Positions 1 through 64,000 of a stretch of 64,000 bases of DNA are shown piece by piece. How positions within the stretch are numbered: position 1 is the stretch's first letter; every line of letters starts with the position of its first letter. The notes under the pieces were generated by a model, which was not told the DNA's origin, did not search any database, and saw only the letters and a list, made by a program, of their open reading frames with translations. A program made the translations under genes and the position numbers. The DNA is from Nosocomiicoccus ampullae (lineage in GTDB: Bacteria > Bacillota > Bacilli > Staphylococcales > Salinicoccaceae). The stretch is taken from positions 1,426,001 to 1,490,000 of the forward strand of contig NZ_CP079110.1 of the NCBI RefSeq assembly GCF_019357495.1. The letters are read 5' to 3'.

Positions 1-1
1 A

Positions 2-325
2 CTTGCGGTAATAATTGGTGTACCAGTTGCTGAAGCACATGAAGTTGGTATTTTAATGGCAACAAAGCTTGTTACAAATGAATTTGTTGCGATGGAAAAC
101 TTACAACTCATTAAAGAAACACTTGCTCCAAGAACACAAGCAATGATCTCAGTATTCTTAGTATCATTTGCAAACTTTGGTTCTATCGGTATTATCGTTG
201 GAACAGTTAAAGGTATTCATGCAAAATCTGGAGACTTAATTGCAAAATTTGGTTTAAAACTTGTCTACGGTGCATCACTTGTATCTGTTTTAAGTGCAGT
301 TATCGTAGGATTATTCATAAGATAA
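2..325 (+). CDS. NupC-family nucleoside transporter, C-terminal part (5' end outside window)
   Basis: The reading frame is open from base 2, so only the last 107 residues are seen. They read [22 protein letters not shown] and later [10 protein letters not shown], typical of the C-terminal core of concentrative (cation-coupled) nucleoside transporters of the NupC family in the cytoplasmic membrane. The last 20 or so residues form a hydrophobic helix ending in FIR. The family imports ribonucleosides with H+ or Na+. It fits functionally with the nucleoside hydrolase and ribokinase at 40874-42755, although these are not adjacent. A rho-independent terminator follows 5 bases after the stop. Substrate range cannot be told from this fragment. 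Confidence 0.85.
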
Positions 326-329
326 TTTT

Positions 330-355
330 AAAGGTATGTCATTTGGCATACCTTT
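330..355 (+). terminator. Terminator after the nucleoside transporter
   Basis: A 9-bp perfect stem, AAAGGTATG with CATACCTTT around an 8-base loop, is followed by further T residues. Confidence 0.8.
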
Positions 356-397
356 TTATTATTTAATAAATGATACACTATATATGAGGTGAAAGTT

Positions 398-853
398 ATG
401 ATAGCAATCAAAAATAATCCAACAGGTAAAACTTACGAAGCGTTATTAGATTTTCTCTTTAAAACATGTGATCAATTTCAACTCGTTGTACGTACAGATA
501 TTTTAAAGTATAAAGATTCATTTAAAGATTTAGATGAATGGTTTGGAGACTCTTTTATAGAAACACTTGATCAGCACGAATGGCCATCGACAAACCTTTT
601 TGATGATATTGCGAAAGTGTACTATTTTAAAACGACAGAAGATGCAAAAGAAATTCTTTTAGAAAAGTCGAGCAGTCTTTTCGATTGGAGTTTACCTAAT
701 TTACCGGAGGACTTATGTTTCTTTAAAGATGATGAAGCGTATTTAAGTGTCTCTTCAGAACTTGAAGAAATCTATATTTACCCTACTTCACACGATGAAG
801 TTCGTGAAATTAAAGAAATTGATGGTTTAAAAACAGTAGAAGTCTCATTTTAA
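398..853 (+). CDS. Hypothetical acidic protein, 151 residues
   Basis: I do not recognise this family. The ATG at 398 is preferred over a GTG at 389 because GAGGTG at 386-391 then lies at ribosome-binding distance. The product is soluble, acidic and rich in Asp, Glu, Phe and Trp, with no signal peptide, membrane segment or obvious catalytic motif. The N-terminus reads MIAIKNNPTGKTYEAL and the middle holds a DEWFGDSF segment. It is a single gene between two terminators (330-355 and 859-895), so it is probably transcribed alone. No clear promoter was seen in the 40 bases upstream. It may be a small conserved Staphylococcaceae protein, but function is open. Confidence 0.6.
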   Translation: MIAIKNNPTGKTYEALLDFLFKTCDQFQLVVRTDILKYKDSFKDLDEWFGDSFIETLDQHEWPSTNLFDDIAKVYYFKTTEDAKEILLEKSSSLFDWSLPNLPEDLCFFKDDEAYLSVSSELEEIYIYPTSHDEVREIKEIDGLKTVEVSF

Positions 854-858
854 ATAAA

Positions 859-895
859 TTAATCCCTCTAAAGTTTATGACTTTAGAGGGATTAA
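859..895. terminator. Bidirectional terminator between convergent genes
   Basis: Perfect 15-bp stem (TTAATCCCTCTAAAG with CTTTAGAGGGATTAA) and 7-base loop. It lies between the plus-strand hypothetical gene and the minus-strand rpsN and can serve both. Confidence 0.85.
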
Positions 896-911
896 TTATA
901 TAAAATCTATA

Positions 912-1181
912 TTACCAACTTGCTTTTTTAACACCAGGTATTTGACCCTTGTGAGCAAGCTCTCTGAACTTAATACGTGAAATACCAAATTGTCTAGATA
1001 CACCGTGTGGGCGTCCTGTAATTTCACAACGGTTAACAACACGTGTTGGAGACGCATCTCTCGGAAGTTTTTTAAGACCTTCATAGTCTTTATTTTTCTT
1101 CATTTCTTCTCGAATCGCACGATATTTTTCGACTGTTTCTTGGCGTTTTTTATTTTTAGCTATTTTTGATTTTTTAGCCAT
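912..1181 (-). CDS. rpsN: 30S ribosomal protein S14, zinc-independent (C-minus) form
   Basis: 89-residue S14 of the small ribosomal subunit, needed for assembly of the 30S head. The sequence shows the family motifs [26 protein letters not shown] and a C-terminal KKASW. It has only one cysteine and lacks the CXXC pairs of the 61-residue zinc-ribbon S14, so it belongs to the zinc-independent paralogue class. It stands alone, away from any ribosomal protein operon. Its promoter overlaps a perfect Zur-type operator (see 1197-1244). In B. subtilis the equivalent gene is induced under zinc limitation to replace the zinc-containing S14. The RBS AGGAGG precedes the ATG. Identification is secure; the regulatory role is inferred from the operator. 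Confidence 0.96.
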
Positions 1182-1196
1182 GTAATCCTCCTAATT

Positions 1197-1244
1197 CGTA
1201 ATTATTACGTTTTATAATTATACCACTATTTTCCCTAAATTCAA
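1197..1244 (-). promoter_or_regulatory. rpsN promoter with Zur-box operator
   Basis: On the minus strand there is a -35 TTGAAT (1239-1244), a 16-bp spacer and a -10 TATAAT (1217-1222). Seven bases downstream of the -10 lies CGTAATTATTACG (1197-1209), a perfect 13-bp palindrome matching the known Bacillus/Staphylococcus Zur core CGTAATNATTACG. It covers the expected transcription start, so bound Zur would block initiation. Confidence 0.85.
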
Positions 1245-1270
1245 ATTTATTTATCGAATTAATTTTAAAA

Positions 1271-1279
1271 TGCTATAAT
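1271..1279 (+). promoter_or_regulatory. Extended -10 promoter of murT
   Basis: TGCTATAAT gives an extended -10 (TGN plus TATAAT) 31 bases before the murT start. No good -35 is seen, as is common for extended -10 promoters. Confidence 0.5.
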
Positions 1280-1309
1280 AATATTTATTAATTTTAAGGA
1301 GAAAGATCA

Positions 1310-2623
1310 ATGTCTATTAGAACGAATTTTGCTTTACTTTCAGGACGAATCACAAAACATTTACTCATGAAAACGACTGGTGGTGGTAGTAGCTTACCCG
1401 GGAAAGTCGCACATAGAATTTCACCAAATGTTTTAGATGATGTGAGTCAGTATTACGACGTCATCATCGTCACTGGAACGAACGGAAAGACATTGACGAC
1501 GAGTCTAATCACTAATATTTTTAAAAGAAAATATGATAATATCGTCACAAATAGCCGTGGCAGTAACATGCTGCAAGGAATTATTGGTGCATTTGTTGAT
1601 TCTAAACCAAACAAACATAAAAAAGGAATTGCGATTTTAGAAGTTGATGAGGGAAGCTTAAATAACGTTGTTGAAGCACTCAATCCTAAATACATTATTC
1701 ATACAAATCTTTTCTTAGATCAAATGGACCGTTACGGCGATGTAAAAGAAACGTATCAATTACTCGTCAATGCAGCAAAAAAAGTGCCTGACGCTACACT
1801 TTTACAAAACGGAGATTTACCACTATTTTCTAGTGTACCTCTTCCGAATAAACGTAAATTTTTCGGCGTCGACGTTCAAGCTGAATCTCCAAAGATAAAC
1901 CATTGTCCACGCTGTAATCATACTTTATCTTATAAAACTTATACATATTCTGGTCAAGGAAATTTCACTTGTCATGCGTGTCATTTAGAACGCCCAGAAT
2001 TAAAATATACAGTAGATAATATTTATAACCTCAGTGAATCTAGTTCAACGTTTGAAATTGACGGCGAAAGATTTACGATACCTGTCGCTGGATTATATAA
2101 TATTTACAATGCACTCGCAGCATATAGTATGGCAAAAGAATATAGTATAGAAAACGAAATTATAAAAGCAGCATTTTTAGAAATGAAACGCGTATTTGGT
2201 CGCCAAGAGTTAATTTCATTTAAAAATCAAATCGCGACATTAAATGTCGTTAAAAATCCAGTCGGCTTAAATCAAGTCCTCTCTTTAATTGAAAAGTCTG
2301 AAACACCATTAATGTTAGTCGCTCTTTTAAATAATCGTCCCGCAGACGGTGTGGACATTAGTTGGCTAAAGGATGGTAACTTTGAATCACTCGCTGATCA
2401 GGATATCATTGAAATTAAAACGGGTGGAATTAGTGCTGAAGTTATGACAAATCGCTTAATTGAAGCTGGATTTAATGAGTCACTCATCAAAGAGTATGAC
2501 GATTTAGAAAAGATTGTTTCAGATTTACAAAATTCAGATGCTAAAAATATCCAAATTATTGCGTCGTATACAGCAATGTTAGAGTTTAGAAAAATATTAA
2601 AAGATAAAGAAATTATCAACTAA
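1310..2623 (+). CDS. murT: MurT, Mur-ligase-like subunit of the lipid II isoglutaminyl synthase
   Basis: MurT activates the alpha-carboxyl of D-Glu in lipid II so that its partner GatD can amidate it to D-isoglutamine. The 437 residues show the P-loop VTGTNGKT (about residues 54-61), the central Mur ligase domain, an inserted four-Cys zinc ribbon (CPRC then CHAC, about 200-222) and a C-terminal DUF1727 domain. Asp at residue 349 (codon 2354-2356) matches the MurT aspartate reported to complete the GatD catalytic triad in S. aureus. RBS AAGGAGA precedes the ATG. Unlike the usual murT-gatD operon, a terminator starts right after the stop codon and no gatD follows. GatD must be encoded elsewhere or be missing. 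Confidence 0.93.
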   Translation: MSIRTNFALLSGRITKHLLMKTTGGGSSLPGKVAHRISPNVLDDVSQYYDVIIVTGTNGKTLTTSLITNIFKRKYDNIVTNSRGSNMLQGIIGAFVDSKPNKHKKGIAILEVDEGSLNNVVEALNPKYIIHTNLFLDQMDRYGDVKETYQLLVNAAKKVPDATLLQNGDLPLFSSVPLPNKRKFFGVDVQAESPKINHCPRCNHTLSYKTYTYSGQGNFTCHACHLERPELKYTVDNIYNLSESSSTFEIDGERFTIPVAGLYNIYNALAAYSMAKEYSIENEIIKAAFLEMKRVFGRQELISFKNQIATLNVVKNPVGLNQVLSLIEKSETPLMLVALLNNRPADGVDISWLKDGNFESLADQDIIEIKTGGISAEVMTNRLIEAGFNESLIKEYDDLEKIVSDLQNSDAKNIQIIASYTAMLEFRKILKDKEIIN

Positions 2624-2649
2624 CCGCTAATTTAATTAGCGGTTTTTTT
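2624..2649 (+). terminator. Terminator after murT
   Basis: CCGCTAAT/ATTAGCGG stem (2624-2631 with 2635-2642), 3-base loop and seven T residues. It starts on the base after the murT stop codon, leaving no room for a co-transcribed gatD. Confidence 0.9.
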
Positions 2650-2650
2650 G

Positions 2651-2679
2651 CATAAAAAAAGACAGTCATTCAGACTGTC
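2651..2679 (-). terminator. Terminator of the tRNA cluster
   Basis: Stem GACAGTC/GACTGTC (2661-2667 with 2673-2679); read on the minus strand it is followed by a seven-T run. It closes the Val-Gly-Ile tRNA transcript. Confidence 0.8.
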
Positions 2680-2685
2680 AAAAAG

Positions 2686-2759
<74 letters not shown>

Positions 2760-2772
2760 TTAGAATACAGAA

Positions 2773-2844
2773 AGCGGAAGACGGGATTCGAACCCGCGAC
2801 CCCCACCTTGGCAAGGTGGTGTTCTACCACTGAACTACTTCCGC
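2773..2844 (-). tRNA. tRNA-Gly (GCC anticodon)
   Basis: Minus-strand cloverleaf with acceptor GCGGAAG/CTTCCGC, anticodon stem CCACC/GGTGG around loop TTGCCAA (anticodon GCC), and T-arm GGTTCGAATCC. CCA is not encoded. Confidence 0.95.
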
Positions 2845-2870
2845 ATATATATTCAATTTTGAAATAAAAA

Positions 2871-2943
2871 TGGAGAATGGCGGGCTCGAACCACCGACCC
2901 CTTGCTTGTCGAGCAAGTGCTCTCCCAACTGAGCTAATCCTCC
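2871..2943 (-). tRNA. tRNA-Val (GAC anticodon)
   Basis: Minus-strand cloverleaf, first of the three-tRNA cluster. Acceptor GGAGGAT/ATTCTCC has one G-T wobble, anticodon stem CTTGC/GCAAG surrounds loop TCGACAA (anticodon GAC), and the T-arm contains GGTTCGAGCC. CCA is not encoded. Confidence 0.93.
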
Positions 2944-3020
2944 GTGTTGACGAACAAATATTATAATATCCCATATTTTTCACAAAGTCAATACATTATT
3001 CAATATTACTTATATATATT

Positions 3021-3052
3021 AAAGCATCCACCGATTTCTCGGTGGATGCTTT
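3021..3052 (-). terminator. Terminator after lysS
   Basis: Perfect 14-bp stem AAAGCATCCACCGA/TCGGTGGATGCTTT with loop TTTC, directly after the lysS stop. T residues are built into the descending arm. Confidence 0.85.
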
Positions 3053-3054
3053 AA

Positions 3055-5561
<2,507 letters not shown>

Positions 5562-5569
<8 letters not shown>

Positions 5570-6038
5570 TGTTGTCACCGTTTAATTCGTCTAACAGTTC
5601 TTTTACTGTTTTGTTGAATGTCGGGTGAACAGCGTTTGGCGCAATTTCGTTTAGTGGTTCTAAGACGAATTTTCTTAAATGCATCTCTTCATGCGGGACT
5701 ATTAAGTTATCGATGTCGATTTCTAAGTCTTCATACATTAATACATCGATATCAATAATTCTTGGCCCCCACACTTCTTCACGCACACGTCCAAGTTCGT
5801 TTTCTACTGATAAACAAAATTCTAACAGTTCAATCGGTTCTAAATCCGTTTTTACTTCGAGTACCATATTTAAAAAATCAGGTTGGTCTGTTTTACCATA
5901 TGGTGCAGTTTCGTAAATTGATGACTCTTTTGCTACTTCGACGTGCGGTCCAGCATTTAATAACTGAATTGCACGTTTTAAGTTTTCATGTCGTTCACCA
6001 ATATTTGCACCAAGTCCTAAATAAGCTTTAGCTTTCAT
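5562..6038 (-). CDS. folK: 6-hydroxymethyl-7,8-dihydropterin pyrophosphokinase
   Basis: Transfers pyrophosphate from ATP to 6-hydroxymethyl-dihydropterin, the step before dihydropteroate synthase in folate synthesis. 158 residues, usual for the family. The N-terminus AYLGLGANIGERHENL and the HPPK signature WGPRIIDIDVLMY (about residues 88-100), holding the two Mg-binding aspartates, are intact. It shares one base with the end of its upstream neighbour folB and overlaps dusB downstream, a tightly coupled operon. Confidence 0.96.
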
Positions 6039-6400
6039 TATTTAACCTCTCTATTTAACGTCACACTCACATCTTTGTAGTTGCCGTCAATTGGTGGACT
6101 CGGTTTTGTGATTGTAACTTCAATTTTTTTCACAGCAGGATAATCACTCATAAGTTTTTCAATAATTTTATGTCCCAAGTGCTCGAGTAAATTCACTGGT
6201 GGACCTTGAACAATTGTTTCAACCGATTCATACACTTCGGCATAATTAATCGTGTCGTTAACATCGTCTGAAAATCCTGCGTCACTTAAATCCGTATATA
6301 ATGCCACGTCAACGATGAAATACTGACCAATATCACGCTCTGCTTGTAAAACACCGTGATATGCGTAAAGTCGAATACCATTTACTTTTATAATATCCAT
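6038..6400 (-). CDS. folB: Dihydroneopterin aldolase
   Basis: Converts dihydroneopterin to 6-hydroxymethyl-dihydropterin plus glycolaldehyde in folate synthesis. 120 residues as expected for the homo-octameric enzyme. It begins MDIIKVNGIRLYAYHGVLQAERDIGQ, containing the conserved YHGV near the active site, and later carries NYAEVYE and the conserved KP..IDG tail region. It lies directly between folP (no gap) and folK (1-base overlap), so the three folate enzymes are made from one transcript. Confidence 0.95.
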   Translation of the reverse strand: MDIIKVNGIRLYAYHGVLQAERDIGQYFIVDVALYTDLSDAGFSDDVNDTINYAEVYESVETIVQGPPVNLLEHLGHKIIEKLMSDYPAVKKIEVTITKPSPPIDGNYKDVSVTLNREVK

Positions 6401-7189
6401 TTAATTTCCTCTCAACTTCATATAAACATCACTAATGTCTCGGTTCATTTTTACATTATGAACACGCACTGCATCTACGCCGTGGTTAATACCAATAACT
6501 GTTGTTGCTGCAGTACCAGCGTCTCTATCTTTTGGTCCTCTATCGTCTTCGATAAGTTCTTTAATCATTCGTTTACGACTTGTTGCGAGTAGAACCTTAT
6601 ACCCTAAATCGACAAGTTTGTGTAAGTTTTTCATCACTTTAATTTCTTCGTCTCGTGATTTTACAAATCCAACACCTGGATCTAACCAGATGTTTTCATC
6701 TTTAATATTATATTTCTTACACAGTTCTACACTTTCTTTTAACTCCGCAATCATACCTTCAACGACATCGTCGTATTTACCATGCTCATTATTGTGCATT
6801 AGAATAATCGGCACGTTATATTCGCTGACGACTTCTAATATCTTTTCATCATACGTTCCACGCCACTGATCGTTAATAATCGTAGCTCCTGCTTCAATAC
6901 TCGCTTTTGCAACTTCACTACGAAACGTGTCTACAGAAATGTCGACATTTAAATTTAAGTTGTGAATCGCTTCGACTACTGGAACGACACGTTTAATTTC
7001 TTCCTCAACAGAAATAGGAGTATGCCCTCCTGGACGCGTTGAATAACCGCCGACATCGATAATATCTGCACCGTCTTTAACCATTTGCTCTGCGTGTTCG
7101 ACCGCATGATCTAGCTGATGAAACTCTCCACCGTCACTGAAAGAGTCCGGTGTGACATTTAATATGCCCATAATTTGTAGTCGCTTCAC
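6401..7189 (-). CDS. folP: Dihydropteroate synthase
   Basis: Condenses dihydropterin pyrophosphate with p-aminobenzoate; this enzyme is the sulfonamide target. Signatures are intact: IMGILNVTPDSFSDGG at the N-terminus, DIIDVGGYSTRPG (pterin/PABA loop) and a C-terminal VRVHNV. The GTG at 7189 gives MKRLQIMGIL, with TTGAGG 9 bases upstream. An ATG at 7198 abuts that RBS and is less likely. It is the first folate gene; the divergent stress pair starts 140 bases away. In S. aureus cysK lies directly upstream, but here about 10 kb of accessory DNA separates them. Confidence 0.95.
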   Translation of the reverse strand: MKRLQIMGILNVTPDSFSDGGEFHQLDHAVEHAEQMVKDGADIIDVGGYSTRPGGHTPISVEEEIKRVVPVVEAIHNLNLNVDISVDTFRSEVAKASIEAGATIINDQWRGTYDEKILEVVSEYNVPIILMHNNEHGKYDDVVEGMIAELKESVELCKKYNIKDENIWLDPGVGFVKSRDEEIKVMKNLHKLVDLGYKVLLATSRKRMIKELIEDDRGPKDRDAGTAATTVIGINHGVDAVRVHNVKMNRDISDVYMKLRGN

Positions 7190-7268
7190 TCTAATCATCC
7201 TCAATTACATAGAATATAAGTATTATACCATTTTTTTATCGGCTTTTTAACTTATAAATTCTTTGACG

Positions 7269-7294
7269 GTTTCTTATGTTAGAAGTAAGGGTAT
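7269..7294 (+). promoter_or_regulatory. Candidate SigB promoter
   Basis: GTTTCT (7269-7274), a 14-bp spacer and GGGTAT (7289-7294) match the Bacillus/Staphylococcus sigma-B consensus GTTTWW-N12-15-GGGTAT. It lies 35 bases before the oxidoreductase start and would drive it together with the stress protein downstream. Confidence 0.7.
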
Positions 7295-7328
7295 TCATAT
7301 ATTAACTATTAAATTGGAGGCGTTAAAC

Positions 7329-8342
7329 ATGTATGCGATTGTTGCAGATGAACCATTTAAACTAAGTGAAGGAAATAAGTTTTACAAAAAAGACTTCGAA
7401 AAACCAGAATTAAACGATAAAGACGTATTTGTTAAAGTAAAATCGATTGGTATGAACCCTGTCGATACAAAAACACGTCAAACTGAAATTAAACACCCAC
7501 CGAGAATACTCGGTTACGATGCGGTCGGTGTTGTTGAAGATGTTGGAAGTGAAGTAACGAGCTATAAAAAAGGAGACGTCGTTTTTTACTCTGGTCGTGC
7601 AGATGTCGACGGCTCGAACGCAACACATCAAGTGATGCATGAGGCATATATCGCGCATGCACCTAAAAACGTATCGCTTAATGAAGCGGCTGGATTTCCA
7701 CTCACTAGCCTTACTGCGTCAGAAACACTTTTTGAAGTGTTTAATATTAGTAAAAATAAAGAAGACAATAAGGGTAAATCTATCCTTATTATTAACGGTG
7801 CAGGTGGCGTTGGAAGTATGGCGACACAAATTGCGAAACACTACGGCCTCACAGTCATCACAACCGCATCAAAAGATGAAACAAAAGAATGGTCAAAATC
7901 ACTCGGTGCCGACATCGTGTTAAATCATAAAAATGATTTACGTGATGAATTTAAATCTCATAATATCGAAAACGTCGACTATGTATTTTGTACATTTGAC
8001 ACAGATTTATATTATGAAGTGATGATTGACCTTGTAAAACCACGTGGTCATATCGCAACAATTGTCGCATTTACTGAAAAACAAGACTTAAACCTCTTAA
8101 AAGCAAAAAGTATTACATTTACACATGAATTTATGTTTACAAGAGCACTACAAGATCTTGATGATCAGTATCAGTACCATAGATACTTAAGTGAAATTAG
8201 TCATCTTATTAATGAAGGTGTTTATAAACCAACAGTCACAGAGGTTATGAAAGGATTATCAGTAGACAATATCTTTAAAGCACATGAAAAATTAGAAAAT
8301 CACGAAGTTCATGGAAAACTCGTTATAGAAGTTGAAGAGTAA
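7329..8342 (+). CDS. Zinc-type alcohol dehydrogenase-like (quinone oxidoreductase) protein
   Basis: Medium-chain dehydrogenase/reductase, probably NADPH-dependent and acting on quinones or reactive enones or aldehydes. 337 residues: an N-terminal GroES-like fold with GMNPVDTKTR and GYDAVGVVEDVG, then a Rossmann fold with INGAGGVGSMATQIAKHYG (about 157-175). The usual catalytic zinc cysteine and the four structural-zinc cysteines are absent, as in the quinone oxidoreductase branch. The ATG at 7329 follows TTGGAGG at 7314-7320; earlier in-frame codons lie in the promoter. Next is a YsnF-like stress protein 44 bases downstream. A sigma-B-type promoter and this neighbour suggest a role in stress detoxification. 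The substrate is unknown. Confidence 0.88.
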   Translation: MYAIVADEPFKLSEGNKFYKKDFEKPELNDKDVFVKVKSIGMNPVDTKTRQTEIKHPPRILGYDAVGVVEDVGSEVTSYKKGDVVFYSGRADVDGSNATHQVMHEAYIAHAPKNVSLNEAAGFPLTSLTASETLFEVFNISKNKEDNKGKSILIINGAGGVGSMATQIAKHYGLTVITTASKDETKEWSKSLGADIVLNHKNDLRDEFKSHNIENVDYVFCTFDTDLYYEVMIDLVKPRGHIATIVAFTEKQDLNLLKAKSITFTHEFMFTRALQDLDDQYQYHRYLSEISHLINEGVYKPTVTEVMKGLSVDNIFKAHEKLENHEVHGKLVIEVEE

Positions 8343-8386
8343 GAGTATAAGTATGTTTAAAAAATTATAGATTTGGAGTGATTACT

Positions 8387-9079
8387 ATGTCACAATTTAC
8401 TCACGCACAAAATATAACTGAATTAGATAAAAAAATTAATGCATACGTCGCGCGTGGTTATGAACCGAATGAATTAACTGTATTTACCGCTCAACCAGTT
8501 CCCGAACTTTTACAAAAATATAGTGGACTAAACGAAGCGATTATTACCGACGAAACGACTGACGCTTCTGTTTTTAAAGATTTTACCGATGAAGAACTCA
8601 TCGAAGTTTCTAATTTACTCGATCGAGGTGAGTACTTGTTATTCATCTTTAATGAAGGTGATAACAATAAACAAGAAGTACCTGGAAAATTCGAACTACA
8701 TGAAGAACAACTCGTCGCGAATAAACACACTGTTGACGCAGGGGAAGTAAATGTTAGAAAACGTGTAAAAACACGTGAAGAAGAAGTCGATGTACCGATT
8801 CAAAAAGATTCCGTCACCATCGAACGTCATAAGTTTGAAGAAGAGCCGTTATTATCAGAATACAATAACGCTGAAGACACTGACGACATCAACGTTACGC
8901 GTATACCAGTGACTCGAGAGCGTATTCGCATTATTAAAGAGCAAGTCGTTTCTGAAGAAATTGTTATTCGAAAAGAAGTGACAGAAGAAGTGAAACATAT
9001 TAAAGACACCGTCCAATACGATGACATTGAAGTCGATAAGACTGGTGATAATTTGAATGTAACAAAGAGAGAAAAATAA
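8387..9079 (+). CDS. YflT/YsnF-like general stress protein (DUF2382)
   Basis: 230 residues in two parts. Residues 1-100 resemble the general-stress YflT domain (NITELDKKINAYVARGYEPNEL). Residues 115-230 form a DUF2382 (YsnF/AvaK) domain, an acidic, repetitive beta-rich region with EVNVRKRVKTREEEVDVP and IPVTRERIRIIKEQVVSEE. There is no signal peptide, so it should be cytoplasmic. The start follows TTGGAGTG. It is the second gene behind the sigma-B-type promoter at 7269-7294 and is closed by a strong terminator. The related B. subtilis stress proteins belong to the SigB regulon; their biochemical role is unknown. Confidence 0.85.
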   Translation: MSQFTHAQNITELDKKINAYVARGYEPNELTVFTAQPVPELLQKYSGLNEAIITDETTDASVFKDFTDEELIEVSNLLDRGEYLLFIFNEGDNNKQEVPGKFELHEEQLVANKHTVDAGEVNVRKRVKTREEEVDVPIQKDSVTIERHKFEEEPLLSEYNNAEDTDDINVTRIPVTRERIRIIKEQVVSEEIVIRKEVTEEVKHIKDTVQYDDIEVDKTGDNLNVTKREK

Positions 9080-9087
9080 GCAGAAAA

Positions 9088-9116
9088 AACCCAGTAGCAA
9101 TTTGAGCTACTGGGTT
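9088..9116. terminator. Bidirectional terminator between stress gene and surface protein gene
   Basis: AACCCAGTAGC/GCTACTGGGTT, 11-bp perfect stem with a 7-base loop, flanked by A and T runs on the two sides. It serves both convergent genes. Confidence 0.9.
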
Positions 9117-9140
9117 ATTTTTATACCTAAAGATTAACCT

Positions 9141-12100
9141 TTAGTCCTCTTTACGTCTTCTAGTTCCTGCAAGCATTGAAGTACCAATTAATAGAAGTGC
9201 AGTAGCACTTAATGCAGTACCATTATTAGTTTCACCAGTTTCAGGTAAAGTGTTCTCTTTTACTTCACCATGATCATTAGTTGATTTTGGTGTTTCATTT
9301 TGAACATTCTCACTTACAACTGGTTTACTTGGTTGTACTGGTGTGTCTTCTGGTTCACCCGGTTCATTTGGTGTTTCATCTGAATCTTCTGGTGTATCTT
9401 CTGATTCACCTGGTTCATTTGGTGTTTCATCTGAATCTTCTGGTGTGTCTTCTGATTCACCTGGTTCTTCTGATGTCTCACCTGAATCTTCTGGTGTATC
9501 TTCTGGTTCACCTGGTTCATTTGGTGTTTCATCTGAATCTTCTGGTGTATCTTCTGGTTCACCTGGTTCATTTGGTGTTTCATCTGAATCTTCTGGTGTA
9601 TCTTCTGATTCACCTGGTTCATTTGGTGTTTCATCTGAATCTTCTGGTGTGCCTTCTGGTTCACCCGGTTCATTTGGTGTTTCATCTGAATCTTCTGGTG
9701 TATCTTCAGATCCATTTGTACCACAATTACATGGAATAATTATAGACGTTCCGTCACTAAATTCAATGACTGTATTGTTATTTTCATCTCTGTAATTTCC
9801 TGTTATAAAGATGGACTTACCATCCTTACCTCCAGGTATAACTACAGTAGATCCATCACTGAACTCTAATGTAATATTACCGTCTTTATCTGTTTTTTGG
9901 CTTATAACTGTAATTGATTCACCATCTTGTCCATCTACTCCATCTTTGCCGTCTTTACCATGTCGAATATCGAATTCATTTAGCTTATTACCATTACCAT
10001 CTTTAACAATAATAGTATATCCAAGCTCATTCTTATTCTCATCGTAAATTGTTTCAGTTTCAACAGTTGGTGTACCAACATCTTTTCCATCTCTACCGTT
10101 GTAAATATCATATTCATTAACAATGTTTCCATCGCCATCTCTGATAATGATATGAACACCAGTCACATCGCCATTTTCATCTTTGATTTCATTTGAATCA
10201 ATAGATGGTGTCTTACCATCTTTTCCTTTTAACCATTCAAAGAAATCATCAATTGTTCCTGTATGACCTTGTTCTAGCCATAATTCATAAGCAGATTTAC
10301 CGTCTTTTCCATTAGTTGTTGGAAGTTTTCCAATGTTTATAGTCTTACCATCGTTATACACTAATACGACTTCATTATTAACATTAACAATAACATTTTT
10401 AATCACTGACTCTGAAGGTAGTTGTCCTAATTTTTCTTTACTACCATCTTCACGTTCTACAATAATGTTATTGTTTTGATCAATAAAGATATCATTTACA
10501 TTTGAGTTTGTAATTCCATTATCTTTACCTTCTTTGCCGTCAGCTCCATCTTTTCCGTCTTGGCCATTATAAATAATTCCTCGATCTAACTCTACTTTTG
10601 TTTCTTTATCGCGGAAGATAAATTCTTTTCCAATTTCTTTACCATTAGAATCTAAGACTGGACGTACTTCCACATCAACAGATTGACCATCTTTTCCATC
10701 TTTACCGTCAGCACCATCTTTACCACTGTAGATAATTCCACGGTCTAACTCTGCATTTGTTTCTTTGTCACGGAAGATAAGCTCTTGCCCGATCACTTTA
10801 CCATTAGAATCTAGGACTGGACGTACTTCCACATCGACAGATTGACCATCTTTTCCGTCTTGACCGTCAGCACCATCTTTACCATCTCTGCCATGGTAAA
10901 TTGTAGTTTCATCTAGAACTTTTCCTGATTCATCAGTAAAGATTAATCTCTCTCCAATTACATTACCGTCTTTGTCTTTAACTTCTTTAGTTTCAACATT
11001 TGGAGTCTGTCCGTCTTTACCATCAGCTCCGTCTTCACCGTCAACACCATCTTTACCATCTTGACCGTCTCTAACAAAGATTTCTTCTGTTTCACCAGTC
11101 TCAGGGTTAGTAATGATGAGTGTATATCCTGGATTTTCTGGATCTTCACTTGGTACGACTTCGATATTCGGAGTCTGTCCGTCTTTACCATCAGCTCCAT
11201 CTTTACCATCACGGACTGTATTACGGCTAACTTCGTTGCCTTCTGGGTCTACAACAACAATGTCATACGTGCCGTCATCATTGTTTTCAACACGGACTGT
11301 GTTGCCGTCTTTACCGTCAACACCATCTTTACCGTCTTGGCCGTCTCTAACAAAGATTTCTTCTGTTTCACCAGTCTCAGGGTTAGTAATGACGATTGTA
11401 TATCCTGGGTTTTCTGGATCTTCACTTGGTACGACTTCGATATTTGGAGTCTGTCCGTCTTTACCATCAGCTCCGTCTTCACCGTCAACGCCGTCTTTAC
11501 CGTCTTGGCCATCTCTAACAAAGATTTCTTCTGTTTCACCAGTCTCAGGGTTAGTAATGACGATTGTATATCCTGGATTTTCTGGATCTTCACTTGGTAC
11601 GACTTCGATATTTGGAGTCTGTCCGTCTTTACCATCAGCTCCATCTTTACCATCACGGACTGTATTACGGCTAACTTCGTTGCCTTCTGGGTCTACAACA
11701 ACAATGTCATACGTGCCGTCATCATTGTTTTCAACACGGACTGTGTTGCCGTCTTTACCGTCAACACCATCTTTACCGTCTTGGCCGTCTCTAACAAAGA
11801 TTTCTTCTGTTTCACCAGTCTCAGGGTTAGTAATGACGATTGTATATCCTGGGTTTTCTGGGTCTTCACTTGGTACGACTTCGATATTCGGAGTCTGTCC
11901 GTCTTTACCATCAGCTCCATCTTTACCATCACGGACTGTATTACGGCTAACTTCGTTGCCTTCTGGGTCTACAACAACAATGTCATACGTGCCGTCATCA
12001 TTGTTTTCAACACGGACTGTGTTGCCGTCTTTACCGTCAACACCATCTTTACCGTCTTGGCCGTCTCTAACAAAGATTTCTTCTGTTTCACCAGTCTCAG

Positions 12101-15100
12101 GGTTAGTAATGATGAGTGTATATCCTGGGTTTTCTGGATCTTCACTTGGTACGACTTCGATATTTGGAGTCTGTCCGTCTTTACCATCAGCTCCGTCTTC
12201 ACCGTCAACGCCGTCTTTACCGTCTTGGCCATCTCTAACAAAGATTTCTTCTGTTTCACCAGTCTCAGGGTTAGTAATGATGAGTGTATATCCTGGGTTT
12301 TCTGGATCTTCACTTGGTACGACTTCGATATTCGGAGTCTGTCCGTCTTTACCGTCAACGCCGTCTTTACCATCTTGACCGTCTCTAACAAAGATTTCTT
12401 CTGTTTCACCAGTCTCAGGGTTAGTAATGACGATTGTATATCCTGGATTTTCTGGATCTTCACTTGGTACGACTTCGATATTTGGAGTCTGTCCGTCTTT
12501 ACCATCAGCTCCATCTTTACCATCACGGACTGTATTACGGCTAACTTCGTTGCCTTCTGGGTCTACAACAACAATGTCATACGTGCCGTCATCATTGTTT
12601 TCAACACGGACTGTGTTGCCGTCTTTACCGTCAACACCATCTTTACCGTCTTGGCCGTCTCTAACAAAGATTTCTTCTGTTTCACCAGTCTCAGGGTTAG
12701 TAATGACGATTGTATATCCTGGATTTTCTGGATCTTCACTTGGTACGACTTCGATATTTGGAGTCTGTCCGTCTTTACCATCAGCTCCATCTTTACCATC
12801 ACGGACTGTATTACGGCTAACTTCGTTGCCTTCTGGGTCTACAACAACAATGTCATACGTGCCGTCATCATTGTTTTCAACACGGACTGTGTTGCCGTCT
12901 TTACCGTCAACACCATCTTTACCGTCTTGGCCGTCTCTAACAAAGATTTCTTCTGTTTCACCAGTCTCAGGGTTAGTAATGACGATTGTATATCCTGGGT
13001 TTTCTGGGTCTTCACTTGGTACAACTTCGATATTTGGAGTCTGTCCGTCTTTACCATCAGCTCCGTCTTCACCGTCAACGCCGTCTTTACCGTCTTGGCC
13101 ATCTCTAACAAAGATTTCTTCTGTTTCACCAGTCTCAGGGTTAGTAATGATGAGTGTATATCCTGGATTTTCTGGATCTTCACTTGGTACGACTTCGATA
13201 TTTGGAGTCTGTCCGTCTTTACCATCAGCTCCATCTTTACCATCACGGACTGTATTACGGCTAACTTCGTTGCCTTCTGGGTCTACAACAACAATGTCAT
13301 ACGTGCCGTCATCATTGTTTTCAACACGGACTGTGTTGCCGTCTTTACCGTCAACGCCGTCTTTACCATCTTGACCGTCTTTAACTTCACCTGACGCAAT
13401 TGGATCTTGACTTGTATCTGGTTGACCAGTCTTAGGATCTACTGGATAGAACTTGATTGTTGTTGTTCCATCTTCTCCTTTTTCTACTACTGGAGCATAT
13501 GTTTGACCGTCTTTTCCGTCTTCACCGTCAACACCGTCTTTACCATCTTGACCGTCTTTAACTGTTGTTTCTGTTGTTGATCCATCTGGGTTTGTCACAA
13601 CAATTGTATGTGTTCCGTCTTCGTTGTCTCTAACTTCTACTTCTGGTGACTTACCATCTTGACCGTCTTTAACTGTTGTTTCTGTTGTTGATCCATCTGG
13701 GTTTGTCACAACAATTGTATGTGTTCCGTCTTCGTTGTCTCTAACTTCTACTTCTGGTGACTTACCATCTTGGCCGTCTTTAACTGTTGTTTCTGTTGTT
13801 GATCCATCTGGGTTTGTCACAACAATTGTATGTGTTCCGTCTTCGTTGTCTCTAACTTCTACTTCTGGTGACTTACCATCTTGGCCGTCTTTAACTTCAC
13901 CTGTTGCGATTGGGTCTTGACTTGTATCTGGTTCACCAGTCTTAGGATCTACTGGATAGAACTTGATTGTTGTTGTTCCATCTTCTCCTTTTTCTACTAC
14001 TGGAGCATATGTCTGACCGTCTTCACCATCAGCTCCGTCTTCACCGTCAACGCCGTCTTTACCATCTTGACCGTCTTTAACTTCACCTGACGCAATTGGA
14101 TCTTGACTTGTATCTGGTTGACCAGTCTTAGGATCTACTGGATAGAACTTGATTGTTGTTGTTCCATCTTCTCCTTTTTCTACTACTGGAGCATATGTTT
14201 GACCGTCTTTTCCGTCTTCACCGTCAACACCGTCTTTACCATCTTGACCGTCTTTAACTTCGCCTGTTGCGATTGGGGCTTGACTTGTATCTGGTTCACC
14301 AGTCTTAGGATCTACTGGATAGAACTTGATTGTTGTTGTTCCATCTTCTCCTTTTTCTACTACTGGAGCATATGTTTGACCGTCTTTTCCGTCTTCACCG
14401 TCAACACCGTCTTTACCATCTTGACCGTCTTTAACTTCGCCTGTTGCGATTGGGGCTTGACTTGTATCTGGTTCACCAGTCTTAGGATCTACTGGATAGA
14501 ACTTGATTGTTGTTGTTCCATCTTCTCCTTTTTCTACTACTGGAGCATATGTTTGACCGTCTTTTCCGTCTTCACCGTCAACACCGTCTTTACCATCTTG
14601 ACCGTCTTTAACTTCGCCTGTTGCGATTGGGGCTTGACTTGTATCTGGTTCACCAGTCTTAGGATCTACTGGATAGAACTTGATTGTTGTTGTTCCATCT
14701 TCTCCTTTTTCTACTACTGGAGCATATGTTTGACCGTCTTTTCCGTCTTCACCGTCAACGCCGTCTTTACCATCTTGACCGTCTTTAACTTCGCCTGTTG
14801 CGATTGGGGCTTGACTTGTATCTGGTTCACCAGTCTTAGGATCTACTGGATAGAACTTGATTGTTGTTGTTCCATCTTCTCCTTTTTCTACTACTGGAGC
14901 ATATGTTTGACCGTCTTTACCATCAGCTCCGTCTTTACCGTCAGGAATAAATTCTGTTTTTTCAGTTCCATCAATCTGATTACCTTTTGAGTCTGTTTCC
15001 CATACCGTAACATATACTCCGGTACGACCATCTTTAGTTCCTCTTTCTTGAGTAATAACTGAAGAGTTACCATCTTTTCCATCTTTAATAATTGCTTTTT

Positions 15101-17429
15101 GCGGTTCATCTTCACCCGGATTTTTAATAAAGATAGTTTTTGTGCCATCTCCGTTATCTATAACTTCTACCTCTGGTGACTCACCATCTTCACCTTTATC
15201 GCCTTTTTCACCCTTAGCTCCATCTGGGACAAAGAATTTATCAATTTCTTCATTAGTCTCTGAATTTCTAATTGTAATCCAGCTACCATCTTTTCCTTCA
15301 TCATTCTTACCTCTGACTACATCGGTTTTAATAGATGGTGTTCGTCCATCTCGAGGTACAATAGTTTTACCTGGTTGACTTGTTTTACCATCAACTGTCG
15401 CAGTAGCTGTGATAGTTTCACCTTGTTTTAAAGTATAGTCAGGTAATGTAGTACTGAATCTACCAGAATCATCAGATTTTGTTGTATAAGTTTTACCACC
15501 AACATTAATTTGTATATCTGCATTAGGTACTGACTCACCAGTAATAGTATTTTCTCCAGAAAGTTTTGGATCTACAATTGGTGGTTTAGGTGCTTCATCT
15601 TCACTATCTAAGTTACCGATACCTAATTCTACTAATTTATTAGTAGGTGCTTCATTATATGTTTCTTTTATTAGTTTTCCTACATCTTCTCCATCGTAAC
15701 TTACAATAGTATAGATTGTTCCACGTTTACCATTTTTACCTTCTCTAATAGTTCTTTGTTCACCCATAGGTAAATCTTTAGATACTCTATACTCAATTTG
15801 ATATGGTATTTCGTCAACATCTGATATATCATCTCTAAATTCAAATTCTTTTTCTGGGTTACTTGATACTTTAATATAGTGTTGATCTCTAAAGTAGTTA
15901 TCAAAAGTGTCTGGTCTAACTGCTGTACCAGCCACATCTTGAGAATACATTCCGATATTTCCATAGAAACCTAAATCTCCGTTCCAATCTGTTACTGGAA
16001 CACTAAATCTATATTCTATATGACCATCGTTTTTTACTGGAAATTTAGTTATTTCTATAAATGTATTTGACGCATAGCCTGGAGGATAGCCAGGTTTTCC
16101 TCCAATAGACATATTGTGATTAGAAACAATTGGATTTTTTGTCCCTGTTATAGTCGACTGGCCTTTAATTACTGAAGGCACTTTATAAGCACTACCAAAA
16201 TTTAACCCCCCAACTACAGCACGGTGGGCACTTTCTGTAGCATTTTTATCAACTTTCCATTTGACTGTAAAATCCATATTATTTGTCGAATGATTTGGTA
16301 CTGCTTCAACAGTGTAATAGGCTGGATATTGATTTAAAGCAGTAGATCCTTCTCCATTAATTGTAACACCTGTATTTGGATCTATTTTTTTAAGGTTAAA
16401 TTGTTCTCCTATTTGCTCTAATGAATCATAAATTTGATTTGGATTTTCTCTTACAGCAAAAGAAGTAAATGCATTTTTTTGCTGACTCGCATATTCTAAG
16501 CCTGCATAAATAACAGAATTATATAAGTCATTTGCTGAAATAGTATTGTAATCAACATCTAGATTATTCATAATACCTTCAACATCTTCGCTTTCATAAA
16601 TTTCTGAAAGCATTGTTTCTACCATTTCTTTACGATTGGTTGTTGCATTATATTTATCTATAAATTCTTGAGGTGCTGCTGATTTTTCTCTTTCATCTTT
16701 GTCATTATTATATAGAGCAACTTTTACATCTTCTTTAGATTTTACAATTTCTTCTTGTTCTTCTAATGATTTATCTTTAGATACTTCTTTTTTAGGAAGT
16801 GCTTCTAATTCTTCTTGAGGTGATTCTTGTGTTTCATCAGATTCTTGTTGTGAGTTTTCATTTTGTTTTTCTTCAACTGGCTCTTTTGGAGTTTCTCTTT
16901 GGGGTTGTTCTTTTGTTTGATCATCTTCTACTTTAACTTCTGGATTTTGATTTTCCTCTGTTTCAAGTGGCTGTTGTTCTGGAGTGTTATTTTCATTTGA
17001 CTTTTCTGAAGTTTCTTTTTGAGGCTGCTCTTCTACTTGTTCAGCTTCTACTGAATCTTCTGAGGTTTCGACTTCTTCTGTTTCAAATTTTTGTTCTTCT
17101 GGAGTTGATTGTTCTGTTAGAGATTGATCGTTCTCTTCAGTTTCTTGTTTTGATGTCTCTTCAAAATTATCCACTGAATCATTTACTATATCTTTTTGTG
17201 TTTCTTCAGTGCTATCTGGTGTTGTTTCAAGAGTTTCTTGATCGGCATTGGTTGTAACTTCTAAGTTGTTCTCTTCATCTGTTTTTGCACTTTCAATTTG
17301 TTCACTTGCTTCTACATCCTGACCTAAAAATAGTAATGAACCAATCAGGATAGATGCGGTTCCAACTGTAAATCTTCTAATCGAATATTTGTTTAATCGA
17401 TTAGGAATAAAATCGTACTTTTTTCCCAT
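9141..17429 (-). CDS. Giant YSIRK/LPXTG wall-anchored protein with collagen-like spacers
   Basis: 2762 residues, exported and sortase-anchored. Residues 1-42 are a YSIRK-type signal peptide ([17 protein letters not shown]). An acidic Glu/Gln/Ser/Thr-rich stretch runs to about 245. A non-repetitive region (about 250-640) is the likely ligand-binding head, but I do not recognise it. A bacterial Ig-like module follows (about 645-720, [13 protein letters not shown]). From about 755 to 2400 the protein is built from four repeat types separated by Gly-X-Asp collagen-like segments ([13 protein letters not shown]). Seven 16-residue [14 protein letters not shown] units span the wall. LPETG at about 2727, a hydrophobic helix and RRRKED end it. 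AAGGAGAGG precedes the ATG. It sits between folP and cysK, adjacent genes in S. aureus. It is probably an adhesin or biofilm protein. Confidence 0.93.
9343..9714. repeat. 48-bp tandem repeats (wall-spanning region)
   Basis: Seven tandem copies of a 48-bp unit inside the surface gene encode variants of [14 protein letters not shown] plus two residues. Copies differ at few positions (PE/SE, one GETSEE variant), so copy number is likely to vary between strains. Confidence 0.9.
11010..13337. repeat. Surface protein repeats B (150/168 bp) and N (126 bp)
   Basis: Ten B units (start [19 protein letters not shown], 50 or 56 residues) are interleaved with six N units (start [17 protein letters not shown], 42 residues), giving a 276-bp B+N super-unit. 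The order is N-B-B-N-B-N-B-B-B-N-B-N-B-B-N-B. B copies differ mainly by TIV or TLI at one site, and DNA identity between copies is very high, which points to recent duplication or homogenisation. Confidence 0.9.
13539..13871. repeat. Surface protein repeat C, three 111-bp copies
   Basis: Three adjacent, nearly identical 111-bp units encode 37 residues beginning [18 protein letters not shown] and ending KDGQDGK. They lie between two type-A units. Confidence 0.9.
14202..14909. repeat. Surface protein repeat A, four identical 177-bp copies
   Basis: Four consecutive 59-residue units beginning [19 protein letters not shown] and ending [10 protein letters not shown] are identical in protein and almost so in DNA. 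Three more type-A units with small changes ([12 protein letters not shown]) lie between about 13380 and 14201, making seven in total. Confidence 0.9.
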
Positions 17430-17487
17430 TAAAACCTCTCCTTAATGTTTTAAATTCTGTACTTCAAATTAATTATTTTTAAACTTT

Positions 17488-17537
17488 ATTGTATTTGCTA
17501 ATCTTGCTGTCTACAATATCTTGACATCCTAGATATT
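17488..17537 (-). promoter_or_regulatory. Promoter region of the surface protein gene with inverted repeat
   Basis: The minus strand has TTGTAG (17511-17516), 17 bp, then TACAAT (17488-17493), about 60 bases before the start. An inverted repeat, AATATCT (17515-17521) with AGATATT (17531-17537), overlaps the -35 edge and may be an operator. The regulator is unknown. Confidence 0.45.
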
Positions 17538-17650
17538 ACCCTTAGTGTACAATATCGTTTACTTTTAGTAAATATTTTAAACTTTAAAGCGTTTACATTA
17601 TTTAAATAGCAGAAATCTCGATTTATATAATATCTGATAATATACGTAAA

Positions 17651-17686
17651 AAAACCTTTTAGAGTAATATGACTCTAAAAGGTTTT
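17651..17686 (-). terminator. Terminator after cysK
   Basis: 15-bp perfect stem AAAACCTTTTAGAGT/ACTCTAAAAGGTTTT with a 6-base loop, just downstream of the cysK stop. Confidence 0.88.
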
Positions 17687-17690
17687 ATTA

Positions 17691-18626
17691 TTATTCAAAA
17701 TTAAATAATGGTGTTGATAGATATCTTTCACCGTTTGATGGTAATACAGTAACGACTGTTTTTCCTTTACCTAATTTCTTCGCTTCTTCTAATGCTGCAT
17801 ATACTGCTGCACCTGAAGAAATACCACCAAGGATTCCTTCTTCTTTAGCAAGTTTTCTTGCGTATTCGAATGCTGTTTCATTTTCTACTTTTACAACTCC
17901 ATCGTATACTTCAGTGTCTAACGTGTCTGGTACAAATCCTGCACCAAGTCCTTGTAGTTTATGTGGTCCTGATTCTCCACCTGAAAGTACTGGTGAGTCT
18001 GATGGTTCTAGTGCGTATACTTTTGTGTTTGGATTGTTTTCTTTTAGCACATGTCCAACACCTGTTACTGTACCACCTGTACCAACACCTGCAATGAATG
18101 CATCGATCGTGAATCCAGCACTTTTTGCTTGTTCTACAAGTTCTGGACCTGTAGTGTTTTCGTGAATTTTAGGGTTCGCAGGGTTTTCGAATTGTTGCGG
18201 CATGAAGTAACCATCTTTTTCAGCAAGCTCATTCGCTTTTTTAATTGCACCTTTCATACCATCTGCACCTGGTGTTAAGACAAGTTCTGCACCGTATGCT
18301 TTTAATAAGTTACGGCGTTCTTTACTCATCGTGTCAGGCATAACTAAAACTGCTTTATATCCTTTACTAGCTGCAACCATCGCAAGACCAATACCAGTGT
18401 TACCACTTGTTGGTTCTACGATTGTTGTATCTTTCGTTAATTTACCTGCTTCTTCTGCAGCTTCAATCATCGCAAGAGCGATACGATCTTTAACAGAAGA
18501 GCCTGGGTTCATGAATTCTAATTTCACATAAACATCAGCCATATTATCATCTGTTAATCTGTTTAATTTGACGAGTGGTGTATGACCAATCGCTTCATTA
18601 ATATTGTTAAATACTTTGTTAGACAT
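17691..18626 (-). CDS. cysK: Cysteine synthase (O-acetylserine sulfhydrylase)
   Basis: PLP enzyme that makes cysteine from O-acetylserine and sulfide. 311 residues with the PLP lysine in [13 protein letters not shown], the substrate loop [14 protein letters not shown] and the PLP phosphate loop [12 protein letters not shown]. The ATG at 18626 (MSNKVFNNI) follows GGGAGGA; the frame extends five codons upstream through that RBS. It lies downstream of hslO as in Staphylococcus, but its own terminator and the hslO terminator make it a separate unit. A palindrome at 18650-18666 upstream may be the site of a sulfur regulator such as CymR. Confidence 0.95.
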
Positions 18627-18649
18627 CTTTTGTCCTCCCAATTTAATAT

Positions 18650-18666
18650 CATAGTAACTAACTATG
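18650..18666. promoter_or_regulatory. Palindrome upstream of cysK, candidate operator
   Basis: CATAGT-AACTA-ACTATG, a perfect 6+5+6 inverted repeat 24 bases before the cysK start. Position suits a repressor site; CymR controls cysK in Bacillus and Staphylococcus. I cannot confirm a match to its consensus. Confidence 0.4.
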
Positions 18667-18801
18667 AATATATCATTGTTTGAGTTTCTTTACAATGATG
18701 TTGTTTATATTGTTTTCCCTAAAAGAAGTTTTTTAATCATAGAATTTATAGAAAATCATAGACGAAGTATGATTTTTATCTTCAATGTCCTAAAAAACAA
18801 A

Positions 18802-18836
18802 AAGCTTCCGAACTTTAGTCTATAGTTCAGAAGCTT
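18802..18836 (-). terminator. Terminator downstream of hslO
   Basis: 13-bp stem AAGCTTCCGAACT/AGTTCAGAAGCTT with one mismatch. On the minus strand it is followed by TTTGTTTTTT. It lies about 250 bases after the hslO stop, so the repeat array in between would be transcribed as a 3' UTR. Confidence 0.85.
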
Positions 18837-19048
18837 ACTTTACTATTTAACATTTTTTCTTAAAAACTGTTAATTATATCGATTTATTTTACATTTTTTG
18901 ACGAACTCGATTGCATTTTGTCAAATAAATCTTTTTATTTAACACTTTCCGTCCTCAGCGCACACTTTTCGTTAATTAAATCTTTTTATCTTACAAAACT
19001 AAGATAATTGCATAAGTTTTTGTTAATTAAACGATACAACTGCCTGAC
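18825..19048. repeat. Phased palindromic repeat array, locus 1
   Basis: Three 30-bp imperfect palindromes start at 18866, 18917 and 18968, and a left half-unit starts at 19019. The step is exactly 51 bp each time. A right half-unit ends at 18854, one 41-bp step before the first. The consensus left arm is TTTGTTAATTAAATC and the right arm is a near-inverse, TTTATTTAACAAA. The 21-bp spacers are mostly different, but some share a core like GATTGC or AATTGC. It fills the gap between hslO and its terminator. No open frame spans it. I know of no described family. Confidence 0.8.
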
Positions 19049-19083
19049 CCCGCAATAATCACGTGGGAATTTCCAGGACGGCA

Positions 19084-19950
19084 CTAGTTTAATAACTCTT
19101 CGAGTTCTTCTTTTTCAATCCAAATTGTATTTCGGCAGAAGTTACACACTGCTTCTGCGCCTCCGTCTTCTTCAATCATTTGTTTGATTTCACTTTGATC
19201 AATTGATGAGATTGCGTTTAAGAATCTTTCTTTACTGCACGTACATTCAAATTCTACTGGCATTTCGTCTAACTTTCTCCAGTCTTCGCCAAGTACTTCA
19301 TTGACAATTTGTTCTGGTGATAAGTCGTCGTCAATCATTTGAGAGATTGGACGCATGTCGCCAGCGACTTGTTCAAGTTTTGTGATTGTCTCCTCACTTG
19401 CTGACGGTAGAACTTGGATGATTAAACCACCTGCTGCTTTGATTGTATTGTCTGGATTAACAAGTACACCAAGAGCAACAATCGATGGGACTTGTTCTGA
19501 GTGGTAGAAGTAGTATGAGAAGTCTTCTCCGAGTTCTCCTGAAATAATTTCTACAGATCCAACGAAGTTGTCTTTTAGTCCGATATCTTTTGCCACTCTT
19601 AAGTAACCATTTGTTCCGACTGCACGTCTTACATCTAGTTTCCCATGTTCGTTTAAGTCAAAGTGAACGTCAGGGTGTTGAACGTATCCACGGACGTGTC
19701 CTTTTGAGTCAGCGTCTGTGACGATGGCACCAATCGGTCCACCACCTTCGACTGTAACTGTTACTTTATCGTCACCTTTTAACATTGCACCGAGTACAAC
19801 TGTTGCAGTCATTGTACGTCCTAAAGCTGCAGCAGCTGTTGGATATGCACCATGTCTAGTCACTGCTTCATTTACTGTTTCCGTCGTGTCTAATGCAAAA
19901 ATTCTAACTTCATCATTTAAGCCTAAGCCACGAATTAATTTGTCTGTCAT
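19084..19950 (-). CDS. hslO: Hsp33 redox-regulated chaperonin
   Basis: Holdase chaperone activated by oxidation, when a C-terminal zinc site releases its metal and the domain unfolds. 288 residues: an N-terminal substrate-binding domain and a C-terminal redox switch with CTCS (about residues 236-238) and CNFC (about 269-272), the four zinc cysteines. The N-terminus reads MTDKLIRGLGLNDEVRIFA. It lies 48 bases downstream of ftsH, separated by a terminator at 19970-19993, so it may be read by partial read-through or its own promoter. Its 3' region carries the unusual phased palindrome array. Confidence 0.95.
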   Translation of the reverse strand: MTDKLIRGLGLNDEVRIFALDTTETVNEAVTRHGAYPTAAAALGRTMTATVVLGAMLKGDDKVTVTVEGGGPIGAIVTDADSKGHVRGYVQHPDVHFDLNEHGKLDVRRAVGTNGYLRVAKDIGLKDNFVGSVEIISGELGEDFSYYFYHSEQVPSIVALGVLVNPDNTIKAAGGLIIQVLPSASEETITKLEQVAGDMRPISQMIDDDLSPEQIVNEVLGEDWRKLDEMPVEFECTCSKERFLNAISSIDQSEIKQMIEEDGGAEAVCNFCRNTIWIEKEELEELLN

Positions 19951-19969
19951 ATTATTTCCTCCATAATAA

Positions 19970-19993
19970 AAGTCGCCTAACTCGAGGCGACTT
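19970..19993 (-). terminator. Terminator between ftsH and hslO
   Basis: AAGTCGCC/GGCGACTT stem (19970-19977 with 19986-19993), 8-base loop, with T residues on the minus strand. Confidence 0.75.
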
Positions 19994-19998
19994 TTTTG

Positions 19999-22068
19999 TT
20001 ATTTGTTGTCTGTATCGTCTTGTACATTACGTTGTTCGTTTGGATTTTTTGAATCCAGGTCATCTGTAACGTCTTCATCGTCAGTCATTTCTGGACGAGA
20101 GACTTCTTTCTCATCATCAGAAACATCTTCATGATGTTGTAGTTTTTCTTTAATTTCCTCGTATGAGTGACCAGCTTTTACGTCATCTCCATCATCTTCT
20201 TCTAGATGACTGTCATCGTATTGACGTTCAGGTAATTTACCCTCGTGGAATAACCCTTCGATTTGTTCGCGGTCTAACGTTTCTTCAACGAGTAATGTTT
20301 CTGCAATTAAAGTAAGTTGTTCTTGATGCGTTGTTAAGATATCATGACATCTTTCATACGCTTCTTTAACAATCTTCTGAACTTCTAAGTCAATCTCATA
20401 AGCAAATGTGTCTGAATAGCTTGGTTCGCTACCCATTTCTTTACCTAAGAATACTTGTCCACCTGTTTCACCGAACTGAATTGGTCCAAGTTTTTCACTC
20501 ATACCAAATTCTTTAACCATTTTTCTCGCAAGACTTGTTGTTCTTTGGAAGTCGTTATGAGCACCTGTTGATGCTTCACCAAATGTTACTTCTTCTGCAA
20601 CACGTCCTCCAAGTAAACCAACAATTCTGTCTTGAAGTTCTGGTTTTGTCATAAAGTAGCGGTCTTCTTTCGGTAGCATTACTGCATACCCACCTGCTTG
20701 ACCACGTGGAACAATCGTAACTTTATGGACTGTTTCCGCTTCGTCTAATACCATACCAATCACTGTATGTCCTGCTTCGTGGAACGCTACAATACGGCGT
20801 TCTTTTTCACTCATTACGCGTGATTTCTTCGCAGGTCCTGCGATTACGCGGTCTGTTGCTTCATCGACGTCTCTCATATCGACTTTGTTTTTACCTGCAC
20901 GAGTCGCAACAAGTGACGCTTCGTTTAGTAAGTTTTCTAAGTCCGCACCAGAGAATCCTGGTGTACGTTGTGCGATTGCTTTTAAGTCTACCGTTTCGTC
21001 TAATGGTTTGTTACGTGCATGTACTCTAAGTACTGCTTCACGACCTTTAACGTCTGGTAAACCAACTTGAATTTGTCTGTCAAAACGACCTGGACGTAAT
21101 AGCGCTGGGTCTAAAATATCTGCACGGTTTGTTGCTGCGATCATAATGATTCCTTCATTACTCGCAAATCCGTCCATTTCTACAAGTAATTGGTTTAGTG
21201 TTTGTTCACGTTCATCGTGTCCACCACCGACACCAGCACCACGTTGACGACCAACAGCGTCAATCTCATCAATAAAGATAATACATGGTGAATTTTTCTT
21301 CGCTTGTTCGAATAAGTCACGTACACGTGACGCACCTACACCAACAAACATCTCAACAAAGTCAGAACCTGAAATTGAGAAGAATGGTACGCCCGCTTCA
21401 CCTGCGACAGCACGAGCGATTAACGTCTTACCAGTACCTGGAGGTCCTGTAAGTAGTACCCCTTTAGGAATACGCGCACCCATTTTGTCAAATTTACGGT
21501 GATCTTTTAAGAAGTCTACAACTTCAACTAATTCTGCTTTTTCTTCATCTGCTCCGGCTACGTCAGAGAAGCGTGTTTTTGATTTCGTATTATCAAATTG
21601 CTTCGCCTTACTTTTACCGAAGTTCATCATACGGTTTCCACCGCCGCCTTGTGCGTTTGACATTAAGAATAAGAAGAAAAATAGAATTACAAGTAGCGGT
21701 ATAAATGTAAATAACATACCTGTCCAAGGACTTTGTTCCTCTGCAGGCTCTACGTTAAATGTTAAGTCTTTATCTTCTTTAGCTGTTTCTAAAATTGAAT
21801 CTAAATCTTGTGATGCATTATAAGGAATAACTGTACTAAACGATTCATGATCATTTTGATCTTTTAATTTACCATTTACTAAGTAAACGTTGCTCTCTGG
21901 TTGAATCGTCATTTTTTCTATGTCTTTGTTATCCAAAGCTTCTATAAATTGGTTGTATTGCAGTTCTTTGTCTGCCTGCGCACCACCATTAAAACTTTGG
22001 AAAATACCGAATAATATTACTGCTAATATTGCTAAAAGCAATATATTACGGCCAGTTTTTTTAGGCAT
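19999..22068 (-). CDS. ftsH: ATP-dependent zinc metalloprotease FtsH
   Basis: Membrane-bound AAA+ protease that degrades damaged membrane and regulatory proteins. 689 residues: membrane helices at about 7-25 and 112-135 flank an extracytoplasmic domain. The AAA core has Walker A GPPGTGKT (about 206-213), Walker B IIFIDEID, the pore loop MFVGVG and an SRH arginine region (LLRPGRFD). The protease site is HEAGH (about 431-435). A long acidic tail rich in Asp and Glu (about 625-689) is disposable and variable in the family. It follows tilS-hpt as in other Bacillales, 73 bases after hpt; the gap probably holds its promoter. Confidence 0.97.
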
Positions 22069-22141
22069 CCGTAATCCTCCGTTTCTATTACACTAAAAGA
22101 AATATTAACATAGTTCTTCATGTATGTTCTACTGTTTTGCA

Positions 22142-22684
22142 TTACTCATATAGTTCTGGCTTTAATAAGCCAATGTAAGGTAAGTTACGGTATTTTTCAT
22201 TAAAGTCCAATCCATAACCAACAACAAATCCTTCAGGGATTTTTGTTCCAACATATTTTACTTCAACATCCAACTTACGATCTTCGACCGGCTTATCTAG
22301 AAGTGTGACCACTTCAACACTCGCCGGTTTTCTTGAACGTAAAAACTCAATGATATAATTTAATGTTGCGCCTGTTTCAACAATATCTTCAACGATAACG
22401 ATGTGACGTCCTTCAATTGAAGATGAAAGGTCCTTTAAAATTTTAACGTCGCCTGTAGATTTTGTTCCAACGTAACTCGAAACATCCATAAAATCTAACT
22501 CTAGGTGCGTATCGACGTATTTTACAAGGTCACCCATAAACATAATCGATCCCTTTAATAAGGCAACGAATATCGGCTCTTTACCTTCGTAATCTTTTGT
22601 TAATTCGTCCGCAAGTCGCTTCGTAATTTCTTTGATATCTTCTTCGCTAAAAATTATCGTTTCAATATCATTTCTAAGCGTCAT
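22142..22684 (-). CDS. hpt: Hypoxanthine phosphoribosyltransferase
   Basis: Salvages hypoxanthine (and guanine) to IMP (and GMP) using PRPP. 180 residues, usual length. The PRPP-binding loop is IVIVEDIVETGATLNYI and the C-terminus has VVGYGLDFNEKYRNLPYIG, typical of bacterial HPRT. The ATG at 22684 (MTLRNDIETII) follows GAGGAG by 7 bases; a TTG five codons earlier overlaps that RBS. The start overlaps the end of tilS by 11 bases, the conserved tilS-hpt coupling of Firmicutes. Confidence 0.96.
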   Translation of the reverse strand: MTLRNDIETIIFSEEDIKEITKRLADELTKDYEGKEPIFVALLKGSIMFMGDLVKYVDTHLELDFMDVSSYVGTKSTGDVKILKDLSSSIEGRHIVIVEDIVETGATLNYIIEFLRSRKPASVEVVTLLDKPVEDRKLDVEVKYVGTKIPEGFVVGYGLDFNEKYRNLPYIGLLKPELYE

Positions 22685-23873
22685 AGTTAATCTCCTCAAT
22701 AGTTAAATTTACTTCGCGATTATCTTTATTCAATAGTTTTATTATATTATAAATTTCACCAACTGCAATGATTCTGCCGTTTTCATCAACGATAATTGGC
22801 ATCGTTTTTCGCTTGTCGTTACTAATTTTTTTATCGATAAAAAGCCGACTCACTTTTTTAGTTCCAACGTCCTTTAATTTCACCCGGTCCCCGTTTTGAA
22901 ATGTGCGAACCGTAAGCCCTCTTAGCCCTTTAACAGAGATTTTATACCCATTAAATTCATACGTGCCTGTTGAATCTATTGTTAAATGCGTTTTATAAGT
23001 TTTATCTTCACGGATATAACAATTATCATAGCTACAAACGAACATCTTATGACCAATTGGTAACTCAAACTGACTTTCGTTACTGTCTAATCTTCGTATA
23101 ATTTCTTCGATGTACGTGCGGCTCACTTTGAGCCAAATGCTTAAAATATACACTTTCAATATATGACGACACTGATTAAACTGTGAGCGTTTAAACGGAC
23201 GCTTTAAAAAGGCTTCAGCCTCTGATTTCGCAAGCGCTACTAATGCATTATAATCTTCTTTAAACGCTGTTAAACTCTCTAAATGCAGTGCCTCATGGCT
23301 ATCTACATGAGTTAAAATCTCGTGACGAATGTAATTTCGTGTGTAATCATTTGTTTCGTTCGTCTGATCTAAAAAGTACGTCACATTATAATTATGAGCA
23401 TACGTTTCAATCTCTTTTAAACGAACGTTTAACATCGGACGAACGAATCTTTTGTAAATCTCTTTTATGCCAACACCGTGTAAATAACGACTCGTAAGTA
23501 ACTCGAATATAATACTTTCAAAATCATCGTCTTTATGGTGCGCAGTTAAGCAGTACTGGATATTATTGTTACGCATTTCTTGAAAGAAAAATTCATAGCG
23601 TAAAAGACGACCTTTTTGTTGAGAGAATTTTTCTATATTTAAAGTTGTTGATAGAAATTTAAAACCATCACGCTCAACACGTTTTTTTAACGCTTTCTCT
23701 TCGTCGAATGATTCGATTCTTGCACCGTGATTCACATGAAATATATACAACTTACGATATGTGTCTTTGTATGTTGTTTTTAAAAGATTATATAATACCA
23801 TCGAATCAATACCGCCAGATAATGCAAGTGCGATATCATCAGATGGTTTCCAACTGACGTTTAGTTTTACCAT
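22674..23873 (-). CDS. tilS: tRNA(Ile)-lysidine synthetase
   Basis: Modifies C34 of tRNA-Ile(CAT) to lysidine, changing its decoding from AUG to AUA; essential in most bacteria. 399 residues with the PP-loop ATPase motif SGGIDSMVL (about 18-26) and HVNHGAR. The ATG at 23873 is preferred because AAGGTG lies 7 bases upstream. It is somewhat shorter than many TilS proteins (about 420-460), mainly in the C-terminal tRNA-binding part. It is the first gene of tilS-hpt, separated from the S1-domain gene upstream by a terminator. Confidence 0.93.
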   Translation of the reverse strand: MVKLNVSWKPSDDIALALSGGIDSMVLYNLLKTTYKDTYRKLYIFHVNHGARIESFDEEKALKKRVERDGFKFLSTTLNIEKFSQQKGRLLRYEFFFQEMRNNNIQYCLTAHHKDDDFESIIFELLTSRYLHGVGIKEIYKRFVRPMLNVRLKEIETYAHNYNVTYFLDQTNETNDYTRNYIRHEILTHVDSHEALHLESLTAFKEDYNALVALAKSEAEAFLKRPFKRSQFNQCRHILKVYILSIWLKVSRTYIEEIIRRLDSNESQFELPIGHKMFVCSYDNCYIREDKTYKTHLTIDSTGTYEFNGYKISVKGLRGLTVRTFQNGDRVKLKDVGTKKVSRLFIDKKISNDKRKTMPIIVDENGRIIAVGEIYNIIKLLNKDNREVNLTIEEINYDA

Positions 23874-23895
23874 GGCCAACACCTTAAAAGATAAA

Positions 23896-23920
23896 AAAGG
23901 CTAGAAAATTCCAGCCTTTT
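23896..23920 (-). terminator. Terminator after the S1-domain gene
   Basis: Stem AAAAGGCT/AGCCTTTT, extended by GAA/TTC around an AT loop, with flanking T run on the minus strand. Confidence 0.7.
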
Positions 23921-23933
23921 TTATTTCTGTTAT

Positions 23934-24296
23934 TTAACGGCCTCCGCGACGCGCTTCAGCTTGCCTTTTAATTGAACTCATACGTTCTTCACTATCTTTT
24001 AAGAAGTTAGATAGTTTCTTTTCGAAGTCTTCTGGAGACTGTTCTTTACGCTGTCTCTTAGGTTTTTCTGCTTGTTTTATTGATAGCGAGATTTTGCCGT
24101 CATCACCAACGGATAATACTTTCACTTTAACCTCATCATTTACTTTTACATGGTCGTTAATATCTTCTACGAATTTGTTTGCGACCTCACTGATGTGTAC
24201 TAGTCCACTTTTTCCGTCTGGTAATTCTACAAACGCTCCAAAAGGTTTAACCCCTGTAACTTTTCCGACGACTTTTTCGCCAACTTCAACTGACAT
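23934..24296 (-). CDS. yabR: S1 RNA-binding domain protein (YabR/CvfD type)
   Basis: 120 residues: one S1 domain (about 1-75, VEVGEKVVGKVTGVKPFGAF, then GLVHISEVANKFV) and a basic tail rich in Lys, Arg and Glu ending RRGGR. Proteins of this type associate with ribosomes and are described as general stress or virulence regulators in some Firmicutes. It sits between divIC and tilS, the conserved position of B. subtilis yabR. The domain is certain; the molecular role is known only loosely. Confidence 0.9.
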   Translation of the reverse strand: MSVEVGEKVVGKVTGVKPFGAFVELPDGKSGLVHISEVANKFVEDINDHVKVNDEVKVKVLSVGDDGKISLSIKQAEKPKRQRKEQSPEDFEKKLSNFLKDSEERMSSIKRQAEARRGGR

Positions 24297-24362
24297 GAAA
24301 TTATATATCCTCCTGAATATTCTTTTAATTACTACTAATCATACCATTAAACTAGATAATAA

Positions 24363-24746
24363 TCACTTTTCTTTATCTTTTTCTTTTTTAGATTCTGGTA
24401 GTGAAAATATGAGTTCTCCACTATCTGACATAAAGAAATCTCCACGTGCAATACGTCTAATATAATTATCATCGTTTAACTGCGCAATTTCTTGTTTTAG
24501 CGCTTCATGTTCTTCATTTGTTTCCTCTAAGACGAGTTCTGTGTCTCTCACCTCATCTTGAAGATTTCTATTTTCAACTTTTTGGTTGATGCCTATTGAT
24601 ATGAATACAAATGTTAAGACAAATGCAAGTATACTCATTGCTAACATACGTCGGCGTCGAACTTTTCGTTCACCTTTTAACACTTCACGTTTTGTATCAG
24701 AATCGATCGTATATTTATTGAGCATTTTTATAATTTTGTTTGTCAT
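24363..24746 (-). CDS. divIC: Cell division protein DivIC
   Basis: Bitopic septum protein that works with FtsL and DivIB in the divisome. 127 residues: a basic cytoplasmic N-terminus (about 1-33), one membrane helix (about 34-53, MLAMSILAFVLTFVFISIGI) and an extracytoplasmic coiled coil with heptads (EVRDTELVLEETNEEHEALKQ, shown in part). It ends with a charged SKKEKDKEK tail. Gene order rqcP-divIC-yabR-tilS is conserved in Bacillales and supports the call. Confidence 0.93.
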   Translation of the reverse strand: MTNKIIKMLNKYTIDSDTKREVLKGERKVRRRRMLAMSILAFVLTFVFISIGINQKVENRNLQDEVRDTELVLEETNEEHEALKQEIAQLNDDNYIRRIARGDFFMSDSGELIFSLPESKKEKDKEK

Positions 24747-24792
24747 TTGTATTCACATCCTTTTTATTAATTTTACACGATTTTTAAGCGAG

Positions 24793-25065
24793 TTACCATT
24801 CAGAATCATCTTCGATTTTTTCATCGTTTATCAATTCTATCATTTGTTCTGCTTCTTCTTTTTTTGCATGTTCTTTTAAGTCGAGAACTTTATACGTGAC
24901 GATGCGTTTTCCGAATCTTATTTTTAACTCATCACCCACTTCAACATTCGTTCCAGCTTTAGCGACTCTACCGTTTACTTCGATACGCCCATCATCACTC
25001 ATCGTTTTAGCAAGTGGACGACGCTTAATAATTCGCGATACTTTTAAAAATTTATCGAGTCTCAT
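24793..25065 (-). CDS. rqcP: RqcP, S4-domain ribosome quality control factor
   Basis: 90-residue S4-type RNA-binding protein, formerly YabO. In B. subtilis it binds the obstructed 50S subunit with RqcH and supports poly-alanine tailing of stalled peptides. The S4 fold is clear: MRLDKFLKVSRIIKRRPLAK, DDGRIEVNGR and VEVGDELKIRFGKR. An acidic C-terminal tail follows. Its start overlaps the end of mazG by 14 bases, so the two are translationally coupled. Confidence 0.93.
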   Translation of the reverse strand: MRLDKFLKVSRIIKRRPLAKTMSDDGRIEVNGRVAKAGTNVEVGDELKIRFGKRIVTYKVLDLKEHAKKEEAEQMIELINDEKIEDDSEW

Positions 25066-26212
25066 TCGTATCCTCCAATATTTCAGATAATGATTTTTCG
25101 TTGTGGATCGTTTCTTTCATCCACTCAAGTACTTTTGTCGCGTACTCTTTTTCGTATTTAACGCGTTCTGTTTTACCTTCTTTTTTCTTTTGAGCATTCC
25201 ATACTTCTTTTAAGTCGTCACTGTTATTGACAACCGCATCTCCAAAGACGTGCGGATGTCTATGGACGATTTTACGATTTAAACTTTCTAATATATCGTG
25301 GAAGTTAAAGTAGCCGTCACGCTCAGCGATTGCTGCATGAAGTCCAACCTGTAGTAAAATGTCTCCGAGTTCTTCAACGAGTAAATCGTCATCTTCTTTT
25401 TCAATCGCTTCAATAACTTCGTACGATTCTTCAATTAAAAATCGTTCAAGTGACTCGTGGGTTTGAACTTTATCCCACGGACAACCATTCTCTCCGACGA
25501 GCACTTGGTAAATTTCACGCATATAATACACCGATCGATTATCTAAGTCCGTACTTTCCACTTTTGGTACAAACATCGTCATTAAATTTGAGTTCGGTAC
25601 ATCATAATCGATTTCTTCAAGTGGTTTTGTAATTAGAGTTTCACTTTCACTTCCAGCACCAATAATCAGCGTCACTACTGTACTCGGGTCGTAATACTCG
25701 AGAAGTGTGAGTTTTGCGTCAGATACGGAAAACTGATCGTACACTTGAGTGATTAATGTATGCTGATGGTGATTTAAATCTTTTTCAGCGAGTGTTGACG
25801 CGTCTAATATTTGAAATCCTTCATTTACAGGAATATTGACCGCTTCAATACATACATCGATGAAACTTTGCCCACCGATAATCTCTACATTAACGTCTTC
25901 ATCATTATTTAATAGTAATTCTGTCGTCGTTTCATAGAGTAGCGGTGATCCTGGCACAGCGTAGATGACGCCTTCGTCTTTTCCTCGCTTGAGTAATTCT
26001 TTGACTATTTTTTCGTACGTTTCTTCAAATGTCTCGCTTTCGATATAGTAATCATCAAACGACTGAAACGGGATATTTTCTTTACGGAGTAACTCAACTG
26101 CTGGATGGTCTTTTGTTCTTAAATATACATAGTCACTTTGTAACAATTTACGGTAGACGCCGACTGTCATATGGTCGACGTCACTACTACCAAGTCCAAC
26201 GACTGTAATCAT
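25052..26212 (-). CDS. mazG: MazG nucleoside triphosphate pyrophosphohydrolase with tetrapyrrole methylase-like domain
   Basis: 386 residues, YabN architecture. The N-terminal half resembles SAM-dependent tetrapyrrole methylases (MITVVGLGSSDVDHMTVGVY; VPGSPLLYE). The C-terminal MazG domain (about 225-365) has the metal-binding pattern EELGDILLQVGLHAAIAE and hydrolyses (d)NTPs, probably damaged ones, to monophosphates. It overlaps mfd by 4 bases at the start and rqcP by 14 bases at the end. In S. aureus, to my knowledge, a polysaccharide-transporter-like gene (B. subtilis yabM) lies between mfd and mazG. Here it is absent. Confidence 0.93.
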   Translation of the reverse strand: MITVVGLGSSDVDHMTVGVYRKLLQSDYVYLRTKDHPAVELLRKENIPFQSFDDYYIESETFEETYEKIVKELLKRGKDEGVIYAVPGSPLLYETTTELLLNNDEDVNVEIIGGQSFIDVCIEAVNIPVNEGFQILDASTLAEKDLNHHQHTLITQVYDQFSVSDAKLTLLEYYDPSTVVTLIIGAGSESETLITKPLEEIDYDVPNSNLMTMFVPKVESTDLDNRSVYYMREIYQVLVGENGCPWDKVQTHESLERFLIEESYEVIEAIEKEDDDLLVEELGDILLQVGLHAAIAERDGYFNFHDILESLNRKIVHRHPHVFGDAVVNNSDDLKEVWNAQKKKEGKTERVKYEKEYATKVLEWMKETIHNEKSLSEILEDTNETR

Positions 26213-29200
26213 ACCGTTTCCTCCTCTTTGCTCTCAGTTGAGCGTTTTAATATGTCAATGAATACTTTAATATCTTTCGTTTTAACCTGGAACTGAATTT
26301 CGTTATTTTCTACACGTATTCTTAATATACGTTTATAGTCCTCAGTATCCATAAATAGTTTCTCACCATTAATCTTTGCTGTTGCATCTTTCGTTAAGTT
26401 TAAATAAAAATAACGCTTATCTTCGTATACTTTATACGCACCGAGTATTAGTGCATATATTTTCACTTTCACGAGATCGATTAAGTTCTCGACTTCAACT
26501 GGATAATCTCCGAAGCGGTCAATCATCTCATCTTCAATATCTCTTAAACCTTCAATACTGTTTACAGATCTCAAACGCTTATATAAATCAATTTTAGATT
26601 GCTCATGTTGAATGTAAGTCGCTGGAAGATATGCGTCGAGTTCAATATCAACTGGTATATTTGCTGGTTCCTCTTCTTCAGTTGATAATCCACGTTTTTC
26701 CAATACTGCACTTTCTAACATATCTGAATATAACTCATATCCTACAGAATCTATAAAACCAGACTGATGTTTACCGAGTAAGTTACCCGCACCACGGATA
26801 TTTAAATCACGCATCGCGATTTTAAACCCACTTCCAAGTTCTGTGTACTCTTTAATTGCAGCAAGTCTTTTTTCAGCAACTTCCGTAAGCACTTTATTTG
26901 GTTGATAGAATAGATATGCATAACTAATTCTATTACTACGACCGACTCTTCCGCGTAACTGGTATAGCTGAGATAATCCAAAACGATCGGCATCTTCAAT
27001 AATTAGCGTATTCGCGTTTGGTACATCGACCCCTGTTTCAATAATCGTCGTTGTAACAATAATATCGTATTCCCCATTTACAAAGGCTTGCATCGTTTCT
27101 TCAATTTCTAATTCTGTCATTCTCGCATGCATGACACCAACACTCGCACCTTCAGCAAGCATTTCAACGTGCGCTGCTTTTTCGTAAATCGTATCCGTAC
27201 GATTATGAAGATAAAACACCTGTCCACCTCGAGCAAGTTCTCTATTAATTGCTTCTTTTACGAAGTTACCATCGTACTCTAAAACGTACGTTTGAACCGG
27301 GAACCTGTTTTGTGGTGGTGTTTCAATAACTGATAAGTCTCTAACACCCATTAAACTCATATGCAGTGTTCTTGGGATTGGTGTTGCTGTTAACGTTAAG
27401 ACATCGACGTTTGTTTTTAGTTGTTTAATACGCTCTTTATGTTTTACCCCGAAGCGCTGCTCTTCGTCGACGATAAGTAAGCCGAGATCTTTAAACTCGA
27501 CCGTTTTACCGAGTATCGTGTGTGTTCCAACGACAATATCAACAGTACCTTCTTTTAATCCTTTTTTTACTTCACGCATTTCTTTCGGTGTTCTAAAACG
27601 AGACATCATTTCAACATTTACCGGGAAATCTTCGATACGTTCAATAAACGTCTCAAAGTGCTGCGCTGCTAAAATAGTTGTTGGTACGAGTACTGCGACT
27701 TGTTTACCATCTTGAACTGCTTTAAATGCTGCACGAATCGCAACTTCTGTTTTACCGTATCCAACATCTCCACATAACAATCTGTCCATCGGTTGAACTT
27801 TTTCCATGTCTTGTTTAATTTCGTGAATTGATGCGAGCTGGTCCGGTGTTTCTTCGTAAGGGAATCTTTCTTCAAATGACTGCACCATATCGTTATCTGA
27901 ACTAAATTTAAATCCTTTCGTCGCTGCACGTTCTTGATAGAGTTTCAATAGTTCGTCGGCAAGCTCGTTTACACTACTTTCAACTTTTGCTTTTGTTTTC
28001 TTCCACTCTGTACCGCCAAGTTTGTGCATTTTCGGAGAACCATCATCACTTGACACATATTTTTGAACGAGATCCATTTGGTCGACTGGAACAAATAACT
28101 GGTCGGTACCTTTATATTGAAGCTTCATATAATCGTTATGGAGTCCGCCCACTTCTAATGTTTCAATACCTAGGTATCTACCGACACCGTGGTGTACGTG
28201 AACGATAAAGTCTCCGACATTTAACTCTTGGTATGATTTAATCTTTTCAGCATTTGATAATTTTCTCGTACGCTTTTTCTTTTTAGACGTTCGGTTATAT
28301 AATTCTTTACTCGTCAGAACCGCTGAATGCATAAACGGTAATATAAATCCTGCTTCAAAATTACCCGTCGTAAGAACGACCCCTTGTTCGACAGAATCTG
28401 GTAAGTCTTTTATATAACTATCTATTTCTAAATCTTCAAGTAGCTGTCTTGTCTTTTTTAACTCGTCATCATCACGAAGTTCGATATTGATTAAAAATCC
28501 ATCTCGGATCATTTGTGTAATATTCGATGCTAAAATATCGTATTGTCCGTAGTAAATTTCTGTTGGTTTTACTGAAATTTTGACGATATCTTGGATTGAG
28601 ACTGGCATATTACTTAAAAACAGTGAGAAATATGCTACGTTTTTCTTGTATAGTCTTTCAAGCTGATGTTCCAGGTAATTCCCACCTTCAGCTAACATCT
28701 TCCCAGCTTCTTGAAGGCTCTCGTAATAATTGTGCATCGCTTGAACTTCACGCTCAAAACTTGCTTCTATATTTTTAACTTCGTCAACTAATATCGTATA
28801 ATCGTCTTTTATATAATCTAAAATTGAAATCTCTTCTTCATGGAGTAAGTGGCTAAACTGACTAAGGTGGGTCATCGTATAATTTTCATCGGTAAGTTTT
28901 TCAAAATACGCATCTAATGTTTCATGTGCTGCCTTATCGATGATGGATTTTGTTTTATCGTATAACTTTGTGATATGTTTAACGAGTTCTACGCGTTCGT
29001 CTTCTTCTAAGACATATTCTGAAAACGGCTCGAGTGTTACAGATTCTAAATTATGTGTAGAACGCTTCGTTTCTTCGTCTATCGCACGAATTGAGTCGAC
29101 TTCTGTGTCAAATAACTCGATACGAACGAGTCCACTCGACATGTAAATGTCAAAAATATCTCCACGAACTGCGAATTCACCAAAGTTCTGGACTTCTTCA

Positions 29201-29685
29201 CGTCTCACGTAACCAATTTCTGTTAAATAGCGAATGAACGAATCATATTCTAAATCGTCACCGAGCGCGATATGTTTTTTATACTCGAGAAGTTTTTCAG
29301 GTCGCATTAATGGTTTCATCAGCCCTTCAGTAGGCACGATAAATAACCCTTTCTCATTCTCAAGAAGGGCATATAATGTTCGCATTCGTTCTTTTTTAAA
29401 TTCAGGGCTTTGGTCTGCCATCGTTTCAATCATAATATCTCCAACAGGGAACGTATAAATATCGTCTGTATACGCACCAAGTTGGTTTTGAAGCTTTTCC
29501 ATCTTATGGTTATTTTCAACAAATAAAACGACAGGCTTATCGTGACTTTCTACAACTTCATGAAAGAGTGGTCCTTTAAACTCTTCAGTTACGCCTGTCA
29601 CTAAAATAGACGTTTCGGATTTATAGTCTAATAGCTCTCTAACACGTGAATCTGATTGGATTCTTTGTCTAATTCTCTCATGCAT
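26209..29685 (-). CDS. mfd: Transcription-repair coupling factor
   Basis: Removes RNA polymerase stalled at DNA lesions and recruits UvrA. 1158 residues, normal length. In order: UvrB-like N-terminal part, RNA polymerase-interacting domain (about 480-550, VGDFIVHVHHGVGRYLGIE), the superfamily 2 translocase with Walker A GDVGYGKTEVA and Walker B DEEQRFG, the RecG-like motif, and a C-terminal TRCF domain. It overlaps pth by 8 bases and mazG by 4, within the pth-mfd-mazG-rqcP run. Confidence 0.97.
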   Translation of the reverse strand: MHERIRQRIQSDSRVRELLDYKSETSILVTGVTEEFKGPLFHEVVESHDKPVVLFVENNHKMEKLQNQLGAYTDDIYTFPVGDIMIETMADQSPEFKKERMRTLYALLENEKGLFIVPTEGLMKPLMRPEKLLEYKKHIALGDDLEYDSFIRYLTEIGYVRREEVQNFGEFAVRGDIFDIYMSSGLVRIELFDTEVDSIRAIDEETKRSTHNLESVTLEPFSEYVLEEDERVELVKHITKLYDKTKSIIDKAAHETLDAYFEKLTDENYTMTHLSQFSHLLHEEEISILDYIKDDYTILVDEVKNIEASFEREVQAMHNYYESLQEAGKMLAEGGNYLEHQLERLYKKNVAYFSLFLSNMPVSIQDIVKISVKPTEIYYGQYDILASNITQMIRDGFLINIELRDDDELKKTRQLLEDLEIDSYIKDLPDSVEQGVVLTTGNFEAGFILPFMHSAVLTSKELYNRTSKKKKRTRKLSNAEKIKSYQELNVGDFIVHVHHGVGRYLGIETLEVGGLHNDYMKLQYKGTDQLFVPVDQMDLVQKYVSSDDGSPKMHKLGGTEWKKTKAKVESSVNELADELLKLYQERAATKGFKFSSDNDMVQSFEERFPYEETPDQLASIHEIKQDMEKVQPMDRLLCGDVGYGKTEVAIRAAFKAVQDGKQVAVLVPTTILAAQHFETFIERIEDFPVNVEMMSRFRTPKEMREVKKGLKEGTVDIVVGTHTILGKTVEFKDLGLLIVDEEQRFGVKHKERIKQLKTNVDVLTLTATPIPRTLHMSLMGVRDLSVIETPPQNRFPVQTYVLEYDGNFVKEAINRELARGGQVFYLHNRTDTIYEKAAHVEMLAEGASVGVMHARMTELEIEETMQAFVNGEYDIIVTTTIIETGVDVPNANTLIIEDADRFGLSQLYQLRGRVGRSNRISYAYLFYQPNKVLTEVAEKRLAAIKEYTELGSGFKIAMRDLNIRGAGNLLGKHQSGFIDSVGYELYSDMLESAVLEKRGLSTEEEEPANIPVDIELDAYLPATYIQHEQSKIDLYKRLRSVNSIEGLRDIEDEMIDRFGDYPVEVENLIDLVKVKIYALILGAYKVYEDKRYFYLNLTKDATAKINGEKLFMDTEDYKRILRIRVENNEIQFQVKTKDIKVFIDILKRSTESKEEETV

Positions 29686-30250
29686 TCACATCACCATTAT
29701 AACGATTCATGACGTCTGTGAATTCATGGTCGATTGCCATTTCACATGCATCTCCTGTAACACTAATTACTTTTTCTAACACAGGTTTATCTTCATCTGT
29801 AAATTTAGATAATACCCATTTTACAATCGGCATCGGACCATCTGGACGACCAATTCCAATACGTACACGTTTATATTTTTCAGTTTTAAAATACTGGTTC
29901 AACGAACGAATTCCATTATGTCCACCAGCACTCCCTTTTTGGCGTAGCCTTAGCTTTCCAATTCCAAGATCCATATCGTCGTACAGAACGAAAACATCAT
30001 CTAAATCGATATTAAAGTAATCAATTAACGGACGTGCGCCTTCACCAGATAAATTCATAAACGTTTGTGGTTTCACGAGTATTACTTTTTCACCATTTAC
30101 TAAACCAACGCCAAAATGACACTTGAATTTACTTTCATCTAGTTCGATATTAAACTTGTCACTTAACTCATCAATTGCCATAAACCCAACATTGTGGCGT
30201 GTATTATCATATTTTGTTCCTGGATTCCCGAGACCAATAAAGCACTTCAT
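29678..30250 (-). CDS. pth: Peptidyl-tRNA hydrolase
   Basis: Frees tRNA from peptidyl-tRNA dropped off ribosomes. 190 residues with GLGNPGTKYDNTRHNVGF, which holds the catalytic histidine, plus KPQTFMNLSGE and the GGHNGIRS motif. The ATG at 30250 (MKCFIGLG) follows GGAGGAAAGAATA; 17 codons of open frame upstream have no RBS. It overlaps mfd by 8 bases. Confidence 0.96.
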   Translation of the reverse strand: MKCFIGLGNPGTKYDNTRHNVGFMAIDELSDKFNIELDESKFKCHFGVGLVNGEKVILVKPQTFMNLSGEGARPLIDYFNIDLDDVFVLYDDMDLGIGKLRLRQKGSAGGHNGIRSLNQYFKTEKYKRVRIGIGRPDGPMPIVKWVLSKFTDEDKPVLEKVISVTGDACEMAIDHEFTDVMNRYNGDVNA

Positions 30251-30268
30251 TATTCTTTCCTCCATATT

Positions 30269-30294
30269 AAAAAAGGCGATGGTCACCCACCGCC
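30269..30294 (-). terminator. Terminator after rplY
   Basis: GGCGATGGT/ACCCACCGCC imperfect stem with a T run on the minus strand, between rplY and pth. Confidence 0.65.
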
Positions 30295-30312
30295 CTAGCA
30301 TAATAATTATAA

Positions 30313-30939
30313 TTACTCTTCGTCTTCAGATGATTCTTCAGCAGCTTCTTCTGATTCTTCAGCGTCTTCTGCTTCTTCAACTTCTTCCTCTTCTTCTTGA
30401 GGTACTGAAACCATCGCAAGAGTAGTGTCATCTTCGTCTTCAATCGTGAATGAGAACTGATCGCGGACATCTCCAACTGTAATTGAGTCTCCAACTTCAA
30501 GTTCTTCTACGTTAACTTCAATTTCTTCTGGAATGTCTGCTGGACGTGCTGTAACTTCAACAACGAAGTTAGGTTGTTCAACAACACCGCCGTCTTTTTC
30601 ACCAGCAGCTTCACCAACAGTAACGATGCTTACTTCAACAGTTCTTTCTTCGTCCATGTTGATTGCGATGAAGTCGATGTGATCAATTCTATTTTTTAAT
30701 GGTTCGAATTGATATTCGTTAACCATTACCTGAACTGACTTACCGTCAAGCTCTAGGTCAATAACACCGTTACGTCCGATTTCACGGATAAGTTTGATGA
30801 ATTCAACTTCATCAACAGTAACAGATGTATTCTCTACATTGTAACCGTAAAGTACTGAAGGTACTTTACCAGCTGCACGTAATTCATTGAGTTCACCTTT
30901 AGTTAAACTCTCTCTTGAATCCGCAACTAGTTTTGCCAT
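30313..30939 (-). CDS. rplY: 50S ribosomal protein L25, Ctc form
   Basis: Binds 5S rRNA; the long Ctc form is also a general stress protein in Bacillales. 208 residues: an N-terminal L25 domain (about 1-90, with GELNELRAAGKVPSVLYGY) and a C-terminal TL5-type beta domain (about 95-180). A very acidic tail of Glu, Asp and Ser ends the protein. The ATG at 30939 is chosen over a GTG four codons earlier. It follows prs and precedes pth, as in Staphylococcus. Confidence 0.94.
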   Translation of the reverse strand: MAKLVADSRESLTKGELNELRAAGKVPSVLYGYNVENTSVTVDEVEFIKLIREIGRNGVIDLELDGKSVQVMVNEYQFEPLKNRIDHIDFIAINMDEERTVEVSIVTVGEAAGEKDGGVVEQPNFVVEVTARPADIPEEIEVNVEELEVGDSITVGDVRDQFSFTIEDEDDTTLAMVSVPQEEEEEVEEAEDAEESEEAAEESSEDEE

Positions 30940-31054
30940 TATATTTTCCACCTTTCATAAACTAGCAGTCATTTTACCACTTTAACAAATAGCCATACGT
31001 AATAATACCATAAAAGAGACCAAATTGTAAAAGTATTTTAACTGTATTTACATT

Positions 31055-32029
31055 TTAGTCAAATAAACGACTCACTGAACGCTCTTCGTGAATACGAGTA
31101 ATTGCTTCAGCAAGGAGTTCTCCGACAGAAAGTTGTTTAATTTTATCGATTTGTTTTTCTTCTGGTAATTGAATTGAGTTTGTAACGATAACTTCTTTGA
31201 TTTGTGATTCACTTAAATTTTGAATTGCTTTACCAGATAATACTGGGTGTGAACAACATACATATACTTCTTTTGCGCCTTCTTCGATTAACTTATCTGC
31301 AGCAATTTTAATTGTGCCACCTGTGTCGATAATGTCATCGATAACGATTGCTGTTTTACCTTTAATATCTCCAACGATACTCATAACTTCCGCTACGTTT
31401 GCGCGTGGGCGACGTTTGTCGATAATCGCGATTGGTGATCCGAGTCTTTCAGCCATGCGACGTGCACGAGTTACCCCACCGTGGTCTGGTGACACGATAA
31501 CGACTTCTTCTTCATAGTTTAAGTCGTGTTTTTCATCTTCAAAGTATTTTGTAATTAACGGCACACTCGTTAAGTGGTCGATTGGAATGTCGAAAAACCC
31601 TTGAATTTGTGCAGCATGTAAATCGATAGATACTACGCGGTCTGCACCTGTAGTTTCAAGTAAGTTTGCAACAAGTTTTGCTGTGATTGGTTCACGTGGA
31701 CGTGATTTTCTGTCTTGACGTGCATAACCGTAGTACGGAATGACTAAGTTAATACGGCGTGCTGACGCGCGTTTTAACGCATCTACCATAATAAGTAATT
31801 CCATTAAATGATCGTTCACTGGTTCTGAAGTTGGTTGTACAACGAATATATCTTTCCCACGAACACTTTCTAAAATGTCGACTTGAACTTCTTTGTCAGA
31901 GAAACGATTCACTTTACATTTCCCAAGTTCGACTCCTAAATGTTTAGCGATTTCTTCAGCAAGTGGTTCATTTGCAGATAAAGTAAATACCTTCATATTA
32001 TCTTCAGGGTTTTTTTGGTTATTTGTCAT
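31055..32029 (-). CDS. prs: Ribose-phosphate pyrophosphokinase
   Basis: Makes PRPP from ribose-5-phosphate and ATP for nucleotide, His and Trp synthesis. About 324 residues with the divalent-cation site [14 protein letters not shown], the flexible loop around [15 protein letters not shown] and the PRPP loop [12 protein letters not shown]. The ATG at 32029 follows TTGGAGG; an internal ATG 11 codons later could also serve. It begins 15 bases after glmU, the conserved glmU-prs pair. Confidence 0.97.
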
Positions 32030-32044
32030 AATATCCTCCAACGA

Positions 32045-33157
32045 TTAGTTTTTATAATAATTTTCTTTAGTCGTTTGACGCTCACGTGCGATTGCTAGAC
32101 TGTCTGATGGTACGTCGTCAGTTACTGTGCTTCCTGCAGCAATCACTGATCGTTCACCAATTTCAATTGGCGCCATCATATTTGTGTTACAGCCGATAAA
32201 TGCATCATCTTTAATAATTGTTTTATACTTATTCACACCATCGTAATTTACTGTAATAGATCCACAACCAATGTTTGTACGCTTTCCGACCTCTGCATCT
32301 CCAATATAACTTAAATGAGACACTTTTGCACCATCATCTACGAAAGATTTTTTCGTTTCAACGAAGTTTCCGATTTTTACAGATTCACCAAGCTTTGTGC
32401 CTGGTCGAATTTGTGCAAATGGACCAATTGAAGTCCCATCTCCAACTTCTGAATCTGTAATGACTGAATGTCTAATTTGTACATTATTTCCAACTCTAGC
32501 ATTCGTTAATTCGCTGTCACCTCTGATTTCACAGTTTTCTCCGATAACTGTTTCTCCTTCAATAACAGCACCCGGATAAATGATGGTATCCATTCCAATC
32601 TCTACTGTGCTATCAATATACGTCTGTTCTGGGTTAATAATCGTCACACCATTATCCATTAATTTGTCTAAAATTACCGTTTGGTATAAGTAACGTGCGT
32701 TTGCGAGTTCTTTTCTCGTTTCGACAATAAATACTCCAAAGTCCGCTTCAACTGCCCCAATTTGTTTTGCCATATTATCAATCGTATCTAACTTAAGATT
32801 AGACACTTCTTTATGAGAAGCTATTAACACTTGACCGTCGACCACGTAAATATTGTCCATATCTTCTTCGTATAAACTTTGGTACATTTCATTAAAAATA
32901 AGTGGTGAACGACTGTCGACAAATACTGTATCTTGTTTTTCTAATTGAGTTGCGTCTGTAAGCACTGGATACGATTCAAACGTCTCATCTAACCCTTCTT
33001 TTGACGTTAGGTAAATATCATAAACGCCTGAAAGTTTTAGCTGATTAATAATATGTTGTAATATCGTTGTGCCACATAATTTGTGTAGTGTTGTATGTGT
33101 GTTTGATTTCATTAAAGATGTATCAACATCTGTTAAAATGACTGCTTGCCTTTGCAT
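32045..33157 (-). CDS. glmU: GlmU-like protein: acetyltransferase domain intact, uridyltransferase domain degenerate
   Basis: Normal GlmU acetylates GlcN-1-P and then joins it to UTP, giving UDP-GlcNAc. This protein has about 370 residues against about 450. The C-terminal left-handed beta-helix (about 170-370) is well kept, including HLSYIGDAEVG with the catalytic histidine and CGSITVNYDGVNKYKT. The N-terminal part still aligns with S. aureus GlmU but lacks the nucleotide-binding signature: LAAGKGTRM reads LTDVDTSLM, the YKVLH lysine is lost (HTTLH), GDTPL reads DGQVL, and about 80 residues are missing. It therefore looks active only as an acetyltransferase. GGAGG precedes the ATG at 33157. 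The spoVG-glmU-prs context is standard, so it is the orthologue. Confidence 0.9.
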   Translation of the reverse strand: MQRQAVILTDVDTSLMKSNTHTTLHKLCGTTILQHIINQLKLSGVYDIYLTSKEGLDETFESYPVLTDATQLEKQDTVFVDSRSPLIFNEMYQSLYEEDMDNIYVVDGQVLIASHKEVSNLKLDTIDNMAKQIGAVEADFGVFIVETRKELANARYLYQTVILDKLMDNGVTIINPEQTYIDSTVEIGMDTIIYPGAVIEGETVIGENCEIRGDSELTNARVGNNVQIRHSVITDSEVGDGTSIGPFAQIRPGTKLGESVKIGNFVETKKSFVDDGAKVSHLSYIGDAEVGKRTNIGCGSITVNYDGVNKYKTIIKDDAFIGCNTNMMAPIEIGERSVIAAGSTVTDDVPSDSLAIARERQTTKENYYKN

Positions 33158-33235
33158 AATATAATATGCCTCCAAAATTGTTTACTTCTTTTACTATTTT
33201 ACAATATTTCTCGGGAAATTTAAAAATATAAAAAA

Positions 33236-33256
33236 GCTAGGGAATTCTGCCCTAGC
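33236..33256 (-). terminator. Terminator after spoVG
   Basis: GCTAGGG/CCCTAGC stem with 7-base loop, T-rich on the minus strand, between spoVG and glmU. Confidence 0.8.
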
Positions 33257-33264
33257 CTTCGTGA

Positions 33265-33573
33265 TTACTCTTCTACTTCTTCGTCTTCATTTACTTCTTC
33301 ATCAGGTTCTACTGGATCTTCAGTTTCTTCATAGACACGCATTACTTCTTCTTGGACATGTTGTCTCATGTCTGAATTAATTGGATGAGCGATATCTCTA
33401 AACTCACCGTCTGCTGTACGTTTACTTGGCATCGCCACGAACATACCATTATTTCCGTCAATTACTCTTAAATCATGCACGACAAACGAATCATCAAAAG
33501 TAATTGATGCTAATGCTTTCATTCGCGTATCCGGATTGTTAACTTTACGTAATCTTACATCTGTGATTTTCAT
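33265..33573 (-). CDS. spoVG: SpoVG, site-specific DNA/RNA-binding regulator
   Basis: 102 residues with the family start [28 protein letters not shown] and the core [20 protein letters not shown]. In Staphylococcus SpoVG is a sigma-B-dependent regulator of capsule, wall and virulence genes. The C-terminus is a long acidic tail ([14 protein letters not shown]). It follows ridA and precedes glmU, the conserved Bacillales order. GAGTCCTCC on the plus strand marks a good RBS. Confidence 0.96.
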
Positions 33574-33619
33574 AATTTGTGAGTCCTCCTGTAGTAAGTA
33601 ATTCGGACATGTGTTTCTA

Positions 33620-34000
33620 TTATTTAAAAGAAGCGATGAGTTCTATTTCAACTTTTACATCTTTTGGTAATCTACTCACTTCAACACATGATCTCGCTGG
33701 TAGTTTACCCGTAAAGTACTCGCTGTAAACTTCGTTAATGTCTTCGAAGTGATTCATATCTGAAATAAAGATTAACGTCTTCACAACGTTATCAAAATCT
33801 AATCCAACTTCTTTAAGAATCGCACCGAGATTATCTAACACTTGTTTTGTTTGTGCTTTTACGTCACCAGAAACGATTTCGCCTTTTAAATTTAATGGAA
33901 TTTGCCCTGACGTATAAAGTAAGTCTCCAACTTTCATCGCGTGACTATACGGTCCAAGTGCTTCTGGTACGTTTTTTGTATTAATCATTTCTGTATTCAT
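33620..34000 (-). CDS. ridA: RidA family reactive enamine/imine deaminase (YabJ)
   Basis: 126 residues. Family members hydrolyse reactive enamine intermediates from PLP enzymes. Features seen: [49 protein letters not shown] and [21 protein letters not shown], which holds the conserved arginine that binds the carboxylate. The ATG at 34000 (MNTEMINTK) is used. The gene lies between purR and spoVG, as in B. subtilis. Confidence 0.95.
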
Positions 34001-34028
34001 AGTAAACACATTCCTTTCCAGTTGTTAT

Positions 34029-34862
34029 CTATCCCTTTTTAAAGTTATCTAAACAATTCCCAGGCTCTACAGTGAACGTTTCGTTAAACTCATCAATTTC
34101 TGACACTTTAACGATTGACGTATATTCTTTATAGCGGCGCTTACCACTATTATCTTTAGATTCAGCGAGTACTGTTACTCCGACGACTGTCGCTTCAAAT
34201 TCTTCCATTAAACTAATGACCCCATTAATCGAACCACCTGCACGTAAAAAGTCATCGATAACTAGAACACGACTTCCTTGTTTTAACGTGCGTTTTGCGA
34301 GGATCATCGTTTCAATTTTTCGAGTCGATCCAGATACGTAGTTCACAGACACTGTCGACCCTTCAGTTATTTTATTATCTTTACGGATTACAGCGACCGG
34401 TACGTTTAATTTTGTCGCCACAGCATGTGCCATCGGAATTCCTTTTGTAGCGATTGTTACAACAGCATCAATATGCTTATCTTCATATAACGTCACGACA
34501 AGATCTGCTAACTTTGTCATAAGAGACGCATTTCCGACAATGTCCGATAAGTATAAGTATCCACCTGGTAATAAGCGATTCGACTGAGAAATTTCTTCTT
34601 CAAATTCCTTAACAATTTCCACTGCCGTATGATAATCGATTTTTGGTATAAAAGTCACTCCACCATTTGCACCGTGGGTTGTCACAATTTTACCGATATT
34701 TTCATTTTCAAATACTTCTTTTAAAATTCGAAGATCTTCACTAATCGAAGACTTCGCTTGTGTAAATTTATCTACAAAAGTAGATAAAGGAACACGTGCA
34801 TTTGGGCGTCTTGTTAAATACTCTGTAATGAACACGAGCCGTTCACTGCGTTTATACTTCAT
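34029..34862 (-). CDS. purR: Purine operon repressor PurR
   Basis: Represses purine genes until PRPP signals demand. 277 residues: an N-terminal winged helix (about 1-75, RSERLVFITEYLTRRPN) and a C-terminal phosphoribosyltransferase-like domain with the PRPP loop VLVIDDFLRAGGSI. The ATG at 34862 follows GGAGAGAAACAA; the open frame reaches back to the ispE stop but without a signal. The C-terminus ends GNCLDNFKKG. Confidence 0.95.
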   Translation of the reverse strand: MKYKRSERLVFITEYLTRRPNARVPLSTFVDKFTQAKSSISEDLRILKEVFENENIGKIVTTHGANGGVTFIPKIDYHTAVEIVKEFEEEISQSNRLLPGGYLYLSDIVGNASLMTKLADLVVTLYEDKHIDAVVTIATKGIPMAHAVATKLNVPVAVIRKDNKITEGSTVSVNYVSGSTRKIETMILAKRTLKQGSRVLVIDDFLRAGGSINGVISLMEEFEATVVGVTVLAESKDNSGKRRYKEYTSIVKVSEIDEFNETFTVEPGNCLDNFKKG

Positions 34863-34895
34863 TTGTTTCTCTCCATTTAGCTTTTTGTAGTTCAT

Positions 34896-35735
34896 TTACC
34901 CGATTAAACGTACTTTGTATACTTCGTCACAAATCCCTTTAATTGCGTTAAATAACTGCGTTGCTTGATGTTCTTTCTTACAAATGCCGTACACTGTCGG
35001 TCCACTTCCACTCATTAGTACACCATCTGCTTTACTTTGCTTAAAACATTCGAGTAAACTGTCTACTTTTTTATAGCGTCGTCTCGTAATATTTTGTAAA
35101 TCATTTGATAGTGCTGCTATGACGTCTTCGTATGTACCGTTATTTAAAGCTTCAACCATTTTCTTCGTACCACGATTTGACTTCTCTTTACGAACTGCTT
35201 GGTATATTTGCTTTGTTGAGACACTAAGCCCTGGTTTTGCGAGAACAACCCATGCATTCACTGGCTTTTTAAGCGGCTGTGTCATTTCACCACGTCCTTT
35301 TGCGATTCTTGTACCACCATACACGCAAAAAGGTATATCCGACCCGATTTCAGCACTACGACGTGCGAGCTCATTTATATCTAAATTTAAATCAAACAAT
35401 GTGTTCATGCCTCTAAATGTCGCAGCTGCATCTGAACTTCCACCACCAAGTCCAGCAGACACTGGGATATTTTTGTCGATATGGATATTTACACCACCTG
35501 CTCCGTACTCTTGCATAATTAAAGCAGCCTGGTAAACGAGATTTTTCTTACCGAGTGGTAAAAATCCATAATTTGAAGATAAAACAATTCGATTATCTTG
35601 TCGCTTTTCAAATGTAAGATAATCATTTAAATCAATTGTTGTCATCACCATTTCGACTTCATGATATCCATCGTCGCGCTTATAGAGTACATCTAGCGTT
35701 AAATTAATCTTCGCTGGTGCTGTTTCTATATGCAT
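34896..35735 (-). CDS. ispE: 4-diphosphocytidyl-2-C-methyl-D-erythritol kinase family protein (IspE)
   Basis: GHMP kinase of the MEP isoprenoid pathway in organisms that have it. 279 residues: N-terminal APAKINLTLDV, the ATP-binding PVSAGLGGGSSDAAATFRG (about 90-108) and the C-terminal LMSGSGPTVYGI. Staphylococcaceae make isoprenoids by mevalonate, and their retained IspE homologue at this locus has an unclear role, so kinase function on the MEP intermediate is uncertain. In S. aureus veg and rsmA lie directly upstream; here about 7 kb of accessory genes intervene. Confidence 0.92.
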   Translation of the reverse strand: MHIETAPAKINLTLDVLYKRDDGYHEVEMVMTTIDLNDYLTFEKRQDNRIVLSSNYGFLPLGKKNLVYQAALIMQEYGAGGVNIHIDKNIPVSAGLGGGSSDAAATFRGMNTLFDLNLDINELARRSAEIGSDIPFCVYGGTRIAKGRGEMTQPLKKPVNAWVVLAKPGLSVSTKQIYQAVRKEKSNRGTKKMVEALNNGTYEDVIAALSNDLQNITRRRYKKVDSLLECFKQSKADGVLMSGSGPTVYGICKKEHQATQLFNAIKGICDEVYKVRLIG

Positions 35736-35827
35736 ATCATCCGTCCCTTACTGATTAATAAATTACTTATAATGATACTAATTTTTTTATATTATCTAAA
35801 GGAAAAACTCTTTTTTATCGCTTAAAA

Positions 35828-35857
35828 AAGACGGATTAGAATCTTCTAATCCGTCTT
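35828..35857 (-). terminator. Terminator of the metal transporter operon
   Basis: AAGACGGATTAGA/TCTAATCCGTCTT stem with a short loop, six T residues on the minus strand. It lies between the transporter operon and ispE. Confidence 0.88.
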
Positions 35858-35893
35858 AATATATAACATTTTAGTTATGGCATACTAAAAATA

Positions 35894-36829
35894 TTATTGA
35901 TTCATACCGTCAGATAAGACGTTTAGGTTGTATCTTAAGTAATCTAAGTAAGTACTTGCTTCACTATCTTGGTTACCGATCTCGTCACTATATAGTGGTT
36001 TATCGTAAATCGGTACGCCAGATTCTTTAGATACAGCTTCCATTGGACGTCTATCGACATTTGATTCTACGAATAATACAGGTGGTTGGTGTTTTTTAAC
36101 AAAGTCTGTTGCATCTTTAATTTGTTGTGGAGAACCGTTTTCTTCTGTATCAATCGCCCAGATATATCCTTCTTGAATATTATATTGCTCTGTTAAATAC
36201 TGGAATGCAAATTCACTCGCAATTAAAATTCTACGATCATCTGGAATATCCTCAAATGTCTGACGATAATCATTTTCGATTTCCTTTAACTCATTAATAT
36301 AATCTTCTCCACGTTCTTTATAGTACTCACTATTTTCTTCGTCGAGTTCGATTAGTGCACTTTTGACAGCTTCTGCCATCTTAATTCCAACGTTTGGGTC
36401 AATAAATGAGTGTGGGTTAATTTCTTCATCAGCAGTCCCTTCTGCTAAATACATCGGTTCAACGTCGTCCGTTGCACGAAATATTTTGTCCTCATCATAA
36501 TCAACTGATGACACGAGTTTGTCTAACCAACCACCGTTTTCACCTTCTAAGTTCAATCCGTTATAAAATAACGCATCACTATCTGTTAAGAACTGAATGT
36601 CTTCTGGCTTTGGATCGTATTCATGTGGGTCTGTACCAAGTGGTACTAAGTTATATACCTCTACATGTTCGCCTCCAATTGCTTCAACCATGTCTGTCAT
36701 GATTGAGAATGTCGACGTAATTTTTAACGGCTCGTCAGTTCCTTCATCTGCAGTTTCAGATGAACAGCCTGTTAAAATAAGTAACGCGACTAAAATACCT
36801 GATAATTTTTTAATTAAATCCATTTCCAT
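35894..36829 (-). CDS. Metal ABC transporter substrate-binding lipoprotein (Mn-type)
   Basis: 311 residues. A signal peptide ends in the lipobox LTGC (Cys22), so it is a lipoprotein on the outer face of the membrane. It is a cluster A-I protein of the MntC/PsaA/SitA type: DPHEYDPKPED and NPHSFIDPN supply two histidines, ASEFAFQYL a glutamate and PLYSDEIG an aspartate. The His-His-Glu-Asp set is the one typical of manganese (or iron) binders; zinc binders carry a third histidine. AAGGAG precedes the ATG, with a second ATG two codons later. It is last of three genes and overlaps the permease by 16 bases. Confidence 0.92.
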   Translation of the reverse strand: MEMDLIKKLSGILVALLILTGCSSETADEGTDEPLKITSTFSIMTDMVEAIGGEHVEVYNLVPLGTDPHEYDPKPEDIQFLTDSDALFYNGLNLEGENGGWLDKLVSSVDYDEDKIFRATDDVEPMYLAEGTADEEINPHSFIDPNVGIKMAEAVKSALIELDEENSEYYKERGEDYINELKEIENDYRQTFEDIPDDRRILIASEFAFQYLTEQYNIQEGYIWAIDTEENGSPQQIKDATDFVKKHQPPVLFVESNVDRRPMEAVSKESGVPIYDKPLYSDEIGNQDSEASTYLDYLRYNLNVLSDGMNQ

Positions 36830-37647
36830 AAAACTCCTTTCTTAGGTGCAAATATAAATGCGAGTAAGAAAAATGCTGTTGCAACGAGCACAATCGTTGG
36901 ACCACTTGATAGGTTGAATTTAATACTAAACATTAGTCCAATAATTGCTGAGATTCCGCCAAGACTCGCTGATAATATAATCATGGATGACATACGTTTT
37001 GTGAGTAAATACGCAGTCGCTGCTGGTGTAATTAAAAGGCTCACAACTAATACAACCCCGACAGTTTGTAGTGATACGACTGTAACGAGTGTGAGCAAGA
37101 CCATTAAACCGTAGTGAATAGTTTTTACCGGCATACCGCTTGCTTCTGCCATCGTTGGATCAAATGTTGTCATTAAAAATTCTTTATAGAATAACACAAC
37201 AACAAATATTACAACTCCAGCAACAATCAGCGTTAATGTTCTATCGACATCTCGAACTGTTAATACGTTACCAAATAGTATTTCTGTTAAATCCATAGCC
37301 GTATTCGCCTTAGCAATAAGAAGTACCCCAATTGCAAAAAATGTCGAAAACACAATTCCAATAGCTGAGTCATTTTTAATATTACTGTTCTGATTAATAA
37401 ACCCAATGCCAATCGCTGCAAGTAAACCGACAACAACAGCACCAATGAAAAAGTTAATGCCGAGCATAAACGAAATCGCAACACCTGGTAACACCGCATG
37501 GGAGATTGCGTCTCCCATTAACGCAAGTCCCCGTAAGACGATAAAGCTCCCAATCACACCACATACGATTCCTACAACTAATCCTGTGAGTAATGCTTTT
37601 TGAAAGAACTCATAAGCAAAAATATCTTGAAAGATATTCATGACCAT
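36814..37647 (-). CDS. Metal ABC transporter permease
   Basis: 277 residues of the ABC-3 (ZnuB/MntB) family with about eight membrane helices, starting MVMNIFQDIFAYEFFQKALLTG and containing the conserved LMGDAISHAVLPGVAISF loop that docks to the ATPase. It shares one base with the ATPase gene upstream and overlaps the lipoprotein gene downstream, so the three are translated together. Confidence 0.93.
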   Translation of the reverse strand: MVMNIFQDIFAYEFFQKALLTGLVVGIVCGVIGSFIVLRGLALMGDAISHAVLPGVAISFMLGINFFIGAVVVGLLAAIGIGFINQNSNIKNDSAIGIVFSTFFAIGVLLIAKANTAMDLTEILFGNVLTVRDVDRTLTLIVAGVVIFVVVLFYKEFLMTTFDPTMAEASGMPVKTIHYGLMVLLTLVTVVSLQTVGVVLVVSLLITPAATAYLLTKRMSSMIILSASLGGISAIIGLMFSIKFNLSSGPTIVLVATAFFLLAFIFAPKKGVLWKWI

Positions 37648-38372
37648 TATGCTTCACCTGCTTTCACAATGATGTTATCACCGTATGCTTCTTTTAAGTT
37701 TTTCTCAGTGAATACTTTATCGACTGATCCGTAAGCTAATACACCATGGTCAACTAATATAAGACCATCAAAATAGTCGTGCACTTTACTTAAATCATGA
37801 TGAACAATTAATATCGTAATGCCGTCTCTTGCCATTTCTTTTAAGACGTTGACGATAACTTTTTCACTTTTAACATCAATCCCAACAAATGGTTCATCTA
37901 AAAACACAAGATCACTATGTTGCGCGAGTGTTCTAGCCATTAATATGCGCTGAAATTGTCCGCCAGATAGCTCTCCGATTTGACGATCTTTAAATTCTTC
38001 CATACCAACCTTTTTAAGACTTTCTAACGTACGTTCCTTTTCTTTTTTACCTGGGCGTTTAATAAGCCCGAGATTTGGATACGTACCCATCAATACACAA
38101 TCAAATACAGTCATTGGAAAAGTCATATCTATATTTGCTCGCTGAGGGACGTAAGACGTACGCTTTGCATGTTTTTTCATACGCTCACCATTAAAAGTCA
38201 CTTGACCTGAACTTGGCACAAGATCTAGCATGCCTTTAATCAAAGAAGACTTACCAGCACCGTTCGAGCCGATAATGCCATATATATTACCTGTTTCTAG
38301 TTCAAATGACGCATCACGTATCGCATGGATATGTTTATCGTATACGACATTTAAATCTTCTACCTTTAGCAT
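37647..38372 (-). CDS. Metal ABC transporter ATP-binding protein
   Basis: 241 residues, the ATPase of the manganese-type importer. Walker A GSNGAGKSS (about 35-43), Q-loop VPQRANID, signature LSGGQFQR, Walker B LVFLDEP and the H-loop VHHDLSK are all present. It is first in the operon. Its promoter (38403-38431) overlaps an inverted repeat that may be a metalloregulator site. The three-gene operon lies between ispE and veg, which are adjacent in S. aureus. Confidence 0.94.
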   Translation of the reverse strand: MLKVEDLNVVYDKHIHAIRDASFELETGNIYGIIGSNGAGKSSLIKGMLDLVPSSGQVTFNGERMKKHAKRTSYVPQRANIDMTFPMTVFDCVLMGTYPNLGLIKRPGKKEKERTLESLKKVGMEEFKDRQIGELSGGQFQRILMARTLAQHSDLVFLDEPFVGIDVKSEKVIVNVLKEMARDGITILIVHHDLSKVHDYFDGLILVDHGVLAYGSVDKVFTEKNLKEAYGDNIIVKAGEA

Positions 38373-38402
38373 TTTATATCACCCTATCTTTGTATAATTT
38401 TT

Positions 38403-38438
38403 AGGATACCATATATTTATTTTTTAGTAAACCCTAAA
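38403..38438 (-). promoter_or_regulatory. Promoter and candidate metalloregulator site of the Mn-type transporter
   Basis: Minus strand: -35 TTTACT (38426-38431), 17-bp spacer, -10 TATCCT (38403-38408). TTTAG (38423-38427) and CTAAA (38434-38438) form an inverted repeat over the -35, resembling the TTTAGG half-sites of DtxR/MntR-family operators. Identity of the regulator is inference. Confidence 0.45.
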
Positions 38439-38548
38439 CATTTAGAAAATGATGAGAGTTTGAGGGTGGAGTTGCATTTATTCGTGTGAATAATTGTTTT
38501 TTTGCAGATAAAGAACGACTGTGTGAGCATAGAATTCATGTTTCGTTG

Positions 38549-38776
38549 CTCTTATTTACAAATTCGAGCTTGCAGCACTAAAATTTGTTAAATATATCCA
38601 GTTATTTAACAAAAAATCAGAATTGCGAACTATTTTTGTTAGATAAAAAAATATATTTAACAAATATCAATCGACTCAAGCAAAATATGTTAAATATATC
38701 CGGATATCTAACAGAATCACCATTTTTTTGTTAAATATAATTTTGCGAAGTATTTTATTACCCTTGAGAAGATAAA
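38549..38776. repeat. Direct repeat copy 1 with phased palindromes, locus 2
   Basis: 228-bp element nearly identical to 39730-39956 (a handful of substitutions and one 1-base indel). It contains 30-bp palindromes starting at 38584, 38635 and 38686, exactly 51 bp apart, then a fourth partial unit 41 bp later and a half-unit about 50 bp before the first. Arms are of the type TTTGTTAAATATATC and TTATTTAACAAA. Spacers include AGAATTGCGAAC. The stretch 38439-38548 before it holds no recognisable gene. Confidence 0.9.
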
Positions 38777-38807
38777 CAGTCTATTTCAACCGCTTAGCTG
38801 CAAGACA

Positions 38808-38887
38808 CCACGCTTTTCATCTCTCTTATTTACAAATTTATGCCTTGGATGCGGAAATTTGTTAGATATATCCAGTTATTTAACAAA
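38808..38887. repeat. Direct repeat copy 3, partial, before the peptide gene
   Basis: About 80 bp matching the first part of the 39715-39797 copy, including CGCTTTTCATCTCTCTTATTT and one full 30-bp palindrome (38858-38887). It ends 18 bases before the start codon of the peptide gene, so the palindrome could act in that gene's control region. Confidence 0.8.
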
Positions 38888-38905
38888 AAAGATGATACAT
38901 TAATA

Positions 38906-39121
38906 ATGAGTGAGTCTATCTCTAAAGATAAAGAAATTACTACCAATTATTTAATATCAGAAAATGAAGTTAGTACATATGCATTAACAGACAAACAAGT
39001 CTTCGCTTTAGAATGGGCTTGTATATTCTCAAGCTACATGGGATGTATAGGAACATCACTAGCCGCAGGAGCAGCTGGAACACTAATTTCCAGACCTGTA
39101 GTAACTGTTACTGGAGCCTAG
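38906..39121 (+). CDS. Bacteriocin-like small peptide precursor (candidate)
   Basis: 71 residues. A charged, leader-like N-terminal half (MSESISKDKEITTNYLISEN and on to TDKQVF) is followed by a hydrophobic, Gly/Ala/Ser/Thr-rich half with two cysteines seven residues apart (WACIFSSYMGC) and GTSLAAGAAGT, ending VVTVTGA. This leader-plus-core layout resembles ribosomally made antimicrobial peptides, but I do not recognise the family and no modification enzyme or exporter lies nearby. The ATG at 38906 has only a weak RBS; an ATG at 38840 would run through the repeat. A second frame just downstream (39129-39200) encodes a peptide-like stretch, hinting at a frameshift. Next comes an immunity-like gene. 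Confidence 0.5.
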   Translation: MSESISKDKEITTNYLISENEVSTYALTDKQVFALEWACIFSSYMGCIGTSLAAGAAGTLISRPVVTVTGA

Positions 39122-39219
39122 GAGGATGAGCTTGCAGATACCTTTTCCAAACACCAGTTGAACAATTCGGCGGAAAACAAGCCGCTTGTAAATTTTTTAG
39201 TTAAAGTGAGTTTTATTTT

Positions 39220-39399
39220 ATGAGTAAAAGAAAAAATTATATGAAAATAATTTCATGGATAATACTTATAATATTTATTGATGTAATATTATTCTCGTTT
39301 TTACCTGATTCTAATTGGTTAGAAATATTATTTAGTTTCTCTACTATCATGATCGTGGGTGCAATAGGAGTAACTATAATTTTAAAAATATTTGATTAA
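39220..39399 (+). CDS. Small two-helix membrane protein, possible immunity protein
   Basis: 59 residues, MSKRKNYMKIISWIILIIF at the start, with two predicted membrane helices (about 9-27 and 37-56) joined by a short polar loop (LPDSNWLE). The N-terminus is basic, so it should face the cytoplasm. Size and topology match the small immunity proteins often encoded after bacteriocin genes. The RBS AAAGTGAG lies 11 bases upstream. A terminator at 39458-39491 closes the unit. Immunity is inferred from context only; no family was recognised. Confidence 0.55.
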   Translation: MSKRKNYMKIISWIILIIFIDVILFSFLPDSNWLEILFSFSTIMIVGAIGVTIILKIFD

Positions 39400-39457
39400 T
39401 TTTTATTCCTGTTTACTTCTAGTGTGACCAACAGCGAAGCAAGATAAAAAAGTTGTA

Positions 39458-39491
39458 GAATGACTTGAGAACAAACGACCTCAAGTCATTC
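39458..39491 (+). terminator. Terminator after the peptide cassette
   Basis: 12-bp perfect stem GAATGACTTGAG/CTCAAGTCATTC with a 10-base loop followed by GAATTTTT. From here to 39729 I see no gene. Confidence 0.75.
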
Positions 39492-39729
39492 GAATTTTTA
39501 GTATGTTTATGTTCGATATTCTAGAAAAATTTCCTCATAATGATAGCATCTTTAAACCTTTACATCATCTGCATGTTGCCTCTCATTCTTTATTTCGATT
39601 TTATAGACATTCATGACTAAAGGCCCATACAAGGTCTTATACACTCAATTTTATGATTTTTAAGGAAATCCTTTAGTTGATTAAAACCTAATTTCACTGC
39701 TTAACATCAGGAGACTACGCTTTTCATCT

Positions 39730-39956
39730 CTCTTATTTACAAATTCGAGCTTGCAGCACTAAAATTTGTTAAATATATCAAGTTATTTAACAAAAAATCA
39801 GAATTGCGAACTATTTTTGTTAGATAAAAAAATATATTTAACAAATATCAATCGACTCAAGCAAAATATGTTAAATATATCCGGATATCTAACAGAATCA
39901 CAATTTTTTGTTAAATATAATTTCTCGAAGTATTTTATTACACTTGAGAAGATAAA
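39730..39956. repeat. Direct repeat copy 2 with phased palindromes, locus 2
   Basis: 227-bp near-identical copy of 38549-38776, in the same orientation. Palindromes start at 39765, 39816 and 39867 (51-bp steps), then a partial unit 40 bp on. With copy 1 it brackets the peptide cassette in a 1.4-kb interval. The 92 bases up to 40048 hold the upstream region of the next gene. Confidence 0.9.
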
Positions 39957-40048
39957 ACTCCTTCGTCCACCCACTTTATCTTCAAAAAACTACCACTATA
40001 ACAAAACTCATGTAAACTATAAGTAACGATTGAACTAGGAGAGATATT

Positions 40049-40822
40049 ATGGATGCTTATAAAGTTCGCGAACGTATTAGAAGTGGGCAACATAAGAAAA
40101 CAACTTCTGGACTTGCAAATGATAATGTGCAAGCGAATCTTGTTGTCCTCCCTAAAGAGTATGCATTTGATTTTTTACTTTACGCGATGCGCAATAAAAC
40201 ACCCATTCCAATTATCGAAGTTTTAGAAGATGGTAAATTTAAGAGTCGATACGCAAAAGATTCCGACATTCGCACAGATATTCCGTTTTATAATATTTAC
40301 AAAAATGGTGAACTCGTTGACACAGTCGAGGACGTAAAAGAATTTTGGCAAGATGATTTTGTATCATTTTTAATTGGATGTAGTTTTACGTTTGAAGACG
40401 CGCTTATAAAAGCAAATATCCCACTTAAACATATTGAAGAAAATAAAAACGTTGCGATGTTTAAAACAAATATCCCAACTGAACGCGCAGGAGTATTTCA
40501 TGGAAATATGGTCGTTTCAATGCGCCCAATCAAAAAAGAATTCGTTGACCAGGCTGTTGAAATTACGTCACAGTTTAAAGATATGCACGGCGGGCCAGTA
40601 CATATCGGTGATCCAAGCGCAATCGGTATTACTGATATTAGAACACCTGATTACGGAGAAGCTATTGAACTATCTGAAGATGAAGTTCCTGTATTTTGGG
40701 GATGTGGTGTAACTCCACAAAACGCTATTTTACAAGCGAAGCCACCAATTATGATCAGTCATAAACCAGGATATATGTTTATTACAGATATTAATAACGA
40801 AGCGTTTAAAGATTCGAAATAA
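40049..40822 (+). CDS. DUF1445 putative hydro-lyase (YcsI / D-glutamate cyclase family)
   Basis: 257 residues, the usual length. Family features include VRERIRSGQHKKTTSGLANDN, LVVLPKEYAFDFLLYAMRNK, SFLIGCSFTFEDAL and the C-terminal VFWGCGVTPQNAILQAKPPI and SHKPGYMFITD. The fold is related to mammalian D-glutamate cyclase; bacterial members are annotated only as putative hydro-lyases. The start follows AGGAGAG. It is a single gene on the plus strand between the repeat cassette and a bidirectional terminator. The substrate is unknown. Confidence 0.9.
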   Translation: MDAYKVRERIRSGQHKKTTSGLANDNVQANLVVLPKEYAFDFLLYAMRNKTPIPIIEVLEDGKFKSRYAKDSDIRTDIPFYNIYKNGELVDTVEDVKEFWQDDFVSFLIGCSFTFEDALIKANIPLKHIEENKNVAMFKTNIPTERAGVFHGNMVVSMRPIKKEFVDQAVEITSQFKDMHGGPVHIGDPSAIGITDIRTPDYGEAIELSEDEVPVFWGCGVTPQNAILQAKPPIMISHKPGYMFITDINNEAFKDSK

Positions 40823-40834
40823 AAGTGATAAGTA

Positions 40835-40869
40835 AAAACCAGTTCTATAAATAAAATAGAACTGGTTTT
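40835..40869. terminator. Bidirectional terminator between convergent genes
   Basis: AAAACCAGTTCTAT/ATAGAACTGGTTTT, 14-bp perfect stem with 7-base loop, between the DUF1445 gene and the nucleoside hydrolase gene. Confidence 0.9.
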
Positions 40870-40873
40870 ATCT

Positions 40874-41803
40874 TTATTTCTTTAATGTATCTATGAAATC
40901 TTTAACAAATCGTTCTCCATCAACTGCTGTACATACTTTCATGTTCGGCTCTTTGCCAAGTTGACCTCTAAAGTCTGCGATTGTTTGTCCGTAACTTAAC
41001 GGACTTTGTATTTCTACATCTACATATACAGGTACTGTTTCTACATATGATTCGTCGAGCACGTATCCAATTGTCAGTGGATCATGTAGTGAACATTCAT
41101 TTTTTCCATGTAGCTTTTCTCCGTATGAGCGATATATTTCTGTTGAATCTTTTACATAGTCAAAGTACTTCGTACCTTCTAATTCGTTTATATGGTCCAT
41201 GTTAAGTTGTGTTTGATGTGTGACATCTAAACTGACCATTGTGATGTCGAGTCCTTTATGGAAGACAACTTTCGCTGCTTCAGCGTCTGCAAATATATTA
41301 AACTCTGATGTTGGAAGTTTATTTCCGTAACCTGCTTTACTGACAATTCCACCCATTAATACGAGGCGTTTAATTTTATGTTTAATCCCTGGCGACTTTT
41401 TCATAGCAAGTGCTAGATTTGTAAGTGGGCCTACCATGACAAGTGTGACTTCCCCAGGATATTTATTTACTGTATCGATAATAAAGTCTGCGGCGAACGT
41501 GTCTTCTAATTCCATTGTAACTTCCATATCATCTAGTGCATTTCCGATACCGTCTGTACCATGTACATGGTATTCGTGCTCAGGCTCTCTTAAATATGGT
41601 TCTTCCGCACCTGGATATACTTTAATATCTCTTCTGTCTGCAAGCTGAAGAATTTTTAACGTGTTTTTAGTAACAAAATCGAGCGGTACATTACCATTCA
41701 CCGTCGTAATTCCTAAAATATCTAGTTTTTTACTTTCAATCGCATATAAAATTGCGAGCGCATCATCAATTCCAGTATCTACATCTAAAATAATTTTTTC
41801 CAT
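40874..41803 (-). CDS. Nucleoside hydrolase (inosine-uridine type)
   Basis: Cleaves ribonucleosides to base and ribose. 309 residues with the calcium and ribose-binding signature ILDVDTGIDDALAILYA at the N-terminus, GTDGIGNAL, TLVMVGPLTNLALAM and HDPLTIGYVL near the C-terminus. It lies 52 bases after ribokinase on the same strand. Released ribose would be phosphorylated by that neighbour, forming a two-step salvage module. Base preference cannot be told from sequence here. Confidence 0.93.
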   Translation of the reverse strand: MEKIILDVDTGIDDALAILYAIESKKLDILGITTVNGNVPLDFVTKNTLKILQLADRRDIKVYPGAEEPYLREPEHEYHVHGTDGIGNALDDMEVTMELEDTFAADFIIDTVNKYPGEVTLVMVGPLTNLALAMKKSPGIKHKIKRLVLMGGIVSKAGYGNKLPTSEFNIFADAEAAKVVFHKGLDITMVSLDVTHQTQLNMDHINELEGTKYFDYVKDSTEIYRSYGEKLHGKNECSLHDPLTIGYVLDESYVETVPVYVDVEIQSPLSYGQTIADFRGQLGKEPNMKVCTAVDGERFVKDFIDTLKK

Positions 41804-41855
41804 TAGTAATCTCCTTTAAAAGAAAAACATAATAATAATTATAGAAGCTCTGAAA

Positions 41856-42755
41856 TCAATTTTTATACTCCGCTTCTTCTAATATTTTTAATACTTCTTC
41901 TCGTCTTGGCATACCACTTTGTGCACCGAATTTTGTCACACTGGATGCTCCTGCTGCGTTAGAGAATTCTAGACTTTCTTTTAAGCTTTTACCGCTTGAT
42001 AATTCACTTACGAGTGCACCGTTAAAGCAATCTCCAGCCCCTGTCGTGTCAACGACTTCTGCTTTAAAGCTTTTCACTCTTACTTCTTCATTATTTTCAT
42101 TATAGTAATAACAACCCTCTTTACCGTCTGTGACGATAATCTTATGTTTAAAATCCATAATATTTGGATGATAACTTTCTAGTTGTTGTAACTCTAATCT
42201 ATTCGGTGTTATATACGTACAAGATTCTAATATGTTGTCAGTAAGTGCCGCAGCAGGTGCAGGATTTACAATAAGTGGAATCTCATTTTCTCTACATAGT
42301 GTTGCAAGATAGTCCACTGTTTCTATAGGAATTTCGAGTTGCGTTAACACATAATCACTATTTAACACTTCATTTTTATGTATTTCTAAAAATTCTGGTG
42401 TTACATACTCATTAGCACCTGGTACGATAATAATTGAATTATCTTTGTGACCTACGGTTACACATGCGATACCTGTCGATACATTTTCAACAGGTGTTTC
42501 ATCAGCAAGTTTAATACCTCGTGATTTAAAATTTTCAACAATTTCAGTACCGTAAAGATCTTCGCCAACTCGCCCAATAAACGTCACGTCATTACCAAGT
42601 TGCCTTAGAGCAACGGCTTGGTTCGCACCTTTACCTCCACTTGTAGTTGTAAAATCTTTACCTATAATTGTCTCACCAATTTCAGGGTGCTGATCTGTTA
42701 CGACGACGAGATCCATATTTAAACTACCGACGACGGTAATTTTTGATTCACTCAT
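41856..42755 (-). CDS. rbsK: Ribokinase, PfkB family
   Basis: Phosphorylates ribose to ribose-5-phosphate. 299 residues: VVGSLNMDLVVVTDQHPEIGETI, the sugar-binding GGKGANQAVALRQLG (about 39-53) and the PfkB signature DTTGAGDCFNGALV (about 237-250) with the catalytic aspartate. It is paired with the nucleoside hydrolase rather than with ribose uptake genes, so nucleoside-derived ribose is the probable source. RBS AGGAGA precedes the ATG. Confidence 0.94.
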   Translation of the reverse strand: MSESKITVVGSLNMDLVVVTDQHPEIGETIIGKDFTTTSGGKGANQAVALRQLGNDVTFIGRVGEDLYGTEIVENFKSRGIKLADETPVENVSTGIACVTVGHKDNSIIIVPGANEYVTPEFLEIHKNEVLNSDYVLTQLEIPIETVDYLATLCRENEIPLIVNPAPAAALTDNILESCTYITPNRLELQQLESYHPNIMDFKHKIIVTDGKEGCYYYNENNEEVRVKSFKAEVVDTTGAGDCFNGALVSELSSGKSLKESLEFSNAAGASSVTKFGAQSGMPRREEVLKILEEAEYKN

Positions 42756-42797
42756 AGTTTTTCTCCTTCTTCTATTTCACTCAAACTTATTGCCTTA

Positions 42798-42826
42798 ACC
42801 GTATTAAATAAGTGTTAAAAAGTCAA
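42798..42826 (-). promoter_or_regulatory. Candidate promoter of rbsK and nucleoside hydrolase
   Basis: Minus strand: TTGACT (42821-42826), 17-bp spacer, TACGGT (42798-42803), about 45 bases before the rbsK start. The -10 is a moderate match. Confidence 0.45.
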
Positions 42827-42854
42827 TTGCTTATGAATTTTTTAATATATTAAA

Positions 42855-42885
42855 AAACTCTCCAATCACAATAGTTGGAGAGTTT
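42855..42885 (-). terminator. Terminator after veg
   Basis: AAACTCTCCAA/TTGGAGAGTTT, 11-bp perfect stem with 9-base loop, TTT-rich on the minus strand. Confidence 0.88.
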
Positions 42886-42897
42886 ACTTTTAAGTAT

Positions 42898-43185
42898 TTA
42901 ATTTGCCACTTCTTCGTCTTCAATCAATACAAGTTTCTCTGTCTTGTCTTCATTGAAAACTGTGATTTCTACATGTTTAGTCAAGATGTCTGAATATGAA
43001 TATGAGACACATTCAAAGTTATGTTTTTCTGGATCAAGTTCGACGACAAATATCGCTGGATGTGTTTCTCTTAACACACCTTTACGTCTAATAATTGTAC
43101 GTCTACCACCCTGTGCTTCAAGTAATACGGGACTTCCTACTTCGTCTTCTAAGATTCCTCGGATATCTCTTAATGTCTTTGGCAT
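42898..43185 (-). CDS. veg: Veg protein
   Basis: 95 residues. It starts MPKTLRDIRGILEDEVGSPVLLEAQGGRRTIIRRKGVL in part and ends with an acidic EDEEVAN. In B. subtilis Veg stimulates biofilm formation, acting through SinR; a general role is unclear. It has its own strong promoter (43216-43244) and terminator, and lies just downstream of rsmA as in all Bacillales. Confidence 0.95.
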   Translation of the reverse strand: MPKTLRDIRGILEDEVGSPVLLEAQGGRRTIIRRKGVLRETHPAIFVVELDPEKHNFECVSYSYSDILTKHVEITVFNEDKTEKLVLIEDEEVAN

Positions 43186-43215
43186 AGTTCATCCACCCTT
43201 ATCTTTACTTGCCTT

Positions 43216-43244
43216 ATTATACCATTTTCTCACAATTTAGTCAA
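43216..43244 (-). promoter_or_regulatory. Strong vegetative promoter of veg
   Basis: Minus strand: TTGACT (43239-43244), 17-bp spacer, TATAAT (43216-43221), close to a perfect sigma-A promoter, as known for veg in B. subtilis. Confidence 0.85.
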
Positions 43245-43295
43245 TTTAATTTGAAAAAGATAACCGTTTTGACTATACATTCAGATTAATTTTTG

Positions 43296-44177
43296 TTAAA
43301 ATTTAAGATTACTATTTTTGAAGCTTTCGTAAATACGGGCATATTCTTCAATTGATAAGCTCTCACCACGTCGTTTTGGATCGATGTTCGCTGCTTCTAG
43401 CATATCTAATATTTCTTGTTTTTTCTTTTTACCGTTGACAAATAAAGTTTGATAATTGTTATAGATTGTCTTTCTTCTCATCAGAAATGCCCCGCGCGTT
43501 AATTTAAAGAATGTTTCCTCATCGTCTACTTTAACGGGTGGATGCTCGTGCCTTACGAGTTCAACGACGATTGAGTCAACATTTGGTGGTGGCATAAATA
43601 CTGTTTTTGGTACATTCTGAATAACTTTTGCTTCAGTGTAATACTGAATTGCAATCGATAAAGAGCCATAACTTTTACTACTTGGAGATGCACTCAATCT
43701 TTCGCCAACTTCTTTTTGCATCATCGTGTAAAATCGTGAAATCTTTTTATGATACATTAAAAAGTTCATAAGAATTGGTGTCGTAACGTAATATGGCAAG
43801 TTCGCAACAACAATCACTTCTTTAACATCACTAAATTCTTCGTCAATAACTGTTTCAATGTCTGCTTGTAAAATATCCTCGTGGATAATTTTAATGTTAT
43901 CATACGCACTTAACGTATCATCTAATACTGGGATTAGACGGTCGTCAATTTCAAAAGCGACAACTTTTTTTGCGACTTTTGCAAGTTGTTCAGTAAGTGA
44001 TCCGATTCCTGGACCCACTTCAATAACACCAATTTCGTCATTAATTTCTGCTTTTCTTAATACTTCTTGAATGATGTTTTTATCGATTAAAAAATTTTGG
44101 CCTAAACTTTTTTTCGTATTAAAGTTATACTTTTTTACAATTTCCTTTGTGCGACTAACTGTTGCGATATCTTTCAT
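43296..44177 (-). CDS. rsmA: 16S rRNA dimethyladenosine transferase
   Basis: Dimethylates A1518 and A1519 of 16S rRNA late in 30S assembly (KsgA). 293 residues: [13 protein letters not shown], the SAM motif [15 protein letters not shown] (about 53-67) and the catalytic [14 protein letters not shown]. The C-terminal helical domain is complete. Its start shares one base with the end of rnmV, a coupled maturation pair. Confidence 0.96.
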
Positions 44178-44731
44178 TAAACATCTTCCTTATAATCTTT
44201 TAGCACGTCTACGATCGTTGCTTTTTTAATTGAATATCGGTTAAATTTTTGCCTCATACTATTCGCATTCGCATATCCAATATTTAATTTTTCGGATACA
44301 TAATGGCGTCTATCTTTAGAATCTTTTTGTCCAGATAACTTTAAGTCAATCATATCGCTTTTTGAGATTGTCTCTTCATCTTTTACTGAACTTGTTACAA
44401 CTCTTTCTAGCGCTTCTTTTAGATCATTCGGTGACGCGTTTTCAACACCGATTTTACCTTGCTTATTTTTTGCTTTACTACGACTAATAAACGCTTCTTT
44501 AATATTTGGGAATCGTTCAAGTATCGTATTTCTAATTTTTTGACCTGGATAATCTGGGTCAGTAAAAATAATTGCACCTCGAGTATTTAACGCAACTTCT
44601 ATTTCTTCAAGTGTACGATTACTAATCGCAGACCCATTTGTTTCAATCGTCTCACAGTTAAATACTTCGTTTAAACGACTTGTGTCATCACGACCTTCAA
44701 CGATGATGATTTCTTTTATGTATGGTTTCAC
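44177..44731 (-). CDS. rnmV: Ribonuclease M5
   Basis: Matures 5S rRNA with ribosomal protein L18 in Firmicutes. 184 residues with a Toprim domain: [20 protein letters not shown] at the N-terminus (catalytic Glu) and [16 protein letters not shown] (Asp-X-Asp). The GTG at 44731 (MKPYIKEI) follows GGAAGAG. Upstream in-frame codons run through the tatD-rnmV hairpin at 44758-44773. The order tatD-rnmV-rsmA is conserved. Confidence 0.93.
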
Positions 44732-44775
44732 TATAACTCTTCCTTTTAAGTAAAATAGGGGCATCACTGCCCCCA

Positions 44776-45543
44776 TTAAATATTGTAAATTCTTTTTGCG
44801 TTTTCAGTCGTTGCTTCTTCTACTTCTTCAATAGAAATACCACGAAGTTCTGCAAGTTCTTCTGCAACAAGTCGAACGTGCTTTGGTTCGTTACGTTTTC
44901 CTCTATATGGATGAGGAGTTAAGTACGGCGCATCTGTCTCTACAACGAGTCGATTTAGTGGGACGTACTGCGCCACTTCTTTCGGGCGTTTAGCATTTTT
45001 AAACGTAATAACACCAGCGAGTGACACATAAAAGCCCATATCTAATACTCGGTCGATTTGTTCATCTGTACCGTTATGAAATGAGTGCATGATGCCACCG
45101 ACTGTTTTTGCGTCGTTTTCTTCTAATATACGAATCGCATCTTCTTCTGCCTCACGGTTATGAATAACAATTGGTAAGTTGACGCGTTTGGCGAGTTCGA
45201 TTTGTTTAATAAATACTTCTTCTTGTACATCTTTTGGCGACTTATCCCAGTGATAATCTAGTCCCATTTCACCAATCGCTACGATTTTTTCATTGTCTGC
45301 GAGAGATTCAATCCACTCTAGATCTTCATCAGTACAATCAACCGCATCGACTGGATGCCATCCGATGACGCCGTATACCTCATCGTACGCTTCGATTAAA
45401 TCCATCGTACGTTGAATCGTTTTACGATCAAACCCGATAACGACAAATTTTTCCACACCATCTTCTTTAGCACGTGTAATGACGTCATCAATTTCACCTT
45501 CATATTGATCTGCGTTTAAATGAACGTGTGTATCTATTAACAT
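44776..45543 (-). CDS. tatD: TatD family metal-dependent hydrolase
   Basis: 255 residues, an amidohydrolase-fold DNase-like enzyme. It starts MLIDTHVHLNADQYEG with the metal-binding HxH, then GEMGLDYHWD, PIVIHNREAE, HSFHNG and VETDAPYLTPHPYRG, all standard TatD motifs. B. subtilis calls this yabD. It lies between metG and rnmV; a GC-rich hairpin (44758-44773) with a short T run follows and may attenuate the downstream genes. Confidence 0.93.
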   Translation of the reverse strand: MLIDTHVHLNADQYEGEIDDVITRAKEDGVEKFVVIGFDRKTIQRTMDLIEAYDEVYGVIGWHPVDAVDCTDEDLEWIESLADNEKIVAIGEMGLDYHWDKSPKDVQEEVFIKQIELAKRVNLPIVIHNREAEEDAIRILEENDAKTVGGIMHSFHNGTDEQIDRVLDMGFYVSLAGVITFKNAKRPKEVAQYVPLNRLVVETDAPYLTPHPYRGKRNEPKHVRLVAEELAELRGISIEEVEEATTENAKRIYNI

Positions 45544-45559
45544 CGAATTTCTCCTTTAA

Positions 45560-47542
<1,983 letters not shown>

Positions 47543-47549
47543 TTATCTA

Positions 47550-48371
47550 TTAAGTTCTATGATACGTATCATAGACATCCTGTGTTTTTAACTGTCGTAG
47601 CTTTGCTACTTCTTTAATTGCAGCTTTTGGCTTCAACCCTGTTTCAATTAACATATCGACGTGTGTATTTATATCCATATCAAATTCTTCGACTGAATCG
47701 TCAACATGTCTTTCTATTACTATAACAAATTCGCCCTTTAAAGGGATATCTGACGCGAGCTTTTCTCTAACATTTTTCGCTGTGTCTGTCACTGTTTGTT
47801 CGAATCTTTTTGTGATTTCTCTTGAAATCGACACGACTCTTTCTTCGTCGAATTTATAAATATCATCGACGAGTTGTTTTACTCGGTACGGTGATTCATA
47901 TAAGACAGACGTCTTGTCATGTGTTAATATTTCTTCTAGCTTTTCTTTACGCTTCTTATTTGATTTCGGTAAAAATCCGAAGTATGTAAATTCAAACGAT
48001 TCAATGCCAGATAAAACAACTGCTTGCTGAAACGCACTCGCCGCTGGAATGACTGTATAGTTTAAATCTTCACCTTGCATACTTTTCACAAGTTCATATC
48101 CTGGATCTGATATGACGGGCATCCCTGCATCACTAACAAGTGCAAACACTGTGCCTCGTTTCATTTCTTCTATAATATCTTTTGTAATAGTTTCTTTATT
48201 AAAATCATGATAGCTTTTTAAAGGTGTTGTGATATCAAAATGATTCAGTAATTTAATTGTCATACGTGTATCTTCTGCTAAAATAACGTCGACATTTTTA
48301 AGCGTATCGATTTGTCTAAAACTCGCATCTTCTAGATTTCCGATTGGCGTGCCTACAATGTATAAGTTCAT
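47550..48371 (-). CDS. rsmI: 16S rRNA 2'-O-ribose C1402 methyltransferase
   Basis: 273 residues of the tetrapyrrole methylase fold. RsmI methylates the 2'-OH of C1402 in 16S rRNA, in the ribosomal P site. Seen: LYIVGTPIGNLEDASFRQI at the start, VILAEDTRMT, ALVSDAGMPVISDPGYELV and GFLPKSNKKRKEKLE, all family signatures. It overlaps the GIY-YIG gene by 4 bases and lies upstream of metG, as in Bacillales. Confidence 0.95.
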   Translation of the reverse strand: MNLYIVGTPIGNLEDASFRQIDTLKNVDVILAEDTRMTIKLLNHFDITTPLKSYHDFNKETITKDIIEEMKRGTVFALVSDAGMPVISDPGYELVKSMQGEDLNYTVIPAASAFQQAVVLSGIESFEFTYFGFLPKSNKKRKEKLEEILTHDKTSVLYESPYRVKQLVDDIYKFDEERVVSISREITKRFEQTVTDTAKNVREKLASDIPLKGEFVIVIERHVDDSVEEFDMDINTHVDMLIETGLKPKAAIKEVAKLRQLKTQDVYDTYHRT

Positions 48372-48622
48372 CGTTTCACCTCAGACATTAACTCTTCTTT
48401 TTGTACTCGTGTTAGCTGCTTAATTGCGTACTCTCTTTTTAACGCTTCACTTTTTGTATCAAAACTCTCCGTATATTTTAAAGTAACCGGCCGTCTTGCA
48501 CGCGTATACTTCGCACCTTTACCGCTATTATGTACTTTAATACGCGCTTTAACATTAACGGCGTATCCTGTGTAATATGTACCGTCACTACATTCTGCGA
48601 TATAGATATGATGTTTACCCAT
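48368..48622 (-). CDS. GIY-YIG endonuclease-like protein
   Basis: 84 residues, one GIY-YIG domain (B. subtilis YazA, UPF0213). It begins MGKHHIYIAECSDGTYYTGY, then the conserved AKYTRARRPVTLKY and EALKREYAIKQLTR. The ATG at 48622 overlaps the last codons of trmN6 by 8 bases (TATGGGTAA), and the end overlaps rsmI by 4. The fold suggests nucleic acid cleavage; the cellular substrate is unknown. Confidence 0.9.
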   Translation of the reverse strand: MGKHHIYIAECSDGTYYTGYAVNVKARIKVHNSGKGAKYTRARRPVTLKYTESFDTKSEALKREYAIKQLTRVQKEELMSEVKR

Positions 48623-49343
48623 AGTAAATCGCTTCAACCTCTTTTGTATATTCCCCATGTGTATTGTATATATAAAGTGGTGGTAACACTTTTACAAGAG
48701 CAGTACTATTAAATATCGCTTCAACGAGTACAAAATGCGCCGTCTCATTTTCAGGTTTACTATAAACAAATTGTAATTTTGACACTGTAAAATTATTCTC
48801 ATGTAATAACGAAATAATTTCATGCACGCGTTCTGAACGGTGGACCATGTAAAATTTACCCTTATTGTTAATCAGGTAGCGCGCCGCTTCAATAATCCCT
48901 TTTAAGTCAATTAAAACTTCACTTCTCGCGATTTCGTGATGCGTCAAACTGTGCGTCGGCTGATTATTTTTAAAGTACGGTGGATTTACTGTAATTAAGT
49001 CAAACACTGAATGATTATACTTTAATTTTACATCTTTTAAATCGAGGTGCTCAATCTCTATTTGTTCTTTTTTACCATTTAAATCAATCGAACGCCTCGC
49101 CATATCGACAAGTCTTTCTTGCACTTCGATACCTGTAATTGGCTTTTTCGTTTTATATGATAAAAGTAACGGAATAATTCCATTACCACTACAAAAATCC
49201 GCAATATTTTTCACGCGTTTTGTGACGTGGACAAAATTACTAAGTAGTAGCGCATCAATTGAAAAGCTAAACGTATCTTTACTTTGTATTATTTGAAAAT
49301 TTTCACGATATAAATCATCTAAACGTTCGTTTTCTTTTAGCAT
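48615..49343 (-). CDS. trmN6: tRNA1(Val) adenine-N6-methyltransferase family protein
   Basis: 242 residues, SAM-dependent methyltransferase (B. subtilis YabB). Motif I is IADFCSGNGIIPLLLS and the adenine-N6 catalytic motif is NPPYFKN (about 115-121). It probably methylates A37 of tRNA-Val by homology to E. coli TrmN6. It starts behind a terminator shared with the yabA side (49366-49389) and is coupled to the GIY-YIG gene. Confidence 0.9.
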   Translation of the reverse strand: MLKENERLDDLYRENFQIIQSKDTFSFSIDALLLSNFVHVTKRVKNIADFCSGNGIIPLLLSYKTKKPITGIEVQERLVDMARRSIDLNGKKEQIEIEHLDLKDVKLKYNHSVFDLITVNPPYFKNNQPTHSLTHHEIARSEVLIDLKGIIEAARYLINNKGKFYMVHRSERVHEIISLLHENNFTVSKLQFVYSKPENETAHFVLVEAIFNSTALVKVLPPLYIYNTHGEYTKEVEAIYYG

Positions 49344-49365
49344 ATCGATAGCTCCTCACAAAAAT

Positions 49366-49389
49366 AAAAGCAGCGAGTGCGCTGCTTTT
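49366..49389 (-). terminator. Terminator after yabA
   Basis: AAAAGCAGCG/CGCTGCTTTT, 10-bp perfect stem with loop AGTG. It touches the yabA stop codon. Confidence 0.85.
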
Positions 49390-49708
49390 ATAAGTCTCGA
49401 GTTAATATTTCTTGGCAAAACAAGCATTTTTCACCGTGACGATGCGTCCCAAACGATACGTTACATACGTGAAAACCTTCATCGTATAGACTTTGTAACG
49501 TATTACTTTTAAACGTTTCTTTTTTTGTTTTCTCTTTGTCAGCAGTCGTTTCTTTAAGTAACTCTTTAAAATTTTTGTTTTCCATTTCTAAACGAACATT
49601 TTCTTCTAATAATTTAACTGTTCGTTGTTTTAACTCTTCGAATTCTTCATTCAGCGTATCGAGGTGTTTTTCCATTTTAAGAATATGTTCAAATAGCTCA
49701 TCACGCAT
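49388..49708 (-). CDS. yabA: Replication initiation control protein YabA
   Basis: Binds DnaA and DnaN to limit re-initiation. 106 residues: an N-terminal coiled coil that forms the tetramer (about 5-55, heptads such as LEENVRLEMENKNFKELL) and a C-terminal zinc-binding domain (HVCNVSFGTHRHGEKCLFC, with Cys and His ligands). The ATG at 49708 lies 5 bases after GAGGTG; a GTG just before is less likely. It follows ricT, whose stop codon is 2 bases away. Confidence 0.94.
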   Translation of the reverse strand: MRDELFEHILKMEKHLDTLNEEFEELKQRTVKLLEENVRLEMENKNFKELLKETTADKEKTKKETFKSNTLQSLYDEGFHVCNVSFGTHRHGEKCLFCQEILTRDL

Positions 49709-49710
49709 CA

Positions 49711-50517
49711 CTACACCTCATTTGCTTCCAATTCATCTAAACTAAACTCATGGATATAATTATCTTTATTTTTCGTGCGAATTTGAAGTTCTAATATATT
49801 TAACCCTATCACTTCAACTTTACCTTGAGGTGTGTAGATAAACTCACCAACATCCGGGAGTTTTTCACGCGCTTCTTCATATTGATCATTTTCATAGCTT
49901 AAACAGCACATTAAACGACCACATGCGCCAGAAATTTTCACTGGTGTCAGTGATAAGTCTTGGTTTTTCGCCATTTGAATTGATACTGGCTCAAAGTTAC
50001 CAAGGTATGTCGAACAACAGTGACTATACCCACACGGTCCAACACCTCCAAGATATCTCGCTTTTTCACGTAAGCCAATTTGTCTTAATTCAATACGCGT
50101 TTTAAATTGTTGTGCGAGTATACGAACAAGCGACCTAAAGTCTACACGCTCATCCGCCGTAAAGAAGAATATAAGTTTTTCTTTATCAAGAGAATATTTA
50201 GAAGTGAGTAAATACATTGCTAAATTTTCTTCTCTAACTGCATCTATACAAAATGATAGTGCAGCTTCCGCTTCTTTATCATTTAGCTGATCCTTTAAAA
50301 AGTCATCATTTGTCGCTAAGCGGATAAATTTACCATCTGGCTCGACAATGTCATCTTTAGACACTTGATAACTTTCTTTCAGCACTCTGTAAAGAAATTT
50401 ACCATGCTTAGTTTCTGCGACGATAACATCGTCGTAATTTAACGGTTCACCGTTTTTTACTTCTAGATATACTACTTCATTATATTTTAAAAGTGTTGCT
50501 TTTACTAACGTCAACAT
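49711..50517 (-). CDS. ricT: RicT (YaaT), PSP1-domain protein
   Basis: Part of the RicA-RicF-RicT complex, which steers RNase Y mRNA processing and carries iron-sulfur clusters in B. subtilis. 268 residues with the PSP1 domain and its cysteines: GGVGPCGYSHCCSTYLG and ISGACGRLMCCLSYEND. It lies between holB and yabA as in other Bacillales, 7 bases from holB. RicA and RicF are not in the window. Confidence 0.93.
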   Translation of the reverse strand: MLTLVKATLLKYNEVVYLEVKNGEPLNYDDVIVAETKHGKFLYRVLKESYQVSKDDIVEPDGKFIRLATNDDFLKDQLNDKEAEAALSFCIDAVREENLAMYLLTSKYSLDKEKLIFFFTADERVDFRSLVRILAQQFKTRIELRQIGLREKARYLGGVGPCGYSHCCSTYLGNFEPVSIQMAKNQDLSLTPVKISGACGRLMCCLSYENDQYEEAREKLPDVGEFIYTPQGKVEVIGLNILELQIRTKNKDNYIHEFSLDELEANEV

Positions 50518-50524
50518 AACACGC

Positions 50525-51418
50525 TCAACCTTTCGAGCTAATAATCATGCTCTCCATCACGAGCATATTGTTTACATTAAAATTAAGCATTTTATTTGCT
50601 TCTTCAATTTTTTCTAAGTTTTTTGTAAGCTGAATGACATTTACTAAATTAGGTAATGAAACATCAAAATGCTTTTTGTAATCGATGTTTAAAACATCAT
50701 ACATCGCTTCACGCATCATACCATCTAATAATATCAAAACAAGAAAATAATCTCGACGCTCTTTACATAACTCAGTGAGTGTCGTTAAACGAATTAATGC
50801 ACGCGGATCATTTTTTAACCAAAGTTCCACAACGCGAATAGATGCTGTGACAATTTTTGAGAACCTGTCCTCAAGATCTAGGACGTGATCATAGTTTAGA
50901 CCATAATCTTTTACGACTTCTTGAAGTTTTTCTGGTAAATCTTCTAATATCTCAACTGATTCGTCTTTTCTTCTAGGGATATAGATGTATTGACTCCTAG
51001 AAAGTGTAGTCGGTAAAATACTGCTTTTATCTGTTGTTAATAAAATCGCAATTGTGTTTTTCGGTGGTTCTTCTAAAAATTTTAATATACTATTTTCAGC
51101 TTGAACGGTTAACTTATCAAATGCTTCAATAATATACACTTTAAAGTTAGACTGCACCGGCTTTTGACTCATTTGGTACATTAAATCCTGGACGTCTTCT
51201 TTTTTTATTGTCGCAGCATCTGTTTCTAAATAGTAGAAATCTGGGTGGTTAAATGACTCAATCATTTGCTTGCTACGTGCATCATCTGAAAGAATTTGTG
51301 TCGCAAATTCAATAGACACCGCTTTTAAAGTTTCCATCGAATCACTTTCAAATAAATAAGCATGACTCAGCTTATTATTTTCGATGATTTTAGTTAACGT
51401 ATGAGAAACATCAACCAT
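50525..51418 (-). CDS. holB: DNA polymerase III delta' subunit
   Basis: Clamp-loader subunit that pairs with HolA and DnaX to load the beta clamp. 297 residues: N-terminal AAA-like fold starting with SHAYLFESDSM, then YIIEAFDKLTVQAENSILKFLEEPP and ILPTTLSRSQ, the conserved SRC/SRQ region. Like other delta' subunits it has no working Walker A. It lies directly before darA and tmk in the usual order. Confidence 0.93.
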   Translation of the reverse strand: MVDVSHTLTKIIENNKLSHAYLFESDSMETLKAVSIEFATQILSDDARSKQMIESFNHPDFYYLETDAATIKKEDVQDLMYQMSQKPVQSNFKVYIIEAFDKLTVQAENSILKFLEEPPKNTIAILLTTDKSSILPTTLSRSQYIYIPRRKDESVEILEDLPEKLQEVVKDYGLNYDHVLDLEDRFSKIVTASIRVVELWLKNDPRALIRLTTLTELCKERRDYFLVLILLDGMMREAMYDVLNIDYKKHFDVSLPNLVNVIQLTKNLEKIEEANKMLNFNVNNMLVMESMIISSKG

Positions 51419-51420
51419 AC

Positions 51421-52379
<959 letters not shown>

Positions 52380-52380
52380 A

Positions 52381-53583
52381 TTATACCTCAATCTTATAGT
52401 ACTCTAAGTTTTTCCTTAGTCCTTCTATTTTAACATTTTTCGTTACAAATTCATCCAATAGTTTAATATCGATAAATTCCCCTTCTAATATTAAAGGTAC
52501 TCCTGGTGGATACGGGGTAATCGTCTCAACTGCAACTTTTCCGTCGAGTTTAGAAATGTCTATTTTTTCATCTTTTATCTTTTTTATATTTAACTGATTA
52601 ATGTTACTTAATAGCTCTTGGAATGGATATGTGTCACCATAATGCAACAACGGCAGACACCATAACACTCCCCGGTGACTGACCATTTCACTATAAATAT
52701 TAACATCTCTTAAACTTCTTTCTAAATCATACGGTGAAAATCCTTCGATACTGAGTACAAGTTTTGCTGGATCATCGACAGTTTCAACTATAATATTATT
52801 CTGTTTTAAATGTTCGATGAGTTCAGCACGCTTTTTAAAAAATATTTCATCATTATAAGTATTATAAAAATGAAGCGCATTCTCAATTGATGCCATCACT
52901 AGATAGTTCGGCGATGAGGTTTCAAAGATATTAATGTAATGCATAATCTTTTCATACAATCGTTTTTCTTTTACAAAAGTCACTGACGCACCTGTAAAGC
53001 TCGGTAGCATTTTATGGTACGACTGAATGACAACATCAACGTCACTATGTATTAAAGACCGAGGAAAGTTTCTCGTTACGTTAAAGTGTGCCCCGTGTGC
53101 TTCATCGACAATAATACGTACATCTTTTTCTTTTGCCTTTACAATGATGTCTGTAACGTCTAAAAGATCACCATAATAAGTTGGAGACGTAATTACAATT
53201 ACGTCTCCTGATTTAAGTAAATCTATATTGAACTGCTTTGGTTGCTTATTCAAGAGGGAAAGTGCATTGTATAAAGATTTATGAGATTCACCTATATAGA
53301 AAAAGTCATTACTTTGATTATTTAATGCGTGTACAGATGCTAGCATTCCAGTCGTAGAACCATTTACAACAAGTTGTGCGTAACAATTATGAACACTTCC
53401 AAGTGTATCGTTTAACTCTTTTAATATATCCTCAGGTTCATGTAAATTATCTAATCCTGGAACTTCTGTTAAATCATAATCGATTTTAATGTCAGATAAA
53501 AAACCAATCGTATTATTTTTATGTCCAGGAACGTGCATTGAAATACCACTACTGACTTTTTTTAATGCATCATGTAAATCCAT
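52381..53583 (-). CDS. Orn/Lys/Arg decarboxylase-like PLP protein
   Basis: 400 residues of the YaaO/SpeA group of fold I PLP enzymes. The start has MHVPGHKNN, then LVVNGSTTGMLASVHAL, DEAHGAHF and SYHKMLPSFTGAS, with the PLP-binding lysine. The C-terminal domain (about 300-400) with TPYPPGVPLILEGE is conserved. It is shorter than B. subtilis YaaO (about 480). Its place before tmk is the normal one in Staphylococcaceae. The true substrate (lysine, ornithine or arginine) is unproven. Confidence 0.88.
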   Translation of the reverse strand: MDLHDALKKVSSGISMHVPGHKNNTIGFLSDIKIDYDLTEVPGLDNLHEPEDILKELNDTLGSVHNCYAQLVVNGSTTGMLASVHALNNQSNDFFYIGESHKSLYNALSLLNKQPKQFNIDLLKSGDVIVITSPTYYGDLLDVTDIIVKAKEKDVRIIVDEAHGAHFNVTRNFPRSLIHSDVDVVIQSYHKMLPSFTGASVTFVKEKRLYEKIMHYINIFETSSPNYLVMASIENALHFYNTYNDEIFFKKRAELIEHLKQNNIIVETVDDPAKLVLSIEGFSPYDLERSLRDVNIYSEMVSHRGVLWCLPLLHYGDTYPFQELLSNINQLNIKKIKDEKIDISKLDGKVAVETITPYPPGVPLILEGEFIDIKLLDEFVTKNVKIEGLRKNLEYYKIEV

Positions 53584-53593
53584 TTAATTACTC

Positions 53594-55141
53594 CTAATCA
53601 ATTAGTTCTTCTTCTTTTAATAACTCCATCGCAACTTCTTTTTCAGTTTTACCGTCGATGTCGACACGTTTATTTAATTCACGCATTCTGTCGTCATCGA
53701 TTTTACCTGCAAAGGAATTTAAAATATCTCTAAGCTCTGGATGTTTTTTAAGAAGTTCTTTATTTACAACAGGTGCAGCGTAATATGGTGGGAAAAGATT
53801 TTTATTATCTTCAATAATTTGTAAATTAAACTCCTCAATTCTTGCATCTGTTGCATATACGTCAGCAACGTCGATATTATTCGTACGAAGTGACTCATAA
53901 ACGATCCCCGAATCTAGCGTCTCAACTTGTTTAAACTCTAAGCCATAAAGCTCTTCAAGACCAATAAATCCATCACTACGTTCTTGGAATTCTGCCGATC
54001 CACCAAATCTTAAGTCTGTAGAAATTTTACGTAAATCAGACAGTGTTTCAATACCGTTTTCTGCTACATCATCTTTACGCATTGCGACCGCATACGTGTT
54101 GTTAAAACCGATCGTATCGAGCCATTCAGAATTCATATCTTCTTCATAGCGCTGTTTTACGTGTTCATACACTTCTTCAGGCGTCTCGTATTCAAAGTCG
54201 TCTTCTTTTAAAATGTCAACGAGCGCTGTACCTGTATATTCAACATACATATCATATTGACCGTTGTTCATACCTTCAACAATATTTGATGTACCTGTAA
54301 TATATGACTCTTTACGTACTTTTAAGTCTGTATTTCTTTCTACTAACTCTTTATATGCATACACCAAAATTTCTTGTTCTGTATCTGCCTTACCTGTAAT
54401 AACGATATCGTCTGAACTAAATAATGGCTTAAGCGCTCCGAAAAACATGATGAATAAAAGAAATAACACGACGATACCAAATATTACTTTACTAATGATA
54501 TCACCTTTCTTTTTCCCTGGTGTCGCGTGACTCTCTACAAATTTAAGCAGCATGTCAAAGAGTAATGCAATAATCGCTGCTGGAATCGCACCTGCTAAAA
54601 TAAGTCCTGTATTATTTGTTGAAAGTCCTCTAAATATAAAATCTCCAAGACCGCCAGCACCGATTAAACCTGCAACAGTCGCAACACCTACAACAAGAAC
54701 TGTTGCTGTTCGAATACCACCCATAATCACACGTGCAGCTAACGGGATTTCAACGATGAATAACTGCTGTAAATTCGTCATCCCCATACCGACACCAGCA
54801 CGAATTGTCGATTGGTTAACATTTTCGATACCAACGTACGTATTTCTAAGTATCGGTAATAATCCATAAATTGTCAGTGCAATAATTGCTGGCCACTTAC
54901 CTGTTCCGAGAATTGGTACCATAAATACGAGTAGCGCTAAACTTGGAATTGTTTGGAATATAGATGCGATTCCAATAATTGGTCCGGCTATTTTAGGTGT
55001 ACGTGTCAGTAAAATACCTAAAGGTACTGAAATAAGAATCGCTATAAATAACGATATCATTGAGATTTCAATATGTTGTTGGACTAAATCTAAAAGCTCT
55101 GACGAACGCGTAGTGATAATATTATAAAATTCATTCCACAT
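53594..55141 (-). CDS. Osmolyte ABC transporter, permease fused to substrate-binding domain
   Basis: 515 residues. Residues 1-210 are a BPD-type permease with about six membrane helices (EAA-like loop within AGVGMGMTNLQQLFIVEIPLAAR, quoted in part). A seventh helix (about 222-242, VIFGIVVLFLLFIMFFGAL) leads to an external OpuAC-type binding domain (about 255-515: ITGKADTEQEILVYAYKE, MYVEYTGTALVDILK). Such fusions import glycine betaine, carnitine or choline for osmoprotection. The ATG at 55141 follows GGTGA and overlaps the ATPase gene by 11 bases. It is inserted between the rRNA operon and the decarboxylase gene. Confidence 0.9.
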   Translation of the reverse strand: MWNEFYNIITTRSSELLDLVQQHIEISMISLFIAILISVPLGILLTRTPKIAGPIIGIASIFQTIPSLALLVFMVPILGTGKWPAIIALTIYGLLPILRNTYVGIENVNQSTIRAGVGMGMTNLQQLFIVEIPLAARVIMGGIRTATVLVVGVATVAGLIGAGGLGDFIFRGLSTNNTGLILAGAIPAAIIALLFDMLLKFVESHATPGKKKGDIISKVIFGIVVLFLLFIMFFGALKPLFSSDDIVITGKADTEQEILVYAYKELVERNTDLKVRKESYITGTSNIVEGMNNGQYDMYVEYTGTALVDILKEDDFEYETPEEVYEHVKQRYEEDMNSEWLDTIGFNNTYAVAMRKDDVAENGIETLSDLRKISTDLRFGGSAEFQERSDGFIGLEELYGLEFKQVETLDSGIVYESLRTNNIDVADVYATDARIEEFNLQIIEDNKNLFPPYYAAPVVNKELLKKHPELRDILNSFAGKIDDDRMRELNKRVDIDGKTEKEVAMELLKEEELID

Positions 55142-56222
55142 ACGCTTCACCACGCTTACTGTCAGTACTTAACATACTAAATAATTTTTGAATATCCAGA
55201 ACACCAGTATAATTATTAGCTTCATCTACAACAATATGTAGCTTCTCTTTATTCGCACTGATTGTATTCATTGCCGTATTGAAATCTGTATTTTCTTTTA
55301 AAGCAACGACATCTTCCAATTCGAAATCATCTTCTAATAACCGGAAAAGATCATATGCATAATAATTATTTTCAATTTTGACTGGAATTTTACTTATACG
55401 TTGTTGTTTCATGATTGAAATTAATTCATCTTTAGATTCATCTAAAACTTTTGGATAACTTTTATTTGTAAAATCTTTTACTTTAAAATGCTCCATTATA
55501 TACTTTCTTTGACGTTCTTCACCAATAAAATTTTGAACAAATATACTATTCGGATTAAAAATTAACTCTTCCGGTGTACCGATTTGCTCGATTTTACCAT
55601 CTTTCATGACAGCAATTCGGTCTGCAATTTTTAATGCCTCATCCATATCGTGAGTAACAAATACAATTGTTTTCTTAATTGTCTCTTGTAAATAGATAAA
55701 TTCATCCTGTAATTCACTTCTTGTCACAGGATCTAATGCAGAGAACGCTTCATCCATTAATATAATGTTTGGATCAGAATATAACGCACGAATAACACCA
55801 ATACGTTGCTGCTGACCGCCAGATAACTCCTCGGGATACCGGTCTTTAAAGCTGTCATCCATATTGACTAGTCTTAGTAACTCCTCAATACGACCCTCAT
55901 CTTTCTTTCCACCTTTTAAACGATTCACAAGACTAATATTATCGCTAATTGTCATATGAGGCATCAACCCGATATCTTGAATAACATAACCGATCGAACG
56001 TCTCAGTTCGACTTTATTGATGTCTTTGATATTTTTATCATCTATATATATGTCGCCTTCAGTCATATCTGTCAGGCGATTGATCATTTCCATCGTTGTT
56101 GTCTTCCCACTTCCAGATGGACCGATGATGACAAATAACTCATTCGATTCTATATCAAAACTTATATGATCAACGGCTAAAAAATCACCGTATGCCTTTG
56201 TTACATTTCTAAAGGAAATCAT
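55131..56222 (-). CDS. Osmolyte ABC transporter ATP-binding protein with CBS domains
   Basis: 363 residues. The ATPase (about 1-240) has Walker A GPSGSGKTT (about 34-42), Q-loop YVIQDIG, signature LSGGQQQR, Walker B ILMDEAF and H-loop VTHDMDEA. The C-terminus (about 255-355) holds a CBS pair, as in OpuA/OpuC ATPases, where it senses ionic strength or c-di-AMP. A c-di-AMP receptor (darA) lies in the same window, but no direct link is shown. First gene of a two-gene operon. Confidence 0.92.
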   Translation of the reverse strand: MISFRNVTKAYGDFLAVDHISFDIESNELFVIIGPSGSGKTTTMEMINRLTDMTEGDIYIDDKNIKDINKVELRRSIGYVIQDIGLMPHMTISDNISLVNRLKGGKKDEGRIEELLRLVNMDDSFKDRYPEELSGGQQQRIGVIRALYSDPNIILMDEAFSALDPVTRSELQDEFIYLQETIKKTIVFVTHDMDEALKIADRIAVMKDGKIEQIGTPEELIFNPNSIFVQNFIGEERQRKYIMEHFKVKDFTNKSYPKVLDESKDELISIMKQQRISKIPVKIENNYYAYDLFRLLEDDFELEDVVALKENTDFNTAMNTISANKEKLHIVVDEANNYTGVLDIQKLFSMLSTDSKRGEAYVE

Positions 56223-56333
56223 GGTAACCTCCTGAGTCTCAATTTGATAAAGATATACCGTTAATTATAGATATTCTATAATGCAAATTCAAAATAAGGA
56301 GTTAGCAGTGATAAAAAACGAAGGGATAGATTA

Positions 56334-56508
56334 ATTGTCAATTTAATAAAAGAGCAATAAATGCAAAAAGGTTTTATGTAAAAAAGAAATTTATATTTTA
56401 ATAAAAAATCGTTTTGCGTAAAAAGAGAAATTAATACGTTAACACAAATAGAGTAATTGTTAATATAATCAAAACTTATTTAACGCAAACCGATTTTGTG
56501 TTAAATAA
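56334..56508. repeat. AT-rich palindromic repeat array, locus 3
   Basis: Degenerate units recur at about 41-bp steps (GT dinucleotide cores near 56337, 56378, 56417 and 56459). The last pair forms a strong hairpin, TTATTTAACGCAAA with TTTTGTGTTAAATAA (56477-56508). Units resemble those at loci 1 and 2 (TTGTTAAT, TTATTTAAC), but the arms carry an added GC/GT. The gap 56223-56560 has no gene. Confidence 0.55.
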
Positions 56509-56560
56509 CTAAAAGACGAACATAGTCGTCTATTATATAACTTATCATTTATAAAAAGAT

Positions 56561-56590
56561 ACAAAAAAAAGGAGACCCTATTGGGTCTCC
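56561..56590 (-). terminator. Terminator of the rRNA operon
   Basis: GGAGACCC/GGGTCTCC stem (56571-56578 with 56583-56590), followed on the minus strand by eight T residues. Confidence 0.92.
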
Positions 56591-56596
56591 ATTGAG

Positions 56597-56711
56597 TGCC
56601 TAGCGACGTCCTACTCTAGCACGGGCAAACCGAACTACCATCGGCGCTGGAGAGCTTAACTACTGTGTTCGGCATGGGAACAGGTGTGGCCTCTCCGCTA
56701 TCGTCACTAGA
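56597..56711 (-). rRNA. 5S ribosomal RNA
   Basis: About 115 bases. The minus strand contains the conserved CCATGCCGAACACAGTAGTTA, in part, and GCGCCGATGGTAGT, with complementary ends CTAGTGACG/CGTCGCTAG. It is last in the operon and matured by RnmV (44177-44731). Ends are approximate. Confidence 0.95.
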
Positions 56712-56764
56712 CAATACACTCAAAACCAAATAGAAGCAATTCGTAGATACACGCTTTATCATAT

Positions 56765-61378
<4,614 letters not shown>

Positions 61379-61532
61379 TTAAGAGTTCTCTAGCTCTTTA
61401 TCGCGTTTTATACTAGTCGCTCTAGTTGTATTACTTCTTCATTTAAAAGTAACCTATTTATCGGAATTAACGTTGACATATTGTCATTCAGTTTTCAATG
61501 TTCTTTCGCCCTTCCTCTGAAGCGCATTTTCT

Positions 61533-61667
61533 ACTATAGCACGTTGCGGAAATTAATGCAACCATAAAGTTTAACTTTTTAAAACTTTATTTTCTTATGT
61601 GCTTTTTTGTGTGAGGTGTCTCTCGCTCACAAGTAAATACTATACACGCCTTTGAATTTAAATGCAA
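61533..61667 (-). promoter_or_regulatory. Tandem rRNA promoters P1 and P2
   Basis: Both on the minus strand with TTGCAT, 17-bp spacer and TATAGT. P1: -35 61662-61667, -10 61639-61644. P2: -35 61556-61561, -10 61533-61538. The identical core hexamers support real tandem promoters. The region 61379-61532 is leader RNA with the 16S processing stem arm. Confidence 0.85.
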
Positions 61668-61700
61668 GGGGTTTTTATTAAAAAGTTTAAATTTATTTAA

Positions 61701-61735
61701 AAAAGCTGTGTAGACCTTGGTCTACACAAGCTTTT
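61701..61735 (-). terminator. Terminator of the dnaX-ybaB-recR operon
   Basis: AAAAGCTGTGTAGACC/GGTCTACACAAGCTTTT long stem with one mismatch and a 2-base gap in the loop. It overlaps the recR stop codon. Confidence 0.88.
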
Positions 61736-62330
61736 ACAACTCAGTTCTATATTCTATAGCTTTCGATAAAGTCACTTCGTCTGCGTATTCTAAGTCTCCC
61801 CCGATAGATAAGCCTTGAGCGAGGCGCGTTGTTTTAATACCAATCGGTTTAACAAGACGTGTGATATACATCGCGGTCGTTTCACCTTCGATGTTTGGAT
61901 TCGTTGCAAGTATTAACTCTTTAACTTCCTCATCTTTTAATCGTTCAATAAGACTTGGAACATTTATATCTTCTGGGCCGATACCATCCATTGGTGAAAT
62001 TGCCCCGTGAAGTACATGATACAGTCCATTATATTCACGCATTTTCTCCATAGCAATTACATCTTTTGTGTCTTGAACGACACAAATCATCGAACGGTCT
62101 CTTTGTTTATCTGAACAGATGTAGCATGGATCTACATCAGTAATATGACCACAAACTGAACAGTATTCTAATTCACGTTGTACATCCATTAAACTTTTTG
62201 AGAAGTCAACAACATCTTCTTCTTTCATATTTAATACGTAAAACGCGAGACGCTGTGCTGTTTTCGGACCGATACCTGGCAACTTCATAAAACTATCGAT
62301 AAGTTTTGATATTGGCTCAGGATAATACAT
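61734..62330 (-). CDS. recR: Recombination protein RecR
   Basis: Acts with RecO and RecF to load RecA at gaps. 198 residues, normal. An N-terminal helix-hairpin-helix ([17 protein letters not shown]), a zinc finger ([16 protein letters not shown], about 57-72), a Toprim domain and a C-terminal Walker B-like region are present. It begins one base after ybaB ends, in the universal dnaX-ybaB-recR operon. Confidence 0.97.
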
Positions 62331-62331
62331 G

Positions 62332-62655
62332 TTACATCAGTCCAGGAATATTTAGACCTTTAGTGTGTTGGCCAAGTTTTTCTGAAACTAACTCATCTGC
62401 TTTACTTAAAGCATCGTTAGTTGCTGCAGTAATTAAATCTTGAAGCATTTCAATATCCTCAGGATCTACAACTTCTTCATTAATTTCTACATCTAATATT
62501 TCTTTATGACCTGACACAGTAACTTTCACCATGCCACCGCCAGCAGTTCCCTCTATTTGTTCTTCTTTGAGTTTTTGCTGCTCTTCTTCCATTTTCTTTT
62601 GCATTTTCTGCATTTGTTTCATCATGTTTTGCATGTTACCCATTCCACCACGCAT
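62332..62655 (-). CDS. YbaB/EbfC family nucleoid-associated protein
   Basis: 107 residues, dimeric DNA-binding protein. It starts [20 protein letters not shown], a Met/Gln/Lys helix, followed by the beta core ([20 protein letters not shown]). The ATG at 62655 follows TTGGAGG; an ATG-less extension of five codons is ignored. Between dnaX and recR as usual. Confidence 0.95.
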
Positions 62656-62693
62656 GTAAATTACCTCCAAATAATTTCTTTACTTCATATATT

Positions 62694-64000
62694 TTAGTCT
62701 GACTCGTCTTTTATTTCAATTATACTGCTATCAAATAATTCTTTTGCTTTCTCTGAGGACTTTACCTCTTCTACTTTTTCTTGTTGGGAATTTTTAAGTG
62801 AATCGACGTATTGCTGACGTACTTGTTGCCAACTATCTTCTGGTACACCGACAACTTTCACTTTTTTACCAATCACAGAATGTATTAACTTTTCAAGTTC
62901 TTCAGTTTTACTATTATCTTGATTGATAAGTTCAGAGTGTACATCTTTTTCAAAACCAATTAACACTTTCGTTTCACTCGCTGCGATTGGTTTTGACCCT
63001 TGAAGCAACGCTCGAAGTGAGCTTTTACCTTGTGCTTCTACTTTTTGACAAATGTTTGGCCATTCTGCGACGAGTTTATTTATATCTTCATGATTCGCTT
63101 TGTCGAGTACTTCTTTAATTTTTTCAAGTGAATATGGCTTCTTACGATGAATCTTTTTCTCTGGCTGTTTTTCTCTAACGACACCATTTTGAATTTTATC
63201 TTGTAGTTTTCTAATTTCAATTTTTAATGACTCAATCTCTTCATTAGATGAATTGACCGTTTTTTCTTTTAATGCCTCTATCATTTTAACAATGACGATT
63301 TCTAAATGAACAGAAACGTTTATGCTAAAACGCATCATGACCATCGCATCGTTTAAAATATCAATCATCCTATATAATGTAGAATCTTCTATATTATATA
63401 GTGCATATTTTTCTTCTTTATATAGAATCGTATCTCTTAAATAGTAAACTAATTCGTGAATTAAACGAACTGGATCTTTTCCTTCATCTATAAACTGATG
63501 GTATTTTATAAATGCTTCTCTTGTTTCTAAATTCGCAATTAATGCCATAAAGTCATTTAATTCTTCGAATTTAATACCACCTGTAATCATAACCGCATCA
63601 TCTAACGTAACTATCTCACCGCTATATGCAACAACCTGATCTAGTATAGATAAAGAGTCGCGCATCCCACCTTCAGCAGCACGTGCGATATATTCTAGCG
63701 CTTCAATTTCATATTCGATGTTTTCCGCTTCAGCAACATATTTTAAACGCTCGACGATATCTTCTTTTTCAATTGCTTTAAAATCAAAACGCTGTGTTCT
63801 TGAAATGATTGTTGCTGGAATTTTATGTGGTTCGGTCGTTGCTAATATAAAAATCGCATGACTCGGCGGCTCTTCTAACGTTTTTAGTAATGCGTTAAAC
63901 GCACCTGTCGTTAACATATGCACCTCATCTATAATATAGACTTTAAACTTTGCCTCATTTGGTGCGTATTTTACTTTTTCACGAATGTTACGAATTTCAT
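62694..64000 (-). CDS. dnaX: DNA polymerase III gamma/tau subunit, 3' part (5' end outside window)
   Basis: Clamp-loader ATPase. The visible 435 residues begin within the AAA+ domain, before Walker B: FKVYIIDEVHMLTTGAFNALLKTLEEPP, then ISRTQRFDFKAI (SRC-like motif), and GGMRDSLSILDQVVAYSG. The P-loop and zinc site lie beyond the window edge. The C-terminal part (about the last 200 residues) is lysine- and glutamate-rich with a tau-like end. No obvious slippery site for frameshifting was noticed. Confidence 0.95.
   Translation of the reverse strand, partial: EIRNIREKVKYAPNEAKFKVYIIDEVHMLTTGAFNALLKTLEEPPSHAIFILATTEPHKIPATIISRTQRFDFKAIEKEDIVERLKYVAEAENIEYEIEALEYIARAAEGGMRDSLSILDQVVAYSGEIVTLDDAVMITGGIKFEELNDFMALIANLETREAFIKYHQFIDEGKDPVRLIHELVYYLRDTILYKEEKYALYNIEDSTLYRMIDILNDAMVMMRFSINVSVHLEIVIVKMIEALKEKTVNSSNEEIESLKIEIRKLQDKIQNGVVREKQPEKKIHRKKPYSLEKIKEVLDKANHEDINKLVAEWPNICQKVEAQGKSSLRALLQGSKPIAASETKVLIGFEKDVHSELINQDNSKTEELEKLIHSVIGKKVKVVGVPEDSWQQVRQQYVDSLKNSQQEKVEEVKSSEKAKELFDSSIIEIKDESD

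Follow-up and report, generated by a model that had tools for sequence, protein, structure and literature searches.

A GlmU orthologue apparently reduced to its acetyltransferase in Nosocomiicoccus, with a UAP1-type protein as candidate replacement

The glmU locus and the state of its two domains

The window, a stretch of 64,000 nucleotides from Nosocomiicoccus ampullae (genome G000; an assembly of 1,551,959 bases on two contigs with 99.56% completeness), carries a glmU orthologue that starts with ATG, encodes 370 amino acids and contains no stop inside the frame. The gene is flanked by prs and by a gene that we take, from its sequence, to be spoVG. The neighbour order seen at 31055-33573 is that expected for an orthologous glmU locus, as the first-pass annotation had proposed, and the frame it described as fully open was indeed read through 370 codons. 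That annotation had also kept in view a second complete glmU elsewhere. The genome-wide search returned a single GlmU beta-helix, and no second GlmU was found in the G000 assembly. Two other weak GlmU-like matches, L003 and L005, were rejected as paralogues, their sequences being presumably IspD-like and MobA-like, respectively. Elsewhere in the window, a giant surface protein (2762 aa) with a YSIRK signal, an LPXTG anchor and about 20 collagen-flanked surface repeats is encoded at 9141-17429 on the minus strand, and a member of the D-glutamate cyclase family at 40049-40822 on the plus strand.

Table 1. Features of the glmU locus, in positions of the window
Feature	Position	Strand	Basis
glmU orthologue, acetyltransferase-only in predicted function, 370 aa	32045..33157	-	ORF, alignment, profile searches
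N-terminal uridylyltransferase-domain remnant, residues 1-140, active-site positions lost	32738..33157	-	alignment, model
Helical linker arm, residues 141-168 (helix 148-168 in the model)	32654..32737	-	structure model
C-terminal left-handed beta-helix acetyltransferase domain, residues 169-370, catalytic residues intact	32048..32653	-	Pfam/NCBIfam profiles, residue mapping
Catalytic histidine codon, residue 281 (His363 in E. coli numbering)	32315..32317	-	alignment
spoVG (presumed), neighbour upstream of glmU, conserved synteny	33265..33573	-	position, presumed identity
prs (ribose-phosphate pyrophosphokinase), neighbour downstream of glmU	31055..32041	-	orthologues aligned for tree

The GlmU proteins of close relatives are 450-453 aa long, so that about 80 residues are missing from the window protein, as originally estimated. 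Alignment with full-length GlmUs assigned the loss mainly to a block of about 50 residues, from GYGR through VEEKD, with a second gap of about 13-21 residues ahead of the QLGT motif. Among the uridylyltransferase contacts considered, D105 and N227 are the metal ligands. The contact list was taken from MtGlmU (PMC8386105) and from K25, Q76 and D105 of Haemophilus influenzae GlmU (PMC10128056). In E. coli numbering, the window protein is replaced or deleted at A13, G14, G16, T17, R18, K25, Q76, Q79, G81, T82, D105, G140, E154, N169 and N227, that is, at every mapped active-site position and at more sites than had been listed before. The N169 site alone carries little information, since several intact relatives carry serine there as well. 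The alignment confirmed that LAAGKGTRM reads LTDVDTSLM and that the YKVLH lysine is replaced, namely by threonine. The earlier reading of GDTPL as DGQVL was mis-aligned; the counterpart is DSRSPL, and the conclusion is unchanged. At this place the metal-binding aspartate has become arginine in Nosocomiicoccus, valine in Phocicoccus and phenylalanine in a further genome, G033.

Two further Nosocomiicoccus genomes, at 84% and 97% identity, and the two Phocicoccus genomes, at 62-63%, encode the same architecture in open frames and have lost the same mapped sites, except for one glycine aligned at G81 in Nosocomiicoccus G002. The N-terminal pyrophosphorylase signature (GxGTRM loop, K25, Q76, D105 and N227) is absent from the window protein. 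Its TIGR01173 score was 305.7 bits against an NCBIfam cut-off of 366.85, the match covering model positions 222-448 only, and the Pfam families above their cut-offs were exclusively those of the beta-helix. Judged from these replacements and deletions, the uridylyltransferase function of this GlmU has almost certainly been lost.

The acetyltransferase domain presents the opposite picture. All seven positions checked (H363, K351, Y366, N377, N386, K392 and R440), comprising the catalytic histidine and substrate residues, are kept, which bears out the initial description of a complete acetyltransferase beta-helix. The window protein thus resembles bifunctional GlmU (TIGR01173; S. aureus GlmU, PDB 9DQF and 9DR4) in its locus, orthology, complete C-terminal beta-helix and catalytic residues, and differs from it by the lack of some 80 residues and of the whole uridylyltransferase active site. 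The best explanation is that the gene is a true glmU orthologue whose product is predicted to be a monofunctional glucosamine-1-phosphate N-acetyltransferase.

Candidate sources of UDP-GlcNAc

The first-pass annotation had reasoned that a separate uridyltransferase must exist, either UAP1-like or a stand-alone GlmU N-domain. No match to PF00483, the nucleotidyltransferase family of GlmU-N, GalU and RmlA, was found in G000, whereas all 14 control genomes matched. One UDPGP-family protein, P0002, is encoded at about 167.0-168.1 kb of G000:C1, with a PF01704 score of 135.9 bits (cut-off 22). It was closest to UAP1-type enzymes: the comparison with human UAP1/AGX1 gave an E-value of 1.5e-55, with similar values for fungal UAP1s, versus 1e-14 to 1e-18 or weaker for plant, fungal or human UDP-glucose pyrophosphorylases. 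P0002 accordingly belongs to the UDPGP family with an affinity for UAP over UGP. P0002 has retained the motifs GGQGTRL, PKG and SPLKN, which hold the catalytic residues R91, K98 and K354; the GTR, PKG and SPLKN motifs are present in all UDPGP orthologues compared, with APLKN in G033. In Aspergillus fumigatus UAP1, Arg141, Lys148 and Lys437 are functionally important, and Lys437 stands in for the second metal of GlmU (PMC8386105). From the motifs, we infer that R91, K98 and K354 are the equivalents of these three residues. The predicted separate enzyme therefore has a strong sequence-based candidate in P0002, next to GlmR (see below).

GlmM is present in G000 and would make GlcN-1-P. The 370-aa protein would acetylate GlcN-1-P to GlcNAc-1-P using acetyl-CoA, and P0002 would join GlcNAc-1-P and UTP to give UDP-GlcNAc. 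In eukaryotes, the acetyltransferase is a GNA1-type enzyme acting on GlcN-6-P, unlike the pathway proposed here, in which the GlmU beta-helix would act on GlcN-1-P. As with eukaryotic UAP1/AGX1 (PF01704; PDB 1JV1, 2YQC and 4BMA), acetylation and uridylylation would be placed on separate proteins, and P0002 is itself UAP-like, sharing the conserved motifs for one Arg and two Lys. We estimate a probability of roughly 80% that the GlmU uridylyltransferase has been displaced by this UAP1-type UDPGP protein, which would presumably have UDP-GlcNAc pyrophosphorylase activity in vivo and carry the essential flux. Since no PF00483 enzyme at all was found, G000 has no GalU, and UDPGP may serve both the supply of UDP-GlcNAc and that of UDP-glucose, if any of the latter is made. 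In Nosocomiicoccus G002, a GalU-like match with an internal stop codon was noted at G002:C1:3751-4533; it could represent a gene remnant, an effect of the reading frame or contamination.

The chief rival substitute is GlmR (YvcK), encoded in G000 at G000:C1:264148-265077 (P0003; TIGR01826 356 bits, cut-off 196) and carrying the VADDGG motif, with the Asp-Asp pair of the CofD/YvcK family. The GlmR proteins of Listeria, S. aureus and B. subtilis convert UTP and GlcNAc-1-P to UDP-GlcNAc in vitro (PMC10128056). GlmR could thus carry the UDP-GlcNAc flux alone or share it, supplying the nucleotide sugar independently of GlmU, although it is an unrelated protein and accessory where GlmU is intact (PMC10128056). 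If GlmR were the main GlcNAc-1-P uridylyltransferase, UDPGP would be secondary or otherwise employed, e.g., in UDP-glucose synthesis, for which it might be required in a genome without GalU. However, although conservation of GlmR throughout the Firmicutes has been described (PMC10128056), nearly all of them keep GlmU-N, with no other acetyltransferase-only GlmU in a class sample of 399 genomes, and the UDPGP protein is specifically UAP-like, not UGP-like. We regard a leading role of GlmR as improbable, at a chance of about one in eight, and as a minority reading beside displacement by the UAP1-type protein.

The N-terminal remnant

Nei-Gojobori estimates of omega for the remnant N-domain were 0.05-0.10 among the Nosocomiicoccus sequences and 0.145 for the pair of Phocicoccus species; the C-domain gave 0.014-0.07. 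The ratio of dN in the N-domain to that in the C-domain was 1.6-2.3 in these comparisons, as against 0.65-1.35 within genera g2 and g4, which have an intact GlmU; one close pair reached 7, a value resting on very few changes. The constraint on the remnant, as read from these substitution rates, is relaxed yet clearly present. Of the initial description as domain decay, the loss of the active site stands, but the remaining part is still under purifying selection.

Structure modelling, which had been proposed at the outset, was performed with AlphaFold2 as a monomer (mean pLDDT 73). Residues 1-97 formed a compact confident core, residues 98-139 were poor, and the linker helix and the first half of the beta-helix were confident; the last 90 residues or so were poorly modelled despite their highly conserved sequence. 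The best Foldseek matches of the model were the GlmUs of S. aureus and S. pneumoniae. Because it is still under purifying selection, the remnant probably has a structural function; it may be retained for folding, for stability of the trimer or for regulation.

The selection on the remnant and its compact modelled fold would also agree with a uridylyltransferase whose active site has been re-modelled. This is very unlikely, as the nucleotide-loop glycines, the catalytic Arg and Lys, both metal ligands and the GYGR-to-EEKD block are gone, and the remnants of Nosocomiicoccus and Phocicoccus differ at about half of their positions. Two further readings, that the frame reflects a mistake in sequencing or assembly and that it is a paralogue while the genuine GlmU lies in another place, found no support beyond the state of the G000 assembly, which has two contigs and falls short of formal completeness. 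They are refuted unless a copy lies in the missing 0.4%: open frames of this type in four other genomes (62-97% identity) speak against error (as first maintained) and against chance, the five genomes stem from several projects and include strains CIP 107946 and CCM 8667, the locus is conserved, and G000 has only one GlmU beta-helix.

A possible intermediate was seen in the sister genus g6. Its GlmUs (L012, L013 and L019) keep the motifs otherwise but carry T17K together with N227D, and score 52-75 bits with PF00483 versus 67-99 in other relatives. Their N/C dN ratio is raised (2.1-4.9), UDPGP is present, and no other PF00483 protein was found in this genus. The pattern looks like relaxed constraint preceding loss, though the g6 enzyme may well be active.

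Distribution of the loss and history of UDPGP

The order-wide survey covered 152 genomes of at least 90% completeness, with TIGR01173 as the GlmU cut-off. It was passed by 147 genomes, and the failures were the window genome, G002, both Phocicoccus genomes and G033. The G033 protein (L066) keeps the acetyltransferase, and its N-domain is about 20% identical to the two sequences compared; the same sites are lost, with the exception of E154 and Q79, where a Glu and a Gln align. In the tree of the GlmU C-domain and Prs, Nosocomiicoccus and Phocicoccus were united with a UFBoot of 100, and g6 was their sister genus (87). The family that contains all three had a UFBoot of 89 and leaves out G033, which belongs to another family. 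The distribution is most simply read as two independent losses. The loss of GlmU-N is a trait of two sister genera and an independent third lineage, not a single oddity.

In the class sample, 394 of the 399 genomes passed the cut-off, and no other acetyltransferase-only GlmU remained after the failures were re-examined. Among the low-scoring Bacilli, the N-domain is present in G270 and G226, whose GlmU is truncated or divided between contigs; G120 retains its N-domain matches in one frame and scores over the cut-off; G228, G374 and G471 gave no strong GlmU match at all, hence no acetyltransferase-only GlmU. The missing match in G471 is odd, as this genome is in only four contigs. A compact-looking match from a Desulfuromonadales MAG (L100) turned out to be an ordinary full-length GlmU. 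The CC-licensed papers searched held no description of such a loss of GlmU-N, nor of a glmU-locus acetyltransferase combined with a eukaryote-type uridylyltransferase, although the parts are known families.

UDPGP was present in all five genomes below the GlmU cut-off, whereas the 13 similarly small genomes of family f4 and G004 are without UDPGP and keep a complete GlmU. This co-occurrence is consistent with displacement but statistically not strong, because UDPGP occurs in 138 of the 152 genomes and only about two losses are available. No tightening of the selection on UDPGP was apparent following the loss, omega being 0.08-0.12 in Nosocomiicoccus and Phocicoccus versus 0.045-0.093 in relatives.

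The S. aureus UDPGP orthologue, SA1974/SAOUHSC_02423, is an uncharacterised 'putative uridylyltransferase' located between the YdjM and HlyIII genes in a LexA-regulated operon with the SOS box CGAAAATATGTTCG (PMC11442139), and a mutant without SAOUHSC_02423 is viable (PMC5962339). The UDPGP of G000 belongs to the same family and likewise adjoins an HlyIII gene, but SA1974 differs in being LexA-regulated together with the YdjM gene (PMC11442139) and dispensable (PMC5962339). UDPGP loci L037-L065 were compared for a LexA-type box. All f3 loci examined have a box one mismatch from CGAACN4GTTCG, roughly 580-730 bp upstream of the UDPGP frame. In the window's family, UDPGP usually follows a long same-strand gene, presumably a pyrimidine-nucleoside phosphorylase, and has no such box, even in species with an intact GlmU; the G033 locus has neither the box nor that long upstream gene. 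A loss of the SOS box accompanying the loss of GlmU-N was consequently rejected. Since relatives with an intact GlmU share the box-less arrangement, the rewiring of UDPGP came earlier, and we infer that the absence of SOS control preceded the loss of GlmU-N and may have permitted it.

The UDPGP gene would be ancestral in the window's family and the Staphylococcus family, and its redundancy would have let the GlmU uridylyltransferase go, at least twice, in small-genome lineages. A more far-reaching version, which we offer tentatively and consider doubtful, is that an initially non-essential eukaryote-type UAP1, under LexA/SOS control in Staphylococcus, replaced the GlmU uridylyltransferase at least twice independently while the emptied N-domain was kept and acquired a different function without catalysis, for instance in sensing or in docking the UAP1-type enzyme.

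GlmU is considered essential and almost universal among bacteria, and it is pursued as a drug target via both active sites. In the present Gram-positive lineage, which is unremarkable in other respects, one of these sites is missing altogether, and such bacteria are predicted to be unresponsive to inhibitors of the GlmU uridylyltransferase site. The question of redundancy among GlmU-N, GlmR and UDPGP becomes directly testable, and the lineage offers a natural experiment that points to UDP-GlcNAc synthesis as the function of the SOS-regulated 'probable uridylyltransferase' of staphylococci.

Follow-up and report, generated by a model that had tools for sequence, protein, structure and literature searches.

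A Nosocomiicoccus-specific intergenic element with helically phased palindromes, a putative protein-binding platform, flanks a bacteriocin-like gene remnant

Introduction

Interspersed repeats in bacteria tend to be attributed either to relics of mobile elements or to structured RNAs. Is either explanation adequate for two near-identical repeats that lie on either side of a small peptide-coding region in Nosocomiicoccus ampullae? The original prediction for the 64,000-nucleotide stretch of chromosome analysed here (the window, contig positions 1,426,001–1,490,000) held that these repeats carry palindromes at 51-bp steps, and that recombination between them would delete a bacteriocin-like gene. 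A literature search on repeats in Nosocomiicoccus returned, as far as titles and abstracts reveal, no paper on such an element, and the family described below is real, unusual and genus-specific, and apparently previously undescribed.

Results

The two repeats, A (38541–38776) and C (39722–39956), are complete plus-strand copies of about 236 bp, 97% identical and in the same orientation, as predicted. Repeat comparison aligns 38541–38728 with 39722–39909 (188 nt, 97%) and, past a one-base indel, 38721–38776 with 39901–39956 (56 nt, 93%). In A, a left half-site in 51-bp phase (TTATTTACA, 38552–38560) is followed by three palindromes free of mismatches, P1 (GTTAAATATATCCAGTTATTTAAC, 38587–38610), P2 (38638–38661) and P3 (38689–38712), each 51 bp from the last, and by a right half-site (GTTAAATA, 38730–38737) lying 41 bp after P3, an arrangement that matches the genome-wide architecture. 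The palindromes of C occupy 39768–39791, 39819–39842 and 39870–39893, with the right half-site at 39910–39917. The suspected partial third copy also proved real: B (38801–38890, plus strand) is truncated after P1 (38861–38884) and retains only that palindrome and the left half-site, with an inner spacer unlike those of A and C. A further array, predicted near 18866–19048 to be of the same type, was recovered at 18838–19030 on the minus strand between cysteine synthase-like and hslO-like genes; its palindromes (at 18869, 18920 and 18971, together 18869–18994) each carry one or two mismatches, and the array is conserved in Ca. N. stercorigallinarum. Across the window, a 36-nt palindrome family has seven copies with 51-bp steps inside each repeat, and 11 palindromes were found with up to three mismatches (3.1 ± 1.7 in shuffled sequence), seven of which have none.

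Searching the organism's own 1.549-Mb chromosome for more copies gave 30 matches to the repeat, which palindrome searches resolve into 16 arrays. All well-formed arrays consist of a left half-site (TTATTTAC or TATTTAAC) that keeps the 51-bp phase within one base, three palindromes GTTARWTA-N8-TAWYTAAC, and a right half-site GTTARWTA at a fixed offset of 41 bp, an architecture seen in 52 arrays from three Nosocomiicoccus species. Palindromes of 24 bp are separated by 27-bp spacers and nearly always number three. Among adjacent palindromes closer than 150 bp in the loci collected from the three species (108 pairs listed, 107 without one odd pair), 94 of 107 are exactly 51 bp apart and five are 50 bp apart; the others come from tandem copies or from arrays whose middle palindrome was missed. 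Within the elements, AAA/TTT tracts peak at a period of 10.2 bp (power 1.05 vs 0.16 ± 0.03 when shuffled). The 51-bp spacing contributes to this peak as a harmonic, yet the peak dominates the neighbouring harmonics; with a helical turn of 10.2 bp, steps of 51 and 41 bp amount to five and four turns. P2 (38638–38661 in A, and its counterparts) is systematically asymmetric, with one arm reading GTTAG and the other GTTAA, which gives the element a polarity. The element tails end in loosely conserved ATAAA-type sequences.

The element is also present in Ca. N. stercorigallinarum and N. massiliensis. Allowing up to three mismatches, the 51-bp two-palindrome pattern occurs at 30, 28 and 50 places in the three Nosocomiicoccus genomes (30 being the window's own), and at none in 30 other genomes of the bacterial family; a reversed pattern used as control scored zero. 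The exact pattern was found in no other genus over 84,980 species, and in no viral contigs. All 16 copies in the window's genome lie between genes, five of them between convergent genes, and most arrays occupy orthologous intergenic positions in all three species, which identifies them as old residents. Copy number nevertheless differs between species and some loci have no array in one species, so that individual copies are not each essential. One array common to both sister species is missing from the window's genome, where the whole intergenic stretch has been replaced; the site shows neither a clean empty site nor a target duplication. Arrays also cluster at a distance of 84–307 kb from the origin, with dnaA at position 319 of the contig; this interval was chosen post hoc and nothing is claimed from it.

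In N. massiliensis the element occurs in many tandem copies, and many contigs end in arrays (seven loci). The distances from P3 to the next P1 in these tandem copies (133 and 164–165 bp) are near whole numbers of 10.2-bp turns. At one site in this species (L076, 1–252, contig C2), the end of an IS3-like transposase ORF directly adjoins a palindrome array; IS insertions are known to occur at REP elements.

Comparison of orthologous arrays separates the half-sites from the sequence around them. Half-site identity between the window's genome and that of Ca. N. stercorigallinarum is 97.3%, compared with 83–90% in the spacers and 84% in the flanks; in the six arrays orthologous with N. massiliensis, half-sites are 90.5% identical, spacers 54% and the 8-bp palindrome centres 56%. 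Overall spacer identity is about 87% and about 54% for the two species, respectively. As judged from these alignments, selection is visible on the half-sites only, and concerted evolution among copies can be an alternative source of their conservation. A CRISPR array was rejected because the spacers at a locus are shared by descent between species and the palindromes are degenerate.

The coding region between A and C is the 5′-truncated remnant of a bacteriocin-like precursor gene. Its first part (38906–39121, plus strand, frame 1) encodes a sequence that shares 53% identity with the C-terminal region of a 222-residue staphylococcal protein, and the gene continues after a frameshift in another frame (39130–39204, plus strand) with ACRYLFQTPVEQFGGKQAACKFFS, which matches ...ACRYVFQTAVEKYGGKDAACKILS of the relatives. 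That best relative has a C-terminus rich in cysteine, glycine and alanine and is followed by a small DUF6007 membrane protein; in the window, the place of the DUF6007 ORF is occupied by a 59-residue membrane ORF (39220–39399, plus strand) of weak similarity to it (E 0.014). Of the ~222-residue precursor only the C-terminal third is kept; its final 24 residues lie beyond the frameshift, and the gene's 5′ portion is gone as far as the edge at which element B is cut off. By its reading frames the enclosed gene is a pseudogene fragment, and the bacteriocin-like gene of the original prediction is not intact. Relatives were found in genomes of what we take, from the order-level kinship shown, to be the Staphylococcus group; none was found in the two sister Nosocomiicoccus genomes, nor in plasmids. 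The fragment has no match to TIGR04450 (Gram-positive halocin C8-like bacteriocin), and the most distant relative scores 24.5 bits against a curated cut-off of 27. Being near that cut-off and not over it, this relative makes "bacteriocin-like" a fair description and "bacteriocin gene" an unfair one.

At the orthologous locus, Ca. N. stercorigallinarum has a single element, preceded by the sequence that flanks A on the left and followed by the one that flanks C on the right, and nothing else. Read from the alignment, this one-element state is the product expected from A × C recombination and would equally be the state that preceded the cassette. The predicted deletion is thus upheld insofar as one- and two-copy states exist between species, but not in its direction: neither sister genome contains the peptide gene, which makes gain in the window's lineage the simpler order, and such a gain is probably the better account than loss in Ca. 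N. stercorigallinarum. Because the gene is both truncated and frameshifted, a deletion would remove a pseudogene; the deletion idea, seen here as a between-species difference only, is plausible and concerns a dead gene. In N. massiliensis the locus is interrupted by contig ends, and the spacer of its left element is closest to that of B (53/62), a likeness from which A- and B-type elements would seem to have stood in tandem here before the cassette. Duplication in tandem without a cassette in this species also indicates that bracketing a cassette is not a general property of the element. In the window's genome, three loci have an element–ORF–element arrangement in direct orientation, enclosing the peptide remnant, a NERD-domain gene and a 154-residue ORF. 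The NERD-domain protein (L052, 10654–11565) and the 154-residue protein, which has no assigned family (L048, 4117–4581), are both kept in the sister species.

Candidate recombination enzymes were sought in the genomes. A serine resolvase acting on res-like subsites was ruled out, as no serine recombinase gene (PF00239) was found in the window's genome. Three tyrosine recombinases (PF00589) are present there, two of a size from which we presume them to be XerC and XerD. The third lies between two oppositely oriented hsdS-like specificity genes at about 1330.8–1334.1 kb (L109, 59–3293), likely a shuffling type I restriction specificity locus, and was rejected as cognate enzyme because it adjoins hsdS-like genes on both sides. 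A RAYT transposase was likewise rejected as driver: Y1 transposases (PF01797) were found in none of the three Nosocomiicoccus genomes, with positive controls.

Discussion

Several known repeat systems share features with this element. The STAR repeats of Staphylococcus, in which one to seven copies of the GC-rich direct 14-bp motif T(G/A/T)TGTTG(G/T)GGCCC(C/A) are separated by 40–44-bp spacers, are nearest in habit, being intergenic and interspersed with steps of ~50 bp, and likewise have locus-specific spacers conserved within lineages and local expansion or contraction (PMC3532100). Unlike STAR, the Nosocomiicoccus motif is AT-rich and palindromic, occurs in sets of constant make-up, three palindromes with two half-sites, and has 27-bp spacers with nearly always three palindromes; the STAR motif itself does not occur in the window with up to two mismatches, nor exactly in 135 loci. 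REP/BIME elements, which are tied to RAYT transposases and in E. coli are bound by proteins such as IHF and gyrase (PMC2817692), share the extragenic palindromes in regular composite arrays, whereas the Nosocomiicoccus element has no Y1 transposase, is AT-rich, numbers 16 copies, and has near-symmetric palindromes that keep their positions from species to species. BOX elements of Streptococcus pneumoniae, with a variable number of boxB modules and features of mobile elements (PMC3049150), are similarly modular intergenic repeats with defined ends and inner modules. Here, by contrast, the inner module count is fixed and the half-sites appear to be under selection. The sopC centromere of the F plasmid comprises twelve 43-bp repeats, each with a 16-bp palindrome; like such plasmid centromeres, whose palindromes serve a dimeric DNA-binding protein, the arrays space their palindromes regularly, but they are dispersed over the chromosome in sets of three with no adjoining partition genes, and the parallel is one of resemblance only.

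Whether the element acts as DNA or as RNA is addressed by the palindrome arms. If it were a structured RNA, a bidirectional terminator or a stabiliser of mRNA 3′ ends, the inverted half-sites would form transcript hairpins, and both strands do fold better than shuffled sequence (z of –4.2 and –3.5), although this is expected of any palindrome array; the five of 16 arrays between convergent genes would also suit such a role. However, at none of P1, P2 and P3 do the inverted arms complement each other better than shuffled partners do, and exact inverted symmetry of P2 is found in only 2% of copies where 23% would be expected, owing to the tendency of its arms towards GTTAG on one side and GTTAA on the other. 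Partner arms thus lack covariation, as do stems between neighbouring palindromes. The stems are moreover AT-rich with spacing fixed to the base, an Rfam search of the 64-kb window matched rRNA and tRNA only, and the sole terminator-like site in 38300–40100 falls inside the pseudogene and outside the elements. We consider an RNA function quite improbable. Instead, the lack of arm covariation, the 10.2-bp periodicity and the steps of five and four turns together point to a protein on one face of double-stranded DNA.

On a rival account, the element is a non-autonomous mobile repeat of MITE or REP/BIME type, spread by a transposase in trans and now mostly immobile, with the palindromes as transposase signals. 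Its dispersed, short, AT-rich, intergenic and palindromic character is compatible with this origin, as are the ATAAA-type tail ends, copy numbers that vary from species to species, N. massiliensis having tandem copies, and the array that the window's genome lacks and both sister species have. We nonetheless judge it rather unlikely, given that most copies occupy the same loci in every species, that the missing site has no clean empty site or target duplication, that the three genomes lack a Y1 transposase and the window's genome a serine recombinase, and that a dead repeat would need neither exact spacing nor selection on half-sites. A recombination site akin to integrons or dif modules, where the palindromes are the targets of a recombinase and the elements bracket movable cassettes, would account for the three direct element–ORF–element loci and for the one-element state in the sister species. 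Yet all species retain two of those three "cassettes", the majority of elements enclose nothing, and elements that are neighbours at a locus resemble each other and not a mobile common copy; with no resolvase-family gene, and only the two XerC/XerD-sized tyrosine recombinases and the one between hsdS-like genes, this account is very improbable.

The explanation we favour, with slightly more belief than doubt, is that of a Nosocomiicoccus-specific, vertically inherited intergenic element that may serve as a phased protein-binding platform. Its function-bearing parts would be the eight GTTARWTA half-sites (the left one, three inverted pairs and the right one), held on one helix face through steps of 51, 51 and 41 bp (5, 5 and 4 turns), with A/T-tracts in the same phase. 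A putative dimeric DNA-binding protein could occupy the palindromes cooperatively and bend or wrap the stretch of ~190 bp, which might then act as a chromosome-organising or insulating site as opposed to a promoter operator. The number of elements at a locus would change by local tandem duplication. At the present locus, a foreign DNA fragment of staphylococcal type would have lodged between tandem copies, with B cut after P1, and the lodged fragment could be lost again through homologous recombination of A with C.

In its most specific form, this proposal gives Nosocomiicoccus a dedicated putative protein that would wrap the DNA of about 16 centromere-like arrays, helically phased and dispersed over the chromosome; we regard this as possible but doubtful. 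If true, dispersed centromere-like wrapping arrays would have no described counterpart among the sites of bacterial chromosomes. With their base-exact, helix-phased spacing and the apparent restriction of selection to half-sites, these arrays allow the idea of a genus-specific DNA-architecture system to be put to the test, and the locus illustrates how a foreign gene fragment can be held by tandem repeats.

Follow-up and report, generated by a model that had tools for sequence, protein, structure and literature searches.

The locus described here lies in the window (a 64,000-nucleotide stretch of the Nosocomiicoccus ampullae genome) and combines a pseudogene remnant with an intact neighboring gene (Table 1). 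We read it with some confidence as a decayed gene for a Sec-secreted, disulfide-type bacteriocin precursor, followed by an intact candidate immunity gene (ORF2). The first gene is almost certainly a pseudogene, and very probably the relic of a bacteriocin-type precursor. It is broken, its partner is intact and constrained, the two genes are syntenic with pairs in staphylococci, and their context is mobile.

Table 1. Features of the locus and its flanks (window positions)
Feature	Position	Strand	Remarks
Dispersed AT-rich repeat, left copy	38541..38776		Three imperfect ~36-nt palindromes; single copy here in congener G018
Partial third repeat copy	38781..38890		82% to 39691-39797; abuts precursor remnant and marks 5' truncation
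Precursor remnant, part 1	38897..39118	+	Matches residues 125-194 of S. caledonicus-type precursor, first Cys pair; holds 71-aa frame
Precursor remnant, part 2 (other frame)	39118..39204	+	Residues 195-221, second Cys pair; internal TGA 39127-39129; old stop TAA 39202-39204
ORF2, intact 59-aa two-helix membrane protein	39220..39399	+	DUF6007-like; candidate immunity gene; 15 nt past old precursor stop
Intrinsic-terminator-like hairpin and U run	39458..39491	+	-18.8 kcal/mol, z -5.3, 0/200 shuffles
Repeat, right copy	39722..39956		96-97% to left copy

A preliminary description of this DNA had presented the first gene as a complete leader-plus-core peptide of 71 residues. A frame of 71 codons is indeed open on the + strand from ATG 38906 to TAG 39119-39121, with two cysteines separated by seven residues and a Gly/Ala/Thr-rich tail, as that description had it. 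The frame also holds a WACIFSSY core with the first Cys pair. No Shine-Dalgarno sequence was visible by eye before ATG 38906, the frame lacks a signal peptide, and promoter-like sites around the locus occurred at chance level (10 vs. 10.4 ± 3.3). The profile search proposed at the outset for both peptides returned nothing for the 71-residue one in Pfam or NCBIfam at E ≤10 and only a sub-threshold DUF6007 match for ORF2. Direct searches of genome contigs, viral contigs, and phages yielded no match to the 71-residue peptide. Family-level six-frame matches (E 0.05-0.7) were taken as noise (the one in genome G020 was reexamined and had no precursor), and three Rhizobium plasmid matches (tblastn, E 2-3) were disregarded. 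Among plasmids, five records from Staphylococcus simulans were matched weakly by tblastn (E 0.1-0.6). The S. simulans protein runs past the stop of the window frame and ends in ...CRYIFQTAVEK-GGKDAACKVLS, and the window reads ACRYLFQTPVEQFGGKQAACKFFS at 39130-39201, in another frame and directly before ORF2.

Comparison of the S. caledonicus-type precursor with the genome of the window placed residues 125-194 at 38897-39118 (E 6e-13; hhalign E 7e-17) and residues 195-221 at 39118-39198 (E 7e-7, 67% identity, one TGA); the second part of the match had played no role in finding the homologue. ATG 38906 falls within the coding region of this longer homologue and is thus an internal codon. Hence, the idea of a complete peptide had to be abandoned: the 71 residues come from the middle of a Sec-type precursor of 222-228 aa that is broken in three ways, with residues 1-124 gone (repeat DNA stands in place of the 5' part), a frameshift, and a stop codon inside. 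The 98 bases reported between the two frames (39121 to 39220) were counted correctly, and this gap is the dead C-terminus of the precursor.

That the 71-residue frame is nonetheless a functional shortened peptide, with a new start, a new stop, and ORF2 as its immunity protein, is very unlikely. Its open frame and retained Cys pair and core would suit such a peptide, whereas the lack of a visible Shine-Dalgarno sequence, of a promoter excess, and of a signal peptide does not; moreover, the second Cys pair, kept in all five sequences of alignment A3, is gone, and the homologous C-terminus lies dead in another frame. A programmed frameshift that yields the full C-terminus could be imagined because homology resumes immediately in the other frame. 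We give this practically no credence, as a TGA follows nine bases past the shift, the gene lacks its 5' part regardless, and intact relatives are single open frames. Sequencing or assembly error is about as improbable as a functional short peptide. Errors can produce single-base frameshifts in AT-rich DNA, and flanking repeats of 97% identity are able to mislead assembly, but here there are three independent lesions, one of them a missing 5' part, and S. massiliensis, S. americanisciuri, S. simulans, and genome G113 likewise carry broken copies. A decayed precursor remains our reading. Of the three options first offered (minimal system, orphan, or remnant), remnant suits the peptide and orphan suits its partner, while the minimal system was not chosen.

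Relatives of the precursor occur mostly in staphylococci. We searched with a 222-aa form from genome G082 (identical to that of S. caledonicus), found among loci around DUF6007 genes in the order. Matches at E ≤1e-3 were obtained in 10 of 157 genomes of the order, seven of them convincing (G082, G115, G074, G113, G136, G045, and that of the window); G094, G053, and G065 were set aside as weak (E 3e-6 to 7e-4). The gene is free of stops in two of the seven, namely G082 and, over the matched part, G045. One stop is present in each of G115 and G113 and four in G074, and G136 lacks the 5' part. A class-level sample gave matches in 4/398 genomes, including an open 228-aa form in G257, and seven plasmid records matched, all from Staphylococcus (five from S. 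simulans). Intact precursors are found in S. caledonicus (222 aa), G257 (228 aa), and an S. xylosus plasmid (222 aa). These intact relatives have a hydrophobic Sec-type N-terminus (judged by eye), a long prodomain of ~115 residues, and a C-terminal domain of ~60-75 residues with four cysteines (162, 170, 200, and 218 in S. caledonicus numbering), which are invariant across the five sequences of alignment A3. An AlphaFold2 model of the S. caledonicus precursor had a mean pLDDT of 49, which is too low to support a comparison of folds, and a search of the S. simulans protein against the PDB returned nothing relevant (best E 0.75). The family is uncatalogued and has intact members, and we infer its bacteriocin nature from anatomy, plasmid location, and partner genes.

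The neighborhoods of the intact genes are informative. In S. caledonicus, the precursor and a downstream DUF6007 gene lie on a contig of 6.1 kb that also carries frames resembling Rep and Mob (names assigned by eye), and a DsbA/thioredoxin-like gene is convergent to the precursor unit. On the S. xylosus plasmid, the precursor is immediately preceded by a DsbA-like gene, with YidC nearby and no DUF6007. In G257, a thermolysin-like M4 protease is encoded directly downstream, with transposase-like frames (by eye) outside. The preliminary description would have been undermined by a lack of homologues linked to export or modification genes; DsbA-like thioredoxins were found beside two precursors and an M4 protease beside another. 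In G045, a hydrophobic frame of 53 aa comes after the precursor, and a frame of 59 aa comes after a second, precursor-like protein of 187 aa. These two tandem pairs, whose precursors are dissimilar, stand beside purine-biosynthesis-like genes (L065 4767-6436).

The anatomy of the family recalls TIGR04450 (Gpos_C8_like, "putative immunity/bacteriocin fusion bifunctional protein"; curated cut-off 27 bits). Like its members, precursors of the window's group have a long prodomain, a Cys-containing, Gly/Ala-rich C-terminal domain and, where complete, a Sec-type N-terminus. The intact relatives thus show the combination of Sec signal (by eye), long prodomain, and Cys-containing C-terminal domain, whereas the window copy keeps only the prodomain end and the C-terminal domain. 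A two-helix protein adjoins TIGR04450-type precursors as well, in loci L101, L102, and L104. Unlike the three aligned TIGR04450 members, which have six cysteines, the window's group has four invariant ones. The S. caledonicus precursor did not match TIGR04450 at E ≤1, nor did the window genome in a six-frame search; scores were 12.0 bits for G257, 12.9 for S. xylosus, and 27.1 for G045 (24.6 in a six-frame search). Profile comparison between the two groups was weak (prob 23%), and the intermediate G045 protein aligned with the window's group (A3; hhalign E 5e-23) but hardly with alignment A4 (prob 4%). Given the failed score test and the weak profile comparison, we rejected filing the window's group as TIGR04450 despite the G045 link. 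TIGR04450-type precursors, intact or broken, were observed with a divergent two-helix gene of 67-70 aa that does not resemble DUF6007 (L101 5038-6023, L102 2100-3075, L104 4004-4207), and in G027 an HTH protein with a two-helix tail lies near one (L103 2927-3370).

In haloarchaea, a single gene reportedly directs both the production of halocin C8 and immunity to it (said to be a 2005 finding of Sun et al.). In the loci studied here, by contrast, the candidate immunity protein has a two-helix gene of its own. Closticin 574 is another long-precursor bacteriocin. Cleavage of the longer halocin C8 precursor frees a bioactive C-terminal fragment, and the protease is given as unidentified (PMC12893001). 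The best reading of the window-type precursor is that it would work like a halocin-C8-like one. Literature searches on TIGR04450, TIGR04449, and the family names found nothing, and "halocin C8-like" together with Staphylococcus found nothing on this subject by title.

The remnant is bounded by copies of a dispersed repeat, which is built of ~36-nt imperfect palindromes (TTTGTTAAATATATCC..TATTTAACAAA) and has 31 matches in both orientations across the 1.55-Mb genome. Congener G018 presents the empty site: its matches to the window cover 37000-38776 and 39730-40999 and are separated by one repeat copy. Since G018 is continuous here with a single copy, the ~1.18 kb that hold the remnant (38541-39721) represent an insertion. 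Neither the precursor nor ORF2 had a match in congeners G017 and G018, which are drafts (93% and 86% complete). The partial repeat ends at 38890 where precursor homology starts, so the 5' part was probably lost by rearrangement at the repeat. The locus had been placed inside a repeat-bounded accessory block between ispE and veg. Repeats and both genes are there (an ispE-like GHMP kinase at 34896-35735 and VEG at 42898-43185, both by Pfam), but only the ~1.18 kb is inserted, and the other ispE-veg genes are present in G018. These include neighboring ZnuA, ABC-3, and ABC genes of metal-uptake type (Pfam), which, on account of that type and their presence in G018, are not a bacteriocin exporter.

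The 59-codon frame and the terminator 3' of it had been recognized correctly; the latter is a hairpin with a U tail. ORF2 matched Pfam DUF6007 (PF19470) over most of its length with 9.6 bits (E 1.1), short of the gathering cut-off of 26.7. Scored on an HMM of 30 DUF6007 proteins, ORF2 had 22.1 bits, a value that none of 5,000 shuffles attained (maximum 14.5). As a control, 194 hydrophobic frames (ORF2 counted among them) from the window and from loci without DUF6007 were scored on that HMM, and the next best had 5.4 bits. ORF2 is therefore homologous to DUF6007, to judge from its sequence, and it shares with that family both two-helix homology and a position downstream of a precursor. It lacks the GWWDL motif of many Staphylococcus DUF6007 proteins and forms part of a divergent branch, below the Pfam cut-off, in the window's own family. 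There, ORF2 or a relative occurs in 3/33 genomes: that of the window, G008 (65%), and G020 (two copies, 38% and 29%). Homology to DUF6007 extends to the G008 relative (23.4 bits, E 5.6e-5, against the Pfam cut-off of 26.7) and to one of the two G020 copies; the second (29%) does not match. In G008, which is of another genus, the relative comes after a 538-aa gene, and tblastn with six precursors found no precursor homologue near the G008 or G020 copies (best E 1.0). ORF2 and the G008 gene differ at 24.3 of 32.8 synonymous sites (near saturation) and 21.7 of 120.2 nonsynonymous sites; synonymous change far above nonsynonymous change indicates a real, constrained protein. ORF2 had no match among plasmids at E ≤10. 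Beside one ORF2 relative in G020, a tandemly repeated frame (CPNYSFIWTIVGRN..; L116 2634-3059) is probably a non-coding tandem repeat.

The suggestion of a bacteriocin-like gene with an immunity-like partner gains support from plasmid homologues with a conserved small two-helix gene directly downstream, although the peptide itself is a pseudogene. In both S. simulans plasmid loci that we opened, the gene after the precursor homologue is DUF6007, the nearest Pfam match of ORF2, which makes precursor and partner a syntenic pair. A small two-helix frame lies directly downstream in 7 of 10 precursor loci (the window, G082, G115, G074, G113, G136, and G045, but not G257, S. xylosus, or S. arlettae; the S. 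simulans plasmid copies, of G136 type, were left out of this recount). The distance from precursor stop to partner start is 15 nt in the window; measured in five Staphylococcus loci with DUF6007 as the downstream gene, it is likewise 15 nt in three (S. caledonicus, S. americanisciuri, and an S. simulans plasmid), 16 nt in S. massiliensis, and 11 nt in G113. Judged purely from such linkage, there is an even chance that ORF2 is an immunity gene.

In the order, 40 of the 157 genomes searched have DUF6007 at E ≤1e-3 (38 above the cut-off), and 47 of 49 matches in these genomes are without a stop. A precursor homologue was located within 1.5 kb in 5/30 DUF6007 loci and was absent in 25/30, as it was from four more plasmids with DUF6007 genes (S. 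epidermidis, S. lugdunensis, S. caprae, and S. aureus). DUF6007 without a precursor fits orphan immunity and a different function equally. With non-homologous codons at truncation points trimmed off, synonymous to nonsynonymous differences between S. massiliensis and S. americanisciuri were 8:3 for DUF6007 and 8:11 for the broken precursor (P 0.14); inclusion of S. simulans made them 8:3 vs. 4:10 (P 0.047). No contrast between the two genes emerged in three comparisons that involved the intact S. caledonicus copy (P 0.36-0.80), and the evidence that DUF6007 is more constrained than adjacent broken precursors is suggestive only. A literature search found nothing on DUF6007. On the S. caprae plasmid NZ_CP051646.1, a secreted-looking, Cys/His-containing protein of 228 aa is encoded on the opposite strand upstream of DUF6007, near YidC (L106 2341-3027); it scored weakly on NF053514 (JUQZ_fam_ocin; 15.8 bits, cut-off 40) and is perhaps a second precursor type tied to DUF6007.

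ORF2 and DUF6007 could instead be small membrane proteins of other function (e.g., in stress or envelope physiology) that stand beside precursors on plasmids by chance, a reading we regard as rather doubtful but worth weighing. It would account for the 25 of 30 fetched DUF6007 loci with no precursor nearby, for the one neighborhood shared by copies L016-L019, and for the G008 relative behind its 538-aa gene. Chance is harder to reconcile with DUF6007 directly downstream in all five Staphylococcus-genus genomes that have a convincing precursor (the weak G094 set aside), the same arrangement in both opened S. simulans plasmid loci, the near-constant spacing, and a different two-helix gene in the same place beside the divergent G045 precursor. 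It is quite possible, if still a tentative proposal, that DUF6007 is a stand-alone immunity family for undescribed Sec-secreted four-Cys bacteriocins, and that the toxin gene is lost time and again in staphylococci and related bacteria, with the immunity gene retained on both plasmids and chromosomes.

On the favored reading of a decayed bacteriocin unit, a small mobile element would have inserted at the dispersed repeat, and the locus would be its remains. Its first gene would once have encoded a precursor with a signal peptide, a prodomain of ~115 residues, and a four-Cys C-terminal domain. Intact relatives are presumably exported by Sec, with disulfide bonds in the mature domain probably formed by a dedicated DsbA-like oxidase and the mature peptide released by a protease, for which the M4 enzyme would be the natural candidate in G257. 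The mature peptide may have a membrane target, and ORF2, most likely seated in the membrane, would protect its host against the mature peptides that such systems make and would have outlived the precursor gene as an orphan.

A tempting false positive is thereby put right, as the "minimal bacteriocin" is a pseudogene fragment. What is new is an uncatalogued family of bacteriocin precursors with intact, testable copies, together with a concrete function hypothesis for DUF6007, a domain common in staphylococci. If that hypothesis is true, orphan DUF6007 copies would be a record of past exposure to these toxins.
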